This document shows, piece by piece, positions 1 through 33,034 of a DNA stretch of 33,034 nucleotides. The stretch's first letter is position 1. Each line of letters starts with the position of its first letter. A program made the position numbers and the translations under genes. The notes under the pieces were generated by a model, which worked only from the letters and a program-made list of their open reading frames with translations, searched no databases and had not been told where the DNA came from. This DNA is from an uncultured Pirellulaceae bacterium (GTDB lineage Bacteria > Planctomycetota > Planctomycetia > Pirellulales > Pirellulaceae), in contig CALDHM010000069.1 of assembly GCA_937941455.1 (NCBI GenBank), positions 1-33,034 of the forward strand. Reading direction: 5' to 3'.

Positions 1-449
1 CGTTTGATCCAATGCCGGCGGCCGGAGTTCAACAAGTGCCGCTCCCAGCCCCAACGTCGCATCAAACGGTCGCTGATCCGCGAATTCGTGATCTCGCACA
101 GGATGGCATCGCTCCGCTTACTCCAGGCAATTACATCCAAAATCTGCATGGCGAGATACAAATTTCGGAAACTCGAGGCGGCGCTAGATTCCACGTAAGC
201 CAAATTCAGATAGTTGCCATGCCTGATCGGTTGATTGAAATAAACCCGACAGCGGTCGTCTCGCCTCGTTTCATGACGCCAGCCTCCAAACCACAGGGCC
301 TCTGAGGCTGAAATCAACTTTGGCCAAGGCCTGAACTGAATCCGCAACAAATCGCCACCACTGGTTTCGACAAAACCATAGCGCTCGCGGCCGGACCATG
401 AAAAAAGTTCGGCCCAAGAACGCAACTCGCCAAACCATGTTCGCGACAT
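1..449 (-). CDS. Partial hypothetical protein, C-terminus off the left edge
   Basis: An open frame runs from an ATG at 449 to the left edge without a stop, giving about 149 residues that start MSRTWFGELRSWAELF. It begins 6 bases after the prepilin peptidase stop, and a GAGGAGGGG purine tract in the last codons of that gene fits as its ribosome binding site, so the two genes are probably co-translated. The visible end has the pattern CEITNSRISDRLMRRWGWER, which resembles the last helix and strand of GNAT-type acyltransferase folds. That resemblance is weak and is inference only. There is no signal peptide or membrane segment. I do not recognise the family with confidence. The coding call itself is supported by the open frame, good codon use and tight spacing. 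Confidence 0.7.
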   Translation of the reverse strand, partial: MSRTWFGELRSWAELFSWSGRERYGFVETSGGDLLRIQFRPWPKLISASEALWFGGWRHETRRDDRCRVYFNQPIRHGNYLNLAYVESSAASSFRNLYLAMQILDVIAWSKRSDAILCEITNSRISDRLMRRWGWERHLLNSGRRHWIK

Positions 450-455
450 GGCCCC

Positions 456-1748
456 CTACCCCTCCTCAGGCTGCTGGGCTCCCTTACTGAGTTGAACCCC
501 CCACATGACGAGTCCCAGCAGCAGCAACGATACGACTAAAATCCCCAGTAAAAACTCGTTCATCCGATGCAACGGAGCCAAATAACGCCAAAACGGTTGC
601 CACCGTACAATCGTGGCGAGGGCACCAAGCGACAAGAACGGCCCGAAGGCAAAGGCATTTTGCCCCGTCAGAAAAAAATTGAACAAGGCGACGATTACCG
701 CCGTGCATGCCGCACAAAAAAAGGTCGGCAGAATCGCTTGCCATCCCAAAAACGCTCCGATCATGATCATGAGCGTCACATCGCCAAACCCCATCGCTTC
801 CTGGCCCATCGCCCAGCGGGCGATGATCCTGACCGCCCAAATAAGTCCGCCACCAAAGGCCATCCCCAGCAACGCACCGAATACGCTCTGCAAGGTGACT
901 CCGCCGCGAAACCAAATCCAAGCGTACAGCACCGACAAACCTAGACCCACGCCCAGCCACGCCCAGACCACCGATTCCGTTGTCCGCTCCCGCATCCGCA
1001 GCTTACAGACCGTGCGGCGACGGGGCCGAAAAATGGAAAACCACATGAGCCGCAATCCTGCGGCCACGCCGTGCCGGAGCGTGCAACGCTTGGGCAACAA
1101 CGCCCACACCCACAGCCAACAAATCAGCAGACCGATCGCAAAGCCGCGCCAATCCGACAACCAAGTCGCCTGCTCGATCGACTCGGGCGACAAAAAGTGG
1201 AGCCGTTCATAACTCGGTCCATGGACAACGATCGGCAACCGTGTTTGCGGGGCCACAGCAGCAAACCCAAGCGCTGCCAACGTACCCGGAATGGTAATTG
1301 CATCAGGAATCGTTTGCTCGTCGAAATCGATAAACGTCGCCGCCACCAGCAGGGTGACCAACAAGAACTGTGCCGCATACCACCACTCGGCCTCGCCCGC
1401 TGCCAAACTCAGTCGCGGTTCATCCAGCAAGCCACCACCAAGGTGCCAGCGGTAGAACCAAACGGCAAACATCGCCAACCCCAACTCGATCAACAGCGGC
1501 CGAATCCAAAAGCCTCGGCCGAAAACACTGGACTCCCGACGGCGCCCGATCCACCCCACGATCGGCAAAAAATCAGACCAGCGACGAGGCCCCACCTCGG
1601 CCGGAGGTGCGGTAAATGGCGAAATCGGCCTGACATTGAAATAACACAACTGGTAGATGGCCCAATTCACCACCATGCCGACGATCGCACCGAACACGAA
1701 CAGGAAGACGGCGGCTTGCACAATCAAGATTCTCCTAGGCGTGGTCAA
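456..1748 (-). CDS. Prepilin peptidase (A24 family), long form without zinc-site cysteines
   Basis: Membrane aspartyl peptidase of about 430 residues that would cleave type IV prepilin or type II secretion pseudopilin leaders. Both catalytic aspartate motifs are visible: FIDFDEQTIPD near residue 140 and the GxGD motif in MGFGDVTLMIMIGAFLGW near residue 320. The N-terminus has a membrane segment followed by a DFLPIVGWIGRRR region matching the usual cytoplasmic loop, but the paired CxxC zinc cysteines of that loop are absent. About 150 residues with two further membrane segments separate the aspartates, so the protein is much longer than the usual 250-290. The start is a TTG (1746-1748) overlapping the aroK stop as TTGA, which implies translational coupling. 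No pilus genes are visible nearby. The family call is firm; the substrate is unknown. Confidence 0.88.
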   Translation of the reverse strand: MTTPRRILIVQAAVFLFVFGAIVGMVVNWAIYQLCYFNVRPISPFTAPPAEVGPRRWSDFLPIVGWIGRRRESSVFGRGFWIRPLLIELGLAMFAVWFYRWHLGGGLLDEPRLSLAAGEAEWWYAAQFLLVTLLVAATFIDFDEQTIPDAITIPGTLAALGFAAVAPQTRLPIVVHGPSYERLHFLSPESIEQATWLSDWRGFAIGLLICWLWVWALLPKRCTLRHGVAAGLRLMWFSIFRPRRRTVCKLRMRERTTESVVWAWLGVGLGLSVLYAWIWFRGGVTLQSVFGALLGMAFGGGLIWAVRIIARWAMGQEAMGFGDVTLMIMIGAFLGWQAILPTFFCAACTAVIVALFNFFLTGQNAFAFGPFLSLGALATIVRWQPFWRYLAPLHRMNEFLLGILVVSLLLLGLVMWGVQLSKGAQQPEEG

Positions 1749-2305
1749 AGGGGTCCGGCATCGTCTTTATCGACCGCGAGCCACCACTGCACGATCTCTT
1801 CGGCAATCTCCGGAATCGATCGACGATCGGTTTTGACCGCAAAATCCGCGCATTCGGCATAGAACATCGCGCGTTCTTGGGCGACGACCTGCAATTCGTC
1901 TGCGAGGGATAACGGCGTCAAACGGGGACGAAGTGAATCCGACGCCGAATCCGCCTGGATTCTGGCCTGCAACTCTTCAGAACACGCCTGAAGCCAGACA
2001 CCGTGACCTGTGCGACGAATCAACTCGCGATTCTCCTGCCGCAGTATGGCCCCGCCTCCCAACGCGACAACCTGCTCGTTTCCCGCTGCCACTTCGTTCA
2101 AGGCCGCCTGTTCTTGGTCACGAAAATAAGGCTCGCCATGTGTAGCGAAAATCTGAGCGATCGACAGCCCCTCTCGCTGCTCGATCAGTCGATCGAGATC
2201 GACAAACGGCCAATCCAAGCGTTGGGCCACCACTGGACCCACGCTGGACTTGCCGCTCCCCCGCATGCCCAACAAATACAAATTTCGCGAACCAGTTCCC
2301 GGCAA
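1745..2305 (-). CDS. aroK: Shikimate kinase
   Basis: Phosphorylates shikimate to shikimate 3-phosphate with ATP, the fifth step of the aromatic amino acid pathway, in the cytosol. At about 186 residues it is close to the usual 170-190. Near the N-terminus the Walker A loop reads GMRGSGKSS, followed by the substrate aspartates in FVDLDRLIE, the GGGA motif in VVALGGGAILR and the lid arginines in LRPRLTPL. The start is a TTG at 2303-2305 preceded by a GAGGGAAG purine tract. No ATG is available before the P-loop, so the TTG start is well supported. It lies 52 bp downstream of the AroD-AroE fusion gene and overlaps the prepilin peptidase start by 4 bp, so the three probably form one transcript carrying three shikimate-pathway activities. 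Confidence 0.93.
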   Translation of the reverse strand: MPGTGSRNLYLLGMRGSGKSSVGPVVAQRLDWPFVDLDRLIEQREGLSIAQIFATHGEPYFRDQEQAALNEVAAGNEQVVALGGGAILRQENRELIRRTGHGVWLQACSEELQARIQADSASDSLRPRLTPLSLADELQVVAQERAMFYAECADFAVKTDRRSIPEIAEEIVQWWLAVDKDDAGPL

Positions 2306-2357
2306 CTTCGCTTCCCTCAGAGCAGCTTAGGGTGACGAATAACTTTCGCCCCGCATT

Positions 2358-3872
2358 CTAATAGCGAGCGGCACTCGTGGCACGTTTCAGTTCATCCCGC
2401 ATCAACTGGCGATCGGCCTGCAATCCCGTGAACAATTCAAACTGCTGCGCCGCTTGCCGCACGAACATATCGACACCGGTTTTCGTTCGACAACCGGCCC
2501 GCCGAGCGTACTTAATCAGCAGCGTTTGTTCCGGATTGTAAATCGTATCGAATACGGCGACCCGCGAATCCAACCAACTTTCGTCGAAGGGCGACTCGTC
2601 CATATCGGGATACATTCCCACCGGGGTGCAATTGACCAGCAGATTGAAATCGTGATTCTGCCGCGCGACCCAATCGATCGCTTTGCATTTGATTTCGGCC
2701 GCCAGTGCTTCAGCCTTGGTATATTCCCGAGTCGTCACGGTCACTTTGGCCCCACGTTGCAACAAGCCGATCGCAATGGTGCGCGCTATCCCCCCTGCCC
2801 CGAGAATCAAGACCGATTTGTCGGAAAAGGCCGATGGGGAGCGCCAGTCGACCTCGTACAGTTCCCCGATGACGCTCAAGGCCGCCTCGATATCGGTGTT
2901 GTAGCCGAATCCGTTTTCGCCGCGGAAGATCGCCGTGTTCACCGAGCGGAGGCTGGCCGAAATATCATCGAGCACGTTCAAGCATTTCAAGATCTTCTCC
3001 TTGTGGGGCATCGTGACGCTCAGGCCCCGAATCCCCAACTCCGGACAATGGCGAATGAACTCCGACAGATGCTCCGCCGGAACGCGGAAGGGCAAGTAAG
3101 TCATATCCAAATTGTATTTTCGCAGCATCGCATTATGGACGCGCGGACTATAGCTATGCGCGACGGGGTCAGCAATGACCCCGAGCACAGCCGTATCGCG
3201 ATTGATCCCATCGTAGTTGTATTCATCGCGCAGAACCGTGTAGCTGATTTGCCCGGGAGCGACTTGGCGATCGTCTTGAAAGGAAGCGTAAGTCCACGGT
3301 GCGCCGAATTTGCCGCAGAGTACTCGCGACATCAAGCCCATCTCTCCCATGCAGAAGGCAACCGTCGGGATTGTGGCATCGCGCACCAGTCGCAATACGC
3401 GCAAATTATCCATCGGGTTGTTGGCCAAGGTCGCTATCTTCACCACATCCGCATTGAGGGTGGCCAGTCGCCTGTGAATCTTTTCCAGATCTTTGGGAGT
3501 CTCTTGGAAATTGTGGTAGCTGATGATCCGCTTGGTCGACCCGTAGCGGGGAATCTTGCTCGCGATGTCTTCTTCTAAATCAACGTATTCCGCCCCGTTG
3601 GCAATCGCCGTCCGCAGCAGCACCAGTCGATCTTCTTCGCTACGCATCCACCGCCCCCCCTCCTCGGGGCGACGGCAAGTGACAATGATCGCGGCCTTGC
3701 GATTCGCGAACAGACGAGTCATGTCTACGGGACGCCGGATGTAGTCGAGCCGCAACTCCACTAACTGAATACCTTGCTCCACAAGGTAGTCGTACTCCGC
3801 AAGCATCATTCGGTGCCGTCCACGTCCTATGCTGACACATATCATGGGAGTGTGTTGATTAAGATAAGCCAA
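2358..3872 (-). CDS. aroDE: Bifunctional 3-dehydroquinate dehydratase / shikimate dehydrogenase
   Basis: A fusion of about 504 residues that would turn 3-dehydroquinate into shikimate in two steps. Residues 10-225 are a type I dehydroquinase: VELRLD, ISYHNFQETP with the general base His120, VKIATLANNP with the Schiff-base lysine at about 145, and a conserved Gln near 208. From about residue 228 a shikimate dehydrogenase follows: VIADPVAHSYSPRVHN, SVTMPHKEK with the catalytic lysine at 291, the GYNTD motif with Asp327, the Rossmann loop LILGAGGIA near 355-363, and a C-terminal VDMFVRQAAQQFELFTG. The same domain order is known in plants and chlamydiae. The start used is TTG 3872, with AAGGGA upstream. 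ATG at 3845 (MICVSIGR) is a real alternative that would keep the whole domain. Confidence 0.93.
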   Translation of the reverse strand: MAYLNQHTPMICVSIGRGRHRMMLAEYDYLVEQGIQLVELRLDYIRRPVDMTRLFANRKAAIIVTCRRPEEGGRWMRSEEDRLVLLRTAIANGAEYVDLEEDIASKIPRYGSTKRIISYHNFQETPKDLEKIHRRLATLNADVVKIATLANNPMDNLRVLRLVRDATIPTVAFCMGEMGLMSRVLCGKFGAPWTYASFQDDRQVAPGQISYTVLRDEYNYDGINRDTAVLGVIADPVAHSYSPRVHNAMLRKYNLDMTYLPFRVPAEHLSEFIRHCPELGIRGLSVTMPHKEKILKCLNVLDDISASLRSVNTAIFRGENGFGYNTDIEAALSVIGELYEVDWRSPSAFSDKSVLILGAGGIARTIAIGLLQRGAKVTVTTREYTKAEALAAEIKCKAIDWVARQNHDFNLLVNCTPVGMYPDMDESPFDESWLDSRVAVFDTIYNPEQTLLIKYARRAGCRTKTGVDMFVRQAAQQFELFTGLQADRQLMRDELKRATSAARY

Positions 3873-4156
3873 ACCGATCCCTTGCCCGAGTATCGAGCGG
3901 AATGGCAGTTTTTCTGACGTGAGTGAGGGTGTCGAGAACCATTCTCGAGTTTCCTTTCATCATAATTATCGCGGGCTGATTCAGGAACCTGCCCTGATTC
4001 TCGAATCCTCCAAAATCCGGCCAGTCTCCTGAATTTCGACTTGCCATACGCCCACAGCGCTGTCGCAACAAGCTTCAACCCGTCCCAGCCGAGGCGACTC
4101 ACCAAGGTCGGCAACAGCAACAGCAAGGAACTGTCGAACGCGCCAACCCAAGAATC

Positions 4157-4888
4157 TCAACCAGCCGCCCCAAGCAAACGACTCAAGGTGTCACAAACCA
4201 GTTTAACCATTCGCTTGAATTCAGGATTCGACGCCTGCATATGCCGTTGATTGATTTCCAACTCGATACCCAAATAGTCCATCGCTGGAAACTGTTTTCT
4301 CAAATAAGTCGTGAAACCATCGGCAATACCCAAGTACGGATAATTCCGCCGTACGCGCCAGCCGTAGGGGTTTTGCTTCAATTCGGCAGACCAACTTTCG
4401 CAAAATCGTTTCTCCAGCTTGCGCCGTGGATCATACAGCAATCCTATATCGGCATTTCGAATCTCCTCGCCGAGTTGCGGCGTAAACGAATGCAAGGACA
4501 GATGCAGCACCGGCCGTCGCACTGCGATCAACCGCCGAATCTCCTCCTCGACTCGATTTCGATGATTGAGATAGTAAGTCTCGATCAAGTGCTGCTTTTC
4601 TGATTCGCTCAAGTTTCGAGAAAATTCCGAGAAAAGTCGCGGGTGCCAGAGCGACCGATTCACCTCGATCAACAACCGAGAGATCGAGGTTTGAAACAGC
4701 GGCGCCCGAAAACGGCATTTCAGAGCCTTCCCTAACGCGGCTGTCCCCGGATCCCAACCACGATGCGACTCCAGCACATCCTGATGGCCGCGAAACAAAC
4801 GCCGATACGCGGCTGGTACCTCGTGCGTCGCATGTTCGCATGACAAAACTAATGACGCCGAAATAATTTTTTCAATGGTCGATCGCAT
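4157..4888 (-). CDS. N-formylglutamate amidohydrolase family hydrolase
   Basis: A cytosolic hydrolase of about 243 residues of the family that includes HutG, which removes the formyl group of N-formylglutamate. Family motifs read in order: SCEHA (16-20), SHRGWDPGT (41-49), ISRLLIEVNRS (69-79), HLSLHSFTP (about 128-136), GLLYDPRR and NYPYLGIADGFTTYLR. The ATG at 4888 is the only sensible start. No histidine-degradation genes are in view. The gene instead follows a C39-like peptidase, an ATP-grasp ligase and a GCS2-type ligase, so it may hydrolyse an amide in that pathway, such as trimming or recycling a glutamyl product, rather than act in histidine catabolism. The family call is firm; the substrate is inferred from context. 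The gene is separated from the GCS2-type gene by 202 bp holding a repeat element. Confidence 0.85.
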   Translation of the reverse strand: MRSTIEKIISASLVLSCEHATHEVPAAYRRLFRGHQDVLESHRGWDPGTAALGKALKCRFRAPLFQTSISRLLIEVNRSLWHPRLFSEFSRNLSESEKQHLIETYYLNHRNRVEEEIRRLIAVRRPVLHLSLHSFTPQLGEEIRNADIGLLYDPRRKLEKRFCESWSAELKQNPYGWRVRRNYPYLGIADGFTTYLRKQFPAMDYLGIELEINQRHMQASNPEFKRMVKLVCDTLSRLLGAAG

Positions 4889-4965
4889 TCGACTACCGGC
4901 GAAGACTCAAGGGGGAAGTTGACAAGCAACCAAGATGATCGGCTCCCAAGGTGTATCGCATCATC

Positions 4966-5067
4966 AGGCTTTGTGCTAAAACCCCGTCAGCCGCGGGGGG
5001 CTCGCCCGTGTTTCTCGCGAGAACCGGACGCTCACGCGTTCCGGCGAATGGTTTTGGGACAAAGCCT
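4966..5067. repeat. Inverted-repeat element, copy 1 (about 102 bp)
   Basis: Bounded by near-perfect inverted ends: AGGCTTTGTGCTAAAACC at 4966-4983 and GGTTTTGGGACAAAGCCT at 5050-5067. Its reverse complement aligns with 22664-22764 along almost the whole length, including a shared AGCGTCCGGTT core. Inside are two smaller stem-loops, one of them CCGGA-n-TCCGG. It has no coding capacity. Size and structure suggest a MITE or REP-like element. I see no obvious target-site duplication. It lies in the gap between the GCS2-type ligase and the amidohydrolase-family gene. Confidence 0.8.
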
Positions 5068-5090
5068 AATATCTCAATCAACGCGCGAAG

Positions 5091-6320
5091 TTACGAGAGC
5101 ATCTGATTCATTTTCAGGCATTCGCAGAGCTCTCGATACACGTCAGGTACCGAACGAGCACCGTGGTCGTGTTTTGCAAGAATCCGGCGGGAGAGCGGGC
5201 CACGATCGAGAATCACATCCCAGGCCGCCTCGGTCTCAGGCGTCAAAGCCTTCGGCCCCAACTCCTGATGCACCATATTCCGCCAACTCTGCCAAACCTC
5301 GCGCAACGTTGCACCGCGTCGAACCCCATATAGATCGGCTAGTTCAGGAGATGAAACAACCGCCTCATCGGCCTTGACGATGGCCTCGACCAGCAAATCC
5401 GCCAGCGGCGTGACTCCGACCCTTTGCTGCCGGTGGTAGCTCGCAAGTCTCTCCGACGTCCAGAGCTTTAAAACCGCCCCGATCATCTCGCAGATGGCCA
5501 CATCGGCAACCACACATTCCTGAACGTCGAGGACGCGAATCTCGATAGCTCCGCGATCGAAGCGAGCGATCGCTCCGCGCGAGTTCAAAAAAGGCTGTTG
5601 CAAGATACCTTCCGGGTCATGCGGCGCGATATCGGCGTACAGTCGCTCAAAAATCTCGCGATGGTAATCGGCTTCCGTAAAGATCGCCTCGGGGACCACA
5701 CGCCCGGTCAGGGACGGGACACGCCGCGAGTTGTGGCGGTAGACCTCCATGCGATAATCAAGCGATTCTTGCCGTCGCCCGTCGGCAAACGGCGAACTGG
5801 CCGCGATTGCCGGCAACAGTGGCAACACCAAGCGAATGGCGGCATGCAAACGGCCGAACTCTTCATCGGATGCAAACGGCAGATTGAGGTGCGCACTTTG
5901 CAGATTCGCCCAACCATGACCGCGGCAATCGAAAATGCGATTGTAGGCTTCATACACGGGATTGTATTCATGCGGCCAGAGCTGGAGTTCCCGGAGCGGA
6001 TCCATCCAGGGGTGCATGGCGGTCGGCATCAACCGTGCTCCGAATCCCGCGGCGATTTCATTGATGGTCTGCACGTTCGCTTGAAATTGTTCGGCCAATC
6101 CGTGCCACGACGTTGCTGGACCATTGGTTTTGATCTCGATCACATGCAGAGCCAATTCGTTCGACCACGCAATCGGTCCGTTTTCGAAGTCGGATACGAT
6201 CGCCCCGGCGGCGCGCTCCAAAATTTTGTCGGCGATCGGCCTGACATCGAGCGTGGTCGTATCGACCAGCATGTATTCGAGTTCGACACCGTATCCTTGG
6301 AATAACCCCAAGCGTTCCAT
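5091..6320 (-). CDS. GCS2-type carboxylate-amine ligase (glutamate-cysteine ligase family 2-like)
   Basis: An ATP-dependent carboxylate-amine ligase of about 409 residues with the glutamine-synthetase-like fold of the GCS2 family (EgtA, YbdK and plant-type GSH1 relatives). It shows the N-terminal metal and ATP strand GYGVELEYMLVD (9-20), EIKTNGP at about 62, the QSAHLNLPF strand near 141-149, SSPFADGR near 175-182 and a late RGAIEIRVLDVQEC. Family members join the gamma-carboxyl of glutamate to an amine, but the substrates here cannot be read from sequence. Its start lies 14 bp after the ATP-grasp ligase stop, so the two are co-transcribed and probably act in one pathway. Beginning directly at the catalytic strand is unusual compared with the longer lead of YbdK. 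The ATG at 6320 has an AAGGGA tract upstream. Confidence 0.87.
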   Translation of the reverse strand: MERLGLFQGYGVELEYMLVDTTTLDVRPIADKILERAAGAIVSDFENGPIAWSNELALHVIEIKTNGPATSWHGLAEQFQANVQTINEIAAGFGARLMPTAMHPWMDPLRELQLWPHEYNPVYEAYNRIFDCRGHGWANLQSAHLNLPFASDEEFGRLHAAIRLVLPLLPAIAASSPFADGRRQESLDYRMEVYRHNSRRVPSLTGRVVPEAIFTEADYHREIFERLYADIAPHDPEGILQQPFLNSRGAIARFDRGAIEIRVLDVQECVVADVAICEMIGAVLKLWTSERLASYHRQQRVGVTPLADLLVEAIVKADEAVVSSPELADLYGVRRGATLREVWQSWRNMVHQELGPKALTPETEAAWDVILDRGPLSRRILAKHDHGARSVPDVYRELCECLKMNQMLS

Positions 6321-6334
6321 CCCATGCGTCCCTT

Positions 6335-7804
6335 CTAGAAAAATCGCGACTTCCGCTGTTCGATGCGACGCAGGAAGGTCCCCATGATGCGGAGATAGAG
6401 TTCATCCTTTAGCACTTGATCCTCGACCCCCGCGTCAATATTTGGATTGTCGTTGACCTCGATCACGTAAAATTTGCCATCGGATTCCTTGATATCGACA
6501 CCATATAAACCATCGCCGATCAAGTTCGCCGCCTTGACCGCCATTTTGACGGCTTTAGGCGGAGCCCAATCGATCGGCATCGTCTCGAAGCGGCCGTAGC
6601 GATCGTCCCCTTTGTCCCCATGGTTGATGATTTGCCAGTGCCCCCGAGCCATGAAGTATTTGCAAGCGTAGATCGGTTGCTGATCGAGAACGCCGATTCG
6701 CCAATCAAACGTCGTCGGCAGGAATTCCTGAGCGATGACCAGGTCGGAATCTTCCAGAAATGTCTCGATTTTCGCATCGAGTTCGGCTTGATCGTTCGCC
6801 TTCACAACCCCCTGCGAGAATGCGCTATCGGGTTTTTTAAGAACTACTGGAAACCCCAACAACTCCCCGATCTGGGCTACATTCCGCTCGTGAGCCACCA
6901 GTGTACGAGGGATGGGAATTTTATGCCGCGTCAGCAACTCGGCTAAATAAACCTTGTTCGTGCAACGCAAGATCGACTGGGGATCGTCGATGACCACCAA
7001 CCCCTCCCCTTGGGCCTTGCGCGAGAAACGATAGGTGTAGTTCGTGAGGCAAGTCGTATCCCGGATGAACAAGGCATCAAACTCAGCAATCCGCCCGTAA
7101 TCGTCCTTGGTGATCAACTCGGCCGACATATTCAGCGATTCCGCCGCGCGGATAAACTTTTTGATCGCTTTTTCATTCGATGGCGGGTGGGTATCGTCGG
7201 GTCGAACCAGAATGGCAAGGTCAAACCGCGGCCCATTTTTCTTGGTCCGAGTCGAACGACGACCCGCAAAATGTTCTTTTGCGGCCTGAATTACAAACGG
7301 CCAATGGGTGGGTGGGACTTCGTTGCCAGCGATCGAATCGATTTTTCGCAAATGCCAACGGCCTTGAGTGCTCCGCGTAAACTCGGCACGCAGCATGGGG
7401 CTAGGAAACTGGTTGAACAGGCTCAGGGCCAGTTTGTGGTAACGCATCGCGAGGTTTTGGCCGAAGTAGATGCTCAACTCGAATTGATTCGATTTAACCG
7501 ACGCCAAACTCTTTTGAATCAAATCGTCGATTTCGTCGGAGACCATCCGAACGACCGCTTGAGTTTTGAAGTCGCGTACTGTCGCCACGTTGGGGATGGG
7601 TTTGTGCCCGCGGGCCTCGGCCAACAACGACACGTAATAGCCTTCGCTCTGATAGCGATAGGATCGGCACAGGTTGAACACTTTGACACCCCGGCGTTCC
7701 GAAAACGCGGCGTCGGTCAAATACACCATGGCATCGACGACTTCCGCTCCGGATATCTCTGCGGGCCAGTCGTCCGGGTTATCCGTAACGATCAAGACTG
7801 ACAT
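6335..7804 (-). CDS. RimK-like ATP-grasp ligase with an N-terminal RLAN-type domain
   Basis: A protein of about 489 residues. Residues 1 to about 150 match what I recall of the RLAN region, an alpha/beta domain found before RimK-type ATP-grasp modules. Residues 200-480 are the ATP-grasp ligase: FPVVLKKPDSAFSQG with the ATP lysine near 323-324 and a glycine loop, VIAQEFLPTTFDWRIG (356-371) and YGVDIKESDGKFYVIEVNDN with metal ligands Asp437, Glu449 and Asn451. RimK-type enzymes activate a carboxylate as acyl phosphate and form a peptide or isopeptide bond, often with glutamate. The ATG at 7804 lies inside the upstream peptidase gene (13-bp overlap), and the GCS2-type gene starts 14 bp downstream, so coupling is tight. 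The ligase call is firm; the N-terminal domain assignment and substrate are less certain. Confidence 0.88.
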   Translation of the reverse strand: MSVLIVTDNPDDWPAEISGAEVVDAMVYLTDAAFSERRGVKVFNLCRSYRYQSEGYYVSLLAEARGHKPIPNVATVRDFKTQAVVRMVSDEIDDLIQKSLASVKSNQFELSIYFGQNLAMRYHKLALSLFNQFPSPMLRAEFTRSTQGRWHLRKIDSIAGNEVPPTHWPFVIQAAKEHFAGRRSTRTKKNGPRFDLAILVRPDDTHPPSNEKAIKKFIRAAESLNMSAELITKDDYGRIAEFDALFIRDTTCLTNYTYRFSRKAQGEGLVVIDDPQSILRCTNKVYLAELLTRHKIPIPRTLVAHERNVAQIGELLGFPVVLKKPDSAFSQGVVKANDQAELDAKIETFLEDSDLVIAQEFLPTTFDWRIGVLDQQPIYACKYFMARGHWQIINHGDKGDDRYGRFETMPIDWAPPKAVKMAVKAANLIGDGLYGVDIKESDGKFYVIEVNDNPNIDAGVEDQVLKDELYLRIMGTFLRRIEQRKSRFF

Positions 7805-8571
7805 AGGGGCAAGTGACTCGGTTGCACAATCATCAAGTTCGCATCATAGGTCAAGACGCCTAGCAATATCGCGCAAATCAGGCGATCAAAATTGACTTCG
7901 TAGTAATGGTCCCTGGCAAACGGATTGGGAATGTAAGGATCAGCCACGCGCGCCCGTTTTGTGCGGCGGTCCTCTCCGCAAATCACGACAAAGTGCCCGG
8001 TAGGGGTGCCCCGAATGTCGTCGGGCCGCATGTCGCGCTGCCGTTCGCGGGGTGCTTGGTAAAGGTAAGTTGCACTGAGCCCTGTCAGGATCGGAATTTG
8101 CCTTTCCAAATAATAGCGTATCAACGGTTTATTCAAATCGTGCATGCAAATTTCCCCGCCGGCACGAATGAATGCCAAATACGCATCCATGGCCAAACTC
8201 AGCTTGACTCCGATTTTGATTTCGCGCTGTTGCTCGAGTTTCTCCACCAGGTCCACGACCGGGACCCGATCTTGAGGCAGGTAAATCGGATCACTGGCGC
8301 GGGAGTCAACGGCCTGACGGAAGTCGAACCAGGAAGGATCGAAAATTCTGAGATTGTACGTGTAGATTTTTACGCGGTAGCCACGCTTTAGAGCTTGACG
8401 ACCCAACAAAACTGCCAGCGTACCACCATCATCCAAGTGCGGCGTTTCTTCAATCACGTCCGTCAGGGGCCGATCGTCCCCAAAAAAATGGTAGACCGCA
8501 TGCAGACAGGTCGGCCCACAGGTTAACTCGTTCGGTTGCGGTAAAATTTTGAATTCGCTTAATGCTTTCAT
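7792..8571 (-). CDS. C39-like cysteine peptidase family protein
   Basis: A protein of about 259 residues with a papain-like catalytic set as in C39-like peptidases: oxyanion Gln12 and Cys18 in PQPNELTCGPTCLHAVY, His193 in GTPTGHFVVICGED and Asp211 in VADPY. The middle (120-170) includes a GGEICMHDL segment and resembles no domain I recognise. There is no ABC transporter and no signal peptide, so it is not a bacteriocin-export C39 protein; it would act in the cytosol as a peptidase, amidase or transpeptidase. It is the first gene of the ligase cluster and overlaps the ATP-grasp gene by 13 bp. The ATG at 8571 starts just before the conserved core but lacks a clear ribosome binding site. In-frame starts at 8610 (ATG) and 8640 (TTG) are possible. 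Confidence 0.82.
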   Translation of the reverse strand: MKALSEFKILPQPNELTCGPTCLHAVYHFFGDDRPLTDVIEETPHLDDGGTLAVLLGRQALKRGYRVKIYTYNLRIFDPSWFDFRQAVDSRASDPIYLPQDRVPVVDLVEKLEQQREIKIGVKLSLAMDAYLAFIRAGGEICMHDLNKPLIRYYLERQIPILTGLSATYLYQAPRERQRDMRPDDIRGTPTGHFVVICGEDRRTKRARVADPYIPNPFARDHYYEVNFDRLICAILLGVLTYDANLMIVQPSHLPLCQS

Positions 8572-8649
8572 CCCTGGAACGATCGAGGTGCAGTAGCTCC
8601 TGCCGACCATGGGCTCATCGCCCAAACCGTTCGGCGCCAAACCGAAATT

Positions 8650-8799
8650 CTAACGCCTCTCTTGATGGTCGGTAATGCTACGTTCCAGGTTCAAATCCAA
8701 ACCAGCCGAAATCTTGCCGACATCGTCAACTGCGGCGATCGCGCCGCACCCTTGAATAAGTGAGTCGGCTCCCGCTTTTCCTTGGATTGCTTGGTGCAA
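8650..8799 (-). CDS. Possible small ORF or gene remnant
   Basis: Between trxA and the peptidase gene a minus-strand frame stays open from just after the trxA end to a TAG at 8650-8652, about 70 codons. Its last part reads DDVGKISAGLDLNLERS with codon use much like its neighbours. There is no ATG. The only plausible start is TTG at 8799, with a poor ribosome binding site, giving 49 residues. I do not recognise it. It could be a small leader gene of the ligase cluster, a degraded gene end or chance. Confidence 0.2.
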   Translation of the reverse strand: MHQAIQGKAGADSLIQGCGAIAAVDDVGKISAGLDLNLERSITDHQERR

Positions 8800-8863
8800 G
8801 TCAAACAGCGCTCGCGCCGCACCCTTTGCTTGCCAAGTAAGGCACCACCAGCAGAGACGCCGA

Positions 8864-9178
8864 CTATCGATGACGATTGATCATGTTTTGCAGGGCCGCT
8901 TTTGGCTGTGCGCCGATCATCGAATCGACAACCTGGCCATTTTTGAACATGAGAATGGCGGGGAGGCTCGAGATACCATACTGCTGAGCGACCATGGCCT
9001 CAATGTCGACGTTGACCTTGCCGATCTTGACATCTGTATATTCTTGCGCCAATTGATCAATGATCGGCCCGATCGCTTTGCACGGCCCGCACCAGGGGGC
9101 CCAAAAATCAACCAAAACAGGAACGTCCGAATTCAAGACTTCGGTTTCGAAATTTTCGTCGGTGAAGCTTAACGCCAT
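8864..9178 (-). CDS. trxA: Thioredoxin
   Basis: A 104-residue cytosolic disulfide reductase that accepts electrons from thioredoxin reductase and reduces protein disulfides. It carries the classic active site FWAPWCGPCKAIGP near residues 26-39, the cis-proline segment SLPAILMFKNG and the closing helix seen in full-length thioredoxins. No signal peptide is present. The ATG at 9178 follows an AGGAG at 8-base spacing, and a good sigma-70-like promoter lies at 9216-9243, so it is transcribed on its own or leads into the ligase cluster downstream. Redox proteins often sit beside thiol-metabolism genes, but a link here is only inferred. Confidence 0.96.
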   Translation of the reverse strand: MALSFTDENFETEVLNSDVPVLVDFWAPWCGPCKAIGPIIDQLAQEYTDVKIGKVNVDIEAMVAQQYGISSLPAILMFKNGQVVDSMIGAQPKAALQNMINRHR

Positions 9179-9215
9179 CGCAGGTCTCCTAGGTCATATG
9201 GGTTTAACTTGAGCG

Positions 9216-9243
9216 ATTGTAGCGGCCTGCCCTTGATCGTCAA
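9216..9243 (-). promoter_or_regulatory. Sigma-70-type promoter of trxA
   Basis: On the minus strand TTGACG (9238-9243) and TACAAT (9216-9221) are separated by 16 bp. Transcription would begin near 9209, about 30 bases before the trxA ATG. Found by eye; not tested. Confidence 0.65.
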
Positions 9244-9426
9244 CCATTGGCGAAAATGCGCGGTTTTGGCGGGCATTGTCGCAGTTGACAGTTTTTGCTC
9301 CGGTGGCCCGAGAAACGGTATCGCACGCCTGCGGCAGGCACAGCCCTGCCCTGCTCGCTATTGAATATGATCTTCGAAGCAGCAAATCGTTACACGAATC
9401 TACGAGCTGCTTGCAACCAATCATCA

Positions 9427-11511
9427 TCAAACGGCGAAGGCATCCACAACTTGTTTGGGCGCAGGTTCATAGGCCAACGGCTCGATCGAGCTCCCGGCCC
9501 GCCCCTGACTGAGGCTTCTCATCGCGTTGGAATAGCCGAACAACTCCGCCAAAGGCGCGTGCGCCTCGATGACCGTCATCCCCGAATGGCTGTCGGTGCT
9601 GGCGATTCGCGCGCGGCGCTGGGCCAGGTCCCCGACGAATTCCCCATAGAAATCATCGGGGGTCGTGATGGTCAATTTCATGACAGGTTCCAGCAATACT
9701 GGGCCCGCCTGGTTGAGCGCTTTTTCGAAGGCATCAGCGGCCGCAATGGCAAAAGCCACGTTGTTACTGAATTCATTGAACTCGATATCCAAGACCAAGA
9801 CGCGTATTTTCGACAACGGAAAATTGCCGATCGGCCCCCCTCCTGCTGTGCGTGCTCGCAACTCCTCGAGCATGGGCGGCACTAACTCCAAGCCAATTTT
9901 CTCCGGCGGCAGACGGTTCAACACCGGAATCTTTCCGTCCTCGGATTCGAAAGGCTCGACTCGAATTTTGACCTTGGCAAACAATTGCTGTCCGGCCACG
10001 ATCCGCTGGCATTCGCCGACCACTTCGACCGGATTGGCGATCGTCTCGCGGTAACTTACTCGCGGCTTGTGCACCTTGACGTTTAACTTGAATTCACGCA
10101 GTAGTCGATTGCGGATCACCTCCAGATGGAGTTCTCCCATTCCAGAGATCAAGGTCTGACCCGTTTCTTCGTTCTCGCGAGCGTTGAAGGTCGGGTCCTG
10201 GCGTTTGAGCATATCCAGGACCTCGCTCAATTTTTTTCGATCGGCTGTCGTTTCTGGCTCGATCGCCATCTGGATGACGGTCTCGGGAAACTTGATCTGT
10301 TCGAGTTGAATCAAGGCGCGAGTATCGCACAGAGTATCGCCGGTCACCGCATAGCGCGGCCCGATCACTCCCACAATTTCCCCCGGTCCGGCTTCCTCGA
10401 TTTGGCCGTCACGCTCCTTCTTCGTAGCATGAATTTGCCAAAGCTGCGCGATGTTTTCCTTCTTATCGGTGGACGGGCAACTGGCACGACTATTGGCCTT
10501 GAGCACTCCCGAATAGACGCGCACCCAATACAGGTCCCCGGTTTTTGCGGGCAGAATCTTGAAAACCAATCCGCAAAACGGTTCGTTCGGGTCAGGTTTG
10601 CGAATCTCGATCGCATTTTTCTTGGCGGGATTGGTCCCCTCGACTGGTGGGCGATCCAAAGGGGACGGTAAGTAGTCTCGTACGGCATTGAGCACCGATT
10701 GCACGCCGATGCCGTGCAACGCCGAACCGCACACGACGGGTTGAATTTGCCCCGCCAGCGTCGCCTTGCGAATCACTTGGCGGATGAGTTCGATCGGGAT
10801 CGGCGATTCATTCAGCGCCAATTCAGTCATTTCGTCGCTAAACGTGTAAAGCTGCTCCAACATTTGTTGCCGATCGAATTCGGCCTCGTCACGCAACTCT
10901 TCCGGAACAGGTGCTTCATATACGGTCTTACCTTCGTCAGCAAACTGCAGGAACTTCAATTCGATCAGATCGATGACACCGCGGAAGGGATTGTTCACAT
11001 GGCTCGGTCCCTCGCCGACAGGGATTTGAATCACAAGAGGATCAGCCCGCAGCCGGGTTTTCATTTCTTCAACGACACGCCGAAATTCAGCCCCTTCGCG
11101 GTCGAGTTTGTTGATGAACGCAACTCGAGGTACTTGGTAACGATTGGCTTGCCGCCACACCGTTTCCGACTGGGCTTCGACCCCCTCGCGAGCACTGAAC
11201 ACGACCACCGCGCCATCCAGCACCCGCAGGCTGCGTTCAACCTCCGCGGTAAAATCGACGTGCCCAGGAGTGTCCAGCAAGTTGATATGCACGTCGCGCC
11301 AGTCAAACGTCACGCAGGCGGCGTAGATCGTGATGCCTCGCTTTTGCTCCTCCGGATCGTCATCGGTGGTCGTCGTACCCTTATCGACCATCCCCACGCG
11401 ATGTTTGACGCCGCTGAGGAAAAGCATCCGCTCGGTCACGGTTGTTTTCCCCGCATCGATATGGGCGATGATGCCGATATTGCGCAAATTTTGAATGTTT
11501 CGCTTTGACAT
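9427..11511 (-). CDS. fusA: Elongation factor G-type translational GTPase
   Basis: A GTPase of about 694 residues catalysing ribosome translocation or assisting recycling. G-domain motifs: AHIDAGKTT (16-24), GITI (59-62), DTPGHVDF (80-87) and NKLDREG. Domains II-V follow, with the usual GMGELHLEVI segment and the C-terminal RRARI and AFAIAAADAFEKAL elements. The stretch before GITI reads TTTTDDDPEEQKRGITI, whereas housekeeping EF-G usually has a DWMEQE-type segment, so this may be a paralogue of the type described in spirochaetes and planctomycetes rather than the main EF-G. The ATG at 11511 is chosen because the conserved MSKRNIQNLRNIGIIAH lead starts there. A longer frame to 11634 adds only unconserved residues. 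It lies 568 bp downstream of rpsG, beyond a terminator. Confidence 0.93.
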   Translation of the reverse strand: MSKRNIQNLRNIGIIAHIDAGKTTVTERMLFLSGVKHRVGMVDKGTTTTDDDPEEQKRGITIYAACVTFDWRDVHINLLDTPGHVDFTAEVERSLRVLDGAVVVFSAREGVEAQSETVWRQANRYQVPRVAFINKLDREGAEFRRVVEEMKTRLRADPLVIQIPVGEGPSHVNNPFRGVIDLIELKFLQFADEGKTVYEAPVPEELRDEAEFDRQQMLEQLYTFSDEMTELALNESPIPIELIRQVIRKATLAGQIQPVVCGSALHGIGVQSVLNAVRDYLPSPLDRPPVEGTNPAKKNAIEIRKPDPNEPFCGLVFKILPAKTGDLYWVRVYSGVLKANSRASCPSTDKKENIAQLWQIHATKKERDGQIEEAGPGEIVGVIGPRYAVTGDTLCDTRALIQLEQIKFPETVIQMAIEPETTADRKKLSEVLDMLKRQDPTFNARENEETGQTLISGMGELHLEVIRNRLLREFKLNVKVHKPRVSYRETIANPVEVVGECQRIVAGQQLFAKVKIRVEPFESEDGKIPVLNRLPPEKIGLELVPPMLEELRARTAGGGPIGNFPLSKIRVLVLDIEFNEFSNNVAFAIAAADAFEKALNQAGPVLLEPVMKLTITTPDDFYGEFVGDLAQRRARIASTDSHSGMTVIEAHAPLAELFGYSNAMRSLSQGRAGSSIEPLAYEPAPKQVVDAFAV

Positions 11512-11715
11512 GGTTCGTACTTCAGTTAACCGCGTGCTGTCCGGGAAAACCAACCCGATCGGCGACCATCGACTCCCGCGGACGCTTGTTCGCTGGGAAA
11601 CGAACCCGCGATGCGAATCGGTCGGATCGCCCACACCTCTCGAGGTTGCACTTTTTGGTGTGCCCTAGAGTTTGCCAGGTTAAGCTCCGAATAAGTCGAA
11701 GTTGTGTGTGTCCCT

Positions 11716-11934
11716 CGCTCACGCTTCGGGTTGCGGTAGTCTTGTGCTTCTCTCGCTCAAGCTTCGGGTTACGATTTTCGCATCTGTAGGTTTGGGTTGG
11801 GATGTCCGTCTCTGACGCTTCGGGTTACGGTAGTTGTTGGTCTCCCGCGCTCACGCTTCGAGTTACGTTAGTAATGCATTTCTTTCGCTGACGCTGCGGG
11901 GTACGAAATTCCTCACTGGCACTTCGGGGTTCAA
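11716..11934. repeat. Degenerate tandem array, CGCTCACGCTTCGGGTTACG units
   Basis: Six variants of a CGCTCACGCTTCGGGTTACGGTAGT-like unit. Using TTCGGG as anchor they fall at 11725, 11763, 11819, 11857, 11895 and 11923, so spacing is 38, 56, 38, 38 and 28 bp. The conserved part is 20-25 bp and the rest varies. It is not CRISPR, since repeats are diverged and spacers are short. It lies in the 568-bp gap between rpsG and fusA, and no gene is seen there. Confidence 0.75.
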
Positions 11935-12029
11935 TTTTTTGTATGAAAATCAGAATCGGGAAATTTCAATAGCTAGGCAGCGGATTCCCGTTTTTGTTTT
12001 CGACCAAGTCCTGGGCTAGTTAGGCGCAT

Positions 12030-12062
12030 AAAAAAACCGTTTTGCGGGTATTCACAAAACGG
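12030..12062 (-). terminator. Rho-independent terminator of rpsL-rpsG
   Basis: On the minus strand CCGTTTTG, a 10-base loop and CAAAACGG form a perfect 8-bp stem followed by seven T residues. It lies 19 bp after the rpsG stop, so the rpsL-rpsG transcript probably ends here and fusA is transcribed separately. Confidence 0.88.
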
Positions 12063-12080
12063 CCGTGATCGCGAGCGTGA

Positions 12081-12551
12081 CTACCACGCAAAGTGAGCGA
12101 ACGCCTTGTTGGCTTCCGCCATTTTATGGGTATTTTCCCGCTTGGTGACTGCAGCCCCCTCCTTGTTGTAAGCGGCAATCAGTTCATCGGCGAGTTTCAA
12201 GTAGGTCGGCCGCCCCTTCTTGTCCCGCACGGCGTTGAGAATCCAGCGGATGGCCAAAGACTGCTGACGCTGGCGATTGACCTGCATGGGAACCTGGTAA
12301 GAAGCCCCCCCTACACGCTTCGAGCGAACCTCGATCATCGGCTTGACATTTTCGACTGCTTGCTCAAAGACCTCGATCGGGGACAAGTCCGGTTGGCGGC
12401 GGGCAATCTCATCGAGCGCCCCGTAGAACACGGACTGTGCCACAGTTTTCTTGCCGTCCCACATCAGGCAGTTGATGAATTTGCTGGCCAACAACGATCC
12501 GTATTTGGCATCCGGCCGAAGTTGCGTCCGACTAGCAGTAATTTTTCCCAT
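12081..12551 (-). CDS. rpsG: 30S ribosomal protein S7
   Basis: A 156-residue primary binder of the 16S rRNA 3' domain that organises the small-subunit head near the E site. Family features visible are the [12 protein letters not shown] segment, [23 protein letters not shown] and the C-terminal [20 protein letters not shown]. Length is the bacterial standard. It follows rpsL by 65 bp and is the last gene before a strong terminator. In E. coli S7 is the autoregulator of the str operon; whether this holds here is not visible. Confidence 0.97.
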
Positions 12552-12616
12552 AAGAACGATGATTCCGAATAGTGTCTGTTTTGGGGTCCCTAACTGTCCA
12601 CGCTAAAAAATACCCG

Positions 12617-12985
12617 TTACGGTTTCTTTGTACCGTATTTGCTGCGCGCCTGGCGACGCTTTTCGACACCCAGCGTATCCTGGGTCCCGCGCACGACATG
12701 GTAACGAACACCGGGCAAGTCACGCACGCGGCCACCACGCACGAGGACGATTGAGTGCTCTTGCAGATTATGGCCTTCCCCCGGGATGTAGACGGTAACT
12801 TCTTTGCCGCTCGACAAACGCACGCGGGTGATCTTTCGCAGGGCCGAGTTGGGTTTCTTGGGGGTCATCGTCTTGACTTGCAAGCACACGCCCTGCTTGA
12901 ACGGACATTTTTCCAAAACAGGCGATTTTGAGAATCGCTTTTGGGGTCGCCGTTTTTTACGAATCAGTTGGTTAATGGTTGGCAT
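12617..12985 (-). CDS. rpsL: 30S ribosomal protein S12
   Basis: A 122-residue decoding-centre protein. It shows [20 protein letters not shown] at the start, [17 protein letters not shown] with the lysine and neighbours changed in streptomycin-resistant strains (wild type here), [11 protein letters not shown] and [13 protein letters not shown]. The ATG at 12985 is set by the universal MPTINQL start; the frame runs further upstream but without conservation. It is the first gene of the str unit, about 50 bases after a predicted promoter, and rpsG follows 65 bp later. The ribosome binding site is poor. Confidence 0.97.
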
Positions 12986-13040
12986 GAGTCTGTCGATTGA
13001 GCTTTCTAGCAGCAAAAGTGGATTGATTTCCGGACTAATT

Positions 13041-13068
13041 AAATTAGCGATTTCCGGCGGGAGGTCAA
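13041..13068 (-). promoter_or_regulatory. Sigma-70-type promoter of rpsL-rpsG
   Basis: On the minus strand TTGACC (13063-13068) and TAATTT (13041-13046) with a 16-bp spacer. A 9-bp direct repeat GATTTCCGG (13025-13033 and 13049-13057, plus-strand reading) brackets the -10 box, which overlaps the inverted repeat CTAATTAAATTAG (13035-13047). This could be a regulator site. Transcription would start near 13034. Confidence 0.55.
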
Positions 13069-13107
13069 CGCCTAACGCCGTTTTTTCGCGAAATTCACGG
13101 TTTTTGT

Positions 13108-13158
13108 GGCGACGACACCAATCCCCGGCCAATGACCGGGCGGGGGCGGCTCGTCGCC
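13108..13158. promoter_or_regulatory. Large stem-loop between rpoC and rpsL
   Basis: GGCGACGA (13108-13115) pairs perfectly with TCGTCGCC (13151-13158), with a nested CCCGG/CCGGG stem at 13124-13140. There is no T run after it on the minus strand, so it is not a classic intrinsic terminator. It could slow polymerase, mark a processing site or stabilise the rpoC 3' end. Confidence 0.5.
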
Positions 13159-13189
13159 AGGCCGCCGCTCCGTTTGTCGCCGGCAAAGG

Positions 13190-16100
13190 TTACTCTGATT
13201 CTTCCGTGCGGAGTACGCCGCCGTCCAAACGGTCGATCAATTCCTTGAACTCGGCCCAACGTCCGGTAACCAGCAGCGCTGCTTGTTCTGGCCAAGTCCC
13301 TGGATCGTGGACGCTGAACGCCGGACCAGCTTCATCTAAAATGGCTCGCAAGGTCCCCGTGTCAGTGGTGGCAAGGTCTGTCCACGAAACGATCCCCTTG
13401 GCTCGCATGATTTCGGCGATCTTGGGACCGATCCCTTCGACGATGGTCAAATCATCCAGCTTAACCGGCCGCCCGATAATCGCGGAGGCTACCTGCAGGT
13501 CGAGACGTGGTTCCTCGTGGCGAGCGGTCGCGGTTTCGACGACGCGCGACGTCTGGCTGCTGCCGCCATCGCTGGCCGCCCGAGAATCAAAGTTGGCCGC
13601 TCCGCTCAGGCGGTCGGCATGGGCTTGCTCGGCTGCCGTGCGGGATTCTAACAACGGGAAACTAGCCTCGAGCGACTGCGTCGGTGCCGCAGCGATCTCA
13701 CGCATCGCCTCGAGGTTGTATTGAACCTCGGCATCCTGGAAGGTTCGGAAGCCAGTTCCGGCTGGAATCAGGTGGCCTAGAATGACGTTTTCCTTCAACC
13801 CAACCAAATGGTCGACCTTGCCGGCCAATGCGGCCTCGGTGAGCACCTTGGTGGTTTCCTGGAAGCTCGCCGCCGAAATGAAGCTGGAGCTTTGCACCGC
13901 GGCCTTGGTGATGCCCAACAGCTGAGCCTTGCTGGTGGCCGGCTTGGGCTTGGTTCCCTTGGCCGGTTTTCCACCTTCGTTCTCGATGCGAGTATTTTCT
14001 TCCTCGACGTAGTCGCGGCGAACAACCTGGCCCTTCTTGAAGCTGCTGTCACCCGGATCGGTGATCTTCAAACATTTTTCAAGGTCTTGATTGATTCTCC
14101 TCAGGTCGAAGCGGTCGAGCACCATGCCGGGAAGCAGATTCGTATCCCCCGCCGATTCGACTTTCACCTTCCGCAGCATCCGCGCGATGATGACCTCGAT
14201 GTGTTTGTCATTGATCTCCACGCGCTGGCTGCGATAGACGCTCTGGATTTCGTGGAGCAAGTATTGTTGCACGGCTTCCTCGCCCGACACTTCCAAAATG
14301 TCATGTGGGACCAACGGGCCCTCGACCAATTGAGCACCAGCCTTGACGACATCGCCGGTATGTACGCGGAAGCGTTTTCCGGGGGGCACCAGATGCTCTT
14401 TCTCGATGCCCGCCTCTTCATTGCGAACAATGATGGTCCGCTTGTTTCGCTTTTTCTCGTTGAGGATGTACACCACACCGTCGATTTCGGACAAAACGGC
14501 CGGATCTTTGGGCTTGCGGGCCTCGAAGATTTCGGTGACGCGGGGCAAGCCCCCCGTAATGTCGGTGACCCCCGAAGCCTCTCGCGGCGTTTCGGCAATC
14601 GTCGAGCCTGCGGAAATCATTTGTCCCTCCGCCACCAAAATGTGGGCACGCTCGGGGAGGTAGTAGACGTCCAGCGTCTTGCCATCCTTGTCTTCGATCA
14701 CGATATTCGGATGCAAATCGCTGCGCGAATCCATGATCATACGGCGGATCGTACCGCTGGCGTCCCGTTCCTCCTTCATCGTCTCCCCTTCGACGATGTC
14801 TTCGTAACGGACGCGTCCCGTGACCTCGCACAAGATGGGAATCGCGTGCGGGTTCCACTGGCACAGCATCGTGTTCGGCTCGACGACCTGATCGTCGCGC
14901 ACATTCAAAATAGCCCCAGCGGGAACCTTGTGGTTTTCCAATTCGCGGCCACGCTGGTCGAGGATCGTGATCTCGCCGTTGCGGTTGAGGACGACCGTAT
15001 TCCCCTTGTCGTTGGTCACGTAATTGACCCGCGTCAGGCGAACGATCCCCCCTTTCTTCGAACGTTTTTCACTTTCTTCAGCCGTCGTACCGGCGACACC
15101 GCCGAAGTGGAACGTACGCATCGTGAGCTGTGTGCCCGGCTCGCCGATACTTTGTGCGGCGATGATCCCGACCGCCATTCCTTCTTCCACCAAATCGCCC
15201 GTCGACATATCCATGCCGTAGCAAAGTTGGCAGACCCCCAGAGTTGCCTCGCAGGTCAACGGGCTGCGAACTTGAATTTTTTCCAAGCCCATCTCTTCGA
15301 TCTTGCGAGCGATCTCCAACGTGATCAGCTCGTTCTCACGAACGATCACTTCGTCCGTGATCGGATTGACGATGTTTTGGCGAGACACGCGCCCTTTGAT
15401 GGCCGTGGCTAGACGGACCTCGACCGTTTCACCGCGATAGATGACCCCTTTGGTGATGTAGCGGGTCGTACCGCAATCGTGGCAGGTGATCACGACGTTT
15501 TGAGCTACGTCGGCCAATTTGCGGGTCAGGTAGCCCGAGTCCGCAGTTTTTAACGCCGTATCCGCCAAACCCTTGCGGGCACCGTGCGTCGAACTGAAAT
15601 ATTCGAGAACGGTCAGACCTTCGCGGAAGTTCGCCTTGATCGGCGCCTCGATGATTTCCCCTGTCGGTTTGGCCATCAAACCCCGCATCCCGGCCAACTG
15701 GCGAATCTGTTCGACGCCACCGCGAGCACCGGAGTGGGCCATCAGGAAGACCGGGTTGACATAGCCCGTGCCGCCACGGTCGTCGTGCTCCATCGCTTGC
15801 ATCATGTTCTTGGTGATCTGCTCGCGGGCATGTGTCCAGATTTCCAAGACCTTGTTGTACCGCTCCTGGTCGGTAATGACCCCGCGTTCGTAATTGCGAC
15901 GATACTTGAGCACTTCCTTGTCGGCATCCGCGACGATCTTTTCCTTGGAGTCGGGGGTCACCAAGTCGTCGGTCGCGAACGACAATCCGCTGCGGAAGCT
16001 TTCGCGGAATCCCAACTGGTTCATATCGTCGAGCAGTTTGATCGTGGCCCGGCGCCCAGAGATCTGGTAGCAATCGGAAATAACCGTCGAAAGGTCACCC

Positions 16101-17914
16101 GAGCGTAGCGGATAGTTGTAGAAATCCATGCCCGACGGCAAGATGGAGTTGAACAGAATCCGGCCGTAGCTGGTGGTGATGATTTTGGCAGGCACACGCT
16201 CTTCGTCGTTGCGACGCTCGTAACGCCCCCCCTCCAGGCGAACCTGGATTTTGGCGTGCAGCGTGATGACGCCTTGGGAGTAGGCCAGTTCCGCCTCGGC
16301 GAAGGATGCGAAGCACATCCCCTCCCCTTTTTGCCCCGGCAACATCAATGAGATGTAATAGCAGCCCATCACCGTGTCCTGCGATGGACTCATGATCGGT
16401 TTGCCGTTGGACGGGGCGAAGATATTGTTGGTCGACATCATCAGCGTGTGGGCCTCCACCTGCGCCTCGATCGAGAGTGGCAAGTGAACCGCCATCTGGT
16501 CGCCGTCGAAGTCCGCATTGAAACCACGGCAAACCAGCGGATGCAAATGGATCGCGTTCCCTTCAACCAGAACCGGCTCGAACGCCTGAATTCCCATGCG
16601 GTGCAACGTGGGAGCACGGTTCAGCAGAACAGGATGGTTTTGAATGACTTGCTCGAGAATATCCCAGACTTCCTCGTCCTTGCGCTCGAGCATTTTCTTG
16701 GCGCTCTTGATTGTATCGGCGTGGCCCAATTCCTTGAGCTTGCGAATGATGAAGGGCTGGTACAGTTCGAGCGCGATTTTCTTCGGCAGGCCGCATTGAT
16801 GCAGTTTCAAACGCGGGCCCACGACGATCACACTCCGCGCCGAATAATCGACCCGTTTGCCTAGCAAGTTCTCGCGGAAGCGGCCTTGTTTCCCCTTGAT
16901 CATGTCGGTCAAGGATTTGAGGGGGCGATTGCTGCTTCCCAACACCGGCCGTTTGCAGCGATTGTTGTCGAACAGAGCATCGACCGATTGTTGGAGCATC
17001 CGCTTTTCGTTGCGAATGATAACCTCCGGCGCATTGAGATCGACGAGTTTGCGCAAACGGTTGTTTCGGTTGATGATCCGGCGGTATAAATCGTTCAAGT
17101 CGCTCGTGGCGAAGTTCCCCGATTCCAGCAGCACCAGCGGCCGCAGATCGGGAGGAATGACTGGAATCACATCCAGCACCATCCACTCGGGTTTATTCTC
17201 GCTGTCGCGAATCGCCTCGACGATTTTCAAGCGATTGGTCAGGTCTTTCTTCTTTTGTTTCGAATTGGTCGTGGCCAATTCGGTCCTCAACTCGCCGCTG
17301 AGCTTGACCAGGTCGAGGCTGGCGAGCAGATCGCGAATCGCTTCGGCTCCCATACCGGCCTTGAAGCGGTTGTCGCCGAAATGAGCCTTGGCTGCGCGGT
17401 ACTCATCCTCAGTCAACAACTCTTGTTTGACGATTTTTTTGTCGGTGCCGGGGATCTTTTCCCCTTCGATGTCCCCGGCGTCAGTAATGACGTAGTCCTG
17501 AAAGTAGATGATTTTCTCCAGGCTGGTTGTTTTCATATCCAGCAGGTTACCCAAGCGACTGGGCATCGCCTTGAAAAACCAGATATGGACGACCGGTGCC
17601 GCCAATTCGATATGGCCCATCCGTTTGCGTCGCACGCGCGAGTGAGTCACCTTCACACCGCAGCGGTCGCAGATCATCCCCTTGTATTTCATGCCGCGGT
17701 ATTTGCCGCAGGCACATTCCCAGTCCTTTTCGGGACCGAAGATCCGTTCGCAGAACAGGCCGTCTTTCTCGGGTCGGTAGGTCCGATAGTTGATGGTCTC
17801 GGGCTTCTTGACCTCGCCCATTGACCAACTGCGGATGTCCTGTGGTCGTGCCAGGCTGATCTTTACCGCCGCGTAGTCATTAATACGATCATAAGAGGTG
17901 TCAGCAATCGCCAT
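13190..17914 (-). CDS. rpoC: RNA polymerase beta prime subunit with C-terminal helix-hairpin-helix extension
   Basis: Catalytic large subunit of RNA polymerase, about 1574 residues. The N-terminal zinc site has Cys67, Cys69, Cys82 and Cys85, the catalytic loop [12 protein letters not shown] lies at 466-477, and a second zinc site uses CHDCG and [11 protein letters not shown]. The normal bacterial end, [15 protein letters not shown], falls near residue 1394. A further 180 residues follow: a low-complexity linker and, from about 1485, a helix-hairpin-helix region with [17 protein letters not shown] and [10 protein letters not shown]. The ATG at 17914 has AAGGAG nine bases upstream, whereas the in-frame ATG at 17920 would sit on top of it. 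It follows rpoB by 73 bp and is co-transcribed with it. Confidence 0.97.
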
Positions 17915-17987
17915 GTGCACCATCTCCTTCGAAAAACAAACCAACTAACCCAAACCGTTACGCGCCGCAGTTCCGCTTCCTTGCGAT

Positions 17988-20900
17988 CTAAGTCCGCCGT
18001 TTCTCCAGTTGCATGTTGAGGCCCAACCCGCGGATCTCGTTGGTGAGCACATCGAAGCTCGCCGGCGTTCCCGCCTCGAGCGTGTTTTCTCCCTTGACCA
18101 TCGATTCGTAGATCTTGGTCCGTCCTTCGACATCGTCGCTCTTGACGGTCAGCAATTCCTGAAGAATGTAGGCCGCCCCGTAGGCCTCGAGAGCCCACAC
18201 CTCCATCTCGCCGAACCGTTGTCCGCCAAAGCGGGCCTTGCCACCCAGCGGTTGTTGCGTGATCAGGGAGTAAGGCCCTGTGCTGCGAGCATGCACCTTG
18301 TCGTCGACCAAGTGATGCAACTTGAGCATGTACAGATAGCCGACCGTGGTTTCTTGCCCCAAGGGCTCGCCCGTACGACCGTCGAACAACCGAGTCTTGC
18401 CGTGGCGAGGCAATCCAGCCTCCTGCAGGCAATCGTTGATGTCCGACTCCGACGCCCCATCGAACACTGGAGTAATGGCTTGGAATCCCAGCGTCGCACC
18501 CGCCCAACCGAGATGGATCTCCAAAATTTGCCCGACGTTCATACGGCTAGGAACGCCGAGGGGATTGAGCAAGATTTCCAGCGGAGTTCCGTCGGCCAAG
18601 AACGGCATGTCTTCGACCGGCAAGATTTTGGCAATCACCCCTTTGTTTCCGTGACGACCGGCCATCTTGTCGCCGACCGAAATCACGCGTTTGGTGGCCA
18701 CGTAGACCTTCACCATTTGCATGACGCCCGTCCGCAACTCGTCACCCCGCTTCATGCTGTTCAGGCGACGATCGCGCTGATCGATGGCGTTTTCGACGAT
18801 GGGCCAATGTTCGGCGTACAGTTGCTGAATTTGGGAAATCCGCTCTTCGCTGCGGAGCGAGGCCGTTACGTTCGACAAGCGAAACGCATGAGCTTTCTCC
18901 GCGATGAACTTACTGTTTTGGTCGCGTGTGAGAGGTGTACCATCCTCGTCGGTCAACACCTTGCCGATCACTTTTTCCATGCCCTCGATCATGTCAGCGA
19001 AAGCCTTGGCGATCGCATCATTCCCCTCTGTCTCGGCCGCTTTCAAGTCCTTTTCGAACACCTTGCGTTCCTCGTCCGACAGGCTCATGCGGCGAGAGAA
19101 TCGTTGCGTATCGATGACGATTCCTTCGACCCCTGAGGGAACTTCTAGCGAGTCATTTTTCACGTCCTCGCCAGCCCGTCCGAAAATCGCGTGCAACAAT
19201 TTCTCTTCCGGCGTCAATTCCGTCTTCGACTTAGGCGAGACCTTGCCAACCAGGATATCCCCCGGCTTGACGTAGGTACCGACCCGGACGATGCCGGACT
19301 CGTCGAGATTCTTCAGCGCTTTCTCACTGACATTCGGAATGTCCCGTGTGAACTCCTCCGGCCCCAATTTGGTGTCGCGAATCTCCACATCGAATTCTTC
19401 AATGTGGATCGATGTGTAAACGTCGCGCTTGACCAAGTCCTCGCTGATGATGATCGCGTCCTCAAAGTTGTAGCCGTCGAACGACATGAAGCCGACGAGC
19501 ACGTTGCGGCCAAGGGCCAATTCGCCTTGATGCGTCGCCGCACCGTCGGCAATCACCTGCCCCCTATCGACCTTTTGTCCCATCTCCACGATCGGTCTTT
19601 GGTTCAAGCAAGTTCGCTCATTGAGGCCGACATACTTTTTGAGGTGGTAGACATCGGAACCAATTTCGATACGCGTCGCGTCGACGTAGCTGACTTTGCC
19701 TGCGCGGCGCGCACGAACCACCATGCTGCTGTTTTCTGCTACGGCCCGCTCCAAGCCCGTACCCACGATCGGCGGCTCCGCAATCAGCAGCGGCACCGCT
19801 TGCCGTTGCATGTTCGAGCCCATCAACGCCCGGTTCGCGTCATCGTGCTCGAGGAACGGAATCAAACCTGCCGAGACGCCGACCATTTGGCAAGGCGCCA
19901 CATCAATGTATTGCACCTGGTCCGGGGTCACCATCTCGAAATCTTCTTCGTACCGGGCTAACACGTTGCCACCCATGTTCTTGCTGCCGGTGATCAGCCC
20001 GTTTTCGACCGGTGTGTCGGCGGGGCAAATGTAAGCGTTCGTTTCCTCGTCAGCCCGCAACCAAACCACCGTGTCGGTCACCTTACCTCTGTTGACGACG
20101 TGATAAGGGCTAACCAAAAATCCGTAAGAGTCCACGCTTGCGTAGATTGCCAAGCTGGAAATCAAGCCGATGTTGGTCCCTTCCGGAGTTTCAATCGGGC
20201 AAATCCGACCATAGTGAGAAATGTGCACGTCACGCACCTCGAACCCGGCACGTTTGCGGTTCAAGCCGCCGGGGCCAAGTGCGGACAGCCGCCGCTCGTG
20301 CGTCAATTGACTGAGCGGATTCGTCTGGTCGACCACCTGAGACAACTCGCCACGCCCGAAGAAATACTCAATCGCCGCCGAGATACTTTTCGGGTTCACC
20401 AAGCTCCTGGGGGTCATATCATCGACCTCCTTGAGCGTCATCCGTTCTTGGACAGTCCGCCGCAGTTTCAAAAATCCTTTCCGCAACTCGTCGCTGGCGA
20501 GCTCGTCAACCGTCCGCAAGCGGCGATTTCCCAAATGGTCAATGTCGTCGATTTCGGCGACCTCCGTGGACGGATTGAGCAACTCCAGCAAATACTTGAT
20601 CGCCTCCAGAATATCTTCGGGACGGAGGGTCAATTCGCTCTCGGAAATGTTCAGGCCTAATTTGCGGTTGATACGAAATCGGCCGACTCGCCCCAGGCGA
20701 TAGCGATTGGTGTCGTAAAATTTCTCATCGAACAAAGCCTTTGCTTTCTCCAAAGCTGGCGGGTTCCCCGGACGCAAGCGTTGGTAAATCCTCAACAAGG
20801 CCTCTTCGTGGCTGGCCGTGTTGTCCTCTTCCAAAGAATTGAAGATGATCATGTTCTTCGGCGGCACCATGACCTCCAGCGCTTTGACGCCACCGGCTAG

Positions 20901-21725
20901 GATTTGCTCGACATGCTCTTTGGTGATCTTTTTGCCGGCTTCGACGATGATTTCCCCAGCGCGGTCCGAGGTCGATGGATACACCACGTCATCCACCGCG
21001 ATTTTTCCCTCGAACTTCTGAGCACTGCGGCCGTCTACGACCTTCACCTTGGTCGTTTCATAAAAAGCGCGCAAAATGTCGGCCGTTTCGCCATACTTGG
21101 GTGACATCGCCCGCAACAGCGTCAGTGCGCTGAATTTGCCGCTTTGGTCGATCCGGATCGACAGCGTATCCTTCTTTGTGATGTTGATCTCGATCCAGCT
21201 CCCTCGTTCCGGGATCACGCGGCAACTGGGCATCTCTCGATCGCTATTGGGTTCTTGCTCCATCACGAAATCGATGCCGGGGCTGCGGTGCAACTGATTG
21301 ACCACGACCCGTTCCGCACCGTTGATGATGAATTCCCCGCCACCGAGCATGATGGGGATGTCTCCCAAATACACCTCCTCTTCGACGGGCTGGTCCTTGA
21401 TCAATCGCAACCAGACACGAAACGGCCTGCCATAGGTCAGCCGCAACTGCCGACATTCCTCCGGAGTGTAACGCGGTTTGCCGAGTTCATAACGGACGTA
21501 CTCCAAACGCAGCTGCTTGTCGTAGCTCTCGATCGGAAAGATTTCGCGCAAGACGCTTTCAATACCGACATCTTTTCGCTTCTCTGGCTCAACATCGTGT
21601 TGGAGAAAAACAGCGTAGCTCTCGGTTTGAATTTTTGTTAAATCGTGCGGCAGCGGATATTCGCGCCCCGATCCGAATCGACGTACCGAATTGGTTTTCA
21701 AGCGACGTTGCGCAGAAGTTGCCAT
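17988..21725 (-). CDS. rpoB: RNA polymerase beta subunit
   Basis: About 1245 residues; with beta prime it forms the active-site cleft. Family features include [56 protein letters not shown] and [20 protein letters not shown]. In the rifampicin pocket the residues equal to E. coli Asp516, His526 and Ser531 are kept (466, 476, 481), but those equal to Phe514, Met515 and Asn518 are Val, Val and Thr. A purine tract AGGGGAG precedes the ATG. It lies 412 bp after rplL, a longer gap than elsewhere in the operon, so a separate promoter or attenuator is possible, though none is clear. Confidence 0.98.
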
Positions 21726-22137
21726 ACGTGAAAAGCTCCCCTAAAAAGCACGAACATCAACGAACCGACCCGCCGCTCGCCAAACGCAGCGTCGCCCAAG
21801 CCAAGTCCCCATCTCCAACATCGCGATCGGGTGACGAAGAATTCCGGCCATTGCAGAAAAATTCGATGCCCCTCCTCCGGCCGGGTGGGCAGAGTTGGGG
21901 CAGCATCGTGAATAAGTACGTCGCTGAGACCGCGCCGCGACAGGGCATCTAGGCAGGGCACGCGCGCAGCTTCGCACCGAGCCCGCCTGCACCATGAAAA
22001 AATAACCGGTCTTCAGCACGTAGCGATCAATGTCAATTTGGGTTCGCGAAACAGGCGGTCACCAGCCACGCGCAAACCCAGCACGCGTGGCGGTGTCGAA
22101 CAAACGGCAGTCCAACGAAGTCGCAGCAGCCGAAAAG
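21726..22137. other. Intergenic gap rplL-rpoB, no gene seen
   Basis: This 412-bp gap separates rplL from rpoB. Short frames exist but none has a conserved look or a good ribosome binding site. A TTGACA occurs on the minus strand near 22030 but has no matching -10 box at normal spacing. In E. coli the equivalent gap holds an attenuator and an RNase III site; I cannot identify either here. Confidence 0.5.
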
Positions 22138-22548
22138 CTACTTCACTTCGACCACACCGCCGACTGCTGCAATCTCTGCCTTGATTTTCTCTGCCTCTTC
22201 CTTGGAAACTCCTTCCTTGAGCTTCGCCGGGCAGCTTTCGACCATCTTCTTGGCGTCCATTAGCGATGCGCCGGTGATGTTCCTGACCACCTTCACCACA
22301 TCCAATTTCTTGTCGCCATGGTTAGTCAAGATCACATCGAACTCGGTCTTTTCCGGTGCTGCTGCAGCGGCACCACCACCGCCAGCCCCCGGGGCCACGG
22401 CGACAACGGCACCACCAGCAGCCGGCTCGATTCCATGAACCGTCTTCAGATAATCGCTCAACTCTTTGGCTTGTTTCAAGGTCAAATTGGCAATTTGGTC
22501 GCCCATCGCCTTGGTTTCTGCGGAAAACTCTAATGTTGCTTCGGACAT
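22138..22548 (-). CDS. rplL: 50S ribosomal protein L7/L12
   Basis: A 136-residue stalk protein that recruits translation GTPases. It has an N-terminal dimerisation part (MSEATLEFSAETKAMGDQIA and LTLKQAKELSDYL), an Ala/Gly-rich hinge and the C-terminal domain with EFDVILTNHGDKKLDVVKVV, LMDAKKMVESCPAKLKEGVS and VGGVVEVK. It is slightly longer than the usual 120-130 owing to the N-terminus. The ATG at 22548 is chosen because the stalk domain begins there and AAAGGG lies upstream. It follows rplJ after 214 bp that hold an inserted repeat element. Confidence 0.96.
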   Translation of the reverse strand: MSEATLEFSAETKAMGDQIANLTLKQAKELSDYLKTVHGIEPAAGGAVVAVAPGAGGGGAAAAAPEKTEFDVILTNHGDKKLDVVKVVRNITGASLMDAKKMVESCPAKLKEGVSKEEAEKIKAEIAAVGGVVEVK

Positions 22549-22663
22549 TGACGTCAAACCCTTTCTTAAAACGAAACCGCTGACTCTTCGCAAGCCAACG
22601 TTAAACACCAATTAAATGTGAATCCTCTTACAAGCTGCCATCCATCCACGGGGCGGCAACGCA

Positions 22664-22764
22664 AGGCTTTGTCCCAAAACGATTAGCCGGAAGACAATAG
22701 CGTCCGGTTTTCGCAAGAACCGCGGGCCAGTGCCCTGCGGCCGACAGATATTGGCACAAAGCCT
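22664..22764. repeat. Inverted-repeat element, copy 2 (about 101 bp)
   Basis: Ends are AGGCTTTGTCCCAAAACG (22664-22681) and ATTGGCACAAAGCCT (22750-22764). It is the opposite-orientation counterpart of 4966-5067. Internal stem-loops recur: on the minus strand CCGCAGGGC/GCCCGCGG and CCGGA/TCCGG. Its right end overlaps the rplJ stop codon (TAG at 22763-22765), so the stop lies on the insertion boundary. As RNA it would fold into a long branched hairpin between L10 and L12 coding regions. Confidence 0.8.
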
Positions 22765-23287
22765 AGTTGTCTTGTTCCTCGCTGAGCTTTTTGATCTGGC
22801 TCGCCAATTTCCCTCCCATCGCCTTGAGTTGGCCACCCAAGGTAGCACCAGGACTAAGAATCTGGCCGGACAAAATGCTCAGTTGCTCCGCGCGGCTCGG
22901 CCACTTGCTAATCGCCAGCACCGTCTCCGGCGTCAAAGCCTCGCCATCCATCACGCCGCCACGCGCCTTGAACGACTCGAAGTTGGCGTCTTTGTCGATT
23001 TCGACAACTTCCTTGACGAGCGAAATGAAATCATCGCCCCCGTACAGTACAGCCGCGGTACCGGTTAGCCCCGAAAAGGCGGGCGCTAGCGGTGTACCTT
23101 CAGTGGCTCGTCGAGCCAAGCTGTTCTTGATCACGAGCACATTGATTTTCTTCGCTCGCAGTTTCTTGCGCAGTTCCGAAGTCTTCTCGGAGTCCAAGCC
23201 AATCATGTTGGCAATCACGCAATCCTCGACCCCGGCCAAGCGACGGGCAATGTCTTTCGACAGAATTTCTTTGACGGTTTTACTCAT
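22763..23287 (-). CDS. rplJ: 50S ribosomal protein L10
   Basis: A 174-residue stalk base protein that binds 23S rRNA and carries L7/L12 dimers. It has the MSKTVKEILSKDIARRL start, LRKKLRAKKINVLVIKNSLARRA, GLTGTAAVLYGGDD and a C-terminal helix LKAMGGKLASQIKKLSEEQ that would dock L7/L12. Length is normal. The last codons meet the end of a 101-bp repeat element; the TAG stop shares two bases with it, and a slightly different original C-terminus is possible. It starts 20 bp after rplA. Confidence 0.96.
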   Translation of the reverse strand: MSKTVKEILSKDIARRLAGVEDCVIANMIGLDSEKTSELRKKLRAKKINVLVIKNSLARRATEGTPLAPAFSGLTGTAAVLYGGDDFISLVKEVVEIDKDANFESFKARGGVMDGEALTPETVLAISKWPSRAEQLSILSGQILSPGATLGGQLKAMGGKLASQIKKLSEEQDN

Positions 23288-23307
23288 GTTTCACCTTGCA
23301 CCGGGCA

Positions 23308-23985
23308 CTAAGCAGCCACCTGAACGCTGGGACTCATTGTCGCCGCCACGTACACCCCGCGTACGTAGGTCCCCTTGACCGCGTTGGGCTTGATCGACTG
23401 CACATACTCGATCAAAGCCGCGATATTTTCCTTCAATTTCTGGGCGTCAAAGCTCAAGCGGCCGACCACCGCATGAATATTGCCGCCGGCGTCGTTGCGA
23501 AACTCGACCTTACCGGCCTTGTACTCGCGAACCGCCGCCGCCACATCGGGAGTGACCGTCCCCGCACGGGGCGAGGGCATCAACCCCCGCGGACCGAGAA
23601 CTCGTCCCAGCGGACCAACCATCCCCATCATGTCAGGAGCCGCGATGCAGACATCGAACTCCGTCCAGCCCCCTTGTATTTTTTTGGCCAAATCTTCTTG
23701 CCCGACCAAGTCTGCCCCCGCTTCGCGAGCTGCATCGGCCGCTGCCCCTTTGGCGAAGACCACGACTCGCTGTGTTTTGCCGATCCCATGTGGCAGCACC
23801 AGCGAGCCACGTACAATCTGATCAGCTTGCTTGGCATCTACACCTAGACGCATATGCACCTCGACCGTCTGGTCGAATTTTGTTCCACCGAACCCTTTCA
23901 GCACTTCGACGGCCTTCTCGAGGCTGACTGCACTGGCCGGCACTTTCTTCGCCAACTCGCGATACCTTTTTGAATGCTTTTTCAT
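23308..23985 (-). CDS. rplA: 50S ribosomal protein L1
   Basis: A 225-residue protein of the mobile L1 stalk that helps release E-site tRNA. It shows [14 protein letters not shown], the segment [48 protein letters not shown] and the late [17 protein letters not shown]. Length is standard. In E. coli L1 represses its own operon by binding the leader mRNA; a leader site is not evident here. It follows rplK by 58 bp. Confidence 0.97.
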
Positions 23986-24043
23986 CGTATTGAATTCCCG
24001 GTGTGTCTCAAAACCCCGCCGCGGCTATAACATGCTCGCCGCA

Positions 24044-24469
24044 CTAATCGATAACCTCGATGCCCATGCTCCGAGCCGTACCTTCGATCATGCGGCGGGC
24101 ATGTTCGAGGTCGCGAGCATTCAAGTCGTCCTTCTTCTTTTCGCAGATCTCTTCAAGTTGCTTGCGAGTCACCTTGGCGACCTTATCCCGATTGGGGACC
24201 CCAGAGCCCTTCGCAATCCCCGCCGCAATCTTCAACAGCGCCGCAGCTGGGGGACTCTTGGTAACAAACTCGAAGCTCCGATCGTTGTAAACCGTGACCA
24301 CCACGGGAATCGGCGTGCCGTTGTATTCCTTGGTGCGGTCGTTGAACTGCTGCACGAACTGGCCAAGGTTGATCCCGAATTTACCCAAGCTGGTACCCAC
24401 CGGCGGAGCGGGAGTCGCCTTGCCACCCGGCACTTGAAACTTTGCTTGTCCGACTACTTGTTTCGCCAT
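24044..24469 (-). CDS. rplK: 50S ribosomal protein L11
   Basis: A 141-residue protein of the GTPase-associated centre. It has [20 protein letters not shown], the proline-rich signature bound by thiostrepton-type compounds, [13 protein letters not shown], and the C-terminal RNA-binding domain with [14 protein letters not shown] and [10 protein letters not shown]. Normal length and the normal place after nusG (60-bp gap). Confidence 0.97.
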
Positions 24470-24529
24470 ATCACTTTTTCACTGTTGATTGACCAAAGCC
24501 ACCGCGTGACGTCACGTTGCTCGGCAGCC

Positions 24530-25294
24530 CTATAATTTCTCTACTTGCCAATGATCGAGTTGCACAGGGTTGGCCCGCCCGAAGATGTTAATCATCACGG
24601 TTACCCGGCCGTTTCTTTCGTCGATCGTGGAAACCTCACCCTCGTAGTTTTGGAAGTAACCTTCCTTCACCCGCACGCGATCGCCCGCTTTGAATTTGAT
24701 CGCCGTCTTGATGTTCTCTTCCTGCCCTTCCTCAGCTTCCGGCGGCAGCGTCGCCGCTAAAATCCGCTCAATCTCCTGGGCCCCCAGCGGTACCGGTTTT
24801 CCGGCGGCACCCGTGAAGTCGCCGATGCCCGGAGTATCCCGCACGAGAAACCAAGTGTCGTCGTTGATCGCCATGCGCACCACGATGTAGCCGGGATACA
24901 ACTTTCGCTTGACGACCTTCGGCTTCCCCGCCTTAGTGAATTCACGCACATCCTCCGTCGGGACAAGCACCTGATCGAAAAATCGCTCCATCCCAGCTCG
25001 CTTGATATTCCGCAGCAGAGCATCACAGATCGAATTCTCTCGATTCACCTGCACCTTGAGGATGTACCACTCCATCGGCGGTACTTCGGCAGAGTCCAAA
25101 CTCTCCTCGACGAACTCCTCGATAGGTGAGGCCCCCTCGGAAGCGTCTTCGGCAACGATTTCATCGATCAAATCTTCTGGATCGAAGGCCGCCGCAGGCG
25201 AAGGCTTGGACGCCGCCGCAGGTTGACCAAGGTCTAACCCATCCGCCGCCGACTGTTCCACCACTTCTTCATTTTGCTTCAATTCGTCTGACAC
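24530..25294 (-). CDS. nusG: Transcription antitermination protein NusG with acidic N-terminal extension
   Basis: Binds RNA polymerase and couples it to Rho or the ribosome. The normal NusG core begins at MEWYILKVQVNRENSICDAL (about residue 74 of this call) and has YPGYIVVRMAINDDTWFLVRD, GAQEIERIL and a C-terminal KOW domain, DRVRVKEGYFQNYEGEVS with IFGRANPVQLDHWQVEKL. The first 73 residues are acidic and Ala/Pro-rich, for example DPEDLIDEIVAEDASEG, with no known fold. Both GTG 25294 (MSDELKQ) and GTG 25306 have a GAGG at a usable distance; a start at 25075 would remove the extension but lacks a good ribosome binding site. It lies between secE and rplK. Confidence 0.94.
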   Translation of the reverse strand: MSDELKQNEEVVEQSAADGLDLGQPAAASKPSPAAAFDPEDLIDEIVAEDASEGASPIEEFVEESLDSAEVPPMEWYILKVQVNRENSICDALLRNIKRAGMERFFDQVLVPTEDVREFTKAGKPKVVKRKLYPGYIVVRMAINDDTWFLVRDTPGIGDFTGAAGKPVPLGAQEIERILAATLPPEAEEGQEENIKTAIKFKAGDRVRVKEGYFQNYEGEVSTIDERNGRVTVMINIFGRANPVQLDHWQVEKL

Positions 25295-25362
25295 GAAGGA
25301 CCTCACCGCCGAACCTCAACGGAACGAGCACGCCACCAAGAGCCTGCCCCCTAACCGCCACC

Positions 25363-25812
25363 TTAAACGCGAATCCTCAACAACTGGAATACCCACGTCC
25401 AAACCAAGTCGAAGGCGAATAACAAAAATGCCAGCCCCAGGATCACAAAGATCACAACGCCGGTCGCTTTCCATAAACTTGACCGCGATGGCCAAGATAC
25501 CAAATTAAGCTCCGACTCAACCGCGATCAAAAAATCCGCCACCCTGGGAAAATTCGCCAGACGAAAGCAGATCCATAGCGAAGCAAGAGCCAACAACCCA
25601 AACAAAGCCCAACTTCCGCCAAGACCTAATCGTGTTTGAAAAAACGAAAAAAAGGCAACCTCGCGAAAAAACAGCACCGAAATTACCGCCAAAGCCGCAA
25701 AAAACACCTGCCGAACCAGACGCCCCTGCGTTGGCTTGTACAGCCCCCCCTGGAAAAGGCAGGACCAAAAACTCGACGGCACTTTCGCATCCTGCTTGGC
25801 TATCGTACTCAT
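25363..25812 (-). CDS. secE: Preprotein translocase subunit SecE
   Basis: A 149-residue membrane protein that clamps SecY in the Sec translocon. The family signature, an amphipathic helix and the last membrane segment, reads ADFLIAVESELNLVSWPSRS followed by TGVVIFVILGLAFLLFAFD. Two additional membrane segments come before it (about residues 40-60 and 67-87), making three, as in the E. coli form but not the short single-span kind. The ATG at 25812 has GGTGAT upstream. It lies just after tRNA-Trp. Confidence 0.92.
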   Translation of the reverse strand: MSTIAKQDAKVPSSFWSCLFQGGLYKPTQGRLVRQVFFAALAVISVLFFREVAFFSFFQTRLGLGGSWALFGLLALASLWICFRLANFPRVADFLIAVESELNLVSWPSRSSLWKATGVVIFVILGLAFLLFAFDLVWTWVFQLLRIRV

Positions 25813-25845
25813 GCTGCAATCACCTTCGTTCGTAAAAAAACCGAG

Positions 25846-25918
25846 CAGGGGCGGCGGGAGTCGAACTCGCAACCGCTGGTTTTGGAAACCAGTGCTCTGC
25901 CAATTGAGCTACACCCCT
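25846..25918 (-). tRNA. tRNA-Trp (anticodon CCA)
   Basis: A 73-nt cloverleaf: acceptor AGGGGTG with CGCCCCT (one T-G pair), anticodon arm CTGGT-TTCCAAA-ACCAG, T-loop GTTCGACTC and discriminator G as expected for Trp. CCA is not encoded. It lies between tuf and secE. Confidence 0.97.
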
Positions 25919-26069
25919 ATTCCCATCAAAGGCCCACCGCATGCTTTCGGCCACAGCCCCTGAAATAGCAGCAAAAGCGCCACACACCGGGGACGCGTGC
26001 GGCGCTTTCCTGGTCCACATCAATTGACGCAGTCCGGCCCCCTGCGGCTGCCAAACCCCGTCGTCATCG

Positions 26070-27266
26070 TTATTGAACGATCTTCGTCACAACTCCCGAA
26101 CCAACCGTTCGACCACCTTCGCGGATCGCGAAACGAACCCCGTCGTCCATCGCGATCGGCTTGTGCAGCTCAACCGACAAACGAACATTGTCACCCGGCA
26201 TACACATTTCGGCGTCAATCAAATTCGCCGTTCCGGTAACGTCGGTCGTGCGGAAATAGAACTGCGGGCGGTAACCGCTGAAGAACGGCGTGTGACGACC
26301 GCCTTCATCCTTGCTCAAGCAGTAAATCTCTGCTTCGAATTTCGTGTGCGGCGTGATCGAACCGGGCTTGGCCAAAACTTGACCACGCTGAATGTCGTCA
26401 CGCTTGACACCGCGGAGCAACAGACCGACATTGTCGCCTGCACGACCGGTATCGAGGATCTTGCGGAACATTTCGACACCCGTGCAAGTCGTCTTCATCG
26501 GCTGAGCCGACAATCCGAGGATTTCGACTTCCTCACCCGTCTTGATCGTACCGCGCTCGATACGACCGGTTGCCACCGTACCACGACCTTCGATCGAGAA
26601 GACGTCTTCAACGGCCATCAAGAACGGCTTGTCTTCTTCACGGACAGGCTCCGGAATGTAGGTGTCGACCGCGTTGAGCAATTCCGTAATGCACTTCGAG
26701 GCTTCCGGATCGCTTGGGCGCTGGTAGGCCGGCAACGCGCTACCGCGAATGATCGGCACGTTATCGCCATCGAAATCGTACTTGTTCAGCAACTCGCGGA
26801 TTTCCATCTCGACCAACTCGAGCAATTCCGGGTCGTCAACCAAGTCGACCTTGTTGAGGAACACGACCAAAGCTGGAACATCAACCTGACGAGCCAACAG
26901 CACGTGCTCTTTCGTTTGCGGCATCGGGCCGTCGGCTGCCGACACGACCAGAATGGCACCGTCCATCTGGGCAGCACCGGTAATCATGTTTTTGATGAAG
27001 TCAGCATGTCCAGGGCAGTCGATGTGAGCATAGTGGCGCTTTTCTGTCTCGTATTCCACGTGAGCCACGGCGATCGTCACCGTCTTCGTCTCGTCACGCA
27101 CCGTACCGCCTTTCGCGATATCAGCGTACGAGATTGGCGTCGCCAACCCCTTTGCGGCCTGGACAGCAACCAAGGCACCTGTCGTTGTGGTCTTACCATG
27201 GTCGATGTGTCCAATGGTACCCACGTTCACGTGGGGTTTTGTTCTCTTAAATTCCTCCTTGGCCAT
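26070..27266 (-). CDS. tuf: Elongation factor Tu with non-canonical switch I
   Basis: Delivers aminoacyl-tRNA to the ribosome; about 398 residues. Motifs: P-loop GHIDHGKT (19-26), DCPGHADF (83-90), NKVD (138-141), and domains II-III with [19 protein letters not shown] and [20 protein letters not shown]. Switch I is unusual. Where most EF-Tu have a PEEKARGITI segment, this one has [19 protein letters not shown] (49-67), so the glycine before the Mg-coordinating Thr is changed while the Thr is kept. I recall the same in other planctomycetes. The ATG at 27266 has AGGTGAAG upstream. The gene follows four tRNA genes and a stem-loop with a T run. Confidence 0.97.
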
Positions 27267-27311
27267 GTCTACTTCACCTATCTCTTCTAAATGCGTTAAC
27301 CAAGTTCACAG

Positions 27312-27339
27312 AAAAAACACCGGCCTTCACGTGAAGGCC
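27312..27339 (-). terminator. Stem-loop with T run between tRNA-Thr and tuf
   Basis: GGCCTTC-ACGT-GAAGGCC (27322-27339) is a perfect 7-bp stem, followed on the minus strand by GGTG and six T residues. It lies 46 bp before tuf. It may end part of the tRNA transcripts or act as an attenuator setting the tuf to tRNA ratio. Confidence 0.6.
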
Positions 27340-27350
27340 AATCTCAACAG

Positions 27351-27423
<73 letters not shown>

Positions 27424-27497
27424 CAAACGCTCAGCCGCCCCCAACCATTAGCAACGACCTGGTCAGAGACTGCCAACGCTGGGTTGATTATTACAGG

Positions 27498-27568
27498 AGC
27501 GGGTGAAGGGAATCGAACCCTCACAACCAGCTTGGAAGGCTGGGACTCTGCCATTGAGCTACACCCGC
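27498..27568 (-). tRNA. tRNA-Gly (anticodon TCC)
   Basis: A 71-nt cloverleaf, acceptor GCGGGTG with CACCCGC, anticodon arm CCAGC-CTTCCAA-GCTGG, T-loop GTTCGATTC. CCA is not encoded. Matches glyT in the E. coli tufB cluster by position and anticodon. Confidence 0.96.
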
Positions 27569-27722
27569 TAGTTCGCCGCCGCACCTTCCACGTCCGCCAT
27601 GACGCCGCGCACTTCCGAGAACCTAAGGTTTTAACCTTTTTCCCCCGTGAGCACAAGTCGCAGGAATACCGTTGCCGGCTTTCAAGCCGGGACGGCAGCG
27701 ATGACAAATTTTGGACCCTTGA

Positions 27723-27805
27723 TGGGGGGAGCAGGATTCGAACCTGCGAAGGATAAATCCAACAGATTTACAGTCTGTCCCGTTTGGCCGCTTCGGTATC
27801 CCCCC
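27723..27805 (-). tRNA. tRNA-Tyr (anticodon GTA)
   Basis: An 83-nt tRNA with a long variable arm, acceptor GGGGGGA with TCCCCCC, anticodon arm ACAGA-CTGTAAA-TCTGT, T-loop GTTCGAATC and discriminator A. CCA is not encoded. Second tRNA of the cluster, as tyrU is in E. coli. Confidence 0.96.
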
Positions 27806-27853
27806 GAGTTCATTTCCAAGCTGTAATTTTCAAATCAAAACCGGGATAAACCA

Positions 27854-27926
27854 AGCCGACGGAGGGACTCGAACCCCCGACCAGCTGTTTACAAAACAGC
27901 TGCTCTACCAACTGAGCTACGCCGGC
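27854..27926 (-). tRNA. tRNA-Thr (anticodon TGT)
   Basis: A 73-nt cloverleaf, acceptor GCCGGCG with CGTCGGC, anticodon arm GCTGT-TTTGTAA-ACAGC, T-loop GTTCGAGTC. CCA is not encoded. First gene of the tRNA-tuf transcript, as thrU is in E. coli. Confidence 0.96.
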
Positions 27927-27986
27927 GTTCATCGCCTCTTTTCTGCTTGAAAAGCCAGTTTTTCTTGGAAAAATCGGGAACGGGCA

Positions 27987-28014
27987 AGTATAACCAATCC
28001 TCTGACAATCGCAA
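27987..28014 (-). promoter_or_regulatory. Sigma-70-type promoter of the tRNA-tuf-rpo block
   Basis: On the minus strand TTGCGA (28009-28014) and TATACT (27987-27992) with 16 bp between. Transcription would begin near 27980, about 54 bases before the first tRNA. Confidence 0.6.
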
Positions 28015-28135
28015 TACGAAATGACCGCCGTTGGAACCTCTTGGTTCGGAAACGTCTGCACCAAAGTTGACAACTTCCGGCGATTCGTTTACCGATTCCC
28101 CCGCCGCGACAAAAACTCACACCTTCGCCAGACGA

Positions 28136-28792
28136 TCATTTCCCTTCCCGCTCGCCACCTCTAGCCGACTCCCCTTGCTGCCATTCTATTCGATATCGCT
28201 CCCACTCCTGCGGGGTATTGAGCGGGCGCAAACTCATCAACTGGGGGTCCCAGCGACGTAAATCCGCTTCCTGAACCCAACGCGTCGCAAAGGCGTCTGA
28301 CAACTCCCCTGCTCGACGCCCGCCGGTTTCGACCCACCGGCGCACTCGCTCCGCAATCGACGTGCGGTAGATTGCGGTTAGCGGGAAACTTTGCTCCTCC
28401 ACCCGCGGCATCACAACCTCAACATCCTCACCAAAACGTTCTGCGACGTCGCACAATCCCGACACGAACGCCGCCCCAAAAACGGGACAGTCGATCGTGG
28501 AAACCCAAGCCCACTCCGACAGGGATTGAGCCCAAGCCAAACCGACCGCCAACCCCTCCACAGGTCCTCGGTCGGGTTGCATATCGGTCAACCATACTCC
28601 ACCCTCCAGGTCCCCCGGCGGCCGCGAGCCAACTCTGCCCACGGCGCACCAGGCCCCTAATCGGCTGAACCGTGCGACGCAATGCTCCCAAAAAGTACGG
28701 CCGCCGAGTTCCAACTCCCACTTGTCGCGCCCCATGCGGCGGCTCCGCCCACCGCAAAGCAATATCCCGGCAACCCTTGCGGGATTAATCAT
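28136..28792 (-). CDS. mobA: Molybdenum cofactor guanylyltransferase (MobA-like)
   Basis: A nucleotidyltransferase of about 218 residues that would attach GMP to molybdopterin to make the bis-MGD cofactor. It has the GTP-binding start AGILLCGGRSRRMGRDKWEL (8-27), MQPDRGPVEGLAVGL near the middle and STIDCPVFGAAFV with the metal aspartate. The closing part LMSLRPLNTPQEWERYRIEW fits the family end. The ATG at 28792 is chosen because it starts just before the nucleotide loop and an AGGCGAG tract lies upstream. It lies right after the sigma factor terminator. No other molybdenum genes are visible, so other sugar-nucleotide-type transferases are a minor alternative. Confidence 0.85.
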   Translation of the reverse strand: MINPARVAGILLCGGRSRRMGRDKWELELGGRTFWEHCVARFSRLGAWCAVGRVGSRPPGDLEGGVWLTDMQPDRGPVEGLAVGLAWAQSLSEWAWVSTIDCPVFGAAFVSGLCDVAERFGEDVEVVMPRVEEQSFPLTAIYRTSIAERVRRWVETGGRRAGELSDAFATRWVQEADLRRWDPQLMSLRPLNTPQEWERYRIEWQQGESARGGEREGK

Positions 28793-28811
28793 GGCAACTC
28801 GCCTAATCCAC

Positions 28812-28853
28812 AAAAAAAAGAAACGACCGCCGAGTCCGTCAACTCCGCGGTCG
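28812..28853 (-). terminator. Rho-independent terminator of the sigma factor gene
   Basis: On the minus strand CGACCGC-G-GAGT, loop TGACGG, ACTC-G-GCGGTCG: 7 + 4 paired bases with one G-G mismatch, followed by TTTCTTTTTTTT. It begins about 50 bp after the sigma stop and ends 20 bp before the mobA ATG. Confidence 0.9.
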
Positions 28854-28903
28854 CGGGCCTTGGTGTTACTTAAACACAATCCTGCTCGATCGCTGGCTCA
28901 CGC

Positions 28904-30595
28904 TCAGTTCTCTTGCTCGTCAACCCACTCAGGCAATTCGATGTTTTCCTCGCGAGCTGCCGCCCGCAATTTACCCAACGCTCGCGCTTCAATTTGCCGT
29001 ACGCGTTCCTTGGTGACGCCCATTTCTTCGCCGACCTCTTTCAATGTCAGCGGCTCGTGAGAGTGATCCAGGCCAAAGCGGCGGCTGATGATTTGTTGCT
29101 CGCGGCTATCCAACCGCTGCATGATGCGGCTGATTTGCTGCTCACGGAGTTGCTGCTCGGCCTCTTGGGTCAGGTGGTCAGGTCGCTCGTCAGCACGTGA
29201 CAGGAACACCTCCTCGCTGGTCGGCCGAAACCGATCGCGCTGGCGGAACTCGTCGGGAATCGTCCGCGCAAAGTTCTTCATGATGGCCCAGCTGGCATAG
29301 GTGCTGAATTTGGTCCCGCGCGTGTAGTCGAATTTTTCTACCGCCTTGATCAGCGACATATTCCCATCGCTCACCAATTGGAAGAAGTCGTCACTGGAAT
29401 TAACGTGCCTTTTGGCAATGGAAACGACGAGCCGCAAGTTCGCCTGAACAATGCGATTCTTGACCTTAATCGCCTCCTGATACAGCCGATCGACCTCATC
29501 CATATCCGAGGTCCGCGCGTTGGCGGGATCGATTTGCTCCCGACGCTTGAAGGCCAGAAACTTCAGATAGTTGTACTTGCGGAACAAGTATTGTTCTTGC
29601 TCGCGAGTCAACAACGGAACCTCGTACAGACTCGCCAAATACCGCGGTAAGCCTTGTGGCGGCCGCGTCTTGCGAACCAAGCCATCGCCAGCGGGCAGTT
29701 CTCCTTCCAATATCTTTTTCGCGGCGTTCTTGCGATGGAATTCCGGGCTGTCCATGTAATCGAGCGGCAATTCGAGAATCGCCTTCGCCCGCATTTCATT
29801 GACAACACGGTAGATCGTATTTCGCGTGCGGCAGTAGCGATTGGCTATCACCTCGGCCGATCGGCCCTGACGAAACTCCTCGTAAATTCGCTCCTTGATC
29901 TCCAGATTCAGCGGGCCGGCCTGATCCGGGAAAATCGCCATCTCGGGATACTTCTCGTCGAATTGCTTGATCGTATAGCGGACGGTCTCAACGCTCCGCG
30001 ACATGTGCTTGGCAATGCGGCGGGCTACCTCTGCTGGGCAACCACCGGCGTTCGCCAACCGGCGAGCGCGGTCGATAATCTCTTCTTTATCTTCTGGGGT
30101 CAACTGGCTGAAGCGCTCGCCACGCTTGATTTTTTCTTGATGTTCCCTCACGAACGTATTGACACTGCTGTGCAGAAAGCCGACTCGCTTCCGCCCCCCC
30201 TCGAAGACAAAGCGTCGACTTACCAGACCTTGCTGTCGCCACCTCGAAATGGTCTTGATCGAAACATTGAACCGCTTGCTCAAATCTTCCACGGTGTGCA
30301 CCGGTTGCCCGACCATCTCCACGCTCAAATTCGCAGAGTCCGTCAGGTCTTCGATCAATTGATGCAGATCTTGAATCAACTCCTCACCACGAATCTGCAC
30401 GATCGGCGAATTCTCCGGGCGATAACCCGTGACCCGATAGCAGACGAATTCGAAGTTATACGTCTTCGCTTCGTCGATCTCCCGCACCAAGCGTTCCGCT
30501 CGGTCAGCCTGCTCGATCCGCTTTTCGCGCGGAGCGAACCGAACTTGTTGATCTCGCAATTCTCGAATTAAATCACAATGATAACGACGATGCAT
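28904..30595 (-). CDS. Sigma-70 family RNA polymerase sigma factor with HTH-rich N-terminus
   Basis: A sigma factor of about 563 residues that directs RNA polymerase to promoters. Region 1.2-like residues lie at 318-350. Region 2 is at 380-450, with NLRLVVSIAKRH and SDGNMSLIKAVEKFDYTRG then KFSTYASWAIMKNFAR. Region 4 is at 485-547, with LKEVGEEMGVTKERVRQIEA. No clear region 3 separates them. Residues 1-315 are unusual: a MerR/excisionase-like HTH at 100-140 (TVEDLSKRFNVSIKTISRWR), a second likely HTH at 167-212 and a third at 230-272 (SAEVIANRYCRTRNTIYRVV). The ATG at 30595 has GAGG seven bases upstream. It may be the housekeeping sigma of this lineage or an extra one. It ends at a strong terminator. 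Confidence 0.92.
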   Translation of the reverse strand: MHRRYHCDLIRELRDQQVRFAPREKRIEQADRAERLVREIDEAKTYNFEFVCYRVTGYRPENSPIVQIRGEELIQDLHQLIEDLTDSANLSVEMVGQPVHTVEDLSKRFNVSIKTISRWRQQGLVSRRFVFEGGRKRVGFLHSSVNTFVREHQEKIKRGERFSQLTPEDKEEIIDRARRLANAGGCPAEVARRIAKHMSRSVETVRYTIKQFDEKYPEMAIFPDQAGPLNLEIKERIYEEFRQGRSAEVIANRYCRTRNTIYRVVNEMRAKAILELPLDYMDSPEFHRKNAAKKILEGELPAGDGLVRKTRPPQGLPRYLASLYEVPLLTREQEQYLFRKYNYLKFLAFKRREQIDPANARTSDMDEVDRLYQEAIKVKNRIVQANLRLVVSIAKRHVNSSDDFFQLVSDGNMSLIKAVEKFDYTRGTKFSTYASWAIMKNFARTIPDEFRQRDRFRPTSEEVFLSRADERPDHLTQEAEQQLREQQISRIMQRLDSREQQIISRRFGLDHSHEPLTLKEVGEEMGVTKERVRQIEARALGKLRAAAREENIELPEWVDEQEN

Positions 30596-31392
30596 TACCG
30601 GGCCTCGATTCGTTTTCAGCTGTTCCGCTACATCCACTGGCAGTCAGCAAAAAACAACTCTGATGGGGTCGGACATCCCTTTCCAACTCTACTCTATTCC
30701 AACTCTCCTGCTTGCTCTTCCCAAGCTCGGCCGACAATGATTTTACGGATTCAGCCGCCACGATGTTCAACCTGAACCGATCAGCTCAAGCGATTCCCAT
30801 TCTCAACGGTACCGCTGGCGCGAAATCGCATTCCACACGCCGTAGGATCGGCAGTCCCGCTCGAGCGAGACCTTGGTGGCTAACAGTTTCGTTTGCTTAA
30901 CTCCGTACCCTGTCTGGCTTGACTAAGTTTGATGACGCGGGTCAGCTCTGAAAGTTCGAACGTTTTTGCAAACTGACGCCGTGACACCGCATACCCCGCC
31001 TCTGAATTAGTCTGCAAACGTTGCGCCAAGTTCACGTTTTTTGCCGTTTTTAGCGAAAAAACTGGTATTTTCCGTTACAACTAGGCCGCTGGCCTCCGCT
31101 GCCGCCTGGGTATTTCGGATCAGACTGAGACAAGTTGCATCAATTTGAAACAATCGAAATTCCGATAAATCCGGTAGCCATATGCCGTAAATCTGATTCC
31201 AAACACGAAAAACCGCATCAAGAAGCCAAAGCGAAAACTAAGCCAAGCTGCCCACACCAGTCGAAAACCGAGGCATTAGCAAGGGGAAGATTGGTGTAGG
31301 GGCTCGATGAATCCCCTTAATTCATCCGCATGGCCACGTCACTCGCGACCGCTTTTGCGCGCTCCATGACCTCGACTCTGATAGGCTCGAAA
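30596..31392. other. Divergent intergenic region, no gene seen
   Basis: About 800 bp between the sigma gene and the plus-strand secreted protein. Only short frames without conserved features are found. An imperfect stem, GTTTTTTGC with GCGAAAAAAC, lies near 31035-31062, and the region 30950-31080 has several T runs and short repeats. The promoters of both flanking genes must lie here, but I cannot place them with confidence. A small RNA is possible. Confidence 0.4.
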
Positions 31393-32745
31393 ATGCACCG
31401 GTTCATCCTGACTTGCTCGCTCTTAGCCTCCCTGCTCGCATCGCTCACCGCGGCTGCTAGCGACACGTCGATCAACCTGAATCCTGCCGCGGGAACCATC
31501 GTCAATTGCCGCACTCAACTCGAATTCGAGGGAACCGTAATCGGTCAAGCCGCCAAGGCCGACGAGGCTAGTCCCTCCGCGGCATTGCGAGTCTCTGCCG
31601 TACACGTCTTTGATCAAATTAACTTCGATCGGCAGAATGCACTCCGCAAATACTCCGAAGCTCTGGCCAATATCAACATCGATAACCGAGAGACAAAAAC
31701 CCAACTGAGCCCCTCGAATCAACAACTCATCGTGCGGCGTTCTGCGGGAGGCTTTGGACGACCCGTCCAGTACTTCGCCCTCAGCGGCACACTAACACAA
31801 CCGGAATTGGAGCTTTTATGGGCCCCCTGCGATATGCTGGCACTCGCCGAAGTCCTCGCCAAGGGTCGAGCGAATATCAACGAATCCTGGAACCCCAAGG
31901 ATTTCGCAGCGCAAGCCCTGTTTTCACTCGACTCCATCATCGAAAACAACTTGAAATTGACCCTGAAAGAAATGTCCGCACAAAACCTTGCCAAAATTTA
32001 CATCACGGGAGACGTACGGGGCGAGGTCGACGGTTGTCGGACAGCCATCAGAATCTCCGCGGTGGCCGTCGTCGACACTGCCGCGTCAACCCTCAAGGCC
32101 TTCCGCGCTAACATCGCCGAGAATCGCACCGCCTCGACTTTGGCACCCGGCTTCGAGGGCACCGCCAAAATCGACATGGTGGCGACGGTTAAAGGCAGCC
32201 GAGAATTAAACGATCAGATCGCCCGACAAGTTTCCGCCAAAATCAACGAAAAACAAAACTCAAAACTTCTCTGGAACTCCGACAGCGAATTCGAATTGGT
32301 CTACGATCCCCGCTGGCGAATCATCCTTTCTGACACGGATGTTGTCCTATTACGCTACGCCGATCAAGGCAATGTGCTGGCTCAATGCAATATCATGAGC
32401 CTTCCCAAACGCCCCGCCGATAAGCCGCTGTCTCTGGCTGACTTCCAAACGCAGCTCACCAAAAACGTCATTGGCAACTCGCAAGCCAAGATTCGCCAAG
32501 CCGATTCCTTGACAACCGCCAATGACTTGAAAGCCCTTGTCGTCAACGTCGCAGGAATGCAGGAGGATATTCCGATCACCTGGCTGTATTACCATGTATC
32601 GGATGCAGAAGGCCGGTGTGCGGCGCTCGTCTTTATCGTCGAGGACAGCCTCCTTCCGTCCTTGGCCAACGCCGACTTGAAACTGATCGAGTCGATCCGG
32701 TTTACCCCTCGAGACCGCAAAGCCGAAGCCGAAAACAAACACTAG
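31393..32745 (+). CDS. Secreted hypothetical protein
   Basis: A protein of about 450 residues and the only clear gene on the plus strand. It begins with a signal peptide (MHRFILTCSLLASLLASLTA), with probable cleavage near AAAS, so it is exported. The mature part shows two similar strand patterns, RVSAVHVFDQINF and RISAVAVVDTAAS. A C-terminal domain has YDPRWRIILSDTDVVLLRYA, LAQCNIMSLPKRPADKPLS and ITWLYYHVSDAEGRCAALVF, which loosely recalls the PsbP/DcrB-like fold; that is inference. No catalytic motif is seen. ATG 31393 is chosen because the signal peptide starts there; ATG 31330 and 31366 are in frame but add an odd lead. I do not recognise the family. Confidence 0.82.
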   Translation: MHRFILTCSLLASLLASLTAAASDTSINLNPAAGTIVNCRTQLEFEGTVIGQAAKADEASPSAALRVSAVHVFDQINFDRQNALRKYSEALANINIDNRETKTQLSPSNQQLIVRRSAGGFGRPVQYFALSGTLTQPELELLWAPCDMLALAEVLAKGRANINESWNPKDFAAQALFSLDSIIENNLKLTLKEMSAQNLAKIYITGDVRGEVDGCRTAIRISAVAVVDTAASTLKAFRANIAENRTASTLAPGFEGTAKIDMVATVKGSRELNDQIARQVSAKINEKQNSKLLWNSDSEFELVYDPRWRIILSDTDVVLLRYADQGNVLAQCNIMSLPKRPADKPLSLADFQTQLTKNVIGNSQAKIRQADSLTTANDLKALVVNVAGMQEDIPITWLYYHVSDAEGRCAALVFIVEDSLLPSLANADLKLIESIRFTPRDRKAEAENKH

Positions 32746-32828
32746 CCCGCCAACCGCCAAAAACATCCCTTCTCATTTCATTTGTTATTTTGGTTTTCGG
32801 TATTTTGGCACCCGTTGGTATTTTGAGG

Positions 32829-32887
32829 GTGTCTTAAGCTGTCTGTCTTAGGTCTGTCTTAGTCTGTCTTAGCATAGTCTGTCTTAG
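32829..32887. repeat. Short tandem repeat of GTCTGTCTTA
   Basis: Exact 10-mers GTCTGTCTTA at 32841, 32852, 32862 and 32877, with a diverged GTGTCTTAAG just before. It lies about 95 bp after the secreted protein gene. No function is evident. Confidence 0.85.
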
Positions 32888-32909
32888 TGCTACCCACAAA
32901 TGGCACTGT

Positions 32910-32931
32910 CGCGGTGAAACGCGGGTTTTTT
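32910..32931 (+). terminator. Possible weak terminator of the secreted protein gene
   Basis: CGCG-GTGAAA-CGCG followed by GG and six T residues on the plus strand. The stem is only 4 bp, so the call is tentative. It lies between two convergent genes. Confidence 0.3.
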
Positions 32932-32937
32932 GCGTTT

Positions 32938-33034
32938 TTATAACTCGAAGGTGTTGTCTCCCTGCTTCAACCTCGCACGCAGCTCGTGGCGGGGCTGCAT
33001 CATCCTCCGATACTTGTCCTTGCGTTTCTTCAGG
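32938..33034 (-). CDS. Partial CDS, C-terminus only, cut by the right edge
   Basis: A minus-strand frame enters from the right edge and ends at a TAA (32938-32940), giving 31 residues rich in Lys and Arg: LKKRKDKYRRMMQPRHELRA, then RLKQGDNTFEL. Codon use fits a real gene end. It converges with the plus-strand secreted protein. Too short to identify. Confidence 0.5.
   Translation of the reverse strand, partial: LKKRKDKYRRMMQPRHELRARLKQGDNTFEL

Follow-up and report, generated by a model that had tools for sequence, protein, structure and literature searches.

The four neighbouring genes that we analysed in the window, a stretch of 33,034 nucleotides from an uncultured Pirellulaceae bacterium, probably form one small pathway, because they are nearly always co-inherited across very different bacteria. 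They encode a C39-like peptidase (C39), an RLAN-ATP-grasp ligase (RLAN), a GCS2-family ligase (GCS2) and an N-formylglutamate amidohydrolase-family protein (FGase) (Table 1). The initial annotation had proposed a joint ligase-peptidase pathway with a glutamate-containing product and had taken a nearby trxA gene as a weak hint of a thiol. Strong support for the joint pathway comes from adjacency in many phyla, from co-occurrence that does not depend on adjacency and from RLAN-GCS2 fusions; glutamate in the product is plausible from the enzyme families, whereas the trxA hint did not stand. We put only just short of an even chance on the fuller reading that the four genes are a self-contained, widespread cytoplasmic pathway for the synthesis and turnover of a short capped peptide.

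Table 1 Coordinates of the four clustered genes in the window
Feature	Position	Strand	Length	Remarks
C39-like (papain-fold) cysteine peptidase or transpeptidase	7792..8571	-	259 aa, stand-alone	Q12-C18-H193-D211
RLAN-ATP-grasp amide ligase	6335..7804	-	489 aa	RLAN ~28-172, ATP-grasp part ~194-482
GCS2-family carboxylate-amine ligase	5091..6320	-	409 aa	Diverges from YbdK-type and glutamate-cysteine ligase models
N-formylglutamate amidohydrolase-family (FGase) protein	4157..4888	-	243 aa	PF05013

The positions and minus-strand orientation given earlier were correct at every coordinate checked, and the 13-bp overlap of C39 with RLAN and the 14-bp gap between RLAN and GCS2 were reproduced from them; GCS2 and FGase are separated by 202 bp. 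The span of C39 presumes an ATG start at 8571: its longest open frame opens at TTG 8640, but the starts of its relatives fall near the ATG. Pfam confirmed each of the four family assignments above its cut-off and identified the extra N-terminal domain noted ahead of the RimK-like ATP-grasp as RLAN.

Co-conservation in relatives, which the initial annotation had proposed as a check, extends to many phyla. C39, RLAN and GCS2 are clustered, often with overlapping genes, in Planctomycetota, Verrucomicrobiota, Fibrobacterota, Bacteroidota, Myxococcota and Gemmatimonadota. Among 22 named GCS2-type loci, C39 lies immediately upstream of RLAN in 19 and GCS2 immediately downstream of it in 18, mostly with an overlap or a gap of at most 60 bp. 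When 60 related genomes were searched, RLAN was detected in 15, C39 in 16, GCS2 in 17 and FGase in 15, all inside the same 17 genomes; every RLAN genome (15/15) also had C39 and GCS2, and FGase was present in 15 of the 17 GCS2 genomes compared to none of the 43 others, also where it was not adjacent. In a sample of 149 genomes of the phylum, RLAN accompanied GCS2 in 27 of 28 genomes, and each of the 22 genomes that matched FGase strongly also had GCS2. The association of RLAN with GCS2 is thus far above chance (Fisher p = 2.6e-12 for the 60 relatives and 2.5e-20 for the 149 phylum genomes, values that are only indicative as the genomes are akin). Moreover, two genomes that belong to different families carry RLAN-GCS2 fusion proteins, 988 and 974 aa long, and FGase follows one of the fusions. 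Long open frames had hinted at a C39-RLAN fusion as well, a candidate we rejected since no frame has both profiles.

The set is not everywhere complete. FGase is absent from 2 of the 17 GCS2 genomes among the relatives and from 6 of the 28 in the phylum sample, and is therefore not essential; C39 was not found at three named loci (L025, L037 and L040); and in one genome (G063) GCS2 adjoins FGase with several kb of contig on either side and neither RLAN nor C39 there, nor RLAN elsewhere in the assembly. These gaps count against the capped-peptide pathway. Outside the four, no family recurs in more than three of the window and the 22 GCS2-type loci.

The four proteins retain the residues expected in active enzymes. 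C39 matches Peptidase_C39_2 (PF13529) with 28.8 bits against a cut-off of 24, and the intact Gln12-Cys18-His193-Asp211 set reported before was upheld: Q12, C18 and H193 do not vary across the 33 aligned rows (31 distinct), and position 211 has D in 31 rows and E in the other 2. In VIA comparisons its predicted structure (AF2, pLDDT 82.8) matched the C39 domain of PCAT1 (Z 17.6, 2.1 Å, 136 aligned) and a primitive phytochelatin synthase, glutathione-acylated Alr0975 (Z 16.5, 2.5 Å, 161 aligned). The Pfam match, the Cys-His-Asp residues with the oxyanion Gln and the papain fold together place it among the C39-like peptidases of the papain clan. Being a stand-alone protein with no transporter fusion and no second Pfam domain, it does not qualify as the C39 leader peptidase of an export transporter. 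PF13529 was the only Pfam family reported for it at E ≤ 0.001, with no match to phytochelatin synthase PF05023, and judging from the model the likeness to the latter is one of fold only.

The ligase downstream carries the RLAN domain PF14401 (159.7 bits against 25, E 5.1e-47) followed by the RimK domain PF08443 (51.2 bits against 21, E 1.5e-13), the order that defines the RLAN-ATP-grasp family. Its model (pLDDT 86.3) gave VIA matches over residues 191-486, i.e. the ATP-grasp part, to LysX (3vpd; Z 28.0, 2.2 Å, 265 aligned), ArgX (Z 27.8) and RimK (Z 27.0). GCS2 scores 99.7 bits for PF04107 (cut-off 21, E 2.6e-28) and aligns with YbdK 1r8g in profile comparison (E 1.2e-4); its residues E13, E15, E260 and R262, which we take to be metal or ATP residues, are invariant in 20 rows (19 distinct), and the Pfam score and these residues place it in the GCS2 family. 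The concern that the ligases might be standard glutathione or RimK enzymes was not borne out, as far as sequence can tell: neither attains the cut-off of a single NCBIfam model among those listed for RimK, LysX, YbdK, glutathione synthetase or glutamate-cysteine ligase. RLAN missed the cut-offs of rimK_fam (86.7 vs 143.4), LysX_arch (80.8 vs 275.6), MptN (66.3 vs 350) and PRK10446 (37.4 vs 331), and among YbdK-type and glutamate-cysteine ligase subfamilies GCS2 scored best with TIGR02050 (56.8 vs 176.4), the other models listed having lower scores and higher cut-offs. FGase belongs to PF05013 (85.7 bits against 28.9), had no NCBIfam match at E ≤ 0.001 and has Atu2144 (2odf, E 2e-37) as closest solved relative; hydrolysis of N-formyl-glutamate is its putative activity. 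A search by name of the open-licence literature turned up no paper that studied an RLAN protein by experiment or assigned a function to an RLAN ligase.

Other lineages have a GNAT acetyltransferase where GCS2 would stand (57 of 58 named loci), none of these variants having GCS2 beside RLAN, and in two genomes (L132 and L133) GNAT is fused to RLAN. Since either GCS2 or GNAT fills the slot next to RLAN and each is also found fused to it, the slot appears to call for an amine-acylating partner. The GCS2/GNAT label changes three times on a quick RLAN tree, or twice when short ATP-grasp relatives are left out. A DUF2817 protein adjoins RLAN-GNAT at five loci (L043, L057, L059, L077 and L134); kinship of FGase with it was rejected (profile comparison probability 0.2%), and a metallohydrolase role may be what the two have in common.

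In the capped-peptide pathway, GCS2 would spend ATP on linking an amine to the gamma-carboxyl of glutamate or of a comparable acid, which would yield gamma-glutamyl-X, while GNAT in the sister systems would place the equivalent cap by transferring an acetyl or another acyl group. RLAN, a relative of LysX, ArgX and RimK, would then activate a free carboxylate and add another amino acid, a two-step logic like that of GshA plus GshB in glutathione synthesis or of GNAT plus the RimK-like ligase in that of N-acetylaspartylglutamate. C39 might form an acyl-enzyme on Cys18, so that the peptide is cleaved or handed to another amine as by the papain-fold phytochelatin synthase, and the FGase-like enzyme would strip the terminal acyl-glutamate cap and close a recycling loop. 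A bolder proposal, which we hold tentatively and consider somewhat unlikely, is that this cassette of three to four genes, transferred from phylum to phylum, yields a small molecule that is widely shared among bacteria and so far unrecognised: a short peptide with a gamma-glutamyl cap (GCS2 type) or an N-acyl cap (GNAT type) and dedicated recycling enzymes. In bacteria it would be the counterpart of the glutathione/phytochelatin and N-acetylaspartylglutamate systems.

The main rival, to which we give a real but lesser chance, is protein modification: RLAN would extend a protein carboxylate with amino acids, in the manner of RimK acting on S6, GCS2 or GNAT would modify an amine on that protein, SET would methylate it, and C39 and FGase would remove the tag. 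LysX, ArgX and RimK are the best matches of the ATP-grasp part, the GCS2 fold is that of the Pup ligase PafA, and a SET-domain gene adjoins RLAN-GNAT at five loci (L086, L088, L097, L132 and L133), including both GNAT-RLAN fusions; these genes are better suited to a protein target and count against the capped-peptide pathway. However, no target gene recurs beside the cluster in the window and the 22 GCS2-type loci, and SET matches were absent from the GCS2-type loci searched. Leader peptidases and an endoisopeptidase equal or slightly exceed phytochelatin synthase on the C39 model (Z 17.6 and 17.1 vs 16.5), which also tells against a capped peptide, and leader-cleaving C39 domains as best matches of the model would suit a graspetide-like ribosomal peptide cluster in which C39 acts as leader peptidase. 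Gaps of 94-192 bp in some relatives could fit a very short gene, but at the 22 named loci 17 of 19 C39-RLAN gaps do not exceed 30 bp and 16 of 18 RLAN-GCS2 gaps do not exceed 60 bp; the 62-aa frame in the 202-bp gap of the window has no Pfam match, that gap is only 13 bp in the close relative L021, and C39 has no transporter fusion, so that we deem a ribosomal peptide very improbable. That most GCS2-type loci leave little room for an encoded precursor was counted in favour of the capped-peptide pathway.

Improbable, though less so, is a glutathione-like thiol, for which GCS2 would make gamma-Glu-Cys, RLAN would add a third residue and C39 would polymerise the product as phytochelatin synthase does. 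GCS2 and RLAN have the folds of GshA and GshB and are fused in two genomes, GshF being a fused enzyme of the GshA/GshB type, and the modelled C39 resembles glutathione-acylated Alr0975. Against it, the GNAT variants lack GCS2 next to RLAN, and the trxA neighbour is not conserved: no cluster had it alongside, whether at the 22 named GCS2-type loci or in 14 stretches from relatives, some of which end at contig edges. The only Trx matches among the named loci lie ~3.6 and 4.9 kb from C39 (L038 and L039), and the 14 stretches have none. We therefore rejected trxA as a functional clue. A glutathione synthetase domain (PF02955) of at least 166 bits was found in 3 of 17 GCS2 genomes and in 3 of 43 without GCS2, leaving out one genome (G031) with an intermediate 105.5 bits and no GCS2; strong GshB matches thus show no pattern with the cluster, and its role as a glutathione replacement was rejected. 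The coexistence of a strong GshB match with the cluster in three genomes also counts against the capped-peptide pathway. FGase and C39-like proteins are common families, which could make chance neighbours with separate housekeeping roles, but co-occurrence, multi-phylum synteny and the fusions contradict this and leave it a practically negligible chance.

Co-occurrence and fusion bind RLAN ligases to a gamma-glutamyl-type ligase or an acetyltransferase, and narrow their chemistry to acylating an amine and extending a carboxylate. Naming the exact minimal gene set would make an orphan prediction testable by one reconstitution, and a hitherto unseen peptide cofactor, osmolyte or protein tag might come to light, in Planctomycetota as well as in other phyla.

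As in glutathione synthesis (GshA plus GshB, or GshF), a GCS-fold ligase is here paired or fused with an ATP-grasp ligase, and the papain-fold enzyme of the window resembles phytochelatin synthase in its model; the ligases differ in falling below the listed glutamate-cysteine ligase and glutathione synthetase cut-offs and in the fusion order, RLAN then GCS2. RimK (S6 glutamylation) and LysX/ArgX (amino-group carrier) are the closest ATP-grasp structures (Z 27 to 28), but the window ligase has the extra RLAN domain and other partners and stays below each RimK, LysX and MptN cut-off listed. The N-acetylaspartylglutamate cycle of animals comprises the GNAT NAT8L, a RimK-like ligase, aspartoacylase and a peptidase; the GNAT type would likewise cap an amine, extend it with a RimK-like ligase and hydrolyse the product with peptidase and deacylase, by analogy only and with a papain-fold peptidase. 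The NAGGN osmolyte system (GNAT/ATP-grasp, amidotransferase and M42 peptidase) is also a small bacterial cassette of amide ligation and peptidase, but of other enzyme families. Also close are the neighbourhoods of RLAN-ATP-grasp with GNAT-DUF3335 (papain-like) that Iyer et al. reportedly predicted in 2009, which share the RLAN ligase family (~40-46% identity in named GNAT-type loci) and a C39-like peptidase partner. Here GCS2 follows RLAN in place of GNAT, which sets the cluster outside the RLAN-GNAT-DUF3335 system proper, FGase is added, and the peptidase is encoded separately, its profile having failed to detect DUF3335 domains; GNAT and DUF3335 queries gave no match in the 22 named GCS2-type loci and in 14 loci of relatives. 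The window cluster is thus a variant of RLAN neighbourhoods that are said to have been predicted already.

The operon of the window, in which the initial annotation had placed a 13-bp overlap and a 14-bp gap, is packed exactly so on the coordinates, and 202 bp separate the genes of the GCS2-family carboxylate-amine ligase (GCS2) and the N-formylglutamate amidohydrolase-family protein (FGase). In the C39-like papain-fold peptidase (C39), the catalytic residues reported earlier hold up, with Q12, C18 and H193 invariant across 33 aligned rows (31 distinct) and position 211 being D in 31 and E in two; all fifteen GCS2 residues checked are invariant as well (20 aligned rows, 19 distinct). None of the four proteins reached an NCBIfam cut-off: the RLAN-ATP-grasp ligase (RLAN) scored 86.7 against the RimK-family ligase model (cut-off 143.4) and GCS2 56.8 against the YbdK-type ligase model (cut-off 176.4), and no model was listed for C39 or FGase.

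Coordinates of the cluster genes in the window and of SET-domain genes at loci (L) with an RLAN-type ligase
Feature	Record	Position	Strand	Remark
C39-like peptidase	window	7792-8571	-	Pfam cut-off passed
RLAN-ATP-grasp ligase	window	6335-7804	-	Pfam cut-off passed
GCS2 ligase	window	5091-6320	-	Pfam cut-off passed
FGase	window	4157-4888	-	Pfam cut-off passed
SET-domain gene	L086	6345-7010		adjoins RLAN-GNAT
SET-domain gene	L088	11932-12528		adjoins RLAN-GNAT
SET-domain gene	L097	11900-12532		adjoins RLAN-GNAT
SET-domain gene	L132	4077-4652	-	adjoins GNAT-RLAN fusion
SET-domain gene	L133	5943-6563		adjoins GNAT-RLAN fusion

Downstream of the cluster lies the gene of a 504-aa fusion of type I 3-dehydroquinase with shikimate dehydrogenase (2358-3872, minus strand), followed by a gene named by eye as shikimate kinase-like; this three-gene order is kept in L021. 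Elsewhere on the minus strand, RpoC (1584 aa, 13190-17944) carries a C-terminal extension with a sub-threshold HHH_5 helix-hairpin-helix match (residues 1497-1535, 21.6 bits, cut-off 27), and a sigma-70 factor (577 aa, 28904-30637) has a long N-terminal half with several weak helix-turn-helix matches.

The predicted C39 model (pLDDT 82.8, 19 sequences) resembles the C39 domains of PCAT1 (Z 17.6, 2.1 A, 136 aligned), a pseudomurein endoisopeptidase (Z 17.1, 2.2 A, 149 aligned) and the glutathione-acylated primitive phytochelatin synthase Alr0975 (Z 16.5, 2.5 A, 161 aligned), a fold that would fit peptidase and transpeptidase alike and does not choose between them. In the predicted RLAN model (pLDDT 86.3), the ATP-grasp part is closest to LysX (Z 28.0, 2.2 A, 265 aligned), followed by ArgX (Z 27.8), RimK (Z 27.0) and glutathione synthetase (Z 22.4). 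For FGase the closest solved relative is 2odf (E 2e-37); GCS2 matches YbdK only weakly (E 1.2e-4).

Among 60 relatives, the window's own genome included, RLAN and FGase were each found in 15, C39 in 16 and GCS2 in 17, and every RLAN genome also had C39 and GCS2; the other 43 relatives had none of the four genes at the thresholds applied. GCS2 occurred without RLAN in G003 and G004, fragmented assemblies of one genus in which FGase adjoins GCS2 (a fragment of C39 is present too in G004), and without FGase in G037 and G054. Because FGase lies apart from the other cluster genes in G007, G022, G036 and G044, and GCS2 with FGase on a different contig from C39 with RLAN in G050, the co-occurrence of the genes goes beyond adjacency. 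In a sample of 149 genomes of the phylum, 37 had RLAN (E <= 1e-30), 28 GCS2 and 27 both. FGase was present in 27 genomes, 22 at at least 180 bits, all with GCS2, and five at 74 to 117 bits, none with GCS2; six GCS2 genomes had no FGase. Fisher tests gave 2.6e-12 (relatives) and 2.5e-20 (phylum) for RLAN with GCS2, and 3.3e-21 (strong FGase) or 2.1e-16 (weak included) for GCS2 with FGase in the phylum, all values in which shared ancestry overstates independence. The sole GCS2 genome of the phylum sample with no RLAN match in its assembly is G063, where GCS2 and FGase are adjacent on a contig lacking C39 and RLAN (L138), through either a gap or a reduction of the system.

With the RLAN protein as query against named genomes, 113 matches were confirmed and the best 80 loci kept; the window's type is represented by 22 of these (L021-L041 and L089, the proteins of L030 and L089 being identical). 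By record labels they belong to Planctomycetota, Verrucomicrobiota (Opitutaceae, Akkermansiaceae), Fibrobacter, Marivirga and other Bacteroidota, Melioribacteraceae, Myxococcota (Nannocystaceae, Paraliomyxa), Gemmatimonadota and Omnitrophota. In all of these loci but L025, L037 and L040, hence in 19, C39 immediately precedes RLAN. GCS2 was found in 19, directly downstream in 18 and on the opposite strand about 3 kb away in L041; in L025, L031 and L032, which miss it, the contig stops just past RLAN. FGase lies within ten of the loci. With start codons picked by script, the C39-RLAN gap is at most 30 bp, overlaps counted, in 17/19 named loci and 10/14 loci of relatives, and the RLAN-GCS2 gap at most 60 bp in 16/18 and 7/11, respectively. 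Neighbours outside the cluster vary between genomes, and no further family occurs in more than three of the window and these 22 loci.

A single open frame holds RLAN and GCS2 in two genomes, each from a different family (988 aa in L127, 974 aa in L128), both domains confirmed by Pfam, with C39 preceding each fusion and FGase following that of L128. The window's C39, GCS2 and FGase were not matched in the remaining 58 of the 80 loci, mostly from Gammaproteobacteria; a GNAT acetyltransferase lies at most 1.8 kb from RLAN in 57 of them (the contig ends at L093, the exception), and in 33 GNAT-type loci a DUF3335-like peptidase domain shares its frame. Ten phylum-sample genomes had an RLAN match without GCS2, which in five spans no more than the final 280 to 370 positions of the model; in eight of the nine whose loci were examined (G172 left out) GNAT adjoins or is fused to the ligase, G170 having neither, and G184 and G185 encode GNAT-RLAN single proteins of 654 and 652 aa. 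GCS2 and the RLAN-linked GNAT were never together in any locus tested. When 62 RLAN sequences were placed on a quick maximum-likelihood tree, three changes of the GCS2/GNAT label were needed, or two once short ATP-grasp relatives were dropped. This partner swap indicates that the place beside RLAN can be taken by either GCS2 or GNAT, and as each acylates an amine, no other clue to the chemistry is stronger.

Shorter ATP-grasp relatives of about 300-400 aa, with the RLAN domain absent or split off and a GNAT gene adjacent, occur in Planctomycetota (L135, L136, L137, L140), possibly a minimal version of the system. The L047 locus has the gene order of the uncultured gammaproteobacterial MAGs L046 and L051, and its Klebsiella pneumoniae MAG label is doubtful. 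Beside RLAN-GNAT, L043, L057, L059, L077 and L134 each carry a DUF2817 gene; its protein, which we take to be M14-like, has H-x-x-E and a later H and E, by eye a zinc carboxypeptidase-like site. Profile comparison with the FGase alignment gave no link between the two families. Three of the SET-domain genes are on proteobacterial records and two in planctomycete genomes; they possibly link the GNAT-type system to protein lysine methylation.

RLAN neighbourhoods with GNAT-papain proteins, and a mention of GCS2, are reportedly found in both the Pfam RLAN entry and Iyer et al. 2009. No experiments on RLAN proteins were found in the literature searched, little of it by name and with most subscription papers outside. 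On both grounds, we consider RLAN neighbourhoods an already predicted kind, and the window's form a new variant of it. In the parts available, PMC10318531 cites Iyer et al. 2009 and gives DUF3335 as often GNAT-fused, PMC4431377 describes linked ligases as frequently acting in succession, and PMC12096838, PMC3765264 and PMC2922099 yielded no RLAN. The RimK-RimB and RloABC systems, as described in the available part of PMC12239564, differ from the window's cluster in their families.

In the pathway that we propose, GCS2 would cap an amine with a gamma-glutamyl-type group, or GNAT with an acyl group in other lineages, RLAN would extend a carboxylate, C39 may act in cleavage or transfer, and FGase would remove the cap. 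As neither a target nor a precursor gene was found to travel with the cassette, we favour a small peptide as acceptor, at a little short of an even chance. The SET partners keep a protein target alive as the less likely reading, and their position beside both GNAT-RLAN fusions moved both estimates slightly, the small peptide down from even and the protein up by as little. Glutathione synthesis follows a two-ligase logic, which the proposed scheme of GCS2 and RLAN would share, and the GNAT variant would resemble N-acetylaspartylglutamate metabolism.
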